64,000 bases of DNA, from contig WBOU01000002.1 of NCBI GenBank assembly GCA_009268125.1, positions 372,001 through 436,000 of the forward strand. The letters run 5' to 3'. The position numbers and the translations under genes were made by a program. The stretch comes from Chloroflexia bacterium SDU3-3 (GTDB lineage: Bacteria; Chloroflexota; Chloroflexia; Chloroflexales; Roseiflexaceae). This document shows, one piece after another, positions 1-64,000 of the stretch. The notes under the pieces are model-generated. The model did no database searches and was not told the DNA's origin. It saw nothing but the letters and a program-made list of their open reading frames with translations. The stretch's first letter is position 1, and every line of letters starts with the position of its first letter.

Positions 1-837
1 CACGAAGGCCTTTACGCGCGCAAGGCTCACCGGGTTCTCGCACACGCCATCATCTTTGATCGACGACCCCACGATCGTACCATCGGCCACCTCCATAAAC
101 GCCGCGATGTTGCTTTCGCTGGTACCGCTTCCAAGCAGCACCGGGCGGTCGCCCGCCATGGCTTTGGCCTCGCGCACCTTCTGCAGGTTGGGCGCGTCGC
201 CGGTCATCCGCCCCGAGATGATCAGCGCGTCGGCCCCGAAAAAGCGCGTCCACTCGATGTGCGTGGCCAGATCGATGCCGGGGAAGCGCACCGAGTGCTT
301 CTTGTCCACATCGGCGAAGATCTTGATGTGCTCGGCGTGCAGATCCTTGCGGCGGCGCATCAGGTCGGCGGCGCAGCCCTCGTCGATCTCGCCCGCATCC
401 CACACGCCTGCGCCGGTGAACATGCACACGCGGATGAACTCGGCCCCCGAGGCCAGCGCGATGCCCAGCAGCGACACGCCGCCGTTGTGCACCAGGTTGA
501 TGCCCATGGGCAGCTGGGGCAGCTCGCGCTTCACGGCGGCGGCCACCACCGCGTGCGATGCGATGCTCTCGGGCTGGATGTGCGGCCCAGCGCGGAACGG
601 GATGTCCCACATATTCTCGACGATGATGCCATCCACGCCGCCCTCGGCCAGGGCGTGCGCGTCGCGCAGGGCGTTGTCGATGATAGTGGGCATGCCGTAG
701 CCAGTGTAGCCCGGCGCGCCCGGCAGCGGCCAGCAGTGCACCATGCCGATGATCGGCTTGGGCGTGCCGAAGATCTCGGCCAGATCTTTGAGCTGGAGCG
801 CATCCATGCGCTGCTTCCACGGGGGTGTCATGGTCAT
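1..837 (-). CDS. BtpA/SgcQ-family protein (3' end beyond left edge)
   Basis: The minus-strand frame stays open from an ATG at 837 to the left edge, giving 279 residues without a stop. BtpA-family proteins are about that long, so only a few residues should be missing. The translation has the TIM-barrel-like BtpA/SgcQ features: PIIGMVHCWPLPGAPGY near the N-terminus, VDGIIVENMWDIPF, and GINLVHNG. The late segments FFGADALIISG and VLLGSGTS resemble a phosphate-binding end of a barrel. The family is named after a cyanobacterial protein needed for photosystem I accumulation, and other members sit in sugar-utilisation operons. The start overlaps the stop of the upstream glycosyltransferase by four bases (ATGA), and a PfkB kinase lies further upstream. 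Sugar or nucleoside metabolism is therefore more likely than a photosystem role, but this is inference. A second in-frame ATG at 831 is possible. Confidence 0.85.
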   Translation of the reverse strand, partial: MTMTPPWKQRMDALQLKDLAEIFGTPKPIIGMVHCWPLPGAPGYTGYGMPTIIDNALRDAHALAEGGVDGIIVENMWDIPFRAGPHIQPESIASHAVVAAAVKRELPQLPMGINLVHNGGVSLLGIALASGAEFIRVCMFTGAGVWDAGEIDEGCAADLMRRRKDLHAEHIKIFADVDKKHSVRFPGIDLATHIEWTRFFGADALIISGRMTGDAPNLQKVREAKAMAGDRPVLLGSGTSESNIAAFMEVADGTIVGSSIKDDGVCENPVSLARVKAFV

Positions 838-2855
838 TCTCCTTGTTCTATGGCCTGAAGCCGCAGCACGTGCGGCCCATCTAGGCGCTCCGGCTCGGCG
901 GGGGCATGGGTGAAGGGCAGCCGCTCGCCAGTGCGCTGGTCGTAGAGGCCCATGAGCAGGGCGTAGCTGCCCTTGGGCAGCCCTGGCGGCAGACCCAGCC
1001 CGATGGGCACGGCCACCTGCCGCCCCGGCTGCCACGTGCGGGTGCCGGGGTCTTCGCCGCCGCCCAGCGCCACATCGGCCTGAGCCACGCGTGCGCCGCT
1101 GGCGTCGATCAGGTGGAAGAACACGCTGTAGTCGGCGCTGGGCTGGGCGCGCACATCCCACGCGAGCGTGATGATCAGCTGGCCTTGGCTCTGCGCTACG
1201 CTGTAGCCGTGCAGCCACAGCTCGTCGCCAAAATGGGCGGGCAGCGCGTGGTCGTAGGGGCGCGGTACCTGGTAGATGGTGGCGTAGGTGATGCCATTGA
1301 TCACGATCTGCTGCAGCGGCACGCCCTGCTGGATCTTGGCGTAGAGCGGCGGGTCGGCGGCGCGCTGCAGCGACTCGTGGTAGACCACGGCGTAGCTGGC
1401 GCGGTCGCTGCCGTAGCGCTCGATCGGGCGGATGGGCGCGCTGAGGAAGGGCCGCAGCGTCGCGCCCAGGGTGGAGAGCACCGGCTCATTGCCGGGGTTG
1501 GGCTGCGCGTTCAGGTAGCTGGCCACCTGCTCCATGCCCTCGCCCCAGCCGATCAGCAGATTGCGCTGGGCCGCCGCGCCGCCGCCCAAGAGCGGGTTGT
1601 AGTAGCTCAGGAAGTAGGGCCGGATCTGCCAGAGCTGGGCGGCATCCACCGCCAGCAGGGCCATCAGGCACACCCCGGCCACTCGGCTAGCCACGGCCAG
1701 CCTACCGCGCAGCCGCAGCGCCAGCGCGTGCAGGCTGGCCAGCCCGGCGGCGGCTAGCACCAGCAGCGCTGGCCAGGTGGGCAGGGTGTAGCGGTCGAAC
1801 TTCTTCGGCCCTGCCGTCATAACGGCCGTCCAGAACAGCACGAAGGTCAGCAGCACCAGCAGCGGGCGGCGCTGCCGTGGCTCGGCCAGGGCTAGGCCCA
1901 GCGGCGCCAGCGCCAGCCCCGCCAGCATGGCCGGGGTGGTGTGGAAGGCCCCCGCCACTAGGTAGAATAGCGGGCCGGGGTCGGCGATCGCCTGCCCCAT
2001 GAAGAACTGCCCGTCGCCGTTGGCCCTGGCCCCGTTGTCGCGGATCTCGGCCCAGTAGTTGTTGAGGATCCACACCGGCTGCACCCACAGCGCGGGCCAC
2101 AGCGCCACCACCACCAGCGCGGCCACGCCCAGCCAGATCAGGTAGCGGCGCACCACCTGCCAGGCCAGCGCCGCCACATTGGGCCGCGCCCCGCCGCGAA
2201 CGTCGGCCAGCAGCTGCTGGGCGGCGGGCGCGCACATGGCCAGCCCCACGAACGGCAGCAGGATGAGCGCGGGCCCCTTGGTGAGCAGCGCCAGCCCCGC
2301 GCACACCCCCGACCCCACCAGCCAGCGCCAGCCGCCCTCCTGCATGTCCACCAGCAGGAACAGCACGCACAGCGTGGCGAAGCTGGTGAGCAGCGCATCC
2401 AGGTGCAGCAGCCGCCCGTGGGCGATCAGGTAGGGCGAGAGCGCGATCAGCAGCGAGGCCAGCATGGCGGCGAGCGGGCTGACCAGGCGGCGCAGCAGCA
2501 TGTAGACCAGCGGCACCAGCAGGGCCTCCAGCAGCGCGTGGGGCGCGCGCAGCCATGCCAGGTGCTGCGCCTCGCTGGGCGGCTGCGCCCAGCCCTGGCC
2601 CACGGCCAGCTGCTCGGCCCAGGTGCCCAGTGTGCCCAGCCACATAATGGTCACGCCGGGGTGGCCAGTCTGCGAGGTTTTGAAGAGGTTGCCGGTGGCT
2701 AGGGCCTTGCTGAACCCGGCCACGCGGTCGATCCAGTGGTAGGCCTCGTCGGTGGTGAAGAAGTCGGTGAGGTCGGTCATCCGTGGCAGCAGCGCTACTG
2801 CGCCGACCAGCCATGCCCATATCAGCGGCACGCGCGCCGCCGCCTTTCGAACCAT
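834..2855 (-). CDS. GT39-type membrane glycosyltransferase
   Basis: The 673-residue protein starts at an ATG six bases after AGGAG. The first cytoplasmic residues are basic, then come roughly ten hydrophobic segments. The first extracytoplasmic loop has the acidic signature DFFTTDEAYHW, as in the ArnT/PMT superfamily, which transfers sugars from polyprenyl-phosphate donors. The luminal motif GHPGVTIMW follows, and later HGRLLHLDALLTSFATL. About 130 C-terminal residues (from HFGDELWLHGY) look like an extracytoplasmic beta-sandwich, a common addition in Chloroflexota members. It lies 26 bases after the PfkB gene and overlaps the BtpA start by four bases, so the three genes are probably co-transcribed. 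The acceptor cannot be predicted. Confidence 0.85.
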   Translation of the reverse strand: MVRKAAARVPLIWAWLVGAVALLPRMTDLTDFFTTDEAYHWIDRVAGFSKALATGNLFKTSQTGHPGVTIMWLGTLGTWAEQLAVGQGWAQPPSEAQHLAWLRAPHALLEALLVPLVYMLLRRLVSPLAAMLASLLIALSPYLIAHGRLLHLDALLTSFATLCVLFLLVDMQEGGWRWLVGSGVCAGLALLTKGPALILLPFVGLAMCAPAAQQLLADVRGGARPNVAALAWQVVRRYLIWLGVAALVVVALWPALWVQPVWILNNYWAEIRDNGARANGDGQFFMGQAIADPGPLFYLVAGAFHTTPAMLAGLALAPLGLALAEPRQRRPLLVLLTFVLFWTAVMTAGPKKFDRYTLPTWPALLVLAAAGLASLHALALRLRGRLAVASRVAGVCLMALLAVDAAQLWQIRPYFLSYYNPLLGGGAAAQRNLLIGWGEGMEQVASYLNAQPNPGNEPVLSTLGATLRPFLSAPIRPIERYGSDRASYAVVYHESLQRAADPPLYAKIQQGVPLQQIVINGITYATIYQVPRPYDHALPAHFGDELWLHGYSVAQSQGQLIITLAWDVRAQPSADYSVFFHLIDASGARVAQADVALGGGEDPGTRTWQPGRQVAVPIGLGLPPGLPKGSYALLMGLYDQRTGERLPFTHAPAEPERLDGPHVLRLQAIEQGE

Positions 2856-2881
2856 GCGGGACTCCTGATCGCAGCTGGGGG

Positions 2882-3814
2882 CTACGCGGGCACCCCCAGC
2901 TCCAGCTTCGTCGCGGCCACGAACGACTCCAGCGCCGCCCGGTCGGGCAGCGATGTGGCCGCGCCCGCCCGCGCTGCCGCGTAGGCCCCCGCCGCATTGG
3001 CGATCAGCGCGCAGTGCTGGGGCGGGCAGCCCTTCATCATGGCCCACAGGAAGGCGGCCACAAAGGCATCGCCGCAGCCGTTGGTGTCCACCACCTGGGT
3101 GGGGAAGGCCTCGGCGCGGATGCTGCCCTGGGCTGTGCGCACCTCGCAGCCCTCGCCGCCCAGCTTGACCACGGCCATCGCGCCGGGGGCCAGCTCGTGC
3201 GCGCCCAGCTCGGCCAGCTCGTGGCGGTTGCCGAACAGCACGCGGATGCTCGGCATCAGCGTGCGCACCAGCGCGGCGTGCTCGCGCACCAGCGGCAGGC
3301 ATAGGTCGAGCGATACAGGGATACCCTGGGCCGACGCATCGGCGATCGCGCCCAGCGCCGCATCGCGCTGCGGGCTGGTGAGCAGCGCGTGGCCGCCCAC
3401 GTGCAGCCAGCGGGCCTGCGCGAAGGCCTCGCGGCTGGGCTGGGTGAGCGCGATATTCGCGCCGCGAAAGCTGAGGAAGGTGCGCTCGCCAGCGGGCGAG
3501 ACCACCGCGATGCATGTGCCGGTGGCCGACTGCTCGTCGTGCTGGATGTGGCGCAGATCGACGCCCGCCGACTGGGCCGCGCCCAGCGCGATGCTGGCTG
3601 CCGGGTCGCCGCCCACGCGGGCCACCAGCCGCGCCGGTGCGCCCAGCAGCGCCAGCCCGGTGGCCACATTTGTGGCCGATCCGCCGCTGGCCCAGTGCAG
3701 CCGGGCGATTGGCAGGTCGTCGCCTTCGGTGGGGAAAGATGGCGCGGGGGCAATAATGTCGGCGTTGGCATCGCCCAGAACAAGGAAATAGGAAGGATCA
3801 GACGTGGATTGCAT
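2882..3814 (-). CDS. PfkB-family carbohydrate kinase
   Basis: The protein has 310 residues, normal for ribokinase/PfkB enzymes that phosphorylate sugars or nucleosides with ATP. Near the N-terminus are the substrate-site motifs LGDANADI and ASGGSATNVATGLALLGA. Near residue 250 is the C-terminal PfkB signature DTNGCGDAFVAAF, whose second Asp is the catalytic base and whose glycines form the anion hole. Cys replaces the more usual Ala in GAGD. The substrate cannot be assigned: ribose, fructose, adenosine and 2-keto-3-deoxysugars are all used by the family. It is the first gene of the minus-strand unit with the GT39 and BtpA genes. Confidence 0.9.
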   Translation of the reverse strand: MQSTSDPSYFLVLGDANADIIAPAPSFPTEGDDLPIARLHWASGGSATNVATGLALLGAPARLVARVGGDPAASIALGAAQSAGVDLRHIQHDEQSATGTCIAVVSPAGERTFLSFRGANIALTQPSREAFAQARWLHVGGHALLTSPQRDAALGAIADASAQGIPVSLDLCLPLVREHAALVRTLMPSIRVLFGNRHELAELGAHELAPGAMAVVKLGGEGCEVRTAQGSIRAEAFPTQVVDTNGCGDAFVAAFLWAMMKGCPPQHCALIANAAGAYAAARAGAATSLPDRAALESFVAATKLELGVPA

Positions 3815-3869
3815 AGCGTGGTTCTTCTTGGATCCAAGCCAGTGGTTGGGTTGTTGGGCGAATGGTCGG

Positions 3870-5303
3870 TCAGGTGCCTTTGGTCACGGGCTTAACAAAG
3901 TTTTTGGAGACCCAGCCCTCGATCTCGCGGTCGTCGACACGGGTGCGCACGTGCAGCCAGGTCACCCCGTCGGCCTCGCGCGGGTTGTCCAGGTTGCGCA
4001 GCATAGTTCCGTTGGGCAGCAGCCCGATGACGTTGGTGGTGATGCCGGGGTTATCGCGCAAATTTAGCCCCTCATCCGGCACGCCGCTCACCACATACAC
4101 ATCCTCGCCGCCGCTGGGCACGCCCGTCAGCCACTCGGGCAGGTAGCTGGGGATGGATGCGCTGGGCAGCGATAGGCGCGGCAGCTGCACCCCCGAGAGC
4201 TGCTCGATCGCGAAGCTGGCCAGGCTGTAGCCCACCAGCACGGCTATGGCTATGAGGCCGATCACCAGCGCTAGCCCGGTCATCGAGCGCCTGCGGCTCT
4301 GGCGGAATGCGGGCGGCAGCATCGACGCGAGATCGTTCTCTTCCATGGCATCCGCAGCCTGGGGGATGGTGGAGGATGTCGATAGGGGCGGCTGGCTGGC
4401 CACCATCGCGGGGATGGTGGATGCGGCCACCCGTGTCACGCGCTCGCGCAGGCCGGGGCGCTGCACTGGCGCGTTGGCCAGCCGCTTGGTCTCGCTGTTC
4501 AGCGTGCGCCACAGGTCATCCACCGCGCGTCCGAACGAGGCCGCGTCGGGGTAGCGCTGCTCGGGGCGGCGGGCGGTGGCCTTGGCGATGATCTGCTCCA
4601 GCGGGATGACGCGCAGCGCTGGCCGCACCTCGGCGATGGTCGGGATCTGGGTGGTGGTGTGGGCCTCGGCCACCACGCGCGGGTCTTGGCCGGTGAACAC
4701 CCGCTGGCCGCTCAGCATTTCCAGCAGCAACAGGCCCAGCGCGTAGACCGCGCTGGCCGATGTGGCGGGCATGCCCTCGGTGCGCTCGGGCGGGCGGTAG
4801 GCGGCCAGATCCAGCGCCACCTCGTTCGGCGGGGTCTGCCAGCTCTCCACCAGCTCCACGTGGCCGTCGTCGATCAGGATGACGTTGCGCGACGAGATTG
4901 GCGGGTGGGCTACGCCAGCGGCCTGGGCGGTGGCTACTGCGCCCACCAGCTGGCGCAGGTAGAGCAGCGCCTCCTCCAGCGAGAGCGGGCCGAGGTCGCG
5001 GATGGCGCGCCCCGCGATGTGCTCGGTGACCATGAACGGCCTGCCCGACACATCGCCGCTGTCGTACAGCTCCAGCAGCGACTGGTGCGAGCGCTTGGCG
5101 CTGGCCTGCACCTCCTGGATGAAGCGCTGGCGCAGCGGCTCCTGCCCCACCAGATCTTTGCGCAGCATATGCACTAGCACAGGCCGGTGCAGCCGCTCGT
5201 CGAAGGCGCGGTACACCACGGCCAGCCGGTTGGCCCCCAGCCGCTCCTCGATCCGGTAGCGCTCGCAGAGCACGTATGCGGTTGTGGGCGTTGCCTGAGT
5301 CAT
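3870..5303 (-). CDS. Membrane-anchored pseudokinase (Ser/Thr kinase fold) with SH3-like domain
   Basis: With the ATG at 5303 the protein has 477 residues. A kinase-like domain covers about 14-270, a linker follows, one transmembrane segment lies at about 341-362, and an SH3b-like domain at about 400-470 (GLNLRDNPG, GWVSKNFV). The fold is recognisable from VVYRAFDERLHRPV, RPFMVTEHIAGR, RPPERTEG and RRPEQRYPDAASF. The catalytic residues are not: the VAIK lysine is His45 (VLVHML), HRDIKPxN reads HPPISSRN at 133-140, DFG reads VES at 152-154, and the glycine loop keeps only Gly23. It is therefore probably a non-catalytic binding or scaffold protein with an extracytoplasmic sensor. A longer upstream in-frame ATG (5432) lies upstream of the likely promoter and is less plausible. 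Confidence 0.88.
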   Translation of the reverse strand: MTQATPTTAYVLCERYRIEERLGANRLAVVYRAFDERLHRPVLVHMLRKDLVGQEPLRQRFIQEVQASAKRSHQSLLELYDSGDVSGRPFMVTEHIAGRAIRDLGPLSLEEALLYLRQLVGAVATAQAAGVAHPPISSRNVILIDDGHVELVESWQTPPNEVALDLAAYRPPERTEGMPATSASAVYALGLLLLEMLSGQRVFTGQDPRVVAEAHTTTQIPTIAEVRPALRVIPLEQIIAKATARRPEQRYPDAASFGRAVDDLWRTLNSETKRLANAPVQRPGLRERVTRVAASTIPAMVASQPPLSTSSTIPQAADAMEENDLASMLPPAFRQSRRRSMTGLALVIGLIAIAVLVGYSLASFAIEQLSGVQLPRLSLPSASIPSYLPEWLTGVPSGGEDVYVVSGVPDEGLNLRDNPGITTNVIGLLPNGTMLRNLDNPREADGVTWLHVRTRVDDREIEGWVSKNFVKPVTKGT

Positions 5304-5364
5304 ATCGCTTGCGCCGTATTGGCCGCGTGGCCGCTGTTTTCTATAGGTGTGAGCCGTGTGTGGG

Positions 5365-5394
5365 ATTATAGCACGGTTGCGAGAGGCGGTGCAA
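5365..5394 (-). promoter_or_regulatory. Promoter of the pseudokinase gene
   Basis: On the minus strand TTGCAC (5394-5389) is followed after 18 bases by a perfect TATAAT (5370-5365). Transcription would begin near 5358, about 55 bases before the chosen start. Confidence 0.6.
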
Positions 5395-5482
5395 AGCCAT
5401 GGGCTGGGCCGACCAGACAACGCTGCAAGCATTGCCTACGGTCGGCCCGCATGGTGGCGTGAAGATAGCGCCAGCGCCGAGA

Positions 5483-6236
<754 letters not shown>

Positions 6237-6250
<14 letters not shown>

Positions 6251-7019
6251 GGTTGATCCTCCCCTCCATCCAGCGCACAACCAGCGACAGCAGCAGGGTC
6301 ATGGCGAGGTACAGAAATGCGGCGGCGTTAAACGCGCGGAAGTTGTCGAAGGTGCGCGAGCCTTCGATCTGCATCAGCTTGGTCAGCTCCTGCACGGCGA
6401 TGGCCGACGCCAGCGACGAGTCCTTGAGCATGGCCACAAAATCGTTGCCCAGCGCGGGCAGGGCGCGGCGGAAGGCCTGGGGCAGGATGATGTGGCGCAT
6501 GGCCTGGAAGTGGCTCATGCCCAGCGAGCGGGCGGCCTCGCCCTGGCCACGGTCGAGCGACTCGATGGCCCCACGGAACACCTCGGCGATGTATGCGCCG
6601 TAGCCCGCCGCCAGGCCCATGATCGCCGAGAGCACCGCGTTGCGCTGCGTGCCCAGCGCAGGCGCGACGATGAACTGCATGTAGATAATGATGATCAGCA
6701 TCGGCAGGCCGCGCATCACCTCCACATACAGGGTGGCGATGGTGTAGATCACGGCGTTCTGCGAGATCCGGCCCAGGCCAGCCAGCAGGCCTAGCACCAG
6801 CGCGATGCTGTAGGCCGCCAGCGTGATCACGATGGTGGTGCCTACGCCGCGCAGCAGGTACGAGAGCGTGTTGACATACTTTTCCTCTTGGACCATGGAG
6901 TAGAGGACCATGAACCCGGCGGCGAGGATGATCAGAAGCCACCACGGCACGCGCCGCAGCAGGCTCCCTGGCCAGATGCCAGGGCCGCGTGTTGGGATGC
7001 TGCTGTCCACATTGGTCAT
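6237..7019 (-). CDS. Polar amino-acid ABC transporter, permease
   Basis: The 260-residue inner-membrane protein has an N-terminal TM segment ([16 protein letters not shown]) and then the HisM/GlnP-type permease core. The core includes [19 protein letters not shown] and the EAA-loop region [21 protein letters not shown], which contacts the ATPase. Its gene lies between the ATPase and the binding-protein genes, the usual set for one importer. It is a single permease gene, so the channel would be a homodimer unless a partner lies elsewhere. Confidence 0.95.
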
Positions 7020-7110
7020 TGGCGATAACTTTCTTGGTGTGGGTGCGGATGCTGCACATCACTGGGCCGTTTGGCGCGGCCCAGGCGGTCGCTTGGTTGG
7101 TGTTGTTCGC

Positions 7111-7935
7111 CTACTCGATACCGTATTTCTGCTTTAGGCGATCGATCGTGCCATCGGAGGCAAGCTCGGCCAGGGCGGTGTTGATCGCGTGCTGCAGCTG
7201 GGCGTCATCCTGCTGCACGGCGATGCCGTAGCTCTCGGCGGCCAGCGGCTTGCCGATGCGGGTCAGCTTCTGCCGATAGGCGGGGGTGGCCAAAAACTGC
7301 CCGGCCTGCACGCTGTCGCTGATCAGCGCATCGATCGTGCCATCGGCCAGATCGGCCCAGGCCTGCTGGATGTCGGCGTAGGTGCGCAGCTTGTCGTCAT
7401 CGACCTTGGAGCGCTTGCGGGCGATCGTCTCGCCAGCCGAGTCCTTCAGCACGCCCACCAGGCCGATCTCGTCCAGATCTTTATAGCCCTCCACCCCGCT
7501 GCTGCCCGCGCGCACCACGATGATCTGCCCGACCGTGGCGTATGGCTCGCTGAACCTCGCTTGCTGCTGCCGCTCGGATGTGATGGTGAGCGCGGCGACC
7601 ACCGCATCGTACTTGCGGTCGGCCAGGCCCTGCAGCAGGGTTGGGAAAGGGGCCTCGCGGATGCTGAGCGTGGCACCGGCCTTGGTGGCGATGGCCTGCA
7701 TCAGCTCGACATCGAATCCAGTTAGGGTGTTCTCGGGCGGGGTGCGGAAGGCGAAGGGCGGGTACTCGGCGTCGGTGGCGACCGCGAGGGTGCGGCCTGC
7801 GAGGCTGGCGGAGGGCTGGGGGGCGCTGCCTGCTGTGGGGCTGCCTTGCGGCTGCGCCACAGGGGCTGGCGCGCTACATGAGGTGCTCAGTAGCGTCACA
7901 AGAATGAGACCGATGAGCTGCCCGGCCCATCTCAT
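7111..7935 (-). CDS. Polar amino-acid ABC transporter, substrate-binding lipoprotein
   Basis: The 274-residue protein has a lipoprotein signal peptide: basic start, hydrophobic core, and the lipobox-like LLSTSC with Cys20 as the lipidation site. A short Ala/Pro/Ser linker follows. The mature part is an SBP_bac_3 (periplasmic-binding type II) fold: LAVATDAEYPPFAF, GFDVELMQAIATKAG, and a late ISDSVQAGQFLATP. It captures an amino acid outside the membrane and hands it to the permease encoded 91 bases downstream. As the first gene of the unit it follows the strong promoter at 8040-8067. Confidence 0.94.
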   Translation of the reverse strand: MRWAGQLIGLILVTLLSTSCSAPAPVAQPQGSPTAGSAPQPSASLAGRTLAVATDAEYPPFAFRTPPENTLTGFDVELMQAIATKAGATLSIREAPFPTLLQGLADRKYDAVVAALTITSERQQQARFSEPYATVGQIIVVRAGSSGVEGYKDLDEIGLVGVLKDSAGETIARKRSKVDDDKLRTYADIQQAWADLADGTIDALISDSVQAGQFLATPAYRQKLTRIGKPLAAESYGIAVQQDDAQLQHAINTALAELASDGTIDRLKQKYGIE

Positions 7936-8039
7936 ATCGTCGCTCCTCTATGTCGGTGAAAATAGCACAGCGCCGCACAGGATGCCTGCGCAACGCCGCT
8001 TCAGCATGGTAGTGGTGTTGTTGAAATTATAGGCTGATA

Positions 8040-8067
8040 ATTATAGATATGCGGGCATATATGTCAA
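8040..8067 (-). promoter_or_regulatory. Promoter of the amino-acid transporter operon
   Basis: On the minus strand a perfect TTGACA (8067-8062) is followed after 16 bases by a perfect TATAAT (8045-8040). The expected start near 8033 leaves a leader of about 98 bases before the binding-protein gene. Confidence 0.75.
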
Positions 8068-8134
8068 GAAGGCCAGGGTGCCTTTGGGTGGCATGTTGGC
8101 ACCCTGTGGTTCTGAGAGCAAAACTCTTCGATAC

Positions 8135-8170
8135 GCACAAGGCCAGGGGAGTGCTCCCCTGGCCTTGTGC
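8135..8170 (-). terminator. Hairpin downstream of the coiled-coil protein gene
   Basis: A 16-bp perfect stem (8135-8150 with 8155-8170) encloses a GTGC loop just after the gene ending at 8191. A clear U tract is missing on either strand, so it may be a terminator or a 3'-end stabiliser. It also separates that gene from the transporter promoter. Confidence 0.6.
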
Positions 8171-8190
8171 GGCTTGCGGTGGTGTGCTGG

Positions 8191-8676
8191 CTAGATGCTG
8201 GGCGAGTCGTCCTCATCCAGCTTGGTGGTCTTGCCGGTCACGGGCACCTCGTGCTCCACGGGCACGCTCTGGCTGGGCGTGGCCTGGGCGGTTTTCTCGT
8301 GGGCCTCGATGCGCTCGACCACCCAGCGCAGCTGCTCGTTGATGTACGAGATCCCGTTGACCAGGGTCTCCTGCAGGTCGTGGGCGGTCTTGCTCTGGCG
8401 GGCGTTGTGGATCGCCTCGCGGCCTCGCTCGGTGGCCTGCTGCACCTGCGGGTTCTCCTGGGCGTTCTTGACCGCGTACTTGACCTGCGAGGAAAGCTCC
8501 TTCAGGCCGTTGGCCAGGTCGCGCTGCAGCTGCTTGGCCTGGTCGCTCTCCACGGCGGCGCGGAAGGCGGCCTCGAGCTGGTTGGCCAGCTCGCGCAGCT
8601 CCTTGGACAGATCCTCGGCGGGGTCGCGCTGGGTCGTGCTCTCGGCCTTATCCTGCGGGTCGTTTGGGGTTGTCAT
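8191..8676 (-). CDS. Small Gln/Ala/Lys-rich coiled-coil protein of unknown function
   Basis: The ATG at 8676 is preferred over the one at 8682 because AAGGAG lies six bases before it and touches the other. The 161-residue product has no signal peptide or membrane segment. Its middle part (about 20-125) is almost entirely predicted amphipathic helix rich in Glu, Lys, Gln and Ala. Examples are ELRELANQLEAAF and KELSSQVKYAVKNAQ. The ends are polar and probably disordered. The pattern resembles apolipoprotein- or stress-type helical proteins, but I do not recognise a family. It is transcribed alone, divergently from the GAF/SpoIIE gene. Confidence 0.75.
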   Translation of the reverse strand: MTTPNDPQDKAESTTQRDPAEDLSKELRELANQLEAAFRAAVESDQAKQLQRDLANGLKELSSQVKYAVKNAQENPQVQQATERGREAIHNARQSKTAHDLQETLVNGISYINEQLRWVVERIEAHEKTAQATPSQSVPVEHEVPVTGKTTKLDEDDSPSI

Positions 8677-8864
8677 GGTCATCTCCTTCTCGTGGGTGCT
8701 ATCTGCACCCATATTCGCTGCTAGAGTTGACGTCTCGCCCACGCAAAGTGTTGCATTCTGTCGGCGCGGATTATTTTGCGGGCCAAATTGGTGGAGGTGC
8801 ACGTTTATTGCCATGATGGCGCAAACTGCCAAACCAGCGTGTGTGTATTGTGGCAAAAGTTCGG

Positions 8865-8870
8865 TATAAT
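8865..8870 (+). promoter_or_regulatory. Likely -10 box of the GAF/SpoIIE phosphatase gene
   Basis: A perfect TATAAT lies 30 bases before the chosen ATG at 8901. The -35 region is not recognisable, so the promoter may need an activator or an alternative sigma factor. Confidence 0.45.
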
Positions 8871-8900
8871 TCAGAAGAACACACACCATCCGAGGAGGCT

Positions 8901-11819
8901 ATGGCACCACCACGCACCGCCGAACTCGATCTGCAGATCCAGTCGCTCCAGGCGCAGGCCGCGCGCGATAGGCGCGCCCTTGAGGCCCTGCGCAGCCTCA
9001 GCCTCTCGTGCCGGGGGGCCACGCAGTACCGCCCGATCTTCGAGGCGGTGGCCCGCGAGCTGCGCCACGTCTTTCGCTTCGATGCATTTTACATCGCCGT
9101 GTGCGATCCGGCGAAAGAGGGCCACTTCCGCGCGGTGCTCATGGTCGACGAGGGCGTGCACGAGTACTGCGAGGACGAGGACTTTGGCCGCCTGACGGGC
9201 ATGGTGGTGTCGAGCCACCGCCCGCTGCTGTTCCGCGATCTGGACACCGAGCGCTCGAAGTTTGGCGAGGCCCCCACCACCTTTGGCCACACCGAGAAGC
9301 GCTCGCGCTCGTGGCTGGGCATCCCGCTGCTGGTCGGCGCCGACTCGATCGGCGTGATCTCGCTGCAGAGCTACGAGCCGCACCTGTATGACGAGGACGA
9401 CACCGACCTGCTGCAGCGCTTTGGCGACGTGGTGGCGGTGGTGCTGGAGAACACCTGGCTGGATCTGCAGCAGCAGGCGCTGGGCGCGGCGCTCTCGCGC
9501 CAGGTGAACGAGCGCACCGTCGAGCTGCAGACCCTGAGCCTGATCGCCGCCGAGCTGGTGGTGCAGCAGCCGCTGCCCACCCTGCTGGGCCACGTGCTCG
9601 ACATGATCCTGCCGCTGTTCCACATGGATGCGGGCACGGTGCGCATGTACGACCCCCTGCGCGACGAGCTGGTGCTGCTGATGTCGCGCGGCTTCTCCGC
9701 CGAGTACAGCCGCGAGGCTGCCAGCATCCCGCTCACCGAGACGATCTCGGGCATTATCGCCCGCGAGAACCGCCCGCTGGTGGTGGAGGACCGCCTGGAT
9801 GCCAGCGCGCTGAGCTACCTTGGCCCACACCTGCCGTTCACCTCCATGCTGGGCGTGCCGCTGCGCGCCGGGGGCCAGGTGCTTGGCTCGCTGAGCATGT
9901 TCGGCCACGCGCCGCACGCGTTTGCGCCGCAGGTGGTAGAGCTGGCCCAGGCGGTGGGCAACCAGATCGCGATCGCGGTGGAGAACGCCCGGCTCTTCGA
10001 TTCGCAGAAGCGCCAGATCCGCGAGCTGAACGCGATCGGCCAGGTGGGCCAGCTGATCAGCGCCTCCTATGATTTCCAAGAGATGCTCGACTGCGTGCAG
10101 CAGCTGGTGTACGATCTGCTGCAGCCCTCGGTCTTCTACCTGCTGATCTGCTCGCCCGATACCAAGATCATCACCCACGCCATCCTGCTGGAGGATGGCC
10201 AGCAGCTGGGCGAGGCCTGGATCGGCTCGCCGCCCAGGGCGGGCAGCGCTACCGCCTGGATCTTCGAGCACGCCGAGCCGCTGCTGCTGCAGGACATGCA
10301 GGCCCAGATGGGCGACCTGCACAAGCGCGGCATCTTCCCCAAGCCGATCGGCACCGGGATCGAGTCGCGCTCGTGGGTGGGCGTGCCGCTGCGCGCGGGC
10401 GGCAGCGAGCCGATCGGCGTGCTGGTGCTGCAGGACTACCGCAGCTATATGTACGACGACGAGACGGTCGATTTCCTCAGCCAGATCGCCAGCCACCTGA
10501 GCCTGGGCGTGCAGAAGGTGCGCCTGTTCGAGGAGCGCGAGCGCCAGCTGGTGGAGAACGCCCGGCTCTACGAGGCCGAGCAGGAGGCCCGCCGCACCGC
10601 TGACACCCTGCGCGAGGTGGCGCGTGTGCTCGGCGCGTCGTTCGACCCGCGCGAGGTGCTGGAGCTGATGCTGCGCGAGCTGAAGAACGTGATCGCCTAC
10701 GACTCGGCATCGATCATGCTGCTCGACCGCGACATCCTGCGCTTCGCCGCTGTGCAGGGCTTCGATGCGCGCCTGATGATGCGCGAGTTCCACATCCACG
10801 CCAGGGTGAGCGGGGCGGGCGCGGTGGTGGCGCGGCGCGAGCCGATCCTCATCCCCGATGTGGTGGCCACCAAAGACTGGATGCCCAGCCCCGGCGTGCC
10901 CCAGGTCATCCACTCGTGGATCGGCGTGCCCCTGATCTCCCAGGGCCGCGTGATCGGCGTGCTGAACATCGACTCCAAGCAGATCGGCTACTTCAGCCAG
11001 CGCGATGTGGATGTGGCCCAGGCATTCGCCAACCAAGCCGCCGTGGCGCTTGAGAACGCCCGGCTCTACGAGGAGTCGATCACGCGGGTGGAGCAGGAGC
11101 TGGAGATCGCGCGGCACATCCAGAGCAATCTGTTCCCGCATGTGCTGCCGCAGCTGCGGGGGCTGGTGGTGGCGGCGCGCTGCGTGCCCGCCCGCGAGAC
11201 CGGCGGCGACTTTTTTGACTTTGTGCCGCTGGCGGGCGACCGCGCGCTGGCGCTGTTTGTGGGCGACGCCTCGGGCAAGAGCATCCCAGGCGCGATGCTG
11301 ATGGCCATCGCACACTCGATCGTGCGCGCCGAGTCGCGCGATCGTCGCCTGCCCCACGAGGTCATCCGCGAGGCCAACGCATGGATCTCGAAGGATGTGC
11401 CGCCGCGCTCGTTTGTGGCGCTCTGCTACGCCATGCTCGATCTTGACCAGCAGCGCCTGCTAATCTCCAACGCTGGCCAGCTCACGCCCATCCGCCGCCG
11501 CGCCGATGGCGAGCTGTTCTACCTGGAGACCCCCGGGCCGCGCCTGCCGCTCGGCATCCTGCCCGAGACCCGCTACGAGTCGCTGGAGGTAGCGGTGGAC
11601 CACGGCGACCTGCTGCTGATGTTCACCGATGGGATCGTGGAGGCCCAAAACGCCGACCACGAGCTGTTCGGCTTCGCCCGGCTAGAGGCTATCCTGCGCA
11701 GCTATGCTGGCGATGACCCGCACCTGCTGATCGACCAGATCACCAATGCGATCACGCTGTTCTGCGGCGATGTGCCACCGCACGATGACATGACGCTGCT
11801 GGCGCTCTCTATTGCCTAG
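8901..11819 (+). CDS. Multi-GAF sensor protein with C-terminal SpoIIE/PP2C phosphatase
   Basis: The start at 8901 follows GAGGAGG directly and gives 972 residues, while an upstream in-frame ATG at 8841 would precede the -10 box. After a short coiled coil come four GAF domains at about 40-190, 215-365, 385-535 and 575-725. Each ends in a helix of the type ENARLYE. The last ~220 residues form an RsbU-like PP2C phosphatase: RHIQSNLFPHVLP linker helix, ETGGDFFDF, VGDASGKSIPGAM, LFTDGIVEA and HDDMTLL. These supply the Asp and Gly metal-site residues. Such proteins normally dephosphorylate an anti-sigma-factor antagonist in a partner-switching pathway. No antagonist or anti-sigma gene is in the window. 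It has no membrane segment, so it senses cytoplasmic signals. Confidence 0.93.
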   Translation: MAPPRTAELDLQIQSLQAQAARDRRALEALRSLSLSCRGATQYRPIFEAVARELRHVFRFDAFYIAVCDPAKEGHFRAVLMVDEGVHEYCEDEDFGRLTGMVVSSHRPLLFRDLDTERSKFGEAPTTFGHTEKRSRSWLGIPLLVGADSIGVISLQSYEPHLYDEDDTDLLQRFGDVVAVVLENTWLDLQQQALGAALSRQVNERTVELQTLSLIAAELVVQQPLPTLLGHVLDMILPLFHMDAGTVRMYDPLRDELVLLMSRGFSAEYSREAASIPLTETISGIIARENRPLVVEDRLDASALSYLGPHLPFTSMLGVPLRAGGQVLGSLSMFGHAPHAFAPQVVELAQAVGNQIAIAVENARLFDSQKRQIRELNAIGQVGQLISASYDFQEMLDCVQQLVYDLLQPSVFYLLICSPDTKIITHAILLEDGQQLGEAWIGSPPRAGSATAWIFEHAEPLLLQDMQAQMGDLHKRGIFPKPIGTGIESRSWVGVPLRAGGSEPIGVLVLQDYRSYMYDDETVDFLSQIASHLSLGVQKVRLFEERERQLVENARLYEAEQEARRTADTLREVARVLGASFDPREVLELMLRELKNVIAYDSASIMLLDRDILRFAAVQGFDARLMMREFHIHARVSGAGAVVARREPILIPDVVATKDWMPSPGVPQVIHSWIGVPLISQGRVIGVLNIDSKQIGYFSQRDVDVAQAFANQAAVALENARLYEESITRVEQELEIARHIQSNLFPHVLPQLRGLVVAARCVPARETGGDFFDFVPLAGDRALALFVGDASGKSIPGAMLMAIAHSIVRAESRDRRLPHEVIREANAWISKDVPPRSFVALCYAMLDLDQQRLLISNAGQLTPIRRRADGELFYLETPGPRLPLGILPETRYESLEVAVDHGDLLLMFTDGIVEAQNADHELFGFARLEAILRSYAGDDPHLLIDQITNAITLFCGDVPPHDDMTLLALSIA

Positions 11820-11838
11820 AAATAGTCTGTAGCAAAGC

Positions 11839-11876
11839 AAAAGGCCGCCCGCATTGTTATATGCGGGCGGCCTTTT
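11839..11876. terminator. Bidirectional terminator between the GAF/SpoIIE gene and ruvX
   Basis: A perfect 16-bp stem (11839-11854 with 11861-11876) closes a 6-base loop and ends in T-rich sequence on the plus strand (CCTTTT) and in TTTT on the minus strand. It sits between two convergent genes and can serve both. Confidence 0.9.
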
Positions 11877-11886
11877 GTGCTTTCTG

Positions 11887-12360
11887 CTAGGCGAAATCAT
11901 CATCGTAGTCGCCATAGGCGCTCGGGCGCGGCGGCGGGTGTCTGGCGCTCAGGTAGTCGCGCAGGATGATCGATGCGGCCATCTCGTCGATCTTGGCCTT
12001 GCGCTGCTCGGGCTTCATGCCCATCTCGATCATCACGCGCTGGGCCTCGGCGGTGGTCAGCCGCTCGTCGAACATGTGGATGGGGATATGCACCTGCTCG
12101 GCAAGCTCGGCCACAAAGCGGTTGATCTCCTCGGCCTGCGGCCCGACCTCGCCGCTGAGCGTGAGCGGCAGGCCGACCACTAGCTCGGTGGCCTCATTCT
12201 GGCGGATCAGCGCTGCGATCTTGCCGATGGCCGCATGGCGCGGCTGCCCGCCCACCGTGGTGAGCGGCGAGGAGAACATGCGCAGCGAGTCGCTGAGCGC
12301 GACCCCGATGCGCTTCCTGCCGATGTCGAGGGCCATGATCCGGCCCGGCTCGCTGGTCAT
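11887..12360 (-). CDS. ruvX: RuvX/YqgF-family Holliday-junction resolvase-like protein
   Basis: The 157-residue protein has the family length and motifs: ALDIGRKRIGVALSD with the first acidic catalytic residue, VVGLPLTLSG, FDERLTTAEA, and the C-terminal DEMAASIILRDYL. These acidic residues coordinate metal in the RNase H-like fold. YqgF proteins act in processing of 16S rRNA precursors and possibly DNA junctions. A short acidic tail (GDYDDDFA) is added. The start overlaps the preceding gene's stop by four bases (ATGA), so translation is probably coupled. The alaS-ruvX neighbourhood is common in bacteria. Confidence 0.95.
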   Translation of the reverse strand: MTSEPGRIMALDIGRKRIGVALSDSLRMFSSPLTTVGGQPRHAAIGKIAALIRQNEATELVVGLPLTLSGEVGPQAEEINRFVAELAEQVHIPIHMFDERLTTAEAQRVMIEMGMKPEQRKAKIDEMAASIILRDYLSARHPPPRPSAYGDYDDDFA

Positions 12361-14444
12361 TGTGCTGCTCCTGCTGTTGGCTCGGCGGTGGCCTCTGGCT
12401 CGGCGGTGGCCTCTGGTTCGGCGGTGGCGTTCGGCTCGGCGGTAGGCAGCAGCTGGCCCTGGGGAAACTGGGTAGGCCGATAGGTGCCCGCATGCCCCTC
12501 GAAGCCCACGAGCAGACCGATGCTGGGGAACGACTCGACATTGGGCAGCTGGTAGCTGCCGATCACGCCCTGGCTCTGCAGCTGATCGAGGTTGGCCTTG
12601 GCCGCGCTGTAGCTCTGGCCCAGCACCGCGCGCTGCACCTGCGCCTGCATCTCGGGCGTGATCGCAGTTTTGGGCGTGCAGGTCAGCTCGCCGTCGACCA
12701 GCAGCTGCTGGCCGTTCCAGACCGTGCGGCTGGGCGTGACATCGAACTGGCTATCGCCGCCGCAGAGCGCGGTGCCGCTGCGCTGGTAGAAGTAGCTCTT
12801 CAGAAAGCTCTGCATCTGCAGCTGGATCGGCTTGGGTGCGGCCAGCGCGCTGAAGCTGGCCGACAGCGTCATCGTGAAGACCGGGTTGGCCTGATCGACT
12901 GGCTGGCCGACCGTTGGGGTGATCACAGGCGTGTCGTAATTTGCCGGATCGCCGAGCGAGCTGGTGTTCGGCCAGATCGTGTCGGGATCGAGCGAGAGGC
13001 CCTGCGGCGGCATGGCGCTGAGCTTGGTCTGGGCGTTCTGATAGAGCTTGCCCAGGCCAGCGCCCAGGATGTTGCGCACATCCTGCTCGGTCACGATATA
13101 CAGCAGCTCCTCGGTGCCGCCCTCGATCGGCTGGTTGATCAGGCGCACCTGCTCGCTGTTGCTGATCGGCGGCTGCCCCGGCACGATCAGCTGGGTCAGG
13201 CTGTCCGTCGCGATGTTGGATGCGCTGCCGGGCGAGCGGGCCGAGACCTGGATGTCGATCTTGCCAAACTCTACCCGCGATCCGAACAGATCGCTGGTGC
13301 TGATGGCCGCTGGCACGGTGGCGGGCGAGTCGATCAGGAAGCCCACCTGCTGGCCTGCGCTGTTGGTGCCGATAAACTCGGTGCCGACTGGCAGCTCGAT
13401 CGGGTTGTTGAGCGCGTTGATGATCTGCACCGTGCCGCGCGCCGTGCCCGATGGCGAGGGCTGCTGGCTGGCCATCCCCTGGATGGTCTGCTCCACCCGC
13501 GTGCTGATCGGCTGGGCCTGGATGGAGCCGTCGGCGCTGGACTCGGCGAGCGGGATGATCTCGTTGCTGAAGGGCGTGATCTTCACATTGGTGGATGGCG
13601 GCCAGAACGCCACCAGCGGGCGGTTCATGTAGAACCCAAAGCCGATCAGTAGGGCCACCAGCAGGATGCCGAGGATAATCGGCAGCACAAAGCTGCCGCG
13701 CTGCTGGCGGGGTAGATCTTCATCCAGATCGGCATAGGTGGGTATGGGCCTGCGCCCGCGCTGGCGGGCTGGGGGCTGGGCGGCCCCGCGTCGACCATAG
13801 GCGCGCGAGCCTCGGCTGGGCGTCACATCCTCGATCTCATCCAGCGCTCTACGTCCCAGCGGCAGGTAGTCATCATCCAGGTCGTCTAGGTCGTCTAGGT
13901 CGTCCCGTCGGCTGCGCTGTCGATCGTGCCGCGCCCTCGGCCCATCATCCAGGCCGCTGCCCAGACCGTCATCCAGATCATCATCCAGATCGTCGTCGAG
14001 CCTGTCTAAGGTGGGACGACGCTGGGCGGCGGGTGGCGCAGCGCTGTAGAGCTGGGCCAGCAGGTCGCTGTCCTCGTCGCGGCTGGCGGGGGGGTCAAGC
14101 TCCTCGCGGGGGATGACGTGGGTCTTGTAGGTGTCCTCGGGGGGCTGCGTATGTGGCGGCGCGGGAATGGAGATGCGCGCTCCATCGACGCCCACCACAT
14201 CCAGGTCCGCCTCCTGCGCCGCCGCGAGGGTCAGCTCGTCGGAGCTGATCACCATCAGCTGCACGCGACCGCGCCGCGCCAGCTCGGCCAGGCGCGTGAA
14301 GGTGTCGGTGCTCTGGAATGCGGGGTTGTTGTCGGCGATCAGCAGCTGGATGATGCCTGCGCCGCTGGCACGGATCTGTTTGGCGATGGAATCAAATGTG
14401 TCGGTCGGCATGACCATCACAAGATCAGATGCGCCCGATGTCAC
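12357..14444 (-). CDS. Large single-pass membrane protein, possibly baseplate-J-like; function unknown
   Basis: A GTG at 14444 directly follows GGAGGAG and gives 695 residues. About 110 N-terminal residues form an alpha/beta domain (VMVMPTDTFDSIAKQI, GIIQLLIADNNPAF), resembling the cytoplasmic domain seen before membrane anchors in Chloroflexota. A long Asp/Arg-rich disordered stretch follows with runs of DDLDD. One TM segment (FVLPIILGILLVALLIGFGFY) comes next, then an extracytoplasmic beta-rich region. That region contains RGTVQIINALNNPIELPVGTEF, which recalls proteins annotated as baseplate J/gp47-like, but this link is weak. The C-terminus is an Ala/Pro/Thr/Glu tail (repeats of EATAEP). 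It is translationally coupled to ruvX. A secretion or envelope role is a guess. Confidence 0.75.
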   Translation of the reverse strand: MTSGASDLVMVMPTDTFDSIAKQIRASGAGIIQLLIADNNPAFQSTDTFTRLAELARRGRVQLMVISSDELTLAAAQEADLDVVGVDGARISIPAPPHTQPPEDTYKTHVIPREELDPPASRDEDSDLLAQLYSAAPPAAQRRPTLDRLDDDLDDDLDDGLGSGLDDGPRARHDRQRSRRDDLDDLDDLDDDYLPLGRRALDEIEDVTPSRGSRAYGRRGAAQPPARQRGRRPIPTYADLDEDLPRQQRGSFVLPIILGILLVALLIGFGFYMNRPLVAFWPPSTNVKITPFSNEIIPLAESSADGSIQAQPISTRVEQTIQGMASQQPSPSGTARGTVQIINALNNPIELPVGTEFIGTNSAGQQVGFLIDSPATVPAAISTSDLFGSRVEFGKIDIQVSARSPGSASNIATDSLTQLIVPGQPPISNSEQVRLINQPIEGGTEELLYIVTEQDVRNILGAGLGKLYQNAQTKLSAMPPQGLSLDPDTIWPNTSSLGDPANYDTPVITPTVGQPVDQANPVFTMTLSASFSALAAPKPIQLQMQSFLKSYFYQRSGTALCGGDSQFDVTPSRTVWNGQQLLVDGELTCTPKTAITPEMQAQVQRAVLGQSYSAAKANLDQLQSQGVIGSYQLPNVESFPSIGLLVGFEGHAGTYRPTQFPQGQLLPTAEPNATAEPEATAEPEATAEPTAGAAQ

Positions 14445-14605
14445 GGCTCCTCCACTATTTCTGTGCGCGACCAAGGTGGCCCTTGGTCAGACGCGCCTAG
14501 CGCTGATGGGGGATGCTGGGGGCTGCGGGGGAAGATGGCTGCTGGGGGCCTGGGGAGAGCATCCCCAGGCCATAGAACCCCACAGCAGAGCGTGGTGGCG
14601 GCCAG

Positions 14606-17293
<2,688 letters not shown>

Positions 17294-17353
17294 AGTGGTC
17301 CTAGTGCCAGTTCTGGTGGGCTATGGGTACCAAGTAGGAATACATCTCGGGGC

Positions 17354-17383
17354 ATTGTACGGCATTCTCAAGCCAACTGTCAA
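17354..17383 (-). promoter_or_regulatory. Promoter of alaS
   Basis: On the minus strand TTGACA (17383-17378) and TACAAT (17359-17354) are 18 bases apart. Transcription should start near 17347, giving a leader of about 50 bases, too short for a T-box. Confidence 0.7.
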
Positions 17384-17631
17384 CTAAAATCCCCCAGTAG
17401 AGTCGGCTGGTGACAAAGATCGTTTGGCGGTATTTATGCTCGGTTTTGCAAAAAAAGGCAGGCTGCATCTCGTATTCTAGGAAAGAGTATCGGTGCTGGG
17501 GGAATAGCGCACAAACACATATTCAATGTAATAAAAGCGAAAATAATAGCTGTATCTGCGTTATTTTGCACCATAGCGTTTCTTCGGGAAAAGGCGATTT
17601 TGCTCACCCCAAAGCCATGCCCTGCCCAAGG
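17384..17631. other. AT-rich gene-free spacer between the alaS and rho promoters
   Basis: This stretch is clearly poorer in G+C than its surroundings, especially about 17430-17610. It contains A/T runs and short ORFs on both strands (78 and 100 codons) with no recognisable product, no ribosome binding site and non-native codon use. I see no gene in it. It may be an upstream regulatory or remnant region. Confidence 0.5.
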
Positions 17632-17661
17632 TTGACGTACTCTTGACAGCTGTGGTATACT
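17632..17661 (+). promoter_or_regulatory. Promoter of rho
   Basis: TTGACG (17632-17637) and TATACT (17656-17661) are separated by 18 bases. A second TTGACA (17643-17648) lies inside the spacer but too close to the -10 box. The start would be near 17668, which leaves a leader of about 365 bases before rho. Confidence 0.65.
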
Positions 17662-17667
17662 CCAGTC

Positions 17668-18035
17668 ACGAGCGAAGCGTTGCTGGGCATCCTCCGTCGC
17701 TTGTGTTGGTGGTACGCCCCGTGCTGCCAGTTTCAATGGATTGATCCCCCTAGCGCGTTTTTAAGAAGGCCTCCGCTCAATGGCGGTGTATATTTTGACG
17801 TGGGCATAGAGCCGCGGATCTGCCGCATCACCGATGTACCCCCACAGCTATTCCCTTTCCCGAGCCTATAGGTGGTGGTGCTTTTCCAACCCAACCTCGA
17901 TGAAGCCTGCTACTACTGAAAACACAATGCCTCTCAAAGCTACAATCCGCCGCCTTTTTTTTCCTACCATTGTTTTTCGCCATTGTTTTCTAAAACCTGC
18001 ACAGATGCGCGCTATGCGCTAACGAGGAGTTTAGT
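17668..18035 (+). promoter_or_regulatory. Long 5' leader of rho
   Basis: Between the promoter and the GTG of rho lie about 365 untranslated bases with several C/T-rich, G-poor stretches, for example around 17890-17990. Rho genes in other bacteria are autogenously attenuated within a leader, and C-rich unstructured RNA is what Rho binds. No convincing leader peptide or riboswitch is visible. The role is inferred. Confidence 0.4.
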
Positions 18036-19568
18036 GTGCCACGCATACGAAAAGTTGTAGAGCCAGCACCATCCGATGGTGTTGAGGTGCGCGCCATGCC
18101 CGAGCCCGAGCCCGAGGCAGCGGCGAGCGAGCGCCCGAGCACCCCGCAGCGTGCTGAAGTACCTGCCGAGCGCCCCAGTGGCCGGGCCCGCGTGGCCGAG
18201 CGCGACGATGCCCGGCCCGCCCCGCGCGATGATTTCCGCCCGCGTGGCCCCGAGCGCGACGACATGCGCTTCCGCGGCGACCGCGAGGCCCCCAGCGCCG
18301 ATGGCTTTGGCCGCCCCCCCCAGCTGAGCATGAACGAGCTTGAGGCGATGACCCTCTCCGACCTGCGCGAGGTTGCCCGCAAGCTCGACATGCAGAGCGT
18401 CAGCGGCCTGAAGAAGCAAGACCTGATCATGAAGCTGCTGGTGGCCCAGTCCGAAGAGCAGGGCCACCAGCTGAGCGACGGCGTGCTCGACATTGTCTCC
18501 GATGGCTTTGGCTTCCTGCGCAGCGAGCGCATGCTGCCTGGCGCGGATGATGTGTATGTCTCGCAGTCGCAGATCCGCCGCTTTGGGTTGCGCACCGGCG
18601 ACCGCGTGATGGGCCAGATCCGCCCACCCAAAGAGAGCGAGCGCTACTACTCGCTGCTGCGCGTCGAGCAGATCAACGGGATGGACCCCGAGACCGCCCG
18701 CCGCCGCCCGTCCTTCGATCAGCTCACCCCGATCTTCCCCAACGAGCAGCTGCACCTGGAGACCGAGCCGCACATCCTCTCGACCCGCGTGGTCGATCTG
18801 GTGGCCCCGATCGGGCGCGGCCAGCGCGGCCTGATCGTGTCGCCGCCCAAGGCTGGCAAGACCATGCTGCTCAAGTCGATCGCCAACGGCATCACATCCA
18901 ACCACGCCGATGTGCACCTGATGGTGCTGCTGATCGGCGAGCGCCCCGAGGAAGTGACCGACATGAAGCGCTCGGTGCGCGGCGAGGTGATCAGCTCGAC
19001 CTTCGACGAGCCGGTGGAGGACCACACCAAGGTGGCCGAGATGACCCTTGAGCGGGCCAAGCGCCTGGTCGAGGGCGGCCAGGATGTGGTGATCGTGATG
19101 GACTCGATCACCCGCCTAGCGCGCGCCTACAACCTGGACATGCCGCCGTCAGGCCGCACGCTCTCCGGCGGTATCGACCCGGTGGCGCTCTACCCGCCCA
19201 AGCGTTTCTTCGGCGCTGCCCGCAACATCGAGAACGGCGGCAGCCTCACGATCATCGCCACCTGCCTGGTGGACACTGGGTCGCGTATGGATGATGTGAT
19301 CTACGAGGAGTTCAAGGGCACCGGCAACATGGAGCTGCACCTCGACCGCAAGATGGCCGAGAAGCGCATCTTCCCCGCCATCGACATCACTCGCTCGGGC
19401 ACGCGACGCGAGGAGCTGCTGCTGGGCGATGCGATGCGCCAGGTGTGGACGCTGCGCCGCATGGTGAGCATGCTGGGCGAGAATGAGGGCACCGAGCTGG
19501 TGCTCACCCGCATGACCAAAACGCGCACCAATGTCGAGTTCTTGGCCACGCTGAACAAGCCAAACTAA
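18036..19568 (+). CDS. rho: Transcription termination factor Rho
   Basis: A GTG start follows GAGGAG by six bases and gives 510 residues. The first ~95 residues are an Arg/Glu/Pro-rich, probably disordered extension, which makes the protein longer than E. coli Rho (419). The conserved part follows: Rho N domain ([19 protein letters not shown]), RNA-binding fold ([21 protein letters not shown]), and P-loop [11 protein letters not shown]. Then come Walker [17 protein letters not shown], the Q/R loops, and [21 protein letters not shown]. It is a hexameric RNA helicase that ends transcription. N-terminal basic insertions are typical of Actinobacteria and some Chloroflexota Rho proteins. Confidence 0.98.
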
Positions 19569-19600
19569 GCCTCTACCATTGGCGTGTCCATGATACGGGG

Positions 19601-19636
19601 GGCGTGGCGCAGATTTCCTGCGCCACGCCTTCTGTT
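19601..19636 (+). terminator. Intrinsic terminator of rho
   Basis: A 12-bp perfect stem (19601-19612 with 19618-19629) with an ATTTC loop is followed by TTCTGTTTT, 32 bases after the rho stop codon. Confidence 0.85.
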
Positions 19637-19764
19637 TTGCAACTTTACCGCCGCACGCTGCGTATCTCTTCTATCACGTGTTTGCAAACAGGCTGGCGAC
19701 GCTCTGAGCGCTCCGCCGATCTTGCGAAGTGGAATGGCCGCATACATAACGAGGAGGTTCTGCT

Positions 19765-20601
19765 GTGTCCGAAGAATACGCCTACTCCAATAAATTTGGT
19801 GAGCGCCTGGATCTGCCCGAGCCGCAGGTGGCCACATCTGGCCGTGGGACGACCGGCATGGAGTACAAGATCTACGGTACCACCATGCAGTCCGTGGTGA
19901 TGGAGCTTGATCCCGGCGAGACGGTCTTCTCGGAGAGCGGCGGTATGGCCTGGATGAGCGGCAACATCGCGATGAACACCACCGGGCGCGGCGGCGGCCT
20001 GGGCGGCATGTTCAAGCGTGCGATCTCGGGCGAGTCGCTGTTTATGGTCGAGTTCACGTCGCAGGGCGGGAAGGGCATCGTGGCGTTTGCCGCCGACTTC
20101 CCCGGTAAGATTGTGCCGGTGCACCTGGGCGAGGGCCAGCAGATCATCGCGCAGAAGGATGCCTTCTTGTGCGGCGAGAAGACCATCCAGACCGATATCC
20201 ACTTCCGCCGCAACCTTGGCTCGGGCCTGTTCGGCGGCGAGGGCTTCATCCTCCAGAAGCTGACCGGGCCGGGTGTGGCGTTTGTCTCGCTGGATGGCGA
20301 GATCGTGGAGTACACGCTGGAGCCAGGCCAGGTGCTGAAGGTAGACACTGGATGCGTGGCCATGTTCGAGCCGACCGTCTCGTACGATGTCGAGATGGTC
20401 AAGGGCTTTAAGAACATGCTGTTCGGCGGCGAGGGTCTGTTCCTCTCCACGCTGCGCGGCCCAGGGCGCGTGTGGCTGCAGACAATGCCGATCATGAACC
20501 TGGCCAAGGCCATCGCGGGCTACCTGCCTGCGGCCAGTGGCAGCAGCGGCGGCGGCAACAGCGGCGGCGGCTTCAACTTGGGCAGCCTGCTGAACCAGTA
20601 G
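19765..20601 (+). CDS. AIM24/TIGR00266-family protein
   Basis: A GTG start follows GAGGAGG by seven bases and gives 278 residues. The protein matches the AIM24 beta-sandwich family throughout: [20 protein letters not shown] near residue 50, [31 protein letters not shown], and [11 protein letters not shown] at the end of the core. A Gly/Ser-rich tail ([12 protein letters not shown]) ends it. The bacterial members have no established biochemical role. In yeast the relative is mitochondrial and supports cristae structure. The gene stands between two terminators, so it is monocistronic. Confidence 0.9.
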
Positions 20602-20616
20602 CGGCGACTTTCACAA

Positions 20617-20649
20617 GCGCCCGCCAGCATCACCCTGGCGGGCGCTTTT
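20617..20649 (+). terminator. Intrinsic terminator of the AIM24 gene
   Basis: An 11-bp stem (20617-20627 with 20635-20645) and TTTT tail lie 16 bases after the stop codon. Confidence 0.85.
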
Positions 20650-20722
20650 CTGTGCCGGGCTGCGGCATAGGTTTTGCCTCTTTCCCAACGATGCTTTTGT
20701 GATAGCGGAAAGGGGTACGGCC

Positions 20723-21427
20723 ATGATCGAGCGAGAACTGCATGACGAGGCGGCGCGCACGCGCCAGGTCTACGAGCGGCTGGGGGGCGAGTATGGCATC
20801 CGCCCGTGGCAGCGCCGCCGCGAGCCGCTGCACGAGCTGATCTCCACCATGCTCTCGCACCGCACCACCGGCGCGAACGAGGAGCGGGCCTTCCAGCAGC
20901 TGTGGGCGCGCTTCCCCAGCTGGCAGGCCATCGCCGAGGCCCCGGCGGAGGAGATCGCCGCCCTGATCGCGCCCGCCAACTTTGCCGAGGCCAAGGCCCC
21001 GCGCATCAAGGCCGTGCTGCAGCAGATCATCGCCGAGCGGGGTGCGCCCAACATCGATTTTCTGGGCGAGCTGCCGGTGAACGAGGCGATGGCCTGGCTG
21101 ACCGCGCTGCCGGGCGTTGGCCCGAAGACGGCCACGCTGGTGCTGCTGTTCTGCTTCCGCAAGCCGGTGCTGCCGGTGGACACCCACGTGCACCGCGTCA
21201 GCGGCAGGGTGGGCCTGATCGGGCCGCGCGCCACCGCCGAGCAAGCCCACGCGCTGCTGCTGGCCATGCTGCCCGCCGAGGCCGATGTGCTGTGGAACTT
21301 CCATCACAACATGCTGCGCCACGGCCAGCGCGTGTGCACTTGGGCCGCGCCCCGCTGCGGGCTATGCGTGCTGCGCGAGATCTGCGACTACGCCCGCGCC
21401 CATGGCGTCGGCGGGGCGGGCGCATAG
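20723..21427 (+). CDS. nth: Endonuclease III (DNA glycosylase/AP lyase)
   Basis: With the ATG at 20723 the protein has 234 residues, and an in-frame GTG eight codons upstream is the alternative. It has the helix-hairpin-helix LPGVGPKTA with catalytic Lys135, the aspartate motif LPVDTHVHR (Asp153), and the four-Cys iron-sulfur loop C-x6-C-x2-C-x5-C at the C-terminus. These are the defining residues of Nth. It removes oxidised pyrimidines from DNA and cleaves the abasic site. One difference from E. coli is a longer N-terminal segment of about 20 residues. The FHA gene begins 113 bases downstream from its own promoter. Confidence 0.95.
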   Translation: MIERELHDEAARTRQVYERLGGEYGIRPWQRRREPLHELISTMLSHRTTGANEERAFQQLWARFPSWQAIAEAPAEEIAALIAPANFAEAKAPRIKAVLQQIIAERGAPNIDFLGELPVNEAMAWLTALPGVGPKTATLVLLFCFRKPVLPVDTHVHRVSGRVGLIGPRATAEQAHALLLAMLPAEADVLWNFHHNMLRHGQRVCTWAAPRCGLCVLREICDYARAHGVGGAGA

Positions 21428-21468
21428 GGTCGGCTCCGTGGCGCTTTCGCCCCGCCGGGGGCTTATGG

Positions 21469-21474
21469 TACAAT
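21469..21474 (+). promoter_or_regulatory. Extended -10 promoter of the DUF3662/FHA gene
   Basis: TACAAT is preceded by TG one base away (TGGTACAAT), an extended -10 element that can work without a good -35. It lies 67 bases before the ATG at 21541. A 19-base palindrome follows immediately at 21483-21501. Confidence 0.5.
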
Positions 21475-21482
21475 AGGAAAGC

Positions 21483-21501
21483 TGGCGCTCTCAGAGCGCC
21501 A
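21483..21501. promoter_or_regulatory. Perfect 19-base palindrome at the transcription start of the FHA gene
   Basis: Two 9-base arms (TGGCGCTCT and AGAGCGCCA) flank a single C. Starting eight bases after the -10 box, it would cover the +1 region, the place for a repressor operator. It could instead form a 7-bp RNA hairpin with a three-base loop. Confidence 0.4.
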
Positions 21502-21540
21502 ACATCGCGACCCCGCACCGATGCTCAGGAGGAGCATGCC

Positions 21541-22257
21541 ATGTCCGCGCTTGGCCGCTTTGAGTCATTCATGGAAAATCTGGTTGAAGGCTCGGTGACG
21601 CGGCTCTTCCGCAGCCCGGTGCAGCCTTCCGAGATCGCCAAGCGCCTGGAGCGGGCCATGGAGTCGCAGCAGATGGTGAGCGTGCGGCGCGTGATCGTGC
21701 CCAACCTCTACCGCGCCTACCTCAACCCGCAGGACTACGCCACGTTCCAGCCCATCCGGGGCGAGATGGAGCGCGAGATGGCCACCTACCTCTCCGATCT
21801 GGCGCAGGAGCGCGGCTTCTCGATGCTGGAGCACCCGGTGGTGGAGCTGATGTCCGACGACGATGTGCCCCGGCGCAGCATCCAGGTGGTGGCCGAGACC
21901 AGCAGCGCCCCGGCCCAGGCCGACAGCAGCGAGCGCACCCAGGTCATCCAGCCAATGCAGGCCCAGCAGCCGCGCGCCCGCCTCGTGCTGGCTGGCGGCG
22001 GCGGCAAGCAGAGCATCCCGCTAGAGAGCACGATGCTGACCATCGGGCGCGGCCTGAACAACGACATTATCCTAGAGGACACGCGGGTGTCGCGGCACCA
22101 CGCCCAGCTGCGCTATCGCTCGCGCCGGTTCTGGGTGGCCGATATCGGTTCGACCAACGGCACGTTTGTGAACGGCGAGGCCGTGGAGGAGCGGGCGCTG
22201 AACGACGGCGATGTGATCTCGTTGGGCGGGCTAGAGCTGACCTTCCGCGAGAGCTAG
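21541..22257 (+). CDS. DUF3662 and FHA domain protein (FhaA-like)
   Basis: The ATG at 21541 follows AGGAGGAGC and gives 238 residues, although the frame stays open further upstream. The N-terminal ~125 residues match DUF3662 (RFESFMENLVEGSVTRLFR, PSEIAKRLERAME), and a Ser/Gln-rich linker follows. The FHA domain at about 150-236 has the phosphothreonine-binding residues GRGLNNDIIL, VSRHHAQL and STNGTFVNG. In Actinobacteria FhaA is bound by phosphorylated partners of cell-wall Ser/Thr kinases such as PknB. No active Ser/Thr kinase is encoded in this window. The second FHA gene follows 65 bases downstream, so they probably form an operon. Confidence 0.92.
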   Translation: MSALGRFESFMENLVEGSVTRLFRSPVQPSEIAKRLERAMESQQMVSVRRVIVPNLYRAYLNPQDYATFQPIRGEMEREMATYLSDLAQERGFSMLEHPVVELMSDDDVPRRSIQVVAETSSAPAQADSSERTQVIQPMQAQQPRARLVLAGGGGKQSIPLESTMLTIGRGLNNDIILEDTRVSRHHAQLRYRSRRFWVADIGSTNGTFVNGEAVEERALNDGDVISLGGLELTFRES

Positions 22258-22322
22258 CGCCGACGTCCTTTTTTCTGTGGTGAAGTTCGAGAGCGTGCAG
22301 GACTGCCGACGGTAGCATAAAC

Positions 22323-22778
22323 ATGGAAATTGCTAACACCTCGCTGAACATCATTATCCTTCTGCTGCGGGTTGCCGTTGTCCTGCTGCTGTACTTTTTC
22401 CTCTACCAGGTGCTTCGATCGGTGATCCGCGACCTGCGCTCGGCCAGCCAGACCCCGGCGGCCAGCGGGCGCAGCCCCTACGGCCAGATGGTGGTGGTGC
22501 GCGCGGGCCAGAGCGGCGTGCCCACCGGCAAGGTCTTCCCGCTGGGGCCAAGCAATATTATTGGCCGTAGTATGGAGAGCTGCGAGATCGCGCTGAACGA
22601 CTCGTTCCTTTCGTCGCAGCACGCCCGGCTAGAGCTGCGTGGCGATGAGTGGGTGCTGGAGGATCTGAACAGCACCAATGGCACATTCCTGAACGAGATG
22701 GAGGTGCGCGACGCCACTGTGGTGGAGGAGGGCGATATCGTGCGCGTTGGTCGTGTCGAGATGAAGATCACTAATTAG
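22323..22778 (+). CDS. Membrane-anchored FHA domain protein (FhaB-like)
   Basis: The 151-residue protein begins with one TM segment (IIILLLRVAVVLLLYFFLY, about 10-30). A short linker follows, then an FHA domain at about 55-150: IIGRSMESCEIAL, LSSQHARLEL, NSTNGTFLN. This is the FhaB/FipA layout, which binds phosphothreonine peptides at the inner face of the membrane and in other bacteria contributes to division and cell-wall control. The usual neighbours (rodA, pbpA, PP2C, kinase) are absent here. Instead the complex I cluster follows after 128 bases. Confidence 0.92.
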   Translation: MEIANTSLNIIILLLRVAVVLLLYFFLYQVLRSVIRDLRSASQTPAASGRSPYGQMVVVRAGQSGVPTGKVFPLGPSNIIGRSMESCEIALNDSFLSSQHARLELRGDEWVLEDLNSTNGTFLNEMEVRDATVVEEGDIVRVGRVEMKITN

Positions 22779-22865
22779 CTGATCTGGCCAAATAGTTTAC
22801 GTTTGTTTCGTTTTGTTTTGCGTTTCTTACCTTTTTCGCCTCCACCCCCCCCATACCCCCTGTGC

Positions 22866-22871
22866 TATACT
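22866..22871 (+). promoter_or_regulatory. Probable -10 box of the nuo operon
   Basis: TATACT lies 36 bases before nuoA, after a C-rich run (CCCCCCCC near 22845) and a T-rich stretch. No -35 match is seen, so the promoter may be controlled or weak. Confidence 0.45.
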
Positions 22872-22906
22872 AAAACCGCTCGCGAAAGTGCATAAGGAAC
22901 GCAGCC

Positions 22907-23263
22907 ATGCTGACGACATATGCCTTTATTGGCTTATTTTTTGTTATAGCGGCCATATTCCCTCTGATCCCGATTGTGGCGGCCTATTTTCTCCGGCCAA
23001 AGCGCCCAACGCCTAACAAGCTGGAGACCTACGAGTGTGGTCTTGAGGCGATCGGCGACATCCACGTGCAGTTTAAAGTGCAGTACTACCTCTACGCGCT
23101 GGTGTTTGTGCTCTTTGACGTAGAAGTGGTGTTTCTCTACCCCTGGGCGGTTGCCTTCAACCAGCTGGGGCTTTTTGCACTGGTGGAGATGGCGATCTTT
23201 TTGGTGATCCTCGTATTTGGCCTGGTGTACGCTTGGAAAAAGGGCGCGCTAGAGTGGATCTAG
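22907..23263 (+). CDS. nuoA: NADH-quinone oxidoreductase subunit A
   Basis: The 118-residue protein has three TM helices. The conserved loop [24 protein letters not shown] contains the Cys of the quinone-site region, and [13 protein letters not shown] contains the acidic residues of TM2. It anchors the peripheral arm to the membrane arm of complex I. It is the first gene of a twelve-gene cluster transcribed in one direction. Confidence 0.98.
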
Positions 23264-23313
23264 CCTCGCCCGCGCAGGCGGCTTGGCGCACCTACTGATG
23301 ATAGGGGTTGTCG

Positions 23314-24108
23314 ATGCCCGACATTGACCCGACACAGATAGAGCTTGAGAAACAGGGAATCCTGATCTCAACCGTCAATCGCTTTTACAACTGGGGTCGC
23401 CGCTCGTCGATCTGGCCGATGTCGTTTGGCCTGGCGTGCTGCGCGATCGAGATGATGGCCACCGGCCTCTCGCGCTTCGACCTGGCGCGCTTTGGGGCCG
23501 AGATGTTCCGCGCCTCGCCCCGCCACGCCGACCTGATGATCGTGGCCGGCACGGTGACCAAGAAGATGGCCCCGCTGATCGTGCGGCTCTACAACCAGAT
23601 GCCCGAGCCGCGCTATGTGATGGCCATGGGCAACTGCGCCACATCCGGCGGGCCGTTCCGCGACGGCTACAATGTGCTGCGCGGGATCGACCTGCTGCTG
23701 CCGGTGGATGTGTATGTGCCCGGCTGCCCGCCCCGCCCCGAGGCGCTGTTGCATGCGCTGATGACGCTGCAGGCCAAGATCGACGATCAGAAGCTGGGCC
23801 GCGTGAGCTGGTACGGCAAGAGCACGCCCAAGGATATCGTCATCCCCACCTGGGGCGCACACGGCCTAGAGGTGGATGGCAAGCTGATCGATGCCGTGGG
23901 CGGCCTGCCGCTGATCAGCCCGCTGAGCGGGCCGACCAAGGGCGACGAGCGCACCGGCGTGATCGAGCACCCCCAGGAGCCGCGCGCCTTCCCGATCATG
24001 GATGAGCGCGTGCAGCTGGTGGCCCCGCATCAGGCCGCTGGGCTGGCCCCCGAGCTGGCCGCCGATGACCTGAAGCGCAAGAGCGCGGCGGAGGTGCCTG
24101 GTGCCTAA
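23314..24108 (+). CDS. nuoB: NADH-quinone oxidoreductase subunit B, with C-terminal extension
   Basis: ATG at 23314 is chosen (AGGGG eight bases before), and a TTG two codons upstream is possible. Of 264 residues, the first ~165 are the normal NuoB core. It has the four ligands of cluster N2: the Cys pair in LACCAIEMM, Cys in MGNCATSGG, and Cys in [15 protein letters not shown]. About 95 extra residues (from STPKDIVIP) have no motif I know and lengthen the protein well beyond the usual 160-180. The end overlaps nuoC by eight bases. Confidence 0.97.
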
Positions 24109-24628
24109 TCTCTCCCTCGACGAACTCAAGGCAGCCATCGACCGCGACATCCCCGGCGCACGGATCGCCACCGCCCCCAGGCCCAGCGAGGAAGCGCCCC
24201 GCAAGAAGGGCGAGCACGCCCGCGCCGACATGCTGGCCACCGACGATCTGGTGGTCGCGCCCGCGCAGCTGCCCGCCGTGGCCAGCTACCTGCGCGACGC
24301 GCTGGGCTACGAGCACCTGAGCAATATCACCGCCGTGGACTACCTGGCCGACGGCGTGATCGAGCTGGTCTACCATTTTGCCCACGTGGCGGGCGGCGTG
24401 GCGGTGGTGAAGGCGCGGGTGCCGCGCGAGCACCCCGAGCTGCCCACGCTGACCGCAGAGTGGCCGGGCGCGGCGTTCCAGGAACGCGAGGCGTATGACT
24501 TATACGGCGTGCAATTCGCCGGCCACGCCGAGCTACGCCGGATCTATATGTGGGACGAGTTCGAGGGCTTCCCGATGCGGAAAGACTTCTCGAAACAGGG
24601 CGATAAGTACCTAGACGAGGCGGAATAG
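24101..24628 (+). CDS. nuoC: NADH-quinone oxidoreductase subunit C
   Basis: A GTG start inside the end of nuoB gives 175 residues and implies coupled translation. The C-terminal part carries the complex I 30-kDa subunit signature: [22 protein letters not shown] followed by [13 protein letters not shown]. The N-terminal ~45 residues are charged and poorly conserved. The subunit is in the connecting part of the peripheral arm and is separate from NuoD, not fused as in some enterobacteria. Confidence 0.96.
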
Positions 24629-24711
24629 GGGGCGGAGTGGGCGGCGATGCCGCCCCTTCTGTTTTTTTGCGACGGCGCTGGCGGCCCCTGGCCCCGCGAA
24701 GGCGAAGATAT

Positions 24712-25836
24712 ATGCTAAAGACGCAAGAGTTTCAGGTCAATATTGGCCCGCAGCACCCCTCGACCCACGGCGTGTTCCGCATGCTGGTGACGCTGGATGG
24801 CGAGACGGTGGTGGAGCTGAAGCCCGTGTTCGGCTACCTGCACCGCAACCACGAGCAGCTGGCCGAGGTCTCGACCTACATCCAGATCATGCCGTTCACC
24901 GACCGGCTGGACTACTTCAACTCGATGAGCAACAACTTCGGCTACGCGCTGGCGGTGGAGAAGCTGGCCGGGATCGAGGTTCCGCAGCGGGCCAACTACC
25001 TGCGCGTGCTGATGGCCGAGCTGACCCGCATCCAGAACCACGCGGCGGCCACCGGCTTCCTGCTCAACGACATGGGCGCGTGGCAGACGCCGCTGGCCTT
25101 CGGCATGCGCGAGCGCGAGAAGATCCTCGACCTGTTCGAGATGGCCTCGGGCGCGCGCATGATGTGCAACTACTTCCGCTTCGGCGGGGTCTGGCGCGAT
25201 CTGCCGCCCGAGTTCATGCCGCAGCTGAAGGGCCTGATGCAGGCGCTGCCGCGCTTCTTCGATGAGAGCGAGCTGCTGCTGCGCGAGAACGAGATCCTGA
25301 TGAGCCGCTCGATCGGCGTGGGCGTGCTGCCCAAAGAGGTGGCGCTTTCGTACAGCGTGTCGGGGCCGCTGCTGCGGGCCTCGGGCGTGCCCTACGACTT
25401 GCGCCGCGCCGATGGCTACAGCGTCTACCCCGAGCTGGATTTCGACATACCGGTCGGCTCGGTGGGCGATGTGTACGACCGCATCCTGGTGCGCATGGCC
25501 GAGATGCGCGAGAGCTACAAGATCATCCAGCAGGTGATCGAGCGGCTGCCCGACACCGAGGGCGGCCACATCAACCCGGCCATGGCATCCATGGGCAAGC
25601 AGAAGGCGCTGAAGCCCGCCCCCGGCGACGCCTACGGCCGCGTGGAGGGGCCGAAGGGCGAGCTGGGCTACTATCTGGTGAGCGATGGTAGCGATACGCC
25701 CTACCGCTACAAGATCCGCGCCCCCTCGTTTATCAATCTCTCGCCGCTGGCCGACATGTGCCGGGGCTACAAGATCGCGGATGTGATCGTGATTCTGGGC
25801 AGCATCGATATTGTTCTCGGCGAAGTGGATCGCTAG
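24712..25836 (+). CDS. nuoD: NADH-quinone oxidoreductase subunit D
   Basis: The ATG at 24712 begins [20 protein letters not shown], the conserved N-terminus, so an upstream in-frame ATG (24637) is rejected. The 374 residues include the quinone-binding His of [22 protein letters not shown], and the C-terminal [22 protein letters not shown] with [10 protein letters not shown]. The last acidic residues are typical. NuoD and NuoB form the quinone cavity. An 83-base GC-rich gap separates it from nuoC, the largest gap in the front half of the cluster. Confidence 0.98.
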
Positions 25837-25869
25837 GGCGCTCGCGCACCAGCGCGGAAGGTAATTGCT

Positions 25870-27228
25870 ATGTCGGTTGAACTTGAGCGCGGTAAGGTCT
25901 ATACCGTCGATCGCGGCGAGTCGAAGGTGCGGGCGGGCCAGGGCCTGCTGGCCGGGCTCGCGGTGATCCAGCGACACGTTGTGGATGCGTTTACCAAAAA
26001 GCTGGATGACCCCAGCCAGACCAGCGGCGTGTTCACCGTGCAGTACCCCGAGGAGCGGCTGCCGCTGGCCCAGGCGTTCCGCAACTTTCCCATCCTGCTC
26101 TACGAGGACACGTCGGCCCAGCTGCTGTGCACCTCGTGCTTCCAGTGCGAGCGCATCTGCCCGCCGCAGGTGATCCACATCACCCAGGCGAAAGATCCGG
26201 CCACCGACAAGGCCGTGCCCGCGCCCGCCGAGTTCCTGATCGAGTACGACGCCTGCATGTCGTGCAGCCTGTGCGCCGAGGTCTGCCCGTTCGACGCGAT
26301 CAAGATGGACCATAACTTCGAGCTGGCCACCGACGACCACCCAGGGCTGAACGTGGGCATGGCCGATCTCTCGCGCCCGATCTCGTACTACGAGTCGCTC
26401 GCGCCCAGCTTCTGGGAGGAGGCCCGCGACAACGCGCTGAAGAAGCTTCAGGGCAATGTGAAGCGCCGCCCGGGGGCGATCGGCATCGCGCCGCAGATGG
26501 TGGGCAAGGTGCCCGAGAACCCGCCAAGCGCACCCGCGCCCGCCAAGCCCGCCGCGCCGGTGGCGGCTGCGCCCGCGCCCGCCGAGGCCGCACCAATGGA
26601 CAAGGCCGCGCGCCTGGCCGCCATCCGCGCCAAGAATGCCGCCCAGGCCAGTGGCGAGGCCCCCGCCGCCGAGGCTGCGCCCGCGCCCGCCGAGGCCGCA
26701 CCGCTGGACAAGGCCGCGCGCCTGGCCGCCATCCGCGCCAAGAACGCGGCCAAGGCCGCCGCCGAGGCTGCGCCCGCCGAGGCCGCTGAGGCCGCTCCGG
26801 TGGATGAGAAGGCCGCGCGTCTGGCCGCTATTCGCGCGAAGAACGCGGCGAAGGCTGCCGCCGAGGCTGCAGCCGCCGCGCCCGCTGAGGCCGCGCCCGC
26901 CGCTCCAGTGGATGAGAAGGCCGCGCGTCTGGCCGCTATTCGCGCGAAGAACGCGGCGAAGGCTGCCGCCGAGGCTGCAGCCGCCGCGCCCGCTGAGGCC
27001 GCGCCCGCCGCGCCGGTAGATGAGAAAGCCGCACGCCTCGCAGCTATTCGTGCCGCCAATGCGGCGAAGAAGGCGCAGGAGGAAGCGCCCGCGCCCGCTG
27101 AGGCCACGCCCGCCGCGCCGCAGGATGAGAAAGCCGCACGCCTCGCAGCTATTCGTGCCGCCAATGCCGCCAAGAAAGCCCAGCAGGAAGCTGGGGTTGA
27201 AGACGAGCACCTGGTGGATAAGCAATAA
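25870..27228 (+). CDS. nuoI: NADH-quinone oxidoreductase subunit I with long Ala/Lys repeat tail
   Basis: Residues 1-215 are a NuoI/TYKY subunit. Cys 87, 90, 93 and 97 (CTSCFQCERICP) and Cys 129, 132, 135 and 139 (CMSCSLCAEVCP) bind two [4Fe-4S] clusters (N6a/N6b) on the way to N2. Residues 218-452 are a low-complexity tail with six copies of (D)KAARLAAIRAxNAAK joined by Ala/Pro/Glu linkers. The tail is longer than the enzyme part, and the family is usually about 160-220 residues. The gene sits directly after nuoD, where many bacteria have nuoE, nuoF and nuoG, and those three are missing. Confidence 0.95.
   Translation: MSVELERGKVYTVDRGESKVRAGQGLLAGLAVIQRHVVDAFTKKLDDPSQTSGVFTVQYPEERLPLAQAFRNFPILLYEDTSAQLLCTSCFQCERICPPQVIHITQAKDPATDKAVPAPAEFLIEYDACMSCSLCAEVCPFDAIKMDHNFELATDDHPGLNVGMADLSRPISYYESLAPSFWEEARDNALKKLQGNVKRRPGAIGIAPQMVGKVPENPPSAPAPAKPAAPVAAAPAPAEAAPMDKAARLAAIRAKNAAQASGEAPAAEAAPAPAEAAPLDKAARLAAIRAKNAAKAAAEAAPAEAAEAAPVDEKAARLAAIRAKNAAKAAAEAAAAAPAEAAPAAPVDEKAARLAAIRAKNAAKAAAEAAAAAPAEAAPAAPVDEKAARLAAIRAANAAKKAQEEAPAPAEATPAAPQDEKAARLAAIRAANAAKKAQQEAGVEDEHLVDKQ
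26797..27200 (+). repeat. Tandem repeat (period about 108 bases) inside nuoI
   Basis: The segment around GATGAGAA recurs at 26802, 26910, 27018 and 27123, that is at spacings of 108, 108 and 105 bases. The first two full units are nearly identical at the DNA level, including silent positions, which points to recent duplication or gene conversion. Two older, diverged units precede them (26595-26790). Confidence 0.85.
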
Positions 27229-27240
27229 ACGGACAGGACT

Positions 27241-28551
27241 ATGGTCGACCTGATTCGCTCGCTCTTCGCGCAGTTTGGCTGGACTGGCCTGGACTGGCTC
27301 GCGATCCTGATAGGCTACTTCATCATCGCGGTCATCCTGCTGCTGGTGCCGACCATGATCTTCATGCTCCAGGTTTGGATGGAGCGCCGCGCCATCGCGC
27401 GCATGCAGGACCGCATCGGCCCCAACCGCGTCGGCCCGCTCGGCCTGTTCCAGTCGGTGGCCGACGGCGTGAAGATGTTTACCAAAGAGGACATCGTCCC
27501 CGCATCCGCCGACCAGAAGGTGCACCTGCTGGCCCCCGTGCTGGTGCTGGGGCCGGTGATGATGATCTTCGCGGTGGTGCCCTGGGGCCGTGGCCTCACG
27601 CCGATCGAGCTGCCCACGGCGCTGATCTACGTCGCCGCCGTCTCCTCCATCTCGGTGGTGGGCATGATGATGGCGGGCTGGGCCTCGAACAACAAGTTCG
27701 CTCTGCTGGGCGCGATGCGCTCGGTGGCCCAGGTGGTCTCGTACGAGGTGCCCGGCGCGATGGCCCTGCTGAGCATGGTGGTGCTGAACAACACCATGTC
27801 GCTCAACAAGCTGAACGAGCTGCAGGCTGGCCTGCCCTTTGTGGGCAGCACGCTGGCGGGCGCGCCCGACCTGGGCCTGGGCTGGTTCGTGTTCACGCCG
27901 GTGGGCCTGGTGGGCTTCGTGATCTACTTCATCTGCCAGCTTGCCGAGGGCGAGCGCACGCCGTTCGACATCCCCGAGGCCGACTCGGAGATCGTGGCGG
28001 GCTATATGACCGAGTACAGCGGCATGAAGTTCGCCGTGTTCTACCTGGGCCAGTACATCCTAAACTTCGGGCTGGCGCTGATCGCCTGCTCGGTGTTCTT
28101 GGGCGGCTGGCAGGGGCCGGGCGTGGCGCAGCTGGCGGCCATGGGCGGCGTGGGCGCGTTCTTCGCCGTGGTGCTCTCGGTGATCTACCTCCAGGCCAAG
28201 GCTTGGTTCCTGTTCTACGTGATGATCTGGCTGCGCGGCGCGTTCCCGCGCGTGCGTGTCGACCACCTGATGGGCTTCGCGTGGAAGTTCCTGCTGCCGC
28301 TGGCGCTGATCAACGTGATGAGCGCCGGGCTGTGGGCCACCATCCGCCTGTACGGCAGCAGCCCGGCCTGGACCATGGGCGACGCGCTGGGCTGGCTGGC
28401 CGCCATGGCCCCCTGGGCGCGCGAGCTGCTGGCCTGGGCGATCACAGCCGTGATCAGCGTGGCTGGCTATATCTGGATGCTGCGCGCCAACCGCGCCCCA
28501 GCCGACGAGGCGATTGCCCCCGCAGGGGCGGCTGCTGTGACCCAGCCGTAG
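27241..28551 (+). CDS. nuoH: NADH-quinone oxidoreductase subunit H
   Basis: The 436-residue membrane protein has eight or nine TM helices. Conserved loops include MERRAIARMQDRIGPNRVGPLG near residue 45, MVMGWASNNKF-like GWASNNKFALLGAMRSVAQ, and EGERTPFDIPEADSEIVAGYMTEYSGM. NuoH joins the quinone pocket to the membrane arm. It is longer than usual (about 330-345) because of a C-terminal extension with extra hydrophobic segments (from about 360). Confidence 0.97.
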   Translation: MVDLIRSLFAQFGWTGLDWLAILIGYFIIAVILLLVPTMIFMLQVWMERRAIARMQDRIGPNRVGPLGLFQSVADGVKMFTKEDIVPASADQKVHLLAPVLVLGPVMMIFAVVPWGRGLTPIELPTALIYVAAVSSISVVGMMMAGWASNNKFALLGAMRSVAQVVSYEVPGAMALLSMVVLNNTMSLNKLNELQAGLPFVGSTLAGAPDLGLGWFVFTPVGLVGFVIYFICQLAEGERTPFDIPEADSEIVAGYMTEYSGMKFAVFYLGQYILNFGLALIACSVFLGGWQGPGVAQLAAMGGVGAFFAVVLSVIYLQAKAWFLFYVMIWLRGAFPRVRVDHLMGFAWKFLLPLALINVMSAGLWATIRLYGSSPAWTMGDALGWLAAMAPWARELLAWAITAVISVAGYIWMLRANRAPADEAIAPAGAAAVTQP

Positions 28552-28579
28552 GCGCGTGCCGCGCAGGAGATTGACCCCG

Positions 28580-29212
28580 ATGACTCTGTTTGTACAAATC
28601 GTGTTTGGCCTGCTGGCGCTGGCCGCGCTGGGCAGCGCCACCATGGCCGTGAGCGTGCGCAACCTGATCCACTCGGCGCTCTGGCTGATCGCCAGCTTTT
28701 TCACGCTGGCCGCGCTCTACCTGCTGATGGAGGCCGAGTTCATCTCGCTGGTGCAGGTGCTGATCTATGTCGGCTCGGTGTCGGTGCTGATCCTGTTCGC
28801 GATCATGCTGACGCGCGACGTGGAGGGCGAGAAGACCGCGCACCTGCTGTACCAGCGCTGGTGGCTCACCGCGCTGATCGCGGCGGGCCTGTTCGCGCTG
28901 CTGATCGCGCCGACGGTGTACAACCACCCCTGGCCCGGCCTGCAGCAGACCCAGGCCGCTGCGGCTGCTTCCCAGGTGCTCTCGACGGTGGATCTGGCCA
29001 AGGCATTTTTGGGAACCTACCTGCTGCCCTTCGAGGTGGCGTCGGTGCTGCTGCTGGTGGCGCTGGTGGGCGCGGTGATGATCGCCTTCGAGCAGGGCGG
29101 GTCGCGCCGCCGCGTGCGCACGCTGGCCGAGCAGGTGGCCGAGCGCAAGGCCCGCGCCGCCCAGCAGGCCCCCGCCGCAGCCGCGCAGCCAGCCGAGCTA
29201 GATAAGGCGTAG
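28580..29212 (+). CDS. nuoJ: NADH-quinone oxidoreductase subunit J
   Basis: ATG at 28580 ([10 protein letters not shown]) follows AGGAGA by about ten bases. The 210 residues form five TM helices with the conserved [44 protein letters not shown] and a late LVGAVMIAF. The TM3 region carries the pi-bulge involved in coupling in known structures. A basic, Ala-rich cytoplasmic tail of about 40 residues ends the protein. Confidence 0.96.
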
Positions 29213-29219
29213 AGGCGTT

Positions 29220-29546
29220 ATGGTGACACTTCCTGATGCGGTCCCTCTGCCGTTTGTGCTGCTTGTGGCGGGGGCGCTCTTCTGTATCGGCCTGTTCGGT
29301 GCGCTCTCGCGGCGCAACGCGGTGCGCATGCTGCTGGGCGTCGAGCTGATGCTCAACGCGGTGAACTTGAACATGGTCGCGTTCTGGCGCTACCTGGAGC
29401 CGGGGGCGTCCTCGGGGCAGGTGTTCGCGCTGTTTGTGGTGGTGGTGGCTGCCGCCGAGGCAGCGGTGGGTCTGGCGATGGTGATCGCGATCTACCGCCG
29501 CCGCGAGACGGCCAATATCGATGATGTTGATGTGTTGAGAGGTTAG
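29220..29546 (+). CDS. nuoK: NADH-quinone oxidoreductase subunit K
   Basis: The 108-residue protein has three TM helices. The TM2 signature [19 protein letters not shown] holds the conserved membrane Glu, and TM3 has [21 protein letters not shown] with the second Glu. Both lie on the proton-transfer axis. The gene begins seven bases after nuoJ. Confidence 0.97.
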
Positions 29547-29594
29547 GCCGCGTCGCAGGGCCTGGCCCTGCCGCGCCGCCCTGGCGAGGTCGCT

Positions 29595-31649
29595 ATGTCC
29601 TTCCTCGAATATGCCTGGCTGATACCGGCGCTGCCGCTGCTGGGCTTTCTGATAATTACGCTGACGCCCATCCGCCGCAGCGGGCAGGCCAGCGGCTGGC
29701 TGGCCACGGCGCTGATGGCCTGCTCGGCGCTGATGGCGCTGGGCGTGGCCTTCGCGCTGCCGCACCCGCAGCACGCCGCCGAGGCGGGCGGCTTTGCCAT
29801 GCCCGAGGCCGCGATCACCCACGTGTTCCGCTGGGCACCGGCGGGCGCTGGCGCGCCTGTGACCATGGGCTTCACGGTGGATGGCGCGGTGGCGCTGATG
29901 CTGGCGATGGTGGCGGTGGTCTCGGCCTGCATCCACCTGTTCTCGATCGGCTACATGGCCCACGACGAGCGGCAGGGCCGATTTTTCTCGTTCATCTCGC
30001 TGTTCACCTCGGCCATGCTGCTGATGCTGCTGGCCAGCAACCTGCTGCTGTTCTTTATGGCCTGGGAGATTATGGGCCTGTGCTCGTACCTGCTGATCGG
30101 CTTCTGGTACGACCGCAGCTACGCCAACCCCGCCCAGATCACGCCGCGCCAGGCCGCGATCAAGGCCTTCATCACCACGCGTATCGGCGATGTGCTGCTG
30201 ATGCTGGGTCTGGTGTACCTGTGGTGGCAGGCGGGCAGCATGGACTTCGGCACGGGCGCGGGGCAGATCTATAGCCCTGAGTTCTTGGCCAAGATCGCCA
30301 CCACGCCCACGGCGCTGGGCATCTCCACCGCCACCGCCATCGCGCTGCTGATCTTCTGCGGCACGGTGGGCAAGGCTGCGCAGTTCCCGCTGCATGTGTG
30401 GCTCCCCGATGCGATGGAAGGCCCCACCCCGGTGTCGGCGCTCATCCACGCGGCCACTATGGTGGCGGCTGGCGTGTTCCTGGTGGCGCGCACCTACCCG
30501 ATCTTTCTGGTGAGCGGCGCGCTGCCGGTGGTGGCCGCCATCGGCGCGATCACCGCGCTGGGCGCGGCCCTGATCGCCTGTACGCAGTTCGACATCAAGC
30601 GCATTCTGGCCTACTCCACCGTCTCGCAGCTGGGCTTTATGGTGGCCGCGCTGGGCGTGGGCGGCTGGATGGCCGCGCTGTTCCACCTGCTGACCCACGC
30701 CTTCTTCAAGGCGCTGCTGTTCCTCGGCTCCGGCTCGGTCATCCACGGCATGGAGCACGCGGTCGGGCACGACCCGAACGCCTCGCAGGACATCCGGCTG
30801 ATGGGCGGGCTGCGCAGGCTGATGCCGGTGACGTTCTGGACGTATATGGCGGGCTACCTGGCGCTGATCGGCTTCCCTGGCTTCGCCGGATTCTGGAGCA
30901 AGGATGAGATCCTGGCCGAGGCGTTTGGCGCTGGATCGTACGGCGTGGGCGCGGTGCTGCTGCTGGCGGCCTTCCTGACCGCGTTCTACATGACGCGCCA
31001 GGTGCTGCTGGTGTTTTTCGGTGAGTTCCGGGGCGATGGCCACGGCGACCACAGGCCCCACGAAAGCCCGTGGACCATGCTCGCGCCGCTGGCGGTGCTG
31101 GCCGCGTTCGCGGTGCTGGGCGGCTTTTCCAACACGCCGTTCTTCCACGGCCTGGCCTCCTACCTGGGCCAGGAGGGCGGCGAGTTGAACCTGGTGGCTA
31201 TGGCGCTGGCGGTGCTGGCCACGCTGGCGGGCATGGGTGCGGGCTACGCGCTCTACCGTAGCGCGGCGGCGGCCCAGGCCGAGCCACTGGAGCCGATGTT
31301 CGGCGGCGGCTTCACCTTTTTCAACCGCCGTATGCAGGTGGATGAGCTGTACGCCGCCACGTTCGGCAGGCTCACCGCCGCGCTGGCGCGGGCCTTCCGC
31401 TGGCTGGATGACGCGCTGCTGATGCCGCTGGTGGTGCTGATCGACCGCGCCGGGCAGCTGTTTGGGCGGCTGGCCTTCCTGGTGGATGACGCCGGGTTCA
31501 ACGACGGCGTGGACGCCGCCTCGCGCGGGACGGTGGGCGTGGGCGACCGCCTGCGCAAGACCGAGACGGGCATCGCCCAGGACTACGGCGCGATGCTGTT
31601 TGGCGGCGTGGTGGTGCTGGGGATTATCGTGCTGTACGCATTCCGATAA
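29595..31649 (+). CDS. nuoL: NADH-quinone oxidoreductase subunit L, with elongated lateral-helix region
   Basis: The 684-residue antiporter-like subunit keeps the key charges: TM5 Glu in FMAWEIMGLCSYLL, TM7 Lys in GTVGKAAQFPLHVWLPDAM, and TM12 Lys in FWSKDEIL. The C-terminal amphipathic part begins near MQVDELYAA and ends in a last TM helix (LFGGVVVLGIIVLYAF). From DELY to the end there are about 103 residues. By my recollection of E. coli NuoL the same region has about 72, so roughly 30 residues are extra. This helix runs along NuoM and NuoN, so the extension fits a membrane arm with one additional antiporter subunit. Confidence 0.96.
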   Translation: MSFLEYAWLIPALPLLGFLIITLTPIRRSGQASGWLATALMACSALMALGVAFALPHPQHAAEAGGFAMPEAAITHVFRWAPAGAGAPVTMGFTVDGAVALMLAMVAVVSACIHLFSIGYMAHDERQGRFFSFISLFTSAMLLMLLASNLLLFFMAWEIMGLCSYLLIGFWYDRSYANPAQITPRQAAIKAFITTRIGDVLLMLGLVYLWWQAGSMDFGTGAGQIYSPEFLAKIATTPTALGISTATAIALLIFCGTVGKAAQFPLHVWLPDAMEGPTPVSALIHAATMVAAGVFLVARTYPIFLVSGALPVVAAIGAITALGAALIACTQFDIKRILAYSTVSQLGFMVAALGVGGWMAALFHLLTHAFFKALLFLGSGSVIHGMEHAVGHDPNASQDIRLMGGLRRLMPVTFWTYMAGYLALIGFPGFAGFWSKDEILAEAFGAGSYGVGAVLLLAAFLTAFYMTRQVLLVFFGEFRGDGHGDHRPHESPWTMLAPLAVLAAFAVLGGFSNTPFFHGLASYLGQEGGELNLVAMALAVLATLAGMGAGYALYRSAAAAQAEPLEPMFGGGFTFFNRRMQVDELYAATFGRLTAALARAFRWLDDALLMPLVVLIDRAGQLFGRLAFLVDDAGFNDGVDAASRGTVGVGDRLRKTETGIAQDYGAMLFGGVVVLGIIVLYAFR

Positions 31650-31696
31650 GACGCGCGCCTTCCGGTCGCACCGGCGGGCGGCGAGCAGATACAACT

Positions 31697-33349
31697 ATGG
31701 ACTATTTGCGAACTGCGGGCTTCCCATTGCTCACGCTCCTGATCCTCTCGCCGCTGGCGGGCCTGGGGCTGGTGGGCCTGAGCGCCTGGCTGAAGCTGCC
31801 CGAGCGGGCGATGAAGATCGGGGCGGTGCTGTGGGCCTTGGTGCCGCTGGCGCTGGCCTGCGCGGTCTGGGCCGGGTTCGACCCCAGCGCCACCGCCCAG
31901 GGCCAGGCGGTGGTGCAGTACGTCGAGAAGGTGCCGTGGGTCAGCGCCATCCAGGTCGAGTACTTCCTGGGGGTGGATGGCCTGAGCCTGCCGCTGGTGC
32001 TGCTGACGGCGGCGCTTGCGCCGGTGGCGCTGCTGGCGGCGGGCGGCGTGAGGGAGCGCGCCCACGCCCACTTCGCGCTGATCTTCCTGCTGGAAGCGGC
32101 GATGCTGGGCTACTTTGTGGCGCTGAACTTCTTCTTCTTCTTTATCTTCTGGGAGTTTAGCCTCGTCCCGGCCTTCTTCTTGGTGCAGGGCTGGGGCCGC
32201 GACGGCGGGCCGCGCGCGCGCGCCGCGCTGCTGTTCTTCGTCTACACCCTGGCTGGCTCGCTGGGCATGCTGCTGCTGTTCCAGTTCTTCTACGTGGCCA
32301 CCAGCGCCGCAGGCTCGCCCACCTTCGATCTGATCAAGCTCGGGCGGATCGGGCAGGGCCTGGAGGCCGGGATGCCCAGCCTGCAGACGATGCTGGCCAG
32401 CTACGCGCAGCAGATCGGCCTGGCCAATGTGCTGGGCGCAAACCCCGCGCTGTACGGCGGCATCGCCTTCTGGGCGATCTTCCTGGCCTTCGGCATCAAG
32501 CTGGGCGTGTGGCCGCTGCATATCTGGCTGCCCGAGACCTACGCCGAGGCCCCCACGGCTGGCTCCATGCTGCTGGCCGGGGTGATGTCGAAGATGGGCG
32601 CGTACGGCATGCTGCGCATTCTGCTGCCGCTGGTGCCCGAGGCCGCCCACACCTTCGCCCCCACGATGGCGGCGCTGGCCCTGGCCGGCGTGCTGGCGGG
32701 CGCGTACGGCGCGCTCTCCTACGTGCGCGGCGACATCAAGCGGCTGATCGCCTACACCTCGATCAACCACATGGGCTACGTGGCGCTGGCGATCGCCGCC
32801 GTGGCCTATTCATCCGGCGACGCCGACAGCCGCGCGATCGCGACCAACGGCGCGGTGATGCAGATGGTGGCCCACGGCCTCTCGACCGCCGCGCTGTTCC
32901 TGCTGGCTGGGGCGCTCTACGACCGCACCGGCACATGGCAGCTTGGCGGCATCGGCGGCCTGCGCCGCTCCATGCCGCTGTTCGCGGGCGTGTTCGGCGT
33001 GGCGCTGTTTGCCAACCTGGGCCTGCCGGGCCTGGCCGGGTTCGTGGGCGAGCTGATGATCTTCCGGGGGGCATGGGCCGCGCTGCCGCTGTTCACCGGC
33101 GTGGCCACACTGGGCCTGGTGATCACCGCGCTGGCCCTGCTGCGCATGTTTGGCCAGATCTTCCACGGTGCGCCCAGCGGCATCCTGGGCGGCGCGGGCG
33201 ACCTGCGGCTCTCCAGCCGCGAGTTTGTGGCCGCCGCGCCGCTGCTGGCCCTGCTGCTGGCGCTGGGCATCTTCCCCGCGCCGCTGCTCGACATGAGCAA
33301 CGCGGCGGCGCTGGCGCTGGCCCAGGTGGTCCGCCAGTTCCTTTCGTGA
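31697..33349 (+). CDS. nuoM: NADH-quinone oxidoreductase subunit M, first copy
   Basis: The 550-residue antiporter-like subunit has about 14 TM helices. All expected charges are visible: TM5 Glu in FWEFSLVPAFFL, TM7 Lys in FGIKLGVWPLHIWLPETY, TM8 Lys in GVMSKMGAYG, and TM12 Glu in FVGELMIFRG. YVRGDIKRLIAYTSINHMGYV is the conserved mid-protein loop. It should form a complete proton channel. The second nuoM starts 49 bases downstream. Confidence 0.96.
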   Translation: MDYLRTAGFPLLTLLILSPLAGLGLVGLSAWLKLPERAMKIGAVLWALVPLALACAVWAGFDPSATAQGQAVVQYVEKVPWVSAIQVEYFLGVDGLSLPLVLLTAALAPVALLAAGGVRERAHAHFALIFLLEAAMLGYFVALNFFFFFIFWEFSLVPAFFLVQGWGRDGGPRARAALLFFVYTLAGSLGMLLLFQFFYVATSAAGSPTFDLIKLGRIGQGLEAGMPSLQTMLASYAQQIGLANVLGANPALYGGIAFWAIFLAFGIKLGVWPLHIWLPETYAEAPTAGSMLLAGVMSKMGAYGMLRILLPLVPEAAHTFAPTMAALALAGVLAGAYGALSYVRGDIKRLIAYTSINHMGYVALAIAAVAYSSGDADSRAIATNGAVMQMVAHGLSTAALFLLAGALYDRTGTWQLGGIGGLRRSMPLFAGVFGVALFANLGLPGLAGFVGELMIFRGAWAALPLFTGVATLGLVITALALLRMFGQIFHGAPSGILGGAGDLRLSSREFVAAAPLLALLLALGIFPAPLLDMSNAAALALAQVVRQFLS

Positions 33350-33398
33350 TATCGCGACGCCAGGGCGCTGGCTCTGGGTCGCCGCAGATGGGCGTACT

Positions 33399-34919
33399 AT
33401 GAACGTGCTCCAGCTTCCCGCTCATATCCCCTGGCTCAGCCTGATCTGGCTGTGCCTGCTGGTGCCATCGGTGATCATCATGCTGCTGCCAGCCGGGCAG
33501 AAGCAGGCGATCCGCGCGGTGGGCACCGGCTTCGCATTCCTGTCGCTCGTGCTCGCGGCGCTGGTCTTCTTAGGCTACGACTACCACAGCGCCACGCGCT
33601 TCCAGTTTGTCGAGACGCTGCCCTGGCTGCCGCAGCTGGGCATCAACTACACCCTGGCGGTGGATGGTATTTCCACCCCGATGCTGCTGCTCAACGGCCT
33701 GGTGATCTTCACCGCCGCGCTGGTGAGCTGGAACATCGAGGAGCGCTGCCGCGAGTACTGGGTGCTGCTGCTGATGCTGGCGGTGGGCGTCTACGGCGTG
33801 TTCGTCTCGATCGACCTGTTCCTGCTGTTCGTGTTCTACGAGCTGGCGGTGCTGCCCATGTACCTGCTGGTGGGCATCTGGGGCAGCGTGCGCAAGGAGT
33901 ACGGCGCGCTGAAGCTGACGCTCTACCTGATGGGCGGCTCGGCGCTGATCATCTTCGGCATGGTGGCGGTCTACTTCGGCAGCGGCCTGCGCACCTTCGA
34001 CCTGCGGCTGCTGGCCCAGGGCGGCCTGTTCTCGCGCGCCACGCAGGTGGCGATCTTCCCCGCACTGTTTGTGGGCTTTGCGGTGCTGGCGGGCATGTTC
34101 CCCTTCCACAGCTGGTCGCCGGTGGGCTATGCCGCCGCGCCCACCGCCGCCTCCATGATGCACGCGGGCGTGCTGAAGAACCTGGGGGCCTACGGCTGCA
34201 TCCGCGTGGCGCTGTGGCTGATGCCCTACGGCGCGAGCTACTGGATGCTGCCGCTCTCCATCCTGGTGGTGGTGGGCGTGCTCTACGCGGCGGTGATCGC
34301 CGCCGTGCAGCCCGACATGAAGTATATGCTGGGCTACTCGTCGGTGAGCCATATGGCGCTCACGCTGCTGGGCATCGCATCGGGCACCACCATCGGCCTC
34401 ACCGGCGCGGTGCTGCAGATGTTCGCCCACGGCGCGATGACGGCCCTGTTCTTCGCGGTGGTGGGCCGCATGATCTACGAGCGCACCCACACCCGCCAGC
34501 TCCCCGAGCTGGGCGGGCTGCTGGCCGTGATGCCGTTCACGGCGGTGCTGTTCATCATCGCGGGTCTGTCGGCCATGGGCATGCCGGGCCTGGCCGGGTT
34601 CTGGGCCGAGCTAAACATCCTGATGGGCATGTGGCAGGCCTACCCGATCATAGCGGTGCTGGCGGCGCTGGCTATCCCGGTCACCGTCACCTACATTTTG
34701 CGGGCCATCCACGCGGTGTTCTTCGCGCCGCTGCGCAACCAGGCGTTTCTCAGCCTGCCCAAGCTCACCTGGCAGGAGCGCGCGGCGGGCATCCTGCTGG
34801 CGGTGGTGGTGATCGGCTGCGGCATCTTCCCCGGCATCCTCACCGAGCCGATCGCCTCGGGCGTGGCCCCGGTGGCGGCGGCGGTGCAGCAGGCCGCGCA
34901 GGTGGCGCTGGGGCGCTAG
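33399..34919 (+). CDS. nuoM: NADH-quinone oxidoreductase subunit M, second copy
   Basis: The 506-residue protein is clearly NuoM-like: GINYTLAVDGISTPMLLL, TM5 Glu in FYELAVLPMYLLVG, GVLKNLGAYGCIR with the TM8 Lys, MKYMLGYSSVSHMAL, and TM12 Glu in FWAELNILMG. It differs from the first copy along its length, so the pair is old. At the TM7 channel position it reads GFAVLAGMFPFHSWSP, with Leu where the first copy and E. coli have Lys. Two NuoM subunits together with a longer NuoL helix suggest a membrane arm with four antiporter-like subunits (L, M, M, N). Confidence 0.95.
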   Translation: MNVLQLPAHIPWLSLIWLCLLVPSVIIMLLPAGQKQAIRAVGTGFAFLSLVLAALVFLGYDYHSATRFQFVETLPWLPQLGINYTLAVDGISTPMLLLNGLVIFTAALVSWNIEERCREYWVLLLMLAVGVYGVFVSIDLFLLFVFYELAVLPMYLLVGIWGSVRKEYGALKLTLYLMGGSALIIFGMVAVYFGSGLRTFDLRLLAQGGLFSRATQVAIFPALFVGFAVLAGMFPFHSWSPVGYAAAPTAASMMHAGVLKNLGAYGCIRVALWLMPYGASYWMLPLSILVVVGVLYAAVIAAVQPDMKYMLGYSSVSHMALTLLGIASGTTIGLTGAVLQMFAHGAMTALFFAVVGRMIYERTHTRQLPELGGLLAVMPFTAVLFIIAGLSAMGMPGLAGFWAELNILMGMWQAYPIIAVLAALAIPVTVTYILRAIHAVFFAPLRNQAFLSLPKLTWQERAAGILLAVVVIGCGIFPGILTEPIASGVAPVAAAVQQAAQVALGR

Positions 34920-34985
34920 GCGGAATGTTCGGCTGCGCGCGGCCCGCGGGGCGGCGGCGCAGGTTCGTGGATAAAGAGCAAACCT

Positions 34986-36590
34986 ATGACCTTTGAACTG
35001 AGCGACCTCTCACGGCTGCTGCCGGAGATGATGCTGATCGTGATGGGCATCATGATCGTCATCACCGATGTGATGGAGCGCTGGGCCTCCGACCGCGCGG
35101 CGCTGGTCGAGCGCACCAAGGCCTCGGCGCAGATGACCGCGATCGTGCTGGCGGTGGTGCTGGCGGCGGCCCTGGTGCAGAGCGGCTACCTCTTCGTGCT
35201 GCCCGAGTCGGCCAGTACGGGGTGGACGTCGTTCTTCTACAACATCCAGCGCGGCGGCCCGGGCGGCCAGCCCATCCTGGGCGCGCTGGCCACCGACCAC
35301 CTGACGCAGATCGCGCGGCTGGTGTTTGTGGGGGCGGCCTTGTTGGTGGTGCTGGTCTCCATGGGCCGGCCCGTGCGCGAGAACCCCGGCGAGTTCTACG
35401 GCCTCATCCTGATCTCCGCGGCGGGCATGTGCCTGATGGCGGGCGCGCAGGAGCTGATCCTGGCCTTCATCGCGCTGGAGCTGGCCTCCATTCCGCAGTA
35501 CATCCTGGCCGGGCAGCAGCGCGCATCCAACCGCTCGCCCGAGTCGGGCCTGAAGTACTTTTTGTTCGGCGTGTTCTCCTCGGCTATCCTGCTCTACGGT
35601 ATGAGCCTGGCCTACGGCCTGACGGCCAGCGCGGGGCTGCGCCAGGGCGATGGCGCGCCCGCGATCGCCACGCTCTACACCACCATCGCCCAGGCCAGCG
35701 CGGGCGGCGCGTCGCCGCTGCTGATGCTGGCGCTGGTGTTTATCGTGGGCGGCGTGGGCTACAAGATCGCGGCGGTGCCGTTCCACAGCTACGCCCCCGA
35801 TGTCTACGAGGGTGCGCCCGGCGTGGTGACGGCCTTCATCGCCACCGCGTCCAAGACGGCGGGCTTCCTGATGCTGTATCGCATGCTCACCGCCGCCTTC
35901 CCGGGCGCGGCGGGCGGCCTGGCCCCGCTGGGTGGCTGGAGCGCGCTGCTGCTGGTGGTGGCGCTGGCCACGGTGGTGTTCGGCAACCTGGCCGCGCTGC
36001 CGCAGCAGAACGCCAAGCGCCTGCTGGCCTACTCCAGCATCGGCCACGCGGGCTTCATCCTGCTGGCCCTGCTGCTGTGGAGCTCCACGGCCTACGGCGC
36101 GAAGGAGTTCAGCCTGCAGGCCCTGCTCTACTACCTGATCGCCTACACGCTCACCAACATCGGCGCGTTCGGCGCGCTGGCCGCCATCCACGATGCGGTC
36201 GGCGGCGACAACCTGAGCGACCTGGATGGCCTGGCGCGGCGCAACATGCCCATGGCGCTGCTGCTCACGGTCTTCGTGCTCTCGCTGGCGGGCATCCCGC
36301 CCCTGGCCGGGTTCTGGGGCAAGTTCTTCGTGTTTATGGCGGGCTACCAGGCCGGGGCGTTCTGGCTGGTGGCGATCGCGGTGGCGATGACGGTGGTGGC
36401 GCTGGCCTACTACCTGCGCATGCTCAAGGTTATCTGGTTCAACCTGCCCGCATCTGAGGGCCCGCTGCCGATGCCGCGCGTGGTCAGCCTGTCGCTGGCG
36501 CTGACCATGGCGCTGATGCTGGCTATGGGCCTGCTGCCGAATGTGCTGTGGGGCGTGCTGGCGAAGGCGGCCCAGGTGGCTGGCCTCTAG
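34986..36590 (+). CDS. nuoN: NADH-quinone oxidoreductase subunit N
   Basis: The 534-residue antiporter-like subunit closes the cluster. TM5 has FIALELASIPQYILAG, TM7 has GVGYKIAAVPFHSYAPDVYEGAP with the channel Lys, and TM8 has ATASKTAGFLMLYR. QNAKRLLAYSSIGHAGF is the central loop and PPLAGFWGKFFVF holds the TM12 Lys. All expected charges are present, so it should pump. A strong terminator follows 20 bases later. Confidence 0.97.
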   Translation: MTFELSDLSRLLPEMMLIVMGIMIVITDVMERWASDRAALVERTKASAQMTAIVLAVVLAAALVQSGYLFVLPESASTGWTSFFYNIQRGGPGGQPILGALATDHLTQIARLVFVGAALLVVLVSMGRPVRENPGEFYGLILISAAGMCLMAGAQELILAFIALELASIPQYILAGQQRASNRSPESGLKYFLFGVFSSAILLYGMSLAYGLTASAGLRQGDGAPAIATLYTTIAQASAGGASPLLMLALVFIVGGVGYKIAAVPFHSYAPDVYEGAPGVVTAFIATASKTAGFLMLYRMLTAAFPGAAGGLAPLGGWSALLLVVALATVVFGNLAALPQQNAKRLLAYSSIGHAGFILLALLLWSSTAYGAKEFSLQALLYYLIAYTLTNIGAFGALAAIHDAVGGDNLSDLDGLARRNMPMALLLTVFVLSLAGIPPLAGFWGKFFVFMAGYQAGAFWLVAIAVAMTVVALAYYLRMLKVIWFNLPASEGPLPMPRVVSLSLALTMALMLAMGLLPNVLWGVLAKAAQVAGL

Positions 36591-36609
36591 CCTGCCCTTT
36601 GTGCTGCTG

Positions 36610-36645
36610 GCGCGGCGGGGGACACATCCCCCGCCGCGCTTTTTT
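36610..36645 (+). terminator. Terminator of the nuo operon
   Basis: A perfect 13-bp stem (36610-36622 with 36627-36639) and TTTTTT run form a textbook intrinsic terminator. Confidence 0.93.
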
Positions 36646-36653
36646 GCGCCCTC

Positions 36654-36740
36654 GGCTGGCTTTGCGCTCTGATCCAGTGCCTTTTCTTCCCTTGGTGTCT
36701 TCGCGCCTTCGTGGTAGATGGTTCCTCTTGGTGGGTGTGT
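36654..36740 (-). repeat. 8-base-period CCAAG/CGAAG repeat block
   Basis: Read on the minus strand it contains ACCACGAAG, GCGCGAAG and ACACCAAG steps spaced eight bases. The first 44 bases (36654-36697) recur at 36992-37035 with one mismatch, as a direct repeat 338 bases away. Confidence 0.75.
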
Positions 36741-36767
36741 GGATGCCCTGCGCGGGCGGCGCCTAGG
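36730..36767 (+). repeat. Dispersed GC-rich repeat family 2, copy 1
   Basis: The core GGATGCCCTGCGCGGGCGGC followed by GCCTAGG recurs, with changes, at 36810-36893 (plus) and at 60199-60258 and 60345-60392 (minus). Confidence 0.65.
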
Positions 36768-36809
36768 TCGGCCCGACCGGCTACGGCCTCGATGACGATG
36801 GTAGTTCTT

Positions 36810-36893
36810 GGTCGGTGGTCATGCCCTGTGCGGGCGGCACCAAGGGCTCCGCGCCCTTGGAACCCCGCCAGGGGCGATGCCCCTTGGAACCCC
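36810..36893 (+). repeat. Dispersed GC-rich repeat family 2, copy 2
   Basis: It has the core ATGCCCTGTGCGGGCGGC, followed by two stem-forming segments: CCAAGGGC with GCCCTTGG, and CCAGGGGC with GCCCCTTGG. Each half ends in GGAACCCC. The hairpins suggest a folded, REP-like unit. Confidence 0.65.
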
Positions 36894-36991
36894 AATTTGG
36901 AGCATTCCTATGCCGAATGCTGGCCGCTGGTGTTCGTGCATATGGCCAAAAAACACGAGCGGCACCTTCGCCGCATGGGCCGGGTGGGTAG

Positions 36992-37177
36992 GGCTGGCTT
37001 TGCGCTCTGATCCAGCGCCTTTTCTTCCCTTGGTGCCTTGGTGTCTTAGTGGTGAAAACGGTCTTTTGTGCCCTTCGCACCTTCGCGTCTTCGTGGTATT
37101 CGTTCTCTTTTGTCTTCTTGGAGCCTTGGAGTCTTGGTGGTGAGCGGTCTTTTGTGCCCTTCGCGTCTTCGTGGTTA
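36992..37177 (-). repeat. 8-base-period CCAAG/CGAAG repeat block starting at a stop codon
   Basis: On the minus strand it starts with TAACCACGAAGACGCGAAGG. The TAA is the stop codon of the GH2 gene. Three more modules follow, alternating a CCAAG type and a CGAAG type, with the shared spacer GGGCACAAAAGACCG occurring twice. The rest of the 584-base gap between nuoN and the GH2 gene holds only family-2 repeats. Confidence 0.8.
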
Positions 37178-39316
37178 GTCGGCCACCACATCCAGCTCGT
37201 AGCGGTTCTCGCAGCGCTCGCCGCCGCACTCCCAGGCCAGGGCCAGCACGTGCTGGCCAGTGCGCTCAGGGGTCAGCCGCAGGCGCTCCAGCTCGCGGGC
37301 CTCGCAGTCGGCGGGCAGCGCCAGCTCGGCGGTGCGCTCGAACAGCAGCCCGCCCGCGCTGTCGGTCAGGCGGGCCGAGATGTGGATGGGCGCAGGCTGG
37401 CGGGCGTCGTTCACCACGTGGATGGCCAGATCGAGCGGCTGGCCCAGGCGGTGCGGCCCGGGCGCGACGATGCAGAAGGCATACTGCGGGCTGAAGGCCA
37501 GCCGCAGCGCCCAGTACGAGGCCTTGGGCACGCGCCAGTAGTCCAGCACCGACCAGAGGATGGCCGGGTTGGGGTCGTGGAACATGAAGGGCACCACGCC
37601 GCCGGTGGGGCGGTACTTGCGCAGGCGCAGGCGGTCGATGTAGAAGCGGTTGATCTCGCTCTGGTAGCGCTGGGTGATCGTGGCTAGCTCCTCTAGGCTC
37701 TGGGCGCTGCGCCAGTCGAGCCAGCGGGCCATGATCTCGGGCTGGAACTGGTGGCGCTGCTCTAGGCGCGCCCAGTCGACCTTGGCGATATCGGCATCCA
37801 TGAAGTGGGCGCAGCTGGCGGCGTTGGGGAAGCTCTGCGCGCCGAACTCGCTGACGAAGCGGGCGTTCTTGGGCAGGCGGCGGATGAGCGGCTCCCAGCC
37901 CTCCAGCGGGCCGTAGGCGTCGTACCAACCGAAGTAGAAGTGGGTATCGGTGCCGTCGCGCACGCCCGGCACGGCGTACTCGCCCGAGGAGCGCACCACG
38001 GGCCGCGTGGCATCCTCGCGCTCGGCCACGGCCTTCAGGCGGGTGTCCATCACCTCGCGGTTCCAGTTCCAGCCGAAGGTCGAGCTGTAGAGCCGCGCCT
38101 TGGCCAGCAGGCTCTCGTCGCTAGTCTCGGCGATGGCGAGCGCCTCGTTGTGCATGCACCAGATGCCCACGGAGGGATGGTTGTAGAGCAGGCGCACCAT
38201 CTGGCGGGCCTGGCGCTCGGCCTCGGGCAGCACCTCGCGCTCGTAGAGCCACTGCAGCGGGAAATCCTGCCAGAGCAGCAGGCCTGCCTCGTCGGCGGCC
38301 TCGTAGAGCGCGGGCGTGTCCACGTGGGCGTGGATGCGCAGCAGGTTCATGTGGCACTCGCGGGCCAGGCGGATGTCCTGCTCGCAGCGCTCGCGGTCCA
38401 TGGTGGCGATGCGGGTGTCGCCGGGGGCGTAGTTGCAGCCCTTCAGGAACAGGCGCTGGCCGTTCAGGTAGGCCACCCAGTTCTTCAGCGCGAAGCTGCG
38501 CACGCCGAAGGTGGCGGTGTAGCTGTCCGAGACCTCGCCGCGTCGCAGCACCTCAAGCCGGATGCTGTAGCAGCTGGGGTGGCCCATGTCGTGCGTCCAC
38601 CATAGCTGGGGGTCACGGATGTGAAAGCTGCCCTGCACCTCGCGCACTCCCTCGGCCAGCGGCTGCTCCTGCACCAGGGTCTGCACCAGGCCCGCGAAGT
38701 TCTTGGGCGCGATCGTCCAGCGCAGGCGGGCCTCGCCAGCCGTGGCGCTGTCCAGCGTGGCGCGGAAGCGCACCTGGGCCGCGTCCTCGCGCACGGCCTG
38801 GGTGTCGAGCAGCAGCTCGGCGATGCGGGTGTCGCCGCTCGCCAGCACGTCCACGGGCCGCCAGATGCCGCCGGGGTTGGTGAGTGGGTCGAGGCAATCC
38901 CAGTGCGAGAACACGCCGGTGATCAGGCGCTTGCCGGTCTTGTGGTGCTCGTCGGGGCAGTCCACCTCCACCACTAGGGTGTTCTCGGCCTGGGCCGCCT
39001 GGGTGATCTCGTAGGTGTGGGGGGCGAAGTAGCCCTGCTGCTGGCCCAGCGCCACGCCGTTGAGCCAGACGTGGGCGGTGTAGAACACGCCGCCCAGGCG
39101 CAGCCAGCGGCGCTGGCCCGGCGCGGCGGGCGGCAGCGCGAAGCGCCTGCGGTAGACCAGCTTGCCCGCGTAGCGCTGCAGCAGCGGGTGCTGCTGCCAG
39201 TGGGCGGGCAGCTCTTGCTCAAGCCAGGCCGCATCGTCGGCGGGGTAGACGCCCGCGCGGAACAGGTCGACTGGCATCAGCTGCCAGGTGCCGTTGAGGT
39301 TCTGGGGTGTGTGCAT
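37175..39316 (-). CDS. Glycoside hydrolase family 2 protein (beta-mannosidase/beta-galactosidase-like)
   Basis: ATG at 39316 (MHTPQNLNGTW) is chosen because family members begin with such a strand, and an upstream in-frame start at 39379 lacks support. The 713 residues show the GH2 order: sugar-binding jelly roll (VFYTAHVWLNGVALGQQQGY), an immunoglobulin-like domain, and a TIM barrel (LFLKGCNYAPGDTR). The catalytic acid/base is in HNEALA and the nucleophile in FVSEFGAQ. C-terminal beta domains follow. No signal peptide is seen, so it is probably cytoplasmic. The substrate could be a mannoside, galactoside or glucuronide. It is monocistronic, and its stop codon is the start of a repeat block. 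Confidence 0.92.
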   Translation of the reverse strand: MHTPQNLNGTWQLMPVDLFRAGVYPADDAAWLEQELPAHWQQHPLLQRYAGKLVYRRRFALPPAAPGQRRWLRLGGVFYTAHVWLNGVALGQQQGYFAPHTYEITQAAQAENTLVVEVDCPDEHHKTGKRLITGVFSHWDCLDPLTNPGGIWRPVDVLASGDTRIAELLLDTQAVREDAAQVRFRATLDSATAGEARLRWTIAPKNFAGLVQTLVQEQPLAEGVREVQGSFHIRDPQLWWTHDMGHPSCYSIRLEVLRRGEVSDSYTATFGVRSFALKNWVAYLNGQRLFLKGCNYAPGDTRIATMDRERCEQDIRLARECHMNLLRIHAHVDTPALYEAADEAGLLLWQDFPLQWLYEREVLPEAERQARQMVRLLYNHPSVGIWCMHNEALAIAETSDESLLAKARLYSSTFGWNWNREVMDTRLKAVAEREDATRPVVRSSGEYAVPGVRDGTDTHFYFGWYDAYGPLEGWEPLIRRLPKNARFVSEFGAQSFPNAASCAHFMDADIAKVDWARLEQRHQFQPEIMARWLDWRSAQSLEELATITQRYQSEINRFYIDRLRLRKYRPTGGVVPFMFHDPNPAILWSVLDYWRVPKASYWALRLAFSPQYAFCIVAPGPHRLGQPLDLAIHVVNDARQPAPIHISARLTDSAGGLLFERTAELALPADCEARELERLRLTPERTGQHVLALAWECGGERCENRYELDVVAD

Positions 39317-39466
39317 GGTGCCTTTGCTACGCGCCGGTGCGGTCGCCGGGCATGACGCGAACGATGGGCGGGGCGACATGCTGCCTCGTACCGCGAGAAA
39401 ACCTGCTATCGCTGCGGCGCAGGGGGCGAAGTCACATAATTGTCACGTTCTATAGGCAAGAACAGC

Positions 39467-39494
39467 TTGCCGGAATCTGTAGGAATCGTATAAT
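39467..39494 (+). promoter_or_regulatory. Promoter of the first histidine kinase gene
   Basis: TTGCCG (39467-39472) and a perfect TATAAT (39489-39494) are 16 bases apart. The start would be near 39501, about 78 bases before the chosen ATG. Confidence 0.55.
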
Positions 39495-39578
39495 AATCAC
39501 GCGCCGCCGCACGTCATCATAGCATACTTCATCCCTGCGGTGTGTGCTGGCCCGGTTGGAGAGAAGCTGTTAGTTCCT

Positions 39579-41723
39579 ATGCGTAGCTATCCCGCTGAAG
39601 ACAGCATCAAAGCCGAAACTATGCCACGAAACGATGCCCTCATCCGCATCACCCAGGCGATCGAGACCGCGGCCACGCTCGACGAGCTGCTGCTGCTCTC
39701 GCTGAATGAGCTGAACCAGTTCCTCGACCTGTCGCGCAGCGCCGTGCTGCTGCTCGACAAGCAGCGGAGCGGGCAGATCGTCTGCGAATTTCCGCCGTCG
39801 GCCAGCCTGCCCGCCGCCGTCGACCTGCTGCCCGGCGGCCCGCTTGAGACCGCGCTGCAGCAGCGGCACGTGGTGACGATCGACGCCGCCAAGGGCGAGG
39901 ATGTGGCCAGCGCGCTCGCGCCCTACCTGCGCCAGCGCGGCGTGAGCTACGCCGAGGTGCTGCCGCTGATCTCGCAGGACATGGCGATCGGCCTGCTGGT
40001 GCTCAGCCCGGCATCGCAGGCGCGCGGCTTCTCCGAGGATGCGGTCGGCTTCACGCGGCTGCTCTCCAGCCAGCTGGCCGCCGCCATCGTGGCCTTTCGG
40101 ATCACCGAGCAGGCCCGCCGCCGCGACGACGAGCTTTCCACCCTGAACGATATCGCCGTCACCGTCACATCCACGCTGGATGCGCACGAGGTCTACGCCT
40201 TCGTGGTGCAGAAGCTCAACCAGTACTTCCGGGTGGATGCCGGCTCGCTGCTGCTGATCAACGAGGCCCAGCGCACGCTAGATTTTGTGATGACAGTGGA
40301 GGGCGGCGAGGAGCGGCTGGCCGGGCTGTCGGTGCCGCTCGGCTCGGGCGTGGTGGGCTATGTGGCGGCCACCGGGCAGAGCGCGATCGTGGCCGATGTG
40401 GCCAACGACCCGCGATTCTACCGCAACATCAGCGAGTCGCTGGGCTATGTCACCAAATCCATCCTGTGCGTGCCCATGATGGCCAAGGGCCGTGTGATCG
40501 GCGTGATCGAGCTGCTGAACAAGCTGGATGGCCCGTTCACCGATGAGGACGAGCAGCGCCTGACCCGCATGGCCGCCTTCATTGGCGTGGCGATCGAGAA
40601 CGCGCGGCTGTTCCGCCAGGTGATGGATGGCCGCGACCGCCTGCAGGCCATCCTCAACTCCACCGCCGACGGCATCGTGCTGACCACGCTGGATGACGAG
40701 ATCCTGAGCGCCAACCCCATGGTGGCCGACCTGCTGGGCGTGCCCGAGGCCGAGCTGCTGGGCCGCAGCCTGGGCGCGCTGAAGGCCGAGCTGCGCGAGC
40801 GCGCCCACGAGACCACCACCCACACCTGGCAGAACGACGAGGGCGATGACCAGACCACCACCGAGTACGAGCTGGGCGGCGTGCGGCGGCGCTTCATCCG
40901 CCACTTCACCCTGCCGGTGCGCCACGATGACGGCAGCATCTACGCCCAGCTGGAGCTGTTCCGCGACGTGACGCAGGAGAAGGAGCTGGAGCAGCTGCGC
41001 GACGACTACACCGGCATGCTGGTGCACGACCTGCGCGCCCCGCTCACCTCGATCATGAATGGCATCATGATGGTCAGCCGCGGCCTGGGCGGCCCCGTGA
41101 GCGATCAGCAGCGCGAGCTGCTGGGCATCGCCCACCAGGGCAGCCAGACCATGCTGGGCCTGATCAACACCCTGCTCGACATCGCCAAGATGGAGGAGGG
41201 GCGCATGACGCTCGACCTTGAGCCGATCAGCCCCTACGCGCTGCTCGACCAGGCCGCCGAGCGCCTGAGCGTCTCGGCGCAGAGCCACAGCGTGGTGGTG
41301 GAGCAGCAGGTCTCGATCGGCATCCCTCCGATCGAGGCCGACCACGACAAGGTGGTGCGCGTGCTGCAGAACCTGCTCGATAACGCCCTCAAGTTCTCGC
41401 CGAATGGCAGCGTGGTGACGCTGGGCGCGCAGGTGATCGCCGACGGCCAGCCCAGCGACCCGATGCCGGTGCGTATCCCCCAGCCCGAGGGCAGGTGGCT
41501 GGTGCTGTGGGTGCAAGATCGCGGGCCGGGCATCCCCGCCGCCTTCCACGAGCGGATCTTCGAGAAGTTTGGCCAGGTGCGCGGGCGTAAGGTGCGCGGC
41601 ACTGGCCTGGGCCTGACCTTCTGCAAGCTGGCGGTGGAGGCGCACCAGGGCCAGATCTGGCTGGAGAGCCGCGAGGGCGAGGGCAGCATCTTCGCCTTCG
41701 TGCTGCCCTACGCGCAGTCGTAG
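39579..41723 (+). CDS. Cytoplasmic sensor histidine kinase (GAF-GAF-PAS-HisKA-HATPase)
   Basis: The start is uncertain: GTG 39540, ATG 39579 and ATG 39621 are in frame, and GGAGAG precedes the middle one at some distance. With ATG 39579 the protein has 714 residues and no TM helix. Two GAF domains lie at about 20-180 and 190-345, and a PAS domain at about 350-470. HisKA carries phosphoacceptor His483 (LVHDLRAPLTS). HATPase follows with N-box NLLDNALKFSP, DRGPGIP, FEKFGQV and GTGLGLTFCK. It should autophosphorylate in response to a cytoplasmic ligand. No response regulator gene is near. Confidence 0.93.
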   Translation: MRSYPAEDSIKAETMPRNDALIRITQAIETAATLDELLLLSLNELNQFLDLSRSAVLLLDKQRSGQIVCEFPPSASLPAAVDLLPGGPLETALQQRHVVTIDAAKGEDVASALAPYLRQRGVSYAEVLPLISQDMAIGLLVLSPASQARGFSEDAVGFTRLLSSQLAAAIVAFRITEQARRRDDELSTLNDIAVTVTSTLDAHEVYAFVVQKLNQYFRVDAGSLLLINEAQRTLDFVMTVEGGEERLAGLSVPLGSGVVGYVAATGQSAIVADVANDPRFYRNISESLGYVTKSILCVPMMAKGRVIGVIELLNKLDGPFTDEDEQRLTRMAAFIGVAIENARLFRQVMDGRDRLQAILNSTADGIVLTTLDDEILSANPMVADLLGVPEAELLGRSLGALKAELRERAHETTTHTWQNDEGDDQTTTEYELGGVRRRFIRHFTLPVRHDDGSIYAQLELFRDVTQEKELEQLRDDYTGMLVHDLRAPLTSIMNGIMMVSRGLGGPVSDQQRELLGIAHQGSQTMLGLINTLLDIAKMEEGRMTLDLEPISPYALLDQAAERLSVSAQSHSVVVEQQVSIGIPPIEADHDKVVRVLQNLLDNALKFSPNGSVVTLGAQVIADGQPSDPMPVRIPQPEGRWLVLWVQDRGPGIPAAFHERIFEKFGQVRGRKVRGTGLGLTFCKLAVEAHQGQIWLESREGEGSIFAFVLPYAQS

Positions 41724-41771
41724 CGGCGCTGCGCCACCCCTCGCGGGCGGCAGGCGGCGCATGGTCGCACC

Positions 41772-41801
41772 TTGCAACGTGTCATAAAGTTACGATATAA
41801 T
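41772..41801 (+). promoter_or_regulatory. Promoter of the second histidine kinase gene
   Basis: TTGCAA (41772-41777) and a perfect TATAAT (41796-41801) are 18 bases apart, about 57 bases before the ATG at 41866. Confidence 0.65.
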
Positions 41802-41865
41802 GCGCAGCACACCCGTGACCCGCACTACGTCTTGTACATACACTTTCCCGCAAAGGTAGGGCCAC

Positions 41866-44568
41866 ATGCAACGCCTCCTGCGGCTGTTTCTGTCGCACAT
41901 CCGCTATAAGATCATCGTCCCCTACCTTGCGCTCATGCTGCTGGTCACGCTTGCAGGTGCGGCGATCGCGCTTGCGCTCACCGCCGCCTCGTGGCAGGAG
42001 CGCCTCACCGAGCAGCTCAAGCAGATCGCCCGCAACTCATCCACCGCGCTGCTGCAGCGCGAGCGCGATCACCTGGCCTTTCTGTACCTGGTGGCGCTGG
42101 CCCAGCCCAACCCCGAGGTGGGCGCGCCATCCATGCCCGACGCCTTCGCCAGCGGCGACCCGCTGACGATTAAAAAGGCGGTCGCCCCGCTCTACGACTA
42201 CCAGCGCCAGTTTAAAGACACGCTGGATGTCGATCGCTTCATCGCCTTCGACAGCACCGGCAAGGCCTTCTTCGACTGGCAGCGTGCGCCCGAGGGCGAT
42301 GCGCCGCCCACCGAGATCGCGGGCACCAACCTCGGCGCGCTGCCCGACATCCAGCGCGTGCTGCGTAGCACGCCCGCAGATCGGGTGGACAAGTACGCCA
42401 ACCTGATCGAGCTTGAGGCCAACGCCGAGCCATATTTCTACACCGTGGTGCCGGTGGTCAAAAATGGCAAGGTGCTGGGCGGGGTATTCGTCGGCATCAA
42501 GATCGACCGCATGCTCAAGCTGTTCGAGAAGACCAGCCAGTCGGTGGTGACGAACTACTACGGCAATGACGGCGCGCCGCTCGGCTCGTCGCTGCTGCAG
42601 CGCGATGGCGAGCTGCCGAGCTACGGCATGCGCCAGGAGATCCTCGACCGGCTCAAGGCCGACAAGACCGGCTCGGTGTTCGACACCGTGATGCTGCGCG
42701 GGCGCAACTATGAGTTTGCCTACAGTCCGCTGGTGGTGGCGCAGGCGCAGGTCGGCTACTTCTCGGTGGCGCTCTCTAGCGACTTCCAGGCCGAGTCGCT
42801 CTCGCTCAGCCGCAACGCCGTGCTGGTGATCACCTTTGCGCTGGCGCTGGGCGCGGTGATCGTGGGCTACCTGATTGCCCGCTCGATCACGCACCCGCTG
42901 GGCGAGCTGGTGTCCACCGCCGAGGCGGTGGCCGGGGGCGATCTGGAGCGCCGCACCGACATCCGCTCGCGCGATGAGCTGGGGCGGCTGGGCGTGGCCT
43001 TCAACCAGATGACGACCCACCTGCTGAAGCTTTACACCACTAGTCGTGACCTAACGACAAAGATCGACGTTGATGCAGTGCTGTCCGTCTCGGGCGAGAC
43101 CGCCCGCTCGCTGCTGGATGGCGTGGAGGTCTGCGCGCTGCTGCACCAGCACGGTGCGTGGGCCTACCGCGTCCCCAAGGGCGCGTCGGCTGGCCTGACA
43201 CGGCTGGCCAGCGTCGAGCTTGCCGACGACGCGCCCCTGCTGCTGGCCCTGGCCGACGCGCACGAGCCGCGCCTGGTGGCGGGCGACGACCCGCTGCTGG
43301 CCGCCAGCGGCCTGTCCGATATCGCCCAGTTTCAGCACCTGCTGCTGACCCCGCTGCAGATCAAGGATGCGCTGGTGGGCGTGCTGATCTTTGGCCACCA
43401 GCGCCCCGCCGCCTTCACCCCCGCCGAGCTGCCCACCCTGATCGCCACCGCGAACATGTCGGCCAGCGTGCTCTACAATGCGCTGCTCTACACCCAGACC
43501 TACGAGGAGTCCAGCGAGCGCAAGGCCATCCTGCAGTCGATCGCCGATGGCGTGGTGGTGGTGGATACCGATGGCGTGGTGGTGCTGGCCAACGATGCCG
43601 CCCAGCAGATTCTGGAGCGCGATCTGGCCGCGCTGATCGGTGTGCCGTTTGGCAGCATCGAGATGGAGGACGCCGCGCCGCGCCAGGATATGTTTGGCGA
43701 GTCGCGCACGGTGGCCGGGCACTACCGCATGGGCCTGCGCACCATCACGCTCAGCCGCGCGCCGGTGATCGGCGAGGCGGGCGAGCAGCGCGGCGAGGTG
43801 ATCGTGCTGCACGATATCACCGCCGAGGCCCAGGTGGATGAGGCCAAGACCGACTTCATCGCCACCATCTCGCACGAGCTGCGCACGCCGCTGACGCCGA
43901 TCTACAGCTACATCGAGCTGCTGCAGCGCGGTATCTACGGCGACATGAACGACGATCAGCGCGAGGTGCTGGGCCTCATCCACGGGCGCACCGAGCAGCT
44001 GCGCGATCTGATCAATAACATCGTGATGGTCGCCAGCATCCAGTCGAACACCCTGGCCACCGAGCCAGAGCCGCTGGACATCGGCGCGGTGATCGACTCG
44101 ACGGTGGCACCGCTGCAGCGCGCTATCGAGAAAAAGGGCCTGAAGCTTACCGTGGAGATCGCGCCCGATCTGCCCCAGGTGCTCTCGGACCGCGAGCAGC
44201 TGCGGCTAATCATCACCCAGCTGGTGGATAACGCGCGGCGCTACACCTCGGCTGGCGGGATCACGATCCAGGCGTATCAGGCCGAAGATCAGGTGCAGGT
44301 GGATGTGGCCGACACTGGCATGGGCATCCCCGCCGAGCGCCTAGGGCGCATGTTCACGCGGTTTAGCCGGATCGAGGGCAACAACTCGCCCGAGCGCGGC
44401 AGCGGCCTGGGCTTGGCGATCACCAAGCAGCTGATCGAGCGGCAGGGCGGGCAGGTGTGGGTGCAGAGCGAAGTTGGTGCGGGCAGCACGTTTAGCTTCG
44501 TGCTGCCTTTAGCGGATAGGCAGATCGATGCAGTCGCAGAGACCGAAGCGAAAAACGCAGCAGCATGA
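41866..44568 (+). CDS. Membrane sensor histidine kinase (Cache-like, HAMP, GAF, PAS, HisKA, HATPase)
   Basis: The 900-residue protein starts with TM1 (about 18-40). An extracytoplasmic Cache-like sensor of about 270 residues follows (AFYLVALAQ-type helix, [26 protein letters not shown]), then TM2 (about 320-342). HAMP follows ([27 protein letters not shown]), then GAF at 395-550 and PAS at 560-650. HisKA has His670 in [11 protein letters not shown], and HATPase has [17 protein letters not shown] and [11 protein letters not shown]. It probably responds to an external small molecule. Its last 41 bases overlap the start of the downstream surface-protein gene in another frame. No response regulator is adjacent. 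Confidence 0.94.
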
Positions 44569-46594
44569 CCCGCTGCGCTGGCTGGCTGCTGGCACGATCG
44601 CGCTTGCCATGCTGCTGATCTTTGGGATCGAGCATGTCATCACCGCCGCTATGTCGCCCAGGAGCAACTATCGCAACGTGAGCCTGCTGGCCGAGGGCGC
44701 TGCCGATTATGGCCCATGGGCAGGCACGGGCGCGATGCCACCCATGTCGCAGAGCGTGGTGCAGCGGATCGCGGCGGATGTGGCGACCGCCACGGCGATC
44801 GCCAACAGCTACCTGACGGCCACCCCCACGCCGCTGCTGGCGGGCATGTTCCCGACGGCGCAGATCGGCTCGCTGCCGCTGCTGGCCGCCGCCCCGACGG
44901 CGGTGCTTGGCACGCCGACCCCCACGCCGACCCGGAGCGCGGGCGGCTCGATTGGCCGCACGGCGGTGGCCACGGCGCGCGCGCAGCAGTCGCCGGTGGC
45001 GGGCAGCCGCACGCCCCGCCCGACGGCGGCGCGCACCGCCACGCCTACGCCTTCGATCTGGCCCGCGCCGCCGTCGTCGCCCGCGCCCTCGGTGCGGCCC
45101 GGCACGCCGCCGCCTGCCCCAGCGGGCACACCAGCGCGCCCCACCGGCATGCCACTATTCCCACCGGCCACTATGGCACCCACGCTCACGCCACGGCCGG
45201 TCACGGCCACGTCGGCTGTGGTGAGCACATCGCTGCCAGGGAAGACGTCGGTGCCTGCGACCAAGACCCCAGCGCCCGCGATATCGGTGCCCGCGACATC
45301 AGTGCCTGCGACCAAGACCCCAGCGCCCGCGACATCGATGCCTGCGACTAATACACCGGTGCCCGCGACGTCGGTGCCCGCGACTAATACACCAGTGCCT
45401 GCGACGTCGGTGCCTGCGACTAATACACCGGTGCCCGCGACATCGGTGCCTGCGACCAAGACCCCAGCGCCCGCGACGTCGGTGCCTGCGACTAATACAC
45501 CGGTGCCCGCGACATCGGTGCCTGCGACTAATACACCAGTGCCGACAACCGCAGTTCCATCGACATCGATACCGACCGATACGCCGGTGGTGCCGACCAA
45601 CACGCCGACGGTTGGCCCAACGCCGACAGACACACCGACGCCGACGGTTGGCCCGACACCAACCGATACGCCAACACCAACAGTTGGCCCGACACCAACT
45701 GATACGCCGACGCCGACACCAACCGACACACCGGTGGTGCCGACGGATACGCCGACGCCGACACCAACCGATACGCCGGTGGTGCCGACGGATACGCCGA
45801 CGCCGACACCAACCGATACGCCGGTGGTGCCGACGGATACGCCAACAGCGACACCAACCGATACGCCGGTGGTGCCGACGGATACGCCAACAGCGACACC
45901 AACCGATACGCCGGTGGTGCCGACGGATACGCCAACAGCGACACCAACCGACACGCCGACGCCAACACCGACGGACACGCCGACGCCGACCGACACGCCA
46001 GTGGTGCCGACCGACACGCCGACGCCATCGAACACGCCGACCGACACACCAACGCCGACACCGACCGATACGCCAGCGGTGCCGACCGACACACCAACGC
46101 CGACCGACACGCCAGCGGTGCCGACGCCCACGCCCACGCCATCGAACACGCCCACGCCGACGCCGTCGAACACGCCCACGCCGACGCCATCAACAAGTGT
46201 TCGGGTGACGACGAGCTTCTCCTCCTCGGGGGGCATGGTCTATATATCGATCGACCTTACCAACACAGGCTCGACCGGGTCAATTGATCTCAACTCGTTC
46301 TCGGTGAATATGCCGTCGAACTTCTCCGTCTCGACCTGCACCCTTACCAACCCCGTGGCATCAGCCGCCACCTGCGACAAGCCGCTGACCGCACCCGGCG
46401 GCATCGTATCGCTGAACATCAGCGGTACTATCACGGTCGCCAGCGGCTCGACGGTAAATATGATGGTGGTTGAGGGCACCGCGCCCTCGGGTGCCACGCT
46501 GAACCGTGGCTCTTCCTCGGTGTCGTGGGACTACGGAGGGAATACCTACACATCGCCGGTAAACCAGCCATCCTCAAGCTTTGTGGTGCCATAG
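44528..46594 (+). CDS. Thr/Pro-repeat surface protein with C-terminal beta domain
   Basis: The 688-residue protein begins inside the end of the kinase gene, so translation is probably coupled. One TM segment ([21 protein letters not shown], about 18-40) anchors it, probably with the rest outside. A Thr/Pro/Ala-rich stalk from about 95 to 555 consists of two repeat types: [12 protein letters not shown] units (about 240-340) and [16 protein letters not shown] units (about 350-545). Such stalks are often O-glycosylated. The last ~130 residues form a beta-rich domain ([18 protein letters not shown], one Cys pair), similar to cellulose-binding or conserved-repeat folds. I do not recognise a specific family. 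Placement after a sensor kinase suggests a linked function, by inference. Confidence 0.85.
45242..46196 (+). repeat. Thr/Pro-coding low-complexity tandem repeats
   Basis: First comes a set of about 30-60-base units coding for [12 protein letters not shown] or [11 protein letters not shown] (45242-45555). A second set codes for [15 protein letters not shown]-type units, with a 60-base period at about 45715-45950. Neighbouring units are identical over long stretches, so array length is likely to vary between strains. Confidence 0.85.
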
Positions 46595-46623
46595 GGAAGC
46601 CTATCCAATAGCAAGGAACGAGG

Positions 46624-46660
46624 CCGCCGCCGAGAGCGCATGCTCCGGCGGCGGTTTTTT
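46624..46660 (+). terminator. Terminator of the kinase/surface-protein unit
   Basis: A GC-rich stem (CCGCCGCCG with CGGCGGCGG, extended by GAGC with GCTC) is followed by TTTTTT, about 30 bases after the stop. Confidence 0.88.
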
Positions 46661-46770
46661 GCGCTGGTGCTGAGCATAGTGGCCTTGCTATAACTTTTGG
46701 GTGTGCAATAGCGTATCACGAGGGAGCGCCGCCCTCCAGGTGGAGGCATGCGCGGCTTGTGGCAGAGCGC

Positions 46771-46810
46771 AAAAACGCCCGCCGTCGAGAATAGACTCGG
46801 CGGCGGGCGC
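46771..46810 (-). terminator. Terminator of the S8-type secreted protein gene
   Basis: A 14-base stem with one mismatch (46776-46789 with 46796-46809) is followed on the minus strand by TTTTT, 13 bases after the stop codon. Confidence 0.88.
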
Positions 46811-46822
46811 TCTGGCTAGGGG

Positions 46823-49800
46823 CTAGCGGACGAGGATGGTGGGGAAGTAGATACGGTACTCTTGATCATTCCCTGGCGTCGCCGTGCGAACGTTCACGAT
46901 CTCCACCTGGCTTCCAGGGGCGTTGTGCATATGCATTACCAGCATCTGTGCCCCGCCGCTCGCCGCCAGCGCGGTGGTGTTTACCGTGCCGCTGATCGTG
47001 CTGCTGGGCGTATCGATGAACAGCGGGCGGCCAGAGAGCTTGAGCATGGATATGGGTGCGATAGCCGGGGCCTGGATATCGTAGCTGCTCCAGCCGCTCT
47101 CGGGCAGCTGATCGACGATGGCGGTGAACCCGGCCACCGCGCGCAGCCGCGTCTCCACCCGCACGTTGATCGTGCTCTGCCCCGAGGGCACATTGAGCGT
47201 CACCATGCCCACCGGCGCAATGATCACCGATGAGTTGAAGGGGGCGGTATCAACATAGGGCGAGTCGTTGGGCGCTGCGGCGGCGTTCACCTGGCCCTCG
47301 CCCACCACGTTGCCGATGCTGCCATCCGCGTTCATCTTGTAGAAGCTGAAGCGGAAGGCGTCGGTCGGCTGGCTCTGGCTGTCGGGCCAGGTGGTGTTGA
47401 TCAGCACATAGTCGGCCACGTCATCCAGGTTCGAGTCGATATAGATGCGGAACTGCATCTCGTTGAGTGTGGATCGCGGGCCTTCGGTCGCAATGCCAAA
47501 AAACAGGATGTTTGGCTCACCCCACAGCAGGCTGTCGCTGGTGATACCGAGGTAGCGCAGGTCGGCAGCCTGCTGGGTGCCGGTCAGGATGGGGTTGGCC
47601 GGGCTAGTCCCCACGAGCTGGAACGCGCTGGTCAGCGCCATGTGGCGGTTGTTGGTGATGTTCATGGCCGCGTTGCGCGCGCCGGTGTTGGTCTGCGGCA
47701 GCGAGAAGCTGGTCGCGCCATAGGGCACCGTCAGCGATCGGCTGCTGACCGAGGTCTCCGACCCGGCGCGCGGTATCACCACGAAGGGCACGCGGATGGC
47801 CTCGGCCCCGCCGCCCAGCTGGATGAATCCGCTGTGCTCGGCCACGTAGAAGCGTGGGCGGGTGAGCGTGCTGCCGGTGGTGGTCAGCACGGTGGTGGTG
47901 GCCAGATCGGGCGTGAAATCCAGCAGCGCTGGGTCGATGCTGATCGACACCGAGACCGCCGTGGTTCCGCCCGCCGGAATGCTCACCGTGCTGGGCAGGC
48001 TGATGCTGACGCCGTTTTCTTGGGCGGCGAGCTGGAGTGTGGTGGTCAGCACCTTGTCGCTGGTGCCGGTGTTGGCAACCGCGATGGTGCGCGTCTCCAC
48101 CCATGGCTGGCTCAGCACCGGCGCGCCGAAGCTGATCGCGGCATCGCCATCGGCGCTGTTGTAGGCGAACAGGTCGGCGCTGGCCAGCCGCGCCAGGTTG
48201 AGCTGCCCCGCGCCCTCAAGCGACGTGGGGTAGGGCGTGCCATTATCCATCAGCACGGGCGTGGCGGTGTTCATCAGGGCGGCCTTCACCTCGGCTGGCC
48301 CCCACGTGGGGTGCAGGCCGCGCAGCAGCGCCGCCGCGCCAGCCACCTGGGCCGCGCCCGCCCACGAGGCGCTGGCCTTGGCGCTGCCAGTGCCGCTGCC
48401 CATGGCCGCCGAGCTGATATTGATGCTGGGCGCGACCATGTCGGGCTTCAGCGTGGCGTTGCCGCGCTGGATGCCGCGCGTGGTGGTGCTGGGCAGGCCG
48501 TACGAGGCCGCCTCGGAGGCCGCGCAGTACTGGCTGCCGCCCACGTGCTGGGCCTGGATGAGCCGGGTCGAGTAGCGCCGCCCGTTGAGCGAGTGCAGTA
48601 CCGGGCCACGGAACACATCCACCTGGGTCGCGCAGTCGGGCACATCCACCTGCAGCGTTACCGTCTTGCCAGGGCCGATCTCGGCGGTGGCCGAGTCGTA
48701 CAGCTCCTGGTGGTCGATCACCTCGTCGAATTTGCGGTAGGAAGCGAGGCCGACCTGGAAGGTGCAGGCGGGGGTGTGGTTGCGCAGCACCGCCATATTG
48801 TTGCCCACAAACTGCGCGCTGAGCGAGCCGAGGTCGAAGCACGCTGGGTCGGTGTACTCCTCGTCGTCGCCCTGGCTCAGCCGCTGCGGGCTGCCGATCG
48901 ATGCGCCCACCGCGATCGCGCCGTTGGCGGTGCCGTACGATTGCACCGAGTAGAAGCTGCCGATGCCATCGCCTGCGGCGGTGACGACCACCATGCCCGC
49001 CTGGATGGCGCGGGCCACCGCTTGGGCGTCGGGGTCGTCGGGGCTGCCGAAGGGTGTGCTCGACCCGATGATCGCCACATCCAGATGGTCGCTGGTGTCG
49101 CCGTCGCGGTTGGGGTCGATCGCCCACTCCAGCGCCTGGGTGGTGAGCGTGGTGGTGGCATTTTCGCCGCACCCGAAGACCTTGAGCGCGTAGAGCGACG
49201 CGCTGGGGGCCACGCCCGGCGCGATCTTGAAGTCGCTGTAGTTGACCGAGCTGTTGTAGGGGCCGCCGTAGGTGCCGCCGATGGCGTTCACGCCCTGCCC
49301 GGCCACCAGCCCGGCGATGTGCGTGCCGCGCCCGTTGCAGTCGAGCGGGTCGGGGTCGGGGGTGGGGATACTGCTGCTGGCCGTGCCTGCGGCGTTGTAG
49401 TCGTCGCCTGCGAAGTCGTAGCCGTCGGCCACCTTGGCGGTCGGGAAGCTGCCTGGCTCGACCACGCTGGGGTTATTGCTCTGATAGGCGCTGGGCGTGC
49501 CTGCGCCGCCGAAGTCGCCGTGGGTATAGTCGATGCCGGTATCGATCACGGCCACCCGCACGCCGCTGCCGTCGCTGCTGGGGGCTGTAGCGGTGAGAGA
49601 AGAAGAAATAAGTGCAGGGATCTCAGCCGCAGCCTGGGCCTTCGGGGTCATCAGGTGCACATCGGCGACATCGGGCAGCGCGCGCAGCTGCGGGATCTGC
49701 TCGGCGGGGGCGGTCACCGCGATGCCGTTGTAGACCAGCTGGGTGCGGAACAGCACCTGCGCGCCCAGCGCCTCGATCGCGGGCAGCAGCTGCTGCTGGG

Positions 49801-50044
49801 CTGCGTCGATCTGGTCGCGGCCCTCGGACTCGGTGGCGGGGGGCTGGTTGAGCTGGATCATGGCTGCGACTGCGCCGCTGGCGGTGTCGTCGCCCTCGGG
49901 GCGCGAGCCATTGCTGGGCGTCACCTCGGTGTAGGGCGGGTCGATAGGCGGGTCAGTCTGGGCGACCGGGGCAGCCTGCGCAAATGGCCCGAAGAGCGTC
50001 AGGCTTAGCGTCGCTGCCAGCAGAAACGTGGCGGTTCTTCGCAT
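46823..50044 (-). CDS. Secreted S8 subtilisin-like protein with altered catalytic motifs
   Basis: The 1073-residue protein has a signal peptide (TFLLAATLSLTLFGPFAQAA) and an inhibitor-I9-like prodomain (about 55-135). A subtilisin fold follows: Asp in VAVIDTGIDYTHGDF and His in NGRGTHIAGLVAG. A PA-like insert interrupts it, then LKPDMVAP. Where active members have GTSMAxPH, this protein reads ASASWAGAAQVAG, and the oxyanion-hole Asn region AAGN reads AAGDGIG. Asp and His are kept, but the nucleophile context is not. The C-terminal ~430 residues are beta-rich (Fn3-like and a calcium-like DSNLDD stretch). It may be an inactive or unusual peptidase, a structural surface protein or an adhesin. 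Confidence 0.88.
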   Translation of the reverse strand: MRRTATFLLAATLSLTLFGPFAQAAPVAQTDPPIDPPYTEVTPSNGSRPEGDDTASGAVAAMIQLNQPPATESEGRDQIDAAQQQLLPAIEALGAQVLFRTQLVYNGIAVTAPAEQIPQLRALPDVADVHLMTPKAQAAAEIPALISSSLTATAPSSDGSGVRVAVIDTGIDYTHGDFGGAGTPSAYQSNNPSVVEPGSFPTAKVADGYDFAGDDYNAAGTASSSIPTPDPDPLDCNGRGTHIAGLVAGQGVNAIGGTYGGPYNSSVNYSDFKIAPGVAPSASLYALKVFGCGENATTTLTTQALEWAIDPNRDGDTSDHLDVAIIGSSTPFGSPDDPDAQAVARAIQAGMVVVTAAGDGIGSFYSVQSYGTANGAIAVGASIGSPQRLSQGDDEEYTDPACFDLGSLSAQFVGNNMAVLRNHTPACTFQVGLASYRKFDEVIDHQELYDSATAEIGPGKTVTLQVDVPDCATQVDVFRGPVLHSLNGRRYSTRLIQAQHVGGSQYCAASEAASYGLPSTTTRGIQRGNATLKPDMVAPSINISSAAMGSGTGSAKASASWAGAAQVAGAAALLRGLHPTWGPAEVKAALMNTATPVLMDNGTPYPTSLEGAGQLNLARLASADLFAYNSADGDAAISFGAPVLSQPWVETRTIAVANTGTSDKVLTTTLQLAAQENGVSISLPSTVSIPAGGTTAVSVSISIDPALLDFTPDLATTTVLTTTGSTLTRPRFYVAEHSGFIQLGGGAEAIRVPFVVIPRAGSETSVSSRSLTVPYGATSFSLPQTNTGARNAAMNITNNRHMALTSAFQLVGTSPANPILTGTQQAADLRYLGITSDSLLWGEPNILFFGIATEGPRSTLNEMQFRIYIDSNLDDVADYVLINTTWPDSQSQPTDAFRFSFYKMNADGSIGNVVGEGQVNAAAAPNDSPYVDTAPFNSSVIIAPVGMVTLNVPSGQSTINVRVETRLRAVAGFTAIVDQLPESGWSSYDIQAPAIAPISMLKLSGRPLFIDTPSSTISGTVNTTALAASGGAQMLVMHMHNAPGSQVEIVNVRTATPGNDQEYRIYFPTILVR

Positions 50045-50390
50045 AGCTCATCCTTGTAGGCACATACAGCGGCCTCTGCATGGCTTCTGGCGGTTGTGTG
50101 GTGATAGTGTGTTCCAGAGCTGCCGCACCACAATGCGTGTCTTGGTTTGGAAAGCTGACAGTGCTTGGGTAGGGCATAAAAAGAGCGCTGGCCCCAGCTG
50201 GACGGCGCTACAGCAGGCATACTATCCGACGCCTAGATGGGTCATGCCACTATGGGAGCATCGTATCATATGCGTTATGTTCCTACAATAACTCTTTAGT
50301 CATACGCAACGGGCGTATATCGTAGGAATCGATCATTTCTATAGCAAAATGAATACAGTTTTGTGAGGGTTGGGCCGCCCTCAAATAGAA
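50045..50390 (-). promoter_or_regulatory. Gene-free leader/promoter region of the S8-type gene
   Basis: No gene is visible. On the minus strand a GC stem (about 50209-50203 with 50090-type partner 50190-50184, AGCGCC with GGCGCT-like arms) is followed by CTTTTTA at 50183-50177, about 135 bases before the start codon. This looks like a weak intrinsic terminator inside the leader. The region beyond 50230 is AT-richer and probably holds the promoter. Confidence 0.35.
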
Positions 50391-50419
50391 GCGGCCCTGG
50401 GATTATTTCCCAGGGCCGC
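50391..50419 (-). terminator. Hairpin after the prepilin peptidase gene
   Basis: A perfect 12-bp stem (50391-50402 with 50408-50419) lies 16 bases after the stop. On the minus strand it is followed by TTCTATTT, an acceptable U-rich tail. Confidence 0.7.
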
Positions 50420-50434
50420 CCGCGCGCAAACGCG

Positions 50435-51187
50435 CTAGATCATCGCCTGCACCATGAGGAACGCCAGGGTGCCGAGGCAGAGGAACGAGCCGTAGGCGAT
50501 GTACTCGGGCATGTTGGGCCGGCCTGCCCGCCGCATCAGGATGATGCCCGCCGAGTAGATGCCCGCCGCCAGGATGCCGTAGAACAGCGCGGGCATCAGG
50601 TTCACGATCCCCACCGTCGCGCCGATAAAGATCGCCAGATACACGTCGCCCAGCCCAAAGGGCGCGGCCTTGCCGGGGAACAGAATGCGCGCCAGCATGA
50701 ACAGCAGCACGAAGGCGAAGCCCGCGAACAGCGCGCCCACCACCGAGTTCACCACCCCCAGCCCGGGCACCCACGCCGACACCACCACCGCCAGCAGCGC
50801 GGGCACCAGGATGAATAGCGTGTAGATCGAGCGGTGCAGCCAGTCGATGGCGGCGGTCAGCAGCAGCACGGCGGCGACAAAGGCCAGGAAGAAGAAGCGG
50901 GCACTGAGATCGTAGTGTAGGTAGAAGACCACCAGCGACAGCATCGAGAGCGCGTCGACCAGCGGGTGCACCCAGTGCAGCCGCTTGCCGCAGCAGCGCG
51001 CCCTGCCGCGCTGCGCCAGCCAGCCCACCAGCGGCAGCGCCTGCCAGAACTCCAGCGGCTTGCCGCAACGCGTGCAGCGCGGCCACCCGCCCATGTGCTT
51101 CTCGCGTGGGATGCGCACCACTAGGATGTTCAGCAGCATGCCCATGGCAAGCCCGAGGATAGCGATCAGTACAGCGGTGACAAGCAT
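50435..51187 (-). CDS. Prepilin peptidase (A24 aspartic family, PilD-like)
   Basis: The 250-residue polytopic membrane protein has both catalytic aspartates: Asp115 in AAIDWLHR and Asp181 in the GxGD motif FGLGDVYLA. The N-terminal cytoplasmic loop has four cysteines (38, 41, 65, 66) as in the zinc-binding methylase domain, although the second pair is adjacent rather than CxxC. It cleaves type IV prepilin-like leaders and N-methylates the new N-terminus. No pilin or pilus gene is in the window, so its substrates are encoded elsewhere. It follows aroE by 30 bases. Confidence 0.93.
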   Translation of the reverse strand: MLVTAVLIAILGLAMGMLLNILVVRIPREKHMGGWPRCTRCGKPLEFWQALPLVGWLAQRGRARCCGKRLHWVHPLVDALSMLSLVVFYLHYDLSARFFFLAFVAAVLLLTAAIDWLHRSIYTLFILVPALLAVVVSAWVPGLGVVNSVVGALFAGFAFVLLFMLARILFPGKAAPFGLGDVYLAIFIGATVGIVNLMPALFYGILAAGIYSAGIILMRRAGRPNMPEYIAYGSFLCLGTLAFLMVQAMI

Positions 51188-51217
51188 AGTGCCTCGCAGG
51201 GTGTTGAAGAAGGTGGC

Positions 51218-52048
51218 TTAGCTCACGGCGCGCAGCATCACCTCGGGCGCAACCTCGACGTTGGTCCAGAGTGTGAAGGCCAGGGCGGCCTGGCGCACCA
51301 GCATGGTCAGTCCATCTTGGGTGCGCGCCCCCCTAGCCGCCGCCTCGCGCAGCAGCCGGGTCTGGCGGTAGACCATGTCGTACACCAGGGCGGATGCGGG
51401 GATGAGCGCGGCATCCAGCGGGGTCTCGTCGGCCTGCCAGCCCAGCGAGGTTGCGTTCACCACCAGCTCGGCCTCGGCCAGCAGCTCGGGCAGGGCGGGG
51501 TCGCCGTAGGTGATGGCGTAGAGCGCGGGGTCGTAGTCGGCGGCGTTAAGCGCGTCGCCCAGCACATCCTCGGCCTTCTCCAGCGTGCGGTTGACCACAG
51601 CCACGCTGGCGGCGTGCGCGCCCAGCAGCGCGGCCAGGGCAGCGCGGGCCGCGCCGCTGGCGCCCAGCACCACCGCGCGCCGCCCCGTGGGGTCGAAGCC
51701 AGCGTCCTCGCGTAGCGCGGCCAGGAAGGCGGGCACATCGGTGTTGTACCCTGTGAGCGCGCCGCCCGGGCCGCGCACGATCGTGTTGACCGCGCCCACC
51801 TGCTCGGCGTCGGGGTGGATGGCATCCAGCAGCGGTAGCACGGCCAGCTTGTGCGGCAGCGTCACGTTTGCGCCGTACATGGCCTCATCGCGCAGCGCGG
51901 CCACGCGCTCGGCCAGCTGCTCGGCGGGGGTCTCCCACAGCACATACTGGCCATCGATGGCGGCGTGGGCGAAGGCGGCGGCGTGCAGCTTGGGCGAGAG
52001 GCTGTGGCCCAGCGGGAAGCCCAGCAGGGCGGCGGTTTTGGTCGGCAT
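51218..52048 (-). CDS. aroE: Shikimate dehydrogenase
   Basis: The 276-residue protein reduces 3-dehydroshikimate to shikimate with NADPH. It has the substrate-site SLSP (16-19), NVTLPHK with catalytic Lys67, GYNTD with Asp104, and the Rossmann loop VLGASGAARA (127-136). The NADP-binding NRT of VVNRTLEKA, the late NATSLGW, and the C-terminal QAALAF with the substrate Gln follow. It begins six bases after mltG and is part of the coaBC-to-prepilin peptidase run. Confidence 0.96.
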   Translation of the reverse strand: MPTKTAALLGFPLGHSLSPKLHAAAFAHAAIDGQYVLWETPAEQLAERVAALRDEAMYGANVTLPHKLAVLPLLDAIHPDAEQVGAVNTIVRGPGGALTGYNTDVPAFLAALREDAGFDPTGRRAVVLGASGAARAALAALLGAHAASVAVVNRTLEKAEDVLGDALNAADYDPALYAITYGDPALPELLAEAELVVNATSLGWQADETPLDAALIPASALVYDMVYRQTRLLREAAARGARTQDGLTMLVRQAALAFTLWTNVEVAPEVMLRAVS

Positions 52049-52054
52049 GGCGGC

Positions 52055-53152
52055 CTACTCCTGGGGCTGGCAGGCCAGGTATTCCTGCTCAAGCTTCTGG
52101 AACTCTTCGAACGATGCGGTGAAGCTGTGCGCGCCCTTGTCGGTGCACGAGGCCACGAAGTACAGGTACGGCGCGCTGGTATCGGGCTTGGCCGCCGCCT
52201 CAAGCGCGGCGAGGCCGGGCGAGCTGATCGGCCCGGGGGGCAGCCCGGTCTGCACGCGGGTGTTGTAGGGGCTGGTGTTGCCGTTGATCTCGCTCAGCGA
52301 GAGGTTGCTGAGGTTGGGCCACCAGTCGCCCTCTTTGCCCAGCGCGTACTGCAGCGTCGGGTCGGCCTGCAGCTTGCCGCCGCCGGTCTCGCCCACGTTC
52401 TCGGGCTTCAGGCGGTTCCAGAACACCGAGGCGATCTTGGGCATCTCGTCGGTGCGGGCGGCCTCGCGCTGCACGATCGAGGCCATGGTGACGATCTGGT
52501 GGACACTGCTCTGCACCTGCACCGAGGTCTCGAAGCTGGCGTACTTTTGGTCGAAGTTGTCCAGCATGGTGTTGATCACCTGATCGACCGTGGCGGTCTT
52601 GCTGAAGCGGTAGGTGTCGGGGAACAGGTAGCCCTCTAGGCTCGCGCCGCTGGGCAGGTCGCGCAGCAGGAAGTGGCGATCCTTGAAGCTCGCGCCGTCG
52701 GCGGTGGCCGACAGGAAGGCCTGCGTGTCGATGTTGGCGAAGCCCGCGCCGCCCACCGCCTCGGCGATCTGCTCGCGGCGCATGCCCTCGATAATCGTCA
52801 GCTGCACCTCTTCCACGCCCTGGCTCAGCTGCAGCGCCGAGATGATGTTGCTCATCGTCATGGCGTGGTTCAGGTTGTAGGTTCCGGCCTTCAGCTGGCC
52901 ATCCAGCTCCTGCATGCGCACCAGGGCGGTGAACAACAGCGGCACGCGGATGAGCTTGGCGTCGGCCAGCTTGGTGGCGATGGTGTTGGTCGAGTCGCCC
53001 GGCTCGACCACAAACACCACCGGGGCGCTTGAGGCGTCGGATGTGCGGCGCAGCTCGGCCAGCAGGATGTAGCTGGCGGCGCTGATCATCACTGATACGA
53101 GGGCGACGCCAAGGAAGATGGCGCGCAATGTCTTCGAGAGAGGTTGTGTCAT
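52055..53152 (-). CDS. mltG: Endolytic murein transglycosylase
   Basis: The 365-residue protein has one N-terminal TM helix (about 11-33), a LysM-like region (FVVEPGDSTNTIATKL), and the YceG/MltG catalytic domain. EGYLFPDTYRF (173-183), the catalytic Glu230 in ASIVQRE, the KLQADPTLQYALG segment and SPYNTRVQTGLPPGPI are all family hallmarks. It cuts nascent peptidoglycan strands at the outer face of the membrane and sets glycan length. Together with aroE it commonly lies in a ruvX/mltG/aroE neighbourhood in other bacteria, but here ruvX is 40 kb away. Confidence 0.96.
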   Translation of the reverse strand: MTQPLSKTLRAIFLGVALVSVMISAASYILLAELRRTSDASSAPVVFVVEPGDSTNTIATKLADAKLIRVPLLFTALVRMQELDGQLKAGTYNLNHAMTMSNIISALQLSQGVEEVQLTIIEGMRREQIAEAVGGAGFANIDTQAFLSATADGASFKDRHFLLRDLPSGASLEGYLFPDTYRFSKTATVDQVINTMLDNFDQKYASFETSVQVQSSVHQIVTMASIVQREAARTDEMPKIASVFWNRLKPENVGETGGGKLQADPTLQYALGKEGDWWPNLSNLSLSEINGNTSPYNTRVQTGLPPGPISSPGLAALEAAAKPDTSAPYLYFVASCTDKGAHSFTASFEEFQKLEQEYLACQPQE

Positions 53153-53203
53153 AAAAAATATCGTTCGCGGCGGGCTGCCTGGGCCGCGCGCATAGCAGGC
53201 AGA

Positions 53204-54385
53204 TTAGGGCTGAAGGGTAGGCAGCGGCGTCTCCGCCTCGGTCAGGCGCTGCACATCGGCGGGCGTGGCGGTCGGCGCGCCGGCCTGCTCGATCGGCAGG
53301 CTGCCGGTGGGCTTTGAGAGCAGCGTGGCGATCACCCAGCCGGTGCCGTCGGTGCTGTCGATCCGCGAGCTGGCCTTGTAGCGCTGGCCCAGCTGGATGC
53401 GGTACCACTTGCTGTCGGATGTGGATGCCAGAAAGACGATGTCGTCGCCAGGGTTGAGGCTGCCGATCTTGTTGGCGTTGCCGCTCTGGCTGTTTGGCTC
53501 GGACCGCACGTTGGCGGCCATCAGCACCGTGCCGGTGACCACATCCGACGCATTGGGCGCGGTGGTGGGCAGCGCCGCCGCGCCGGCCTGGGCGGTGGCC
53601 TCGGCCTGGGCGGTGGCCTCGGGCGTGGCCTCGGGCGTGCCCGAGGTGTTGGGCGTGGGCGTGGTCGGGGCGAACAGGGCGTTGGTGTCCACCGCGTCGT
53701 GGCCGATCCGCGACAGCTCGGTGCGCAGCGTGGTGATCACGCTCACCGCGGCCACCAGGGCCAGCAGCATCAGCACGCAGGCCAGCGCGGTCTTCATCAG
53801 CTCGGCGCTGCGGAACAGCACGTTCTGCGAGCGCATCTGGTCGAGCGCGCTGGCGGCGGCGCCGCCGATCGACTCGCCCCAGGTGGTCTTGGCGCGGTCG
53901 TCGCGGGCCACGCGCCGCAGATCGAGCATGGCGCGGGCGTCGCCGATCACGGCCAGCGCGCGCACCGCGCCCCAGCGCACGTTGCTGTTGGGGTGGCGCA
54001 GCGCCTCGATCAGGGCGCTGGTGGCCCGCCCGTCGCCGATCTGGCCCAGGGCCTCGGCGGCGCGGAAGGCGGTGAGCCACGGCCTGCGCGGGTTGAGCGC
54101 CTCGTTCAGCGCGGGCACGGCGGGGTCGCCGATAGCCACCAGATCTTGCACGGCCTGCTGGTGCAGGGGGTGCTCGGGGTCGCCCAGGGCCGCCACCAGG
54201 GTGGCGATCCGCTCGCGCAGGGCGGCGTTCTGCCGCTGCTGCGCGGGCTGGGCGGGCTGCTGCTGCGTGCTGTCTAGCTGGCGGGTGGGCCTGCCCCCTG
54301 GCTGGGGGAACTGCCCGATCTGGGTCGGCTCGCCGCTGCTGTTCGTGCTGGATGCCTGCTCGACCGGTTGTTCCTGTTCGCTCAT
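53204..54385 (-). CDS. HEAT-repeat membrane protein with C-terminal SH3-like domain
   Basis: ATG at 54385 (MSEQEQPVEQ) gives 393 residues. After a Gln/Pro-rich start come HEAT-type repeats at about 60-180 (HQQAVQDLVAIGDPAVPALNEAL, FRAAEALGQIGDGRATSALIEAL, VRWGAVRALAVIGD). One TM helix follows (about 205-227, ALACVLMLLALVAAVSVI), then a Thr/Ala/Glu linker and an SH3b-like domain (VLMAANVRSEPNSQSG, KIGSLNPGDDIVF, GWVIATLLS). The inside binds proteins and the outside possibly cell-wall material. The layout parallels the pseudokinase at 3870-5303. It lies between coaBC and mltG. Confidence 0.87.
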   Translation of the reverse strand: MSEQEQPVEQASSTNSSGEPTQIGQFPQPGGRPTRQLDSTQQQPAQPAQQRQNAALRERIATLVAALGDPEHPLHQQAVQDLVAIGDPAVPALNEALNPRRPWLTAFRAAEALGQIGDGRATSALIEALRHPNSNVRWGAVRALAVIGDARAMLDLRRVARDDRAKTTWGESIGGAAASALDQMRSQNVLFRSAELMKTALACVLMLLALVAAVSVITTLRTELSRIGHDAVDTNALFAPTTPTPNTSGTPEATPEATAQAEATAQAGAAALPTTAPNASDVVTGTVLMAANVRSEPNSQSGNANKIGSLNPGDDIVFLASTSDSKWYRIQLGQRYKASSRIDSTDGTGWVIATLLSKPTGSLPIEQAGAPTATPADVQRLTEAETPLPTLQP

Positions 54386-54444
54386 AGTCTCTATCGGTAT
54401 CGAATTGGCCGCGCAGGCTGGGTGGCTGCGCATGGCCGGCGTAT

Positions 54445-55650
54445 TTAGTGTCTCAGTCGCTCGGCGAACAGCCGCTCCACCGCATCCAGGATGGCGGCGG
54501 CGGTCTGCTCTTTGGGCTGCTGCGGCAGCGGCTCGCTGTGGTCGCTGGTGATGATCGTGGCGGCGCTCTCGGCGCTGCCGATGCTGGCCACGGCCTCGTT
54601 GGCAATGATCATGTCCAGCCCCTTGCGCACCAGCTTCTCGCGCGCGTAGGCCTGGATGTCGCGGGTCTCGGCGGCGAAGCCCACCTTGACCAGGTGCCGC
54701 TGGTCGGCGATCCCAGCCAGGATGTCGGGGTTTTTGGCCAGGTGCAGCACCAGCTCGTCGCTCGCGCCCTTCTTGATCTTGTGCTCGGCCACCTCGCTGG
54801 CGCGGAAGTCGGCCACGGCGGCGCACATCACCAGCAGATCCGCGCCGGGGATGGCGGCGTGGACGGCCTGCTCCATCTCGCGCGCGGTCTCGACCCGCAC
54901 CAGTTCGACGCCGTGGGGCGGGTCGATAGTTGCAGGCCCGCTGATCAGAATGACCTTGGCCCCACGGTCGCGGGCTTCGGCGGCGATGGCGTAGCCCTGC
55001 CGCCCCGACGAGCGGTTGCCGATAAAGCGCACCGGGTCGATCGGCTCGTAGTTGGCCCCGGCGGTCACCACCACGGTGTTGCCGCGCAGCGAGCCGTCGC
55101 GCTGGCCCAGCATGGCGTAGATCTGGCCCGCGATCTCGGCGACCTCGGGCAGCCGCCCCCTGCCCACCATCGGCTCGGCCATGCGCCCGTAGCCCGGCTC
55201 CATCACCACCACGCCGCGCCGCCGCAGCAGCGCGATGTTGTCCTGGGTAGCTGGGTTAGCGTACATCTGCACGTTCATGGCTGGGGCCACCAGCACGGGG
55301 GCCGGGGTGGCCAGCACGGTGGTCGTCAGCAGGTCGTCGCTGAAGCCAGCCGCCAGCCGCGCGATGGTGTTGGCGGTGGCCGGGGCGATCACCACCAGGT
55401 CGGCCTGCTGGCCGAGCGCCACATGGCCCACCACGCCATCCTCGGGCAGCGCCCACATGTCGCTCAGCACGGGCCTGCCGGTGAGCGCCTGGAAGGTGGC
55501 CTCGCCAACAAACTGGCGCGCGGCTGCGGTCATGATCACATCCACCTGGATGCCGCCGAGCGTGAGCTTGCGGGCCAGGTCGGCGGCCTTGTAGGCCGCG
55601 ATGCTGCCGCAGACGCCCAGGATGATCTGTTTTTTGCGCGTGGTGCTCAT
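54445..55650 (-). CDS. coaBC: Bifunctional phosphopantothenoylcysteine decarboxylase/phosphopantothenate-cysteine ligase
   Basis: ATG at 55650 (MSTTRKKQIILGVCGSIAAYKAADLARKL) gives 401 residues, and longer in-frame starts run into the repeat block. The CoaC half has the flavin-binding GSIAAYKA, VVIAPATANTIARLA, and the catalytic PAMNVQMY motif. The CoaB half begins with VVVTAGANYEPIDPVRFIGNRSSGRQG and has the late KVGFAAET. Both steps of coenzyme A synthesis can therefore be made. coaE, the last step, lies at 62820. It is the first gene of a five-gene minus-strand run. Confidence 0.97.
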   Translation of the reverse strand: MSTTRKKQIILGVCGSIAAYKAADLARKLTLGGIQVDVIMTAAARQFVGEATFQALTGRPVLSDMWALPEDGVVGHVALGQQADLVVIAPATANTIARLAAGFSDDLLTTTVLATPAPVLVAPAMNVQMYANPATQDNIALLRRRGVVVMEPGYGRMAEPMVGRGRLPEVAEIAGQIYAMLGQRDGSLRGNTVVVTAGANYEPIDPVRFIGNRSSGRQGYAIAAEARDRGAKVILISGPATIDPPHGVELVRVETAREMEQAVHAAIPGADLLVMCAAVADFRASEVAEHKIKKGASDELVLHLAKNPDILAGIADQRHLVKVGFAAETRDIQAYAREKLVRKGLDMIIANEAVASIGSAESAATIITSDHSEPLPQQPKEQTAAAILDAVERLFAERLRH

Positions 55651-55711
55651 TCGTGCGGCATTGTAGCATCCTGATGCGGGGGCGTCAATGATGCTGGGGC
55701 GGCTGCGCTGG

Positions 55712-55790
55712 TTTTTTACCACCAAGACACCAAGGCTCCAAGGGGAGAAGGGGACGAATACCACGAAGACGCGAAGGCGCGAAGGGGAGA
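55712..55790 (+). repeat. 8-base-period repeat block upstream of coaBC
   Basis: The block starts TTTTTTACCACCAAGACACC and has three CCAAG steps (8-base spacing), a GGGGA spacer, then ACCACGAAGACGCGAAGG with three CGAAG steps. Each half uses one flavour only. Confidence 0.8.
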
Positions 55791-55937
55791 GGGTGTACAA
55801 ACCGCCTGCGCCGCAGTATAAACCGCTTGCGCCGCAGTGAAAAACGCCAGCGGCCTAGCCCATCCAGCGAAGGCGCGAGCGCAAGACGGCTGGCCATAAT
55901 CCAGCCCACAGCGAAGATGCTGCGCAGCGACGACCGC

Positions 55938-56045
55938 CTTTTTTTCTCCTTGGTATCTTGGAGTCTTGGTGGTAATCGTCCCCCTTTTCTCCGCTTCGTG
56001 GCTTCGTGCCCTCGTGGTGAAGAGTCTCGGAGTCGTGGCGGTGAA
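55938..56045 (-). repeat. 8-base-period repeat block upstream of glyA
   Basis: In minus-strand reading it holds ACCACCAAGACTCCAAG and then CACGAGGGCACGAAGCCACG-type steps, the reverse orientation of the block at 55712. The 148 bases between the two blocks show no gene. Confidence 0.7.
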
Positions 56046-56072
56046 AAGAATCATGGGATCGGGGCGATACGG

Positions 56073-56078
56073 TATAAT
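56073..56078 (+). promoter_or_regulatory. Likely -10 box of glyA
   Basis: A perfect TATAAT lies 57 bases before the glyA ATG, directly after the repeat block. The -35 is not recognisable. Confidence 0.45.
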
Positions 56079-56134
56079 GCCTCCCTGTTGGCACAGCCGG
56101 AATGCGCACCGCATAACCAAGGAGAGTCACCCCC

Positions 56135-57403
56135 ATGTCTGCACTTGACACGCTGTTCCAGAGCGATCCGGAGATCGCTGCCCTGATTGACCAGGAGGCG
56201 CGACGCCAGCGCGACGGCCTTGAGCTGATCGCCAGCGAGAACTACACCAGCCGCGCCGTGATGGAGGCCCAGGGTTCGATTCTGACCAACAAGTACGCCG
56301 AGGGCCTGCCGGGCAAGCGCTACTACGGCGGCTGCGAGTTCGTGGACCAGATCGAGCAGATCGCGATCGACCGCGCCCTGCAGCTGTTCGGCGCGGATGC
56401 GGTGAACGTGCAGCCCCACTCGGGGGCGCAGGCCAACATCGCGGTGTTCACCGCGCTGCTCAAGCCGGGCGACACCATCCTGGGCATGCGGCTCGACCAG
56501 GGCGGCCACCTGACCCACGGCTCGCCGGTGAACTTCAGCGGCAAGTGGTTCAAGACGGCCTTCTACGGCGTCGACCCGGCCACCGGCCAGATCGACTACG
56601 ACGAGCTGGCCGCCAAGGCCCGCGAGGTGCGCCCCAACCTGATCACATCCGGCGCGAGCGCCTATCCGCGCATTATCGACTTTCAGCGCATGCGCGCGAT
56701 CGCCGATGAGGTGGGGGCGCTGCTGATGGCTGACATCGCCCACATCGCGGGGCTGGTGGCGGCTGGCGAGCACCCCTCGCCGGTGGGCGTGGCCCAGATC
56801 GTGACGACCACGACCCACAAGACCCTGCGCGGCCCGCGCGGCGGCATCATTCTCTCCGACGCGGCCTACGCCAAGGCGATTAACTCAAGCGTGTTCCCCG
56901 GCAACCAGGGCGGCCCGCTGGAGCACGTGATCGCGGGCAAGGCCGTGGCCTTCGCCGAGGCGCTGCGCCCCGAGTTCAAGGCCTACGCCAAGCAGATCCG
57001 CGCCAACGCCCAGGCGCTGGCCGCCGGCCTGAAGGCGCGCGGCATCAACTTGATCAGCGGCGGCACCGACAACCACCTCATGCTGGCCGACCTGACCGGC
57101 CTGGGCATCACCGGCGTGCAGGCCCAGAACGCGCTGGACCACGCGGGCATCACCACCAACAAGAACGCCATCCCCAACGACCCGCAGCCGCCCACGAAGA
57201 CCAGCGGCCTGCGCATCGGCTCGCCCGCCGTCACCACGCGCGGCATGAAGGAGGCCGAGATGGCCCGGATCGCCGACTGGATCGCGGATGTGCTGTCCGA
57301 CATCGGCGACACCGAGAAGCAGGCCCGGATCGCCGCCGAGGTGCGCGAGCTGTGCGCTGGCTTCCCGGTGCCCGGCCACGAGGCGTACGCCGAGGCGGTG
57401 TAG
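56135..57403 (+). CDS. glyA: Serine hydroxymethyltransferase
   Basis: The 422-residue PLP enzyme interconverts serine and glycine and loads tetrahydrofolate with a one-carbon unit. [39 protein letters not shown] and the PLP loop [14 protein letters not shown] with Schiff-base Lys229 are present. [11 protein letters not shown] and the C-terminal GMKEAEM region also match. Length and residues match the bacterial family throughout. The ATG follows AAGGAG by about nine bases. proC follows on the same strand after 60 bases. Confidence 0.98.
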
Positions 57404-57410
57404 CTGCGGC

Positions 57411-57445
57411 GGCGGCCCCGCCGCAACCACAGCGGCGGGGCCGCC
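57411..57445 (+). terminator. Hairpin between glyA and proC
   Basis: A perfect 14-bp GC stem (57411-57424 with 57432-57445) has a 7-base loop and no U tract. It may trim glyA transcripts or reduce readthrough into proC rather than stop it fully. Confidence 0.6.
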
Positions 57446-57463
57446 CCACGAGGGGAGCAAGTG

Positions 57464-58285
57464 ATGATACGCGATCTGCGAATCGCCGTGATCGGCGCGG
57501 GCGTGATGGGCGAGGCCCTGATCGGCGGGCTGCTGAAGAAGCAGCTGGTGGACCCCGCGCAGGTGCTGGCCACCGAGCCGCGCGCCGAGCGCCGCGCCGA
57601 GCTGGAGGCGCGCTACCCCGGCCTGCGCGCCATCGACGACAACCTGGAGGCGGCGCGCTGGGCGCAGGTGGTGCTGTTCGCCGTGAAGCCGCAGACCCTG
57701 CCCAAGGTGCTGGCCGAGCTGCGCGGCCAGCTGCGCGAGGACGCCCTGGCGATCTCGATCGTGGCGGGCGCTGCGATCAGCCAGTTCACCCAGGGCCTCG
57801 ACCACCACGCGGTGGTGCGATCGATGCCCAACACCCCCGCCCAGATCGGCGAGGGCATGACGGTGTGGACTTCCTCGGCGGATGTGAGCGAGGAGCAGCG
57901 CGGCTGGGCCAGCGTGATCCTGGGCGCGGCGGGCAAAGAGCAGTACGTGGGCGACGAGACCTACCTGGACATGTCGACCGCGCTGAACGGCACCGGCCCG
58001 GCCTACATTTTCATGATGCTGGAGGCGATGGTGGATGCGGGGGTGCACATGGGCCTGCCGCGCTACCTGGCCGACGAGCTGGTGAAGCAGACCATGCTGG
58101 GCAGCGTGCGCTACGCTATCGAGACGGGCGCGCACGCCGCCGAGCTGCGTAACGCTGTCACCTCGCCGGGCGGCACCACCGCCGCCGCCATGTACGAGCT
58201 GGAGAAGGGCGGCCTGCGCACGGTGCTCTCCGATGCGATCTGGGCGGCCTACCGCCGCTCGGTCGAGCTGGGCAGGCCCAAGTAG
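57464..58285 (+). CDS. proC: Pyrroline-5-carboxylate reductase
   Basis: ATG at 57464 lies eight bases after GGGGAG, and a GTG one codon upstream is the alternative. The 273-residue protein has the NAD(P)-binding IAVIGAGVMGEALIGGLL, VVLFAVKPQTLPKVL, ISIVAGAAISQFTQGL, and VVRSMPNTPAQIGEGMT. The C-terminal signature is near LDMSTALNGTGPAYIFMMLEAMVDAGV with LRNAVTSPGGTTAAAM. It makes proline from pyrroline-5-carboxylate. It shares the plus-strand unit with glyA. Confidence 0.97.
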   Translation: MIRDLRIAVIGAGVMGEALIGGLLKKQLVDPAQVLATEPRAERRAELEARYPGLRAIDDNLEAARWAQVVLFAVKPQTLPKVLAELRGQLREDALAISIVAGAAISQFTQGLDHHAVVRSMPNTPAQIGEGMTVWTSSADVSEEQRGWASVILGAAGKEQYVGDETYLDMSTALNGTGPAYIFMMLEAMVDAGVHMGLPRYLADELVKQTMLGSVRYAIETGAHAAELRNAVTSPGGTTAAAMYELEKGGLRTVLSDAIWAAYRRSVELGRPK

Positions 58286-58311
58286 GCGGTCGCTTTGCTT
58301 GGCAACATGAA

Positions 58312-58343
58312 GCGGGGCAGGATCGATGATGATCCTGCCCCGC
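58312..58343. terminator. Shared terminator of proC and the beta-propeller gene
   Basis: A perfect 13-bp stem (58312-58324 with 58331-58343) with a GATGAT loop lies between convergent genes. The flanks are only weakly T-rich (CTTGTTGT on the plus strand). Confidence 0.75.
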
Positions 58344-58359
58344 CTTGTTGTGCCCGCCG

Positions 58360-59901
58360 CTACGGGCGGGTCAGGCCCAGCCGCATCACGGCGGCGTCGC
58401 CACGGTTGTTGGCCCAGTAGATGCTGTCGCCATCCACCGCCAGGCTGCCCGGGCTATCCTGCCCCAGCTCCAGCAGCTCCGGCGTGCCGCCCGAGGTGGG
58501 GATGCGCCACACCTCGCCATTGGCGGTGGCCCAGTAGATGTGGTCGCCGCCGGTGGCCAGCGCCTGCACCCAGGTGGGCGAGGTCGCGATGGTCACGGCC
58601 TCGCCGCCGCTGGCGGGCAGGGCCACCACGGCGCTGCCACCGGTGCCCAGCAGGGTGGCCACGTACACTCGGCCATCCTCTACCACGATCCGGTTGGGCA
58701 GGTTGTTGTGCAGCTTGCCCAGCAGCACCTGGTCGCCACCGCGCTTGCTGGCGCGGTACACGCCCTCCTGGCCCAGCCAGTAGACGTGCTCGGCATCCAG
58801 CGCGACGTTGGTGTTCAGCATGATATCGTTGCCGATGGTGATGATCTGGCCGCCCTGCTTCGAGATCTCGTGCAGGGTGCCGTCGAGCGTGACAAAGTAG
58901 AGGTTCGACTCGTCGGCGGCCAGCTCGTTCACGTTGCTCAGGCCATCCAGCGTGGCGATCGGCGCTATCTCGCTGCGGTCGAGGTTGCCGCGCATGATGC
59001 GGTTGCCGCTGGTCCAGAACACGTTCTTGCCATCGACCGCAAGGCCTGCGATGCCCTCGGCGGCGCTGGCGTAGATCTCGGGCGCGCCGCCCGCCTTGGC
59101 CAGGCGGTAGATGCTGTTGCCGCCCTCGGATGTCAGCCAGTACACCACGTTCTCATCAAACACCAGGTTGCGCGGCGAGGCCTGCCCGGTGGCGAAGGCT
59201 GTGGGTGTGTAGGCGCTAGCCGCGAGGTCGGCGGCCAGCCGCCCCTGCGTCACCCCGCCGCCGCCCAGCGGCATCTCCAGCCGCGCCCGCTCGAAGTACT
59301 GGGCGATCACCGGCGTGCCGCTGCTGTTCAGCTCGTAGCGCGGCTCGGTGATCGGCATGCCCAGCAGGGCCAGGCTGCGCCCGTAGGCATCCAGCTTGGG
59401 GTCGGCCAGGCCGTGGCTCTCCCAGTAGCTGCGGAAGCCGGTGCGCGTGCCATTCGGCGCGTTCTCCACGCCCTGCGCGGTGTCGCACAGCGTGTGGCCG
59501 GTGGCCTCGAACAGCAGGCAGCCCTCGGGGGCCTGTGCCACGCGCGGCAGGGTCTGCCAGTAGACGCCTCGGTTCACCAGCGCGTCGTTGCCGATCAGGC
59601 TCAGCTGCACGTCGTAGGGGGCCGGGGTGCCCGCGTGCAGCTCGAAGCGGGCGCGCTCGAACAGCTGGGTGGGGTAGACATTCACCGTATCGGGGTCGCG
59701 GATGTCCTGCTGTGGCCCGATCGGGTAGCCGAAGACGGGCAGTCCGCCGTTCATCTTCCAGTATTCATAGAACCGCCCGCTGACGCACTGGCCGGTCTCG
59801 GGGAAGCACTGCTGGCTGGCGCCCTGCGCCGCCGCATCGCTCGCCCCCATGGTCCCAGCCGCCAGCGCGGCTGCCAGCAGGCCGCTGCTCCACTTCCACA
59901 T
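58360..59901 (-). CDS. Secreted beta-propeller protein with FGYPI-type N-terminal repeats
   Basis: The 513-residue protein has a signal peptide (about 1-25, cleavage near AAAQG). The N-terminal ~220 residues have two related modules with RFYEYWKMNGGLPVFGYPI and FRSYWESHGLADPKLDAYGRSLALLGMPIT plus QLFERARFELH and QYFERARLEMP. This motif pair is frequent in secreted Chloroflexota proteins. From about 225 a seven-bladed-type propeller follows, with blades such as VDGKNVFWTSGNRIMR, DESNLYFVTLDGTL and DAEHVYWLGQEGVYR. It probably binds a carbohydrate or protein partner outside the cell. No catalytic residues are identifiable. Confidence 0.85.
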   Translation of the reverse strand: MWKWSSGLLAAALAAGTMGASDAAAQGASQQCFPETGQCVSGRFYEYWKMNGGLPVFGYPIGPQQDIRDPDTVNVYPTQLFERARFELHAGTPAPYDVQLSLIGNDALVNRGVYWQTLPRVAQAPEGCLLFEATGHTLCDTAQGVENAPNGTRTGFRSYWESHGLADPKLDAYGRSLALLGMPITEPRYELNSSGTPVIAQYFERARLEMPLGGGGVTQGRLAADLAASAYTPTAFATGQASPRNLVFDENVVYWLTSEGGNSIYRLAKAGGAPEIYASAAEGIAGLAVDGKNVFWTSGNRIMRGNLDRSEIAPIATLDGLSNVNELAADESNLYFVTLDGTLHEISKQGGQIITIGNDIMLNTNVALDAEHVYWLGQEGVYRASKRGGDQVLLGKLHNNLPNRIVVEDGRVYVATLLGTGGSAVVALPASGGEAVTIATSPTWVQALATGGDHIYWATANGEVWRIPTSGGTPELLELGQDSPGSLAVDGDSIYWANNRGDAAVMRLGLTRP

Positions 59902-60051
59902 ACCATCCTCCTATCGATCGATGGCGTCGCACGCGCTGGTGCGCTCCACCGCTCCTCGACAAGCTACACTTGGCCTAACATCGGGGTTTTCTTAGGCCGC
60001 TCTTCCTACAGCAAGGTCTGGACCGCAGGCGAGTGACCGATGCGTTGAGGC

Positions 60052-60121
60052 TTTTTCACCACCAAGACTCCAAGACACCAAGGAGCATGATGAACCACGA
60101 AGCCACGAAGACGCGAAGGGA
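60052..60121 (+). repeat. 8-base-period repeat block
   Basis: TTTTTCACCACCAAGACTCC starts a CCAAG-type module, then GATGAACCACGAAGCCACG starts a CGAAG-type module. It lies in the 747-base spacer between divergent genes, which otherwise contains only family-2 repeats, G+C-rich sequence without a gene, and the deaminase promoter. Confidence 0.8.
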
Positions 60122-60198
60122 ACGGAGGGATTCAGGGGAGATTATCTCACCTTTTCCATGCGGCGAAGGTGCTGCTCACGCATCCTGACCCTATTGCG

Positions 60199-60258
60199 TG
60201 GTTCCTAGGGGCAGGCCCCTAGGCGCCGCCCGCGTAGGGCATCCACCCACCGACCAAA
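60199..60258 (-). repeat. Dispersed GC-rich repeat family 2, copy 3
   Basis: On the minus strand GGTGGGTGGATGCCCTACGC is followed by GGGCGGCGCCTAGGGGCCTG and CCCCTAGGAACC. CCTAGGGGC and GCCCCTAGG form a 9-bp hairpin. Confidence 0.7.
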
Positions 60259-60344
60259 CACCGGCGCTAACAACGAAGGCGCCCCCTGGCCGAATCAGCG
60301 GCAGCGCACTTTTTTCCAAAAAGCCAGAGAAAGTGACACCATGT

Positions 60345-60392
60345 GCGGGCTAGCCCCTAGTTGCCGCTTGCGCAGAGCATCCACCCAGTGAA
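60345..60392 (-). repeat. Dispersed GC-rich repeat family 2, copy 4 (diverged)
   Basis: The minus strand reads ACTGGGTGGATGCTCTGCGC then AAGCGGCAACTAGGGGCTAG, the same order as copy 3 with several substitutions. Confidence 0.6.
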
Positions 60393-60601
60393 TAAGCGGG
60401 ACCGCCATCGCTCGCGGCGCGCCAACACCGTACCTTCGTTTGATCACAAAACTCGATGGATTGGCCATACAGCTCGTCCACTCGACGGCCAAACTCGTCG
60501 GATGGAGCATTCAACGTGTTTGCGCGACAGCCAATCGGGTCTCTCTCGTATCCCGATAGCGCATGGGCACCCCCGCCGCCCAGCGCCAAAAAGGAGGGTG
60601 G

Positions 60602-60607
60602 TATACT
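60602..60607 (+). promoter_or_regulatory. Likely -10 box of the deaminase gene
   Basis: TATACT lies 41 bases before the ATG at 60649. No good -35 is present. Confidence 0.4.
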
Positions 60608-60648
60608 AGCGATCACATACATAAACGACACAGATAAGGAAACGGTCT

Positions 60649-62616
60649 ATGACTGAGACGGTAGATACCCTGCTCATCCACGCCACCATCGTGACGATGG
60701 ACCCCGGCGGCAACGTGTTTCAGGATGGCGCGCTGGCCATTCGCGGGCGCGATATTGTGGCCGTCGGCGCGACCGACGCCATCGCCGCGCGCTACGCCGC
60801 CAGCGAGACCATCGACTGCGCGGGGTGCGCGGTCATCCCCGGCCTGATTAACGGCCACGCCCACATCCCCATGAGCCTGCTGCGCGGCCTGGTCTCCGAC
60901 CAGCAGCTGGACGTGTGGCTGTTCGGCTACATGTTCCCGGTCGAGAGCCGCTTTGTGACGCCCGAGTTCGTCTACACTGGCTCCATGCTCTCCTGCGCCG
61001 AGATGATCCGCAGCGGCACCACCACCTTTGTCGACATGTACTACTTCGAGGACGAGGTGGCCCGCGCCGCCGATGAGAGCGGCATGCGCGCGATCTGCGG
61101 CCAGACCGTGATGCGCCTGCCCACCCCCGATGCGGCCTCGTTCGATGAGGGCCTGGAGCGCGTCCAGCGCTTTGTGGAGCAGTGGCACGGCCACGACCGC
61201 GTGATCCCCACCGTTGCGCCCCATGCGCCCTACACCTGCACCGACGAGATCTACCGCGAGGCGGCCCGGATCTGCCAGCAGTACGACGTGCCCATGACGA
61301 CCCACCTCTCCGAGACCGCCCACGAGGTGGAGGAGAGCCAGGATCAGCGCGAGGTGACGCCCATCCGCTACGCCAAGCGCGTGGGCGCGTTCGATGTGAA
61401 GTGTATCGCCGCCCACTGTGTGCACGCCACCAAGGACGACATCCGCCTGCTGCGCGAGCAGCGTGTGGGCGTGGTGCCCTGCCCCACATCCAACCTGAAG
61501 CTGGCCAGCGGCATCGCGCCCATCCGCCAGTTCATCAACGAGGGCGTGAACACCGGCCTGGGCACCGACGGCCCGGCCTCGAACGACGACCAGGACATGC
61601 TCACCGAGGTGCACCTGGCCGCCCTGCTGCCCAAGGGTGTGAGCGGCGACCCCACGGCGGTGCCCGCCCGCGAGGCGCTGGCGCTGGCCACATCCAGCGG
61701 CGCTCGCGCCATTCACATGGATCACCTGATCGGCTCGCTGGAGCCGGGCAAGCGCGCCGACCTGGTGGTGATCGAGCTGGGCAAGCTGCACAGCTCGCCG
61801 CGCTACCAGTACGCCCCCGACGCTATCTACTCGCAGCTGGTCTACAGCGCCCACTCCAGCGATGTGCGCGACACCATGGTGAACGGGCGCTGGCTGATGC
61901 GCGACCGCACCATGCTCACTGTGGATGAGGCGCACGTGCTTGGCGAGGCCCAGCGCGTGGCCGATATGGTGAATGTGTTTCTGGCCCAGCGCGAGTCGAA
62001 CGTGCTCGACAAGATCCTGGCCATCGGCGGCGTGCAGCAGGACGAGATCTTCGAGGTGCAGCTCAAGGCCCAGATCGCCCAATCCGACGCCGACCGCATC
62101 GCCGCGCTGCTCGAAGACCCGCGCATCCAGATCACCAAGACCAGCGAGCGCGACCAGTACGACACCTACTTCCTCTGGGCCGACGCCACCAAGGGCCGCG
62201 TGCGCATCCGCGAGGATCACCGCCGCGACCCGCAGGCCCGCGTCGAGCCGAAGTACACCATCACGCTCACCGCGCCCGAGCTGCGCGATGTCTACTCCGA
62301 CTCGGTGCTGCTCAGCCGCGCTCGCTACACCGCTAGCGCCGACCGCACGCTGCGCTTCTACCGCGAGTACTTCCAGCCCGACCGCGTGGTGGAGGTGGAG
62401 AAGCACCGCCGCCGCTGGCGGTTCATCTACCAGGGCCAGGATTTCGCGCTGAACATCGACACGCTCGATGGGCGGCCTAGCCCCTACCTGGAGATCAAGA
62501 GCCGCACCTGGAGCCGCCGCGACGCCCAGGCCAAGATCGACCTGATCGGCGAGCTGCTCAAGCTGTTTGGCGTGCCCGAGCAGGCCCTGATCACCCAGGA
62601 GTATGTGGACATGTAG
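60649..62616 (+). CDS. MTA/SAH-deaminase-type amidohydrolase fused to a CYTH-like domain
   Basis: Of 655 residues, about 1-430 form an amidohydrolase of the MtaD/SsnA/TrzN type. GLINGHAHIPMSLLRGL holds the HxH metal ligands, TTHLSETAHEVEE the third His, AAHCVHATKDD the fourth, and GTDGPASNDDQDM the metal Asp. It probably deaminates S-adenosylhomocysteine, 5'-methylthioadenosine or a related purine. From about 450 a CYTH-like triphosphate-tunnel domain follows: FEVQLKAQI in place of ExExK, YDTYFLWADATKGRVRIRED, KYTITLTAP, VEVEKHRRRW and SPYLEIKSRTWSRRDAQAKI. The fusion joins two nucleotide-related domains in one chain with no frameshift visible between them. Confidence 0.88.
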   Translation: MTETVDTLLIHATIVTMDPGGNVFQDGALAIRGRDIVAVGATDAIAARYAASETIDCAGCAVIPGLINGHAHIPMSLLRGLVSDQQLDVWLFGYMFPVESRFVTPEFVYTGSMLSCAEMIRSGTTTFVDMYYFEDEVARAADESGMRAICGQTVMRLPTPDAASFDEGLERVQRFVEQWHGHDRVIPTVAPHAPYTCTDEIYREAARICQQYDVPMTTHLSETAHEVEESQDQREVTPIRYAKRVGAFDVKCIAAHCVHATKDDIRLLREQRVGVVPCPTSNLKLASGIAPIRQFINEGVNTGLGTDGPASNDDQDMLTEVHLAALLPKGVSGDPTAVPAREALALATSSGARAIHMDHLIGSLEPGKRADLVVIELGKLHSSPRYQYAPDAIYSQLVYSAHSSDVRDTMVNGRWLMRDRTMLTVDEAHVLGEAQRVADMVNVFLAQRESNVLDKILAIGGVQQDEIFEVQLKAQIAQSDADRIAALLEDPRIQITKTSERDQYDTYFLWADATKGRVRIREDHRRDPQARVEPKYTITLTAPELRDVYSDSVLLSRARYTASADRTLRFYREYFQPDRVVEVEKHRRRWRFIYQGQDFALNIDTLDGRPSPYLEIKSRTWSRRDAQAKIDLIGELLKLFGVPEQALITQEYVDM

Positions 62617-62625
62617 TCATTTGCG

Positions 62626-62665
62626 CCCAGGTGATGGCCGATACACGCGTCGGCCATCATCTGGG
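62626..62665 (+). terminator. Hairpin after the deaminase-CYTH gene
   Basis: A 16-bp stem with one G-U pair (62626-62641 with 62650-62665) starts nine bases after the stop codon. There is no U tract, so it may stabilise the 3' end rather than terminate. Confidence 0.6.
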
Positions 62666-62746
62666 TGTCGGTCTATGACTTTAGCATGTCGGTCTATGAC
62701 TTTAGCATGCCGGTCTGTGACTTTGACGTGTCGGTCTATGATGAAT
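62666..62746 (+). repeat. 21-base tandem repeats upstream of coaE
   Basis: The unit TGTCGGTCTATGACTTTAGC plus A begins at 62666, 62687, 62708 and 62729. Copies one and two are identical, copy three has several changes and copy four is partial. Confidence 0.9.
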
Positions 62747-62757
62747 AGAGCGAAGAA

Positions 62758-62795
62758 TATCATATGATAGCGCTATTGTATTCCTATCATATACT
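62758..62795 (+). promoter_or_regulatory. AT-rich promoter region of coaE
   Basis: A 12-base palindrome TATCATATGATA (62758-62769) is followed by a second TATCATA (62785-62791) that runs into TATACT (62790-62795), a likely -10 box 25 bases before the coaE start. The palindrome lies where a -35 or operator would be. Confidence 0.45.
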
Positions 62796-62819
62796 CGTAC
62801 CGCATCGCCAGGAGACATA

Positions 62820-63434
62820 ATGCCAGCGCAGAGGCTCTACCTGATCGGGATGACGGGAAACATCGCCTGCGGCAAAAGCACCGTGCTGGCCGAGCTAGCG
62901 CGGCGCGGCGCAGCCGTGATCGATGCCGACCGCGTGACGCACGACCTGCAGCAGCCGGGCCAGCCGGTCTACCAGCAGATCGTGGCCGCCTTCGGGCCGC
63001 AGGTGGCCACCGCGCCGGGTGGGCCGCTCGACCGCAAGCGGCTGGCCAGCGTGGTGTTCAGCGACGCCGAGGCCCTGCGGCGGCTGGAGGCGATCGTGCA
63101 CCCCGCCGTGCGGGCCACGGTGTTCGGCTGGCTGGAGGAGGTGGCGCGGGCGGGGCTGGCCCGCGTGGCTGTGGTGGATGCGATCAAGCTGCTGGAGGCG
63201 GGCTGGAAGGCGCGTTGCGACGCGATCTGGGTCGTCACATGCACGCCCGAGCAGCAGGCCCAGCGCCTGATCGCCACGCGCGGCATGTCGCCCGAGGAGG
63301 CCCGCATGCGCATCGAGGCCCAGCCGCCCCAGGCCGATAAGGTGGCCCAGGCCGATGTGGTGATCGACAACAGCGGCCCGCTGGATGCCACCTTGGCCCA
63401 GATCGACCGCGCCTGGGAGAACCTGGGAACGTAA
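62820..63434 (+). CDS. coaE: Dephospho-CoA kinase
   Basis: The 204-residue protein has the P-loop GMTGNIACGKST, followed by VIDADRVTHDLQQPG with the conserved Asp-Ala-Asp. DRKRLASVVFSDAEALRRLEAIVHPAV, VVDAIKLLEAGW and the lid TPEQQAQRLIATRGMSPEEARMRI also match CoaE. It phosphorylates dephospho-CoA to finish coenzyme A. An AGGAGA lies five bases before the ATG. The stop codon TAA is the first base triplet of a CGAAG repeat block. Confidence 0.96.
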   Translation: MPAQRLYLIGMTGNIACGKSTVLAELARRGAAVIDADRVTHDLQQPGQPVYQQIVAAFGPQVATAPGGPLDRKRLASVVFSDAEALRRLEAIVHPAVRATVFGWLEEVARAGLARVAVVDAIKLLEAGWKARCDAIWVVTCTPEQQAQRLIATRGMSPEEARMRIEAQPPQADKVAQADVVIDNSGPLDATLAQIDRAWENLGT

Positions 63435-63498
63435 CCACGAAGACACGAAGGGTTTGAGAACGGGGACCGGAACCACCAAGACTCCAAGACACCAAGGT
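63432..63498 (+). repeat. 8-base-period repeat block starting at the coaE stop codon
   Basis: It begins TAACCACGAAGACACGAAGG, where TAA is the coaE stop, and continues after a 20-base spacer with AACCACCAAGACTCCAAGAC as a CCAAG-type module. Confidence 0.85.
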
Positions 63499-63524
63499 TT
63501 TGAAGAAGTGATGGCCATAAGAAA

Positions 63525-63560
63525 GGGATGAAGCAAGTGATGCTTCATCCCTATTATTTT
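63525..63560 (+). terminator. Intrinsic terminator of coaE
   Basis: A perfect 11-bp stem (63525-63535 with 63541-63551), an AGTGA loop and TATTATTTT lie 90 bases after the stop, beyond the repeat block. The repeat would therefore be part of the coaE mRNA. Confidence 0.85.
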
Positions 63561-63588
63561 GAGAAATCTCCAAAATGGAGGTTTACCT

Positions 63589-63681
63589 GAATCTCCGGAT
63601 CTTGGAGTCTTGGAGTCTTCGTGGTTAATCAGGGTCTTGGTGGTTCATCCGAATCTCCGGATCTTCGCGTCTTCGTGGTTA
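63589..63681 (-). repeat. 8-base-period repeat block starting at the glycosyltransferase stop codon
   Basis: On the minus strand it starts TAACCACGAAGACGCGAAGA, where TAA is the gene's stop. Two further modules follow, and the spacer ATCCGGAGATTC occurs twice, 62 bases apart. A second TTAACCACGAAG lies inside the block. Confidence 0.85.
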
Positions 63682-64000
63682 ATCAGCCCCTTCGCGGCGA
63701 GCAAGCTGCTGGTACAGCTGCTCGTGCTGCTGGGCGATGTGCTCCCACGAGAACTGTGCGGCCAGCTGCCGCCCGCCCTCGGCCAGCCGCGCCCGCAGCG
63801 CGGGGTCGCCTGCCAAGCGCAGGATGGCCTGGGCCAGCGGGGCGGGTTGGTCGGGCGGCACCAGCAGGGCGCTCTCGCCCTCGACCAGTGGGCGCAGCGC
63901 GCCGCCCGCCGCCTGGGGCGCGGTCGTCACCACCGGCGCGCCGTGGGCCAGCGCCGCCAGCAGGCTGCCGCGCCGGAAGCTCGCGCCGTCGGCGAATGGC
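63679..64000 (-). CDS. Glycosyltransferase, GT4-like C-terminal part (5' end beyond right edge)
   Basis: The frame is open from the right edge to a TAA at 63679, giving 106 residues. PFADGASFRRGSLLAALAHG then APVVTT matches the donor-site region of GT4 glycosyltransferases. The following VEGESALLVPPDQPAPLAQAI is the conserved acidic loop contacting the nucleotide sugar. The end (FSWEHIAQQHEQLYQQL) is the usual C-terminal helix. The acceptor and donor cannot be judged from this piece. An internal ATG-like start at 63933 is not the real beginning. Confidence 0.85.
   Translation of the reverse strand, partial: PFADGASFRRGSLLAALAHGAPVVTTAPQAAGGALRPLVEGESALLVPPDQPAPLAQAILRLAGDPALRARLAEGGRQLAAQFSWEHIAQQHEQLYQQLARREGAD

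Follow-up and report, generated by a model that had tools for sequence, protein, structure and literature searches.

A deaminase fused to a CYTH domain with a rewritten metal site in Chloroflexota: a possible metal-free phosphate sensor

Little is known of what CYTH domains do in the cell, and they are generally regarded as triphosphatases or cyclases. The locus analyzed here raises the question of what such a domain does when it is joined to a deaminase and its metal site has been altered. The gene lies in a 64,000-nucleotide stretch of the genome of Chloroflexia bacterium SDU3-3 (the window), at positions 60649..62616 of the + strand; all features described below are on this strand. It is a single uninterrupted open frame of 655 amino acids, from ATG to TAG, with a plausible ribosome site (AAGGAAA) just 5' of the start codon. 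The preliminary description of this DNA had read it as one continuous frame containing a deaminase and a CYTH-like domain, and our analysis led to the same view: the product truly joins a purine-nucleoside-type deaminase to a CYTH domain in one chain. The two parts are connected by a helical linker (residues 446-466; 61984..62046). The AlphaFold model has helices at residues 427-450 and 452-460, and the block means of pLDDT drop from 86 to 77 to 63 across residues 441-470.

The N-terminal part (residues 1-445; 60649..61983) is an amidohydrolase domain of the MTA/SAH/5'-deoxyadenosine deaminase type. It matches PF01979 (Amidohydro_1) with an E-value of 2.2e-76 and has the full HxH, H, E, H, D ligand set of this deaminase fold: metal ligands H70-x-H72 (60856..60864), metal ligand H219 and the catalytic acid/base E222 (61303..61314), H256 (61414..61416), and metal ligand D307 (61567..61569). 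These residues, together with E99, R147, and H192, were unchanged in all 34 of the diverse fused homologues that we compared, consistent with the earlier statement that all ligands are present. The nearest solved structures, both by sequence and by fold, are the MTA/SAH deaminases 4f0r, 4dyk, and 4gbd (36-37% identity over 434-436 residues; Z 55-56), and a fold search with the model of the whole protein was filled by matches to this domain. The nearest NCBIfam models are PRK09045, PRK06038, and PRK07228 (5'-deoxyadenosine deaminase), and all of these matches are under the models' own equivalog cut-offs (448.8 bits against 540 for PRK09045; 360.3 against 522 for PRK07228). The fused protein shares with the MTA/SAH and 5'-deoxyadenosine deaminases (PA3170, the C. 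violaceum enzyme 4f0r, TM0936, M. jannaschii DadD) the amidohydrolase fold, all metal ligands, and the E99, R147, and H192 positions, and it is 33-37% identical to the solved members. In contrast to those solved enzymes, which have no CYTH domain, the fused clade has invariant residues of its own (M17, G27, C116, E134, C257, and Y394).

The deaminase would remove the amino group from the adenine of a 5'-modified adenosine that arises as a by-product of S-adenosylmethionine (SAM) chemistry, and the candidate substrates are MTA, SAH, and 5'-deoxyadenosine. The host genome also encodes SAH hydrolase (AhcY), MTA phosphorylase (MTAP), and a separate adenosine deaminase, so gaps in its pathways do not force the choice of substrate. 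By elimination, these three enzymes favor 5'-deoxyadenosine only weakly, because MTA phosphorylases can act on 5'-deoxyadenosine too.

The C-terminal part (residues 467-655; 62047..62613) forms eight strands and a C-terminal helix in the model. The preliminary description had proposed a search with CYTH profiles as a check. The window protein's own C-terminal part did not match the Pfam CYTH profile (PF01928), although 15 of 34 homologous C-terminal domains did (best E-value 1.9e-8), and a genome search found the CYTH profile above Pfam's own cut-off inside the fused frames of several relatives. The nearest NCBIfam model is TIGR00318 (class IV cyclase, cyaB), which matched the window's domain at an E-value of 2.5e-5 and 27 of the 34 family members at E-values up to 0.1. 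Searches against PDB sequences with this part, whether as a single sequence or as a family profile, gave no useful match. Because fold searches with the whole model were swamped by the amidohydrolase domain, we folded the CYTH domain alone. The resulting AlphaFold model (34-row alignment; pLDDT 90.0, pTM 0.84) has an eight-stranded tunnel and aligns with solved CYTH/TTM structures at Z 12-16.5 (Foldseek E-value 2.3e-8). The closest matches, at Z about 16, include CYTH structures from Pyrococcus as well as SaTTM; the top entries are 2een (Z 16.5), 1yem (16.2), and SaTTM 7ns9 (15.8). The family profile and the fold matches together identify the domain as CYTH.

Comparison with known members of the CYTH/TTM family (SaTTM, PH1819, AtTTM3, ygiF, ThTPase) indicated which parts of the tunnel have been kept. 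The eight model strands bear the corresponding CYTH motifs in the same one-to-one order, and the RxR, KxR, and DxY motifs, the strand-7 Asp, and the C-terminal helix are shared. The fused domain differs in having ExQxK for ExExK and ExK for ExE, and in lacking the TxK lysine. In SaTTM the metal ligands are E5, E7, E135, and E137, and the triphosphate ligands are R56, R58, K69, K110, and R112; the second Glu of the canonical strand-8 ExE is a metal 2 ligand (PMC8233210). By profile alignment, the four metal ligands correspond to E469, Q471, E615, and K617 of the fused protein, and the five triphosphate ligands to R519, R521, residue 541, K585, and R587. The altered strand-1 motif is thus E469-x-Q471-x-K473 (62053..62067) and the altered strand-8 motif is E615-x-K617-x-R619 (62491..62505). 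Between them lie the conserved D505-x-Y507 (62161..62169), the predicted phosphate-binding RxR strand R519-x-R521-E522-D523 (62203..62217), residue 541 (62269..62271), the basic strand K585-x-R587-x-R589 (62401..62415), and D604 of strand 7 (62458..62460).

These changes are shared by the whole family. E-x-Q-x-K, in place of the ExExK hallmark of CYTH domains, and E-x-K, in place of the strand-8 ExE of two-metal TTM triphosphatases, were found in every one of the 136 distinct sequences retrieved that reaches those strands; a single contig-end fragment is without strand 1. In the 34 homologues, residue 541, the position of the canonical TxK lysine, is Ile, Thr, Met, Val, or Leu, and never Lys. 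E469, K473, RxR, D505, KxR, D604, and E615 are all invariant. The preliminary description had noted the altered first motif (EVQLK), and this reading holds across the family. Of the strands that it listed as CYTH-like, RxR stands, and EIKSR proved to be a second broken metal motif, with ExE changed to ExK. As judged from the sequences, then, the CYTH metal centre has been systematically rewritten in essentially every copy, while the predicted phosphate-binding Arg and Lys residues stay invariant. Sixteen of 18 invariant strand positions, on strand anchors that were chosen from conserved residues, are on alternate, tunnel-facing positions, as expected if the tunnel interior is kept for binding; the difference in mean entropy was not significant (p = 0.06).

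Intact ExExK and ExE motifs are present in CYTH domains encoded by the window's own genome and by other Chloroflexota. When the fused domain was aligned profile to profile with intact class-IV-like CYTHs from the phylum, nearly its full length was covered (E-value 1.3e-5), and the comparison with intact CHAD-associated and own-genome CYTHs aligned only 51 columns. The own-genome example is a separate gene, a 216-aa open frame with MEIEAK and ELEVE motifs. Five loci in Roseiflexus-like genomes have open frames of 706-774 aa with an intact CYTH, followed by a region that we take to be CHAD. These CYTH-CHAD proteins resemble the fusion in placing CYTH in a multi-domain protein, and differ from it in having intact ExExK and ExE.

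We found the C-terminal domain in 89 of 400 sampled Chloroflexota genomes and in 40 of 224 genera. The copies in the 89 genomes nearly all lie in open frames of 657-840 aa; the exceptions are two fragments, one in a genome in which the halves of the protein are on different contigs and the other running off the end of a contig. A profile search at an E-value of 0.01 detected one copy each in 62 of 301 genomes, and in those 301 genomes there was no standalone copy of the domain. The architecture is therefore conserved among relatives, and the gene is fused wherever it is complete, the opposite of the separate genes that would have counted against the preliminary description. A contig scan of all phyla confirmed 544 loci. 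Of the best 80, all but three carry Chloroflexota names (Chloroflexales, Herpetosiphon, Anaerolineae, Caldilineales, Ardenticatenia, and Thermoflexus); two of the three have just 'bacterium' as their title and the third is labeled Singulisphaera. A search for the C-terminal part in plasmids gave no match. In a tree of the deaminase part, all 25 fused copies fall on one side of a branch with support of 98/93, so a single fusion event suffices to account for them. Several Chloroflexales also have an unfused deaminase paralogue (eight loci; about 40% identical; open frames of 447-494 aa), which forms a separate clade.

The preliminary description knew of no characterized protein with this pairing. 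Our literature search, which reached little of the subscription literature, returned no paper joining CYTH, amidohydrolase, and fusion, and the only paper that it returned for the CYTH domain and Chloroflexi concerns PIWI proteins. Both halves are of known kinds; as far as we can tell, the pairing and the uniform rewriting of the metal site are undescribed.

The neighborhood of the gene varies across the phylum. In the window, coaE (dephospho-CoA kinase; PF01121, E-value 1.2e-47) is downstream at 62820..63434, after a gap of about 200 bp. In most Chloroflexia copies (26 loci) coaE is the next gene, mostly within about 40 bp or with a slight overlap. In Anaerolineae this linkage is absent, and the fusion gene is often between cinA and glycogen synthase. 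We regard this mixed neighborhood as weak evidence: no consistent partner emerges, and the place of coaE in the system is not established. PADLOC reported nothing, and thus there is no sign of a defence system. In six loci a divergent gene, presumably pyrimidine-nucleoside-phosphorylase-like, adjoins the fusion gene. The intergenic region of the window contains a hairpin-like inverted repeat without a T run right after the fusion stop codon (62633-62660; GATGGCCGA...TCGGCCATC) and a 21-bp tandem repeat of 3.6 copies before coaE (62666-62741; TGTCGGTCTATGACTTTAGCA).

We propose, at a probability of roughly 0.55, that the protein is a two-domain enzyme in which a deaminase of SAM by-products is adjusted by a catalytically retired CYTH tunnel that binds a phosphate ligand without metal. 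The tunnel has lost two of its four metal-holding glutamates, with a Lys at the position of the metal-2 ligand, and retains a ring of Arg and Lys residues predicted to grip phosphate. We infer that it most likely binds a phosphate-rich ligand, such as a nucleotide, pyrophosphate, or polyphosphate, in the absence of metal. Because the fusion is permanent, the ligand-bound domain would be expected to adjust the activity of the deaminase; which ligand it is, and that the coupling is allosteric, are guesses on our part. With Gln and Lys in the metal site, the domain would be expected to catalyze neither the two-metal triphosphatase nor the class IV cyclase reaction. The preliminary description had offered triphosphate hydrolysis, cAMP synthesis, or sensing as possible functions. 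Of these we retain sensing as the stronger part of the proposal; hydrolysis and cAMP synthesis are weakened, since the HF motif of cyclases is absent, as are the second Glu of ExExK and the strand-8 Glu for metal 2 (PMC8233210). Against a retired tunnel, E469, D505, D604, and E615 remain, so that one metal could bind, and AtTTM1/2-type proteins without the same motifs are reported to split pyrophosphate (PMC8233210).

The main rival follows from these last points: the CYTH domain could still be catalytic, but with a changed chemistry such as the pyrophosphatase activity of Arabidopsis TTM1/2, in which case the protein would be bifunctional. The invariance of E469, K473, RxR, D505, KxR, D604, and E615 fits this reading, as does the presence of the Arabidopsis TTM1 kinase-TTM module (7z67) among the fold matches (Z 13.4). 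TTM1 and TTM2 also have a CYTH domain joined to another enzyme and stripped of ExExK and ExE (PMC8233210), although their partner is a kinase domain and they are plant proteins, whereas here the partner is an amidohydrolase and the hosts are Chloroflexota; they also keep W/Y before RxR, where the fused family mostly has Arg. An invariant Lys at the metal-2 position, Gln at the strand-1 ligand, and loss of the TxK lysine make continued catalysis unlikely in our view. Class IV adenylyl cyclase activity is very improbable. The nearest NCBIfam model is TIGR00318, but the window scores 24.2 bits against its curated cut-off of 57.95, and the published motif rules (PMC8233210) point away from this activity: there is no HF motif before ExExK, R519 is invariant where cyclases have a small residue, and the second Glu of strand 8 is Lys where cyclases have Ala. 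We also considered thiamine triphosphatase, but its W/Y-x-R-x-R motif is absent; 27 of 34 homologues have Arg at residue 517, and Trp and Tyr are not among the commonest residues there.

We also weighed two further readings. The domain might serve only as a scaffold on which the protein oligomerizes or binds partners, in the manner of Mediator Med18/Med20, which have the same fold and are among the fold matches; such a role needs no set of approximately 16 invariant charged or polar residues at tunnel-facing positions across a phylum, and we consider it a slim prospect. Slimmer still is the chance that the tunnel tethers the substrate, gripping a larger adenine compound (for instance a dinucleoside polyphosphate or a CoA-like nucleotide) by its phosphate tail while the first domain deaminates the adenosine end. 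The conserved basic tunnel and the adjacency of coaE in the 26 Chloroflexia loci are in keeping with tethering, but the residues of the adenosine pocket match those of MTA/SAH deaminases, and in Anaerolineae cinA and glycogen synthase take the place of coaE.

The reading of a deaminase adjusted by a metal-free tunnel leads to a broader and more tentative proposal, which we hold at somewhat less than even odds: that the CYTH tunnel has become a metal-free phosphate or nucleotide sensor, a regulatory pseudoenzyme, that gates the clearance of SAM by-products across much of the phylum. If so, the fusion would couple this clearance to the status of phosphate or nucleotides. It would also provide a clear-cut example of a CYTH domain serving as a sensor, from a fusion of single origin, attached to an easily assayed enzyme, and would make the in vivo ligands of CYTH tunnels directly testable. 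For the family as a whole, the rewritten metal site is a warning against annotating the C-terminal part of these proteins as an adenylate cyclase or a triphosphatase.
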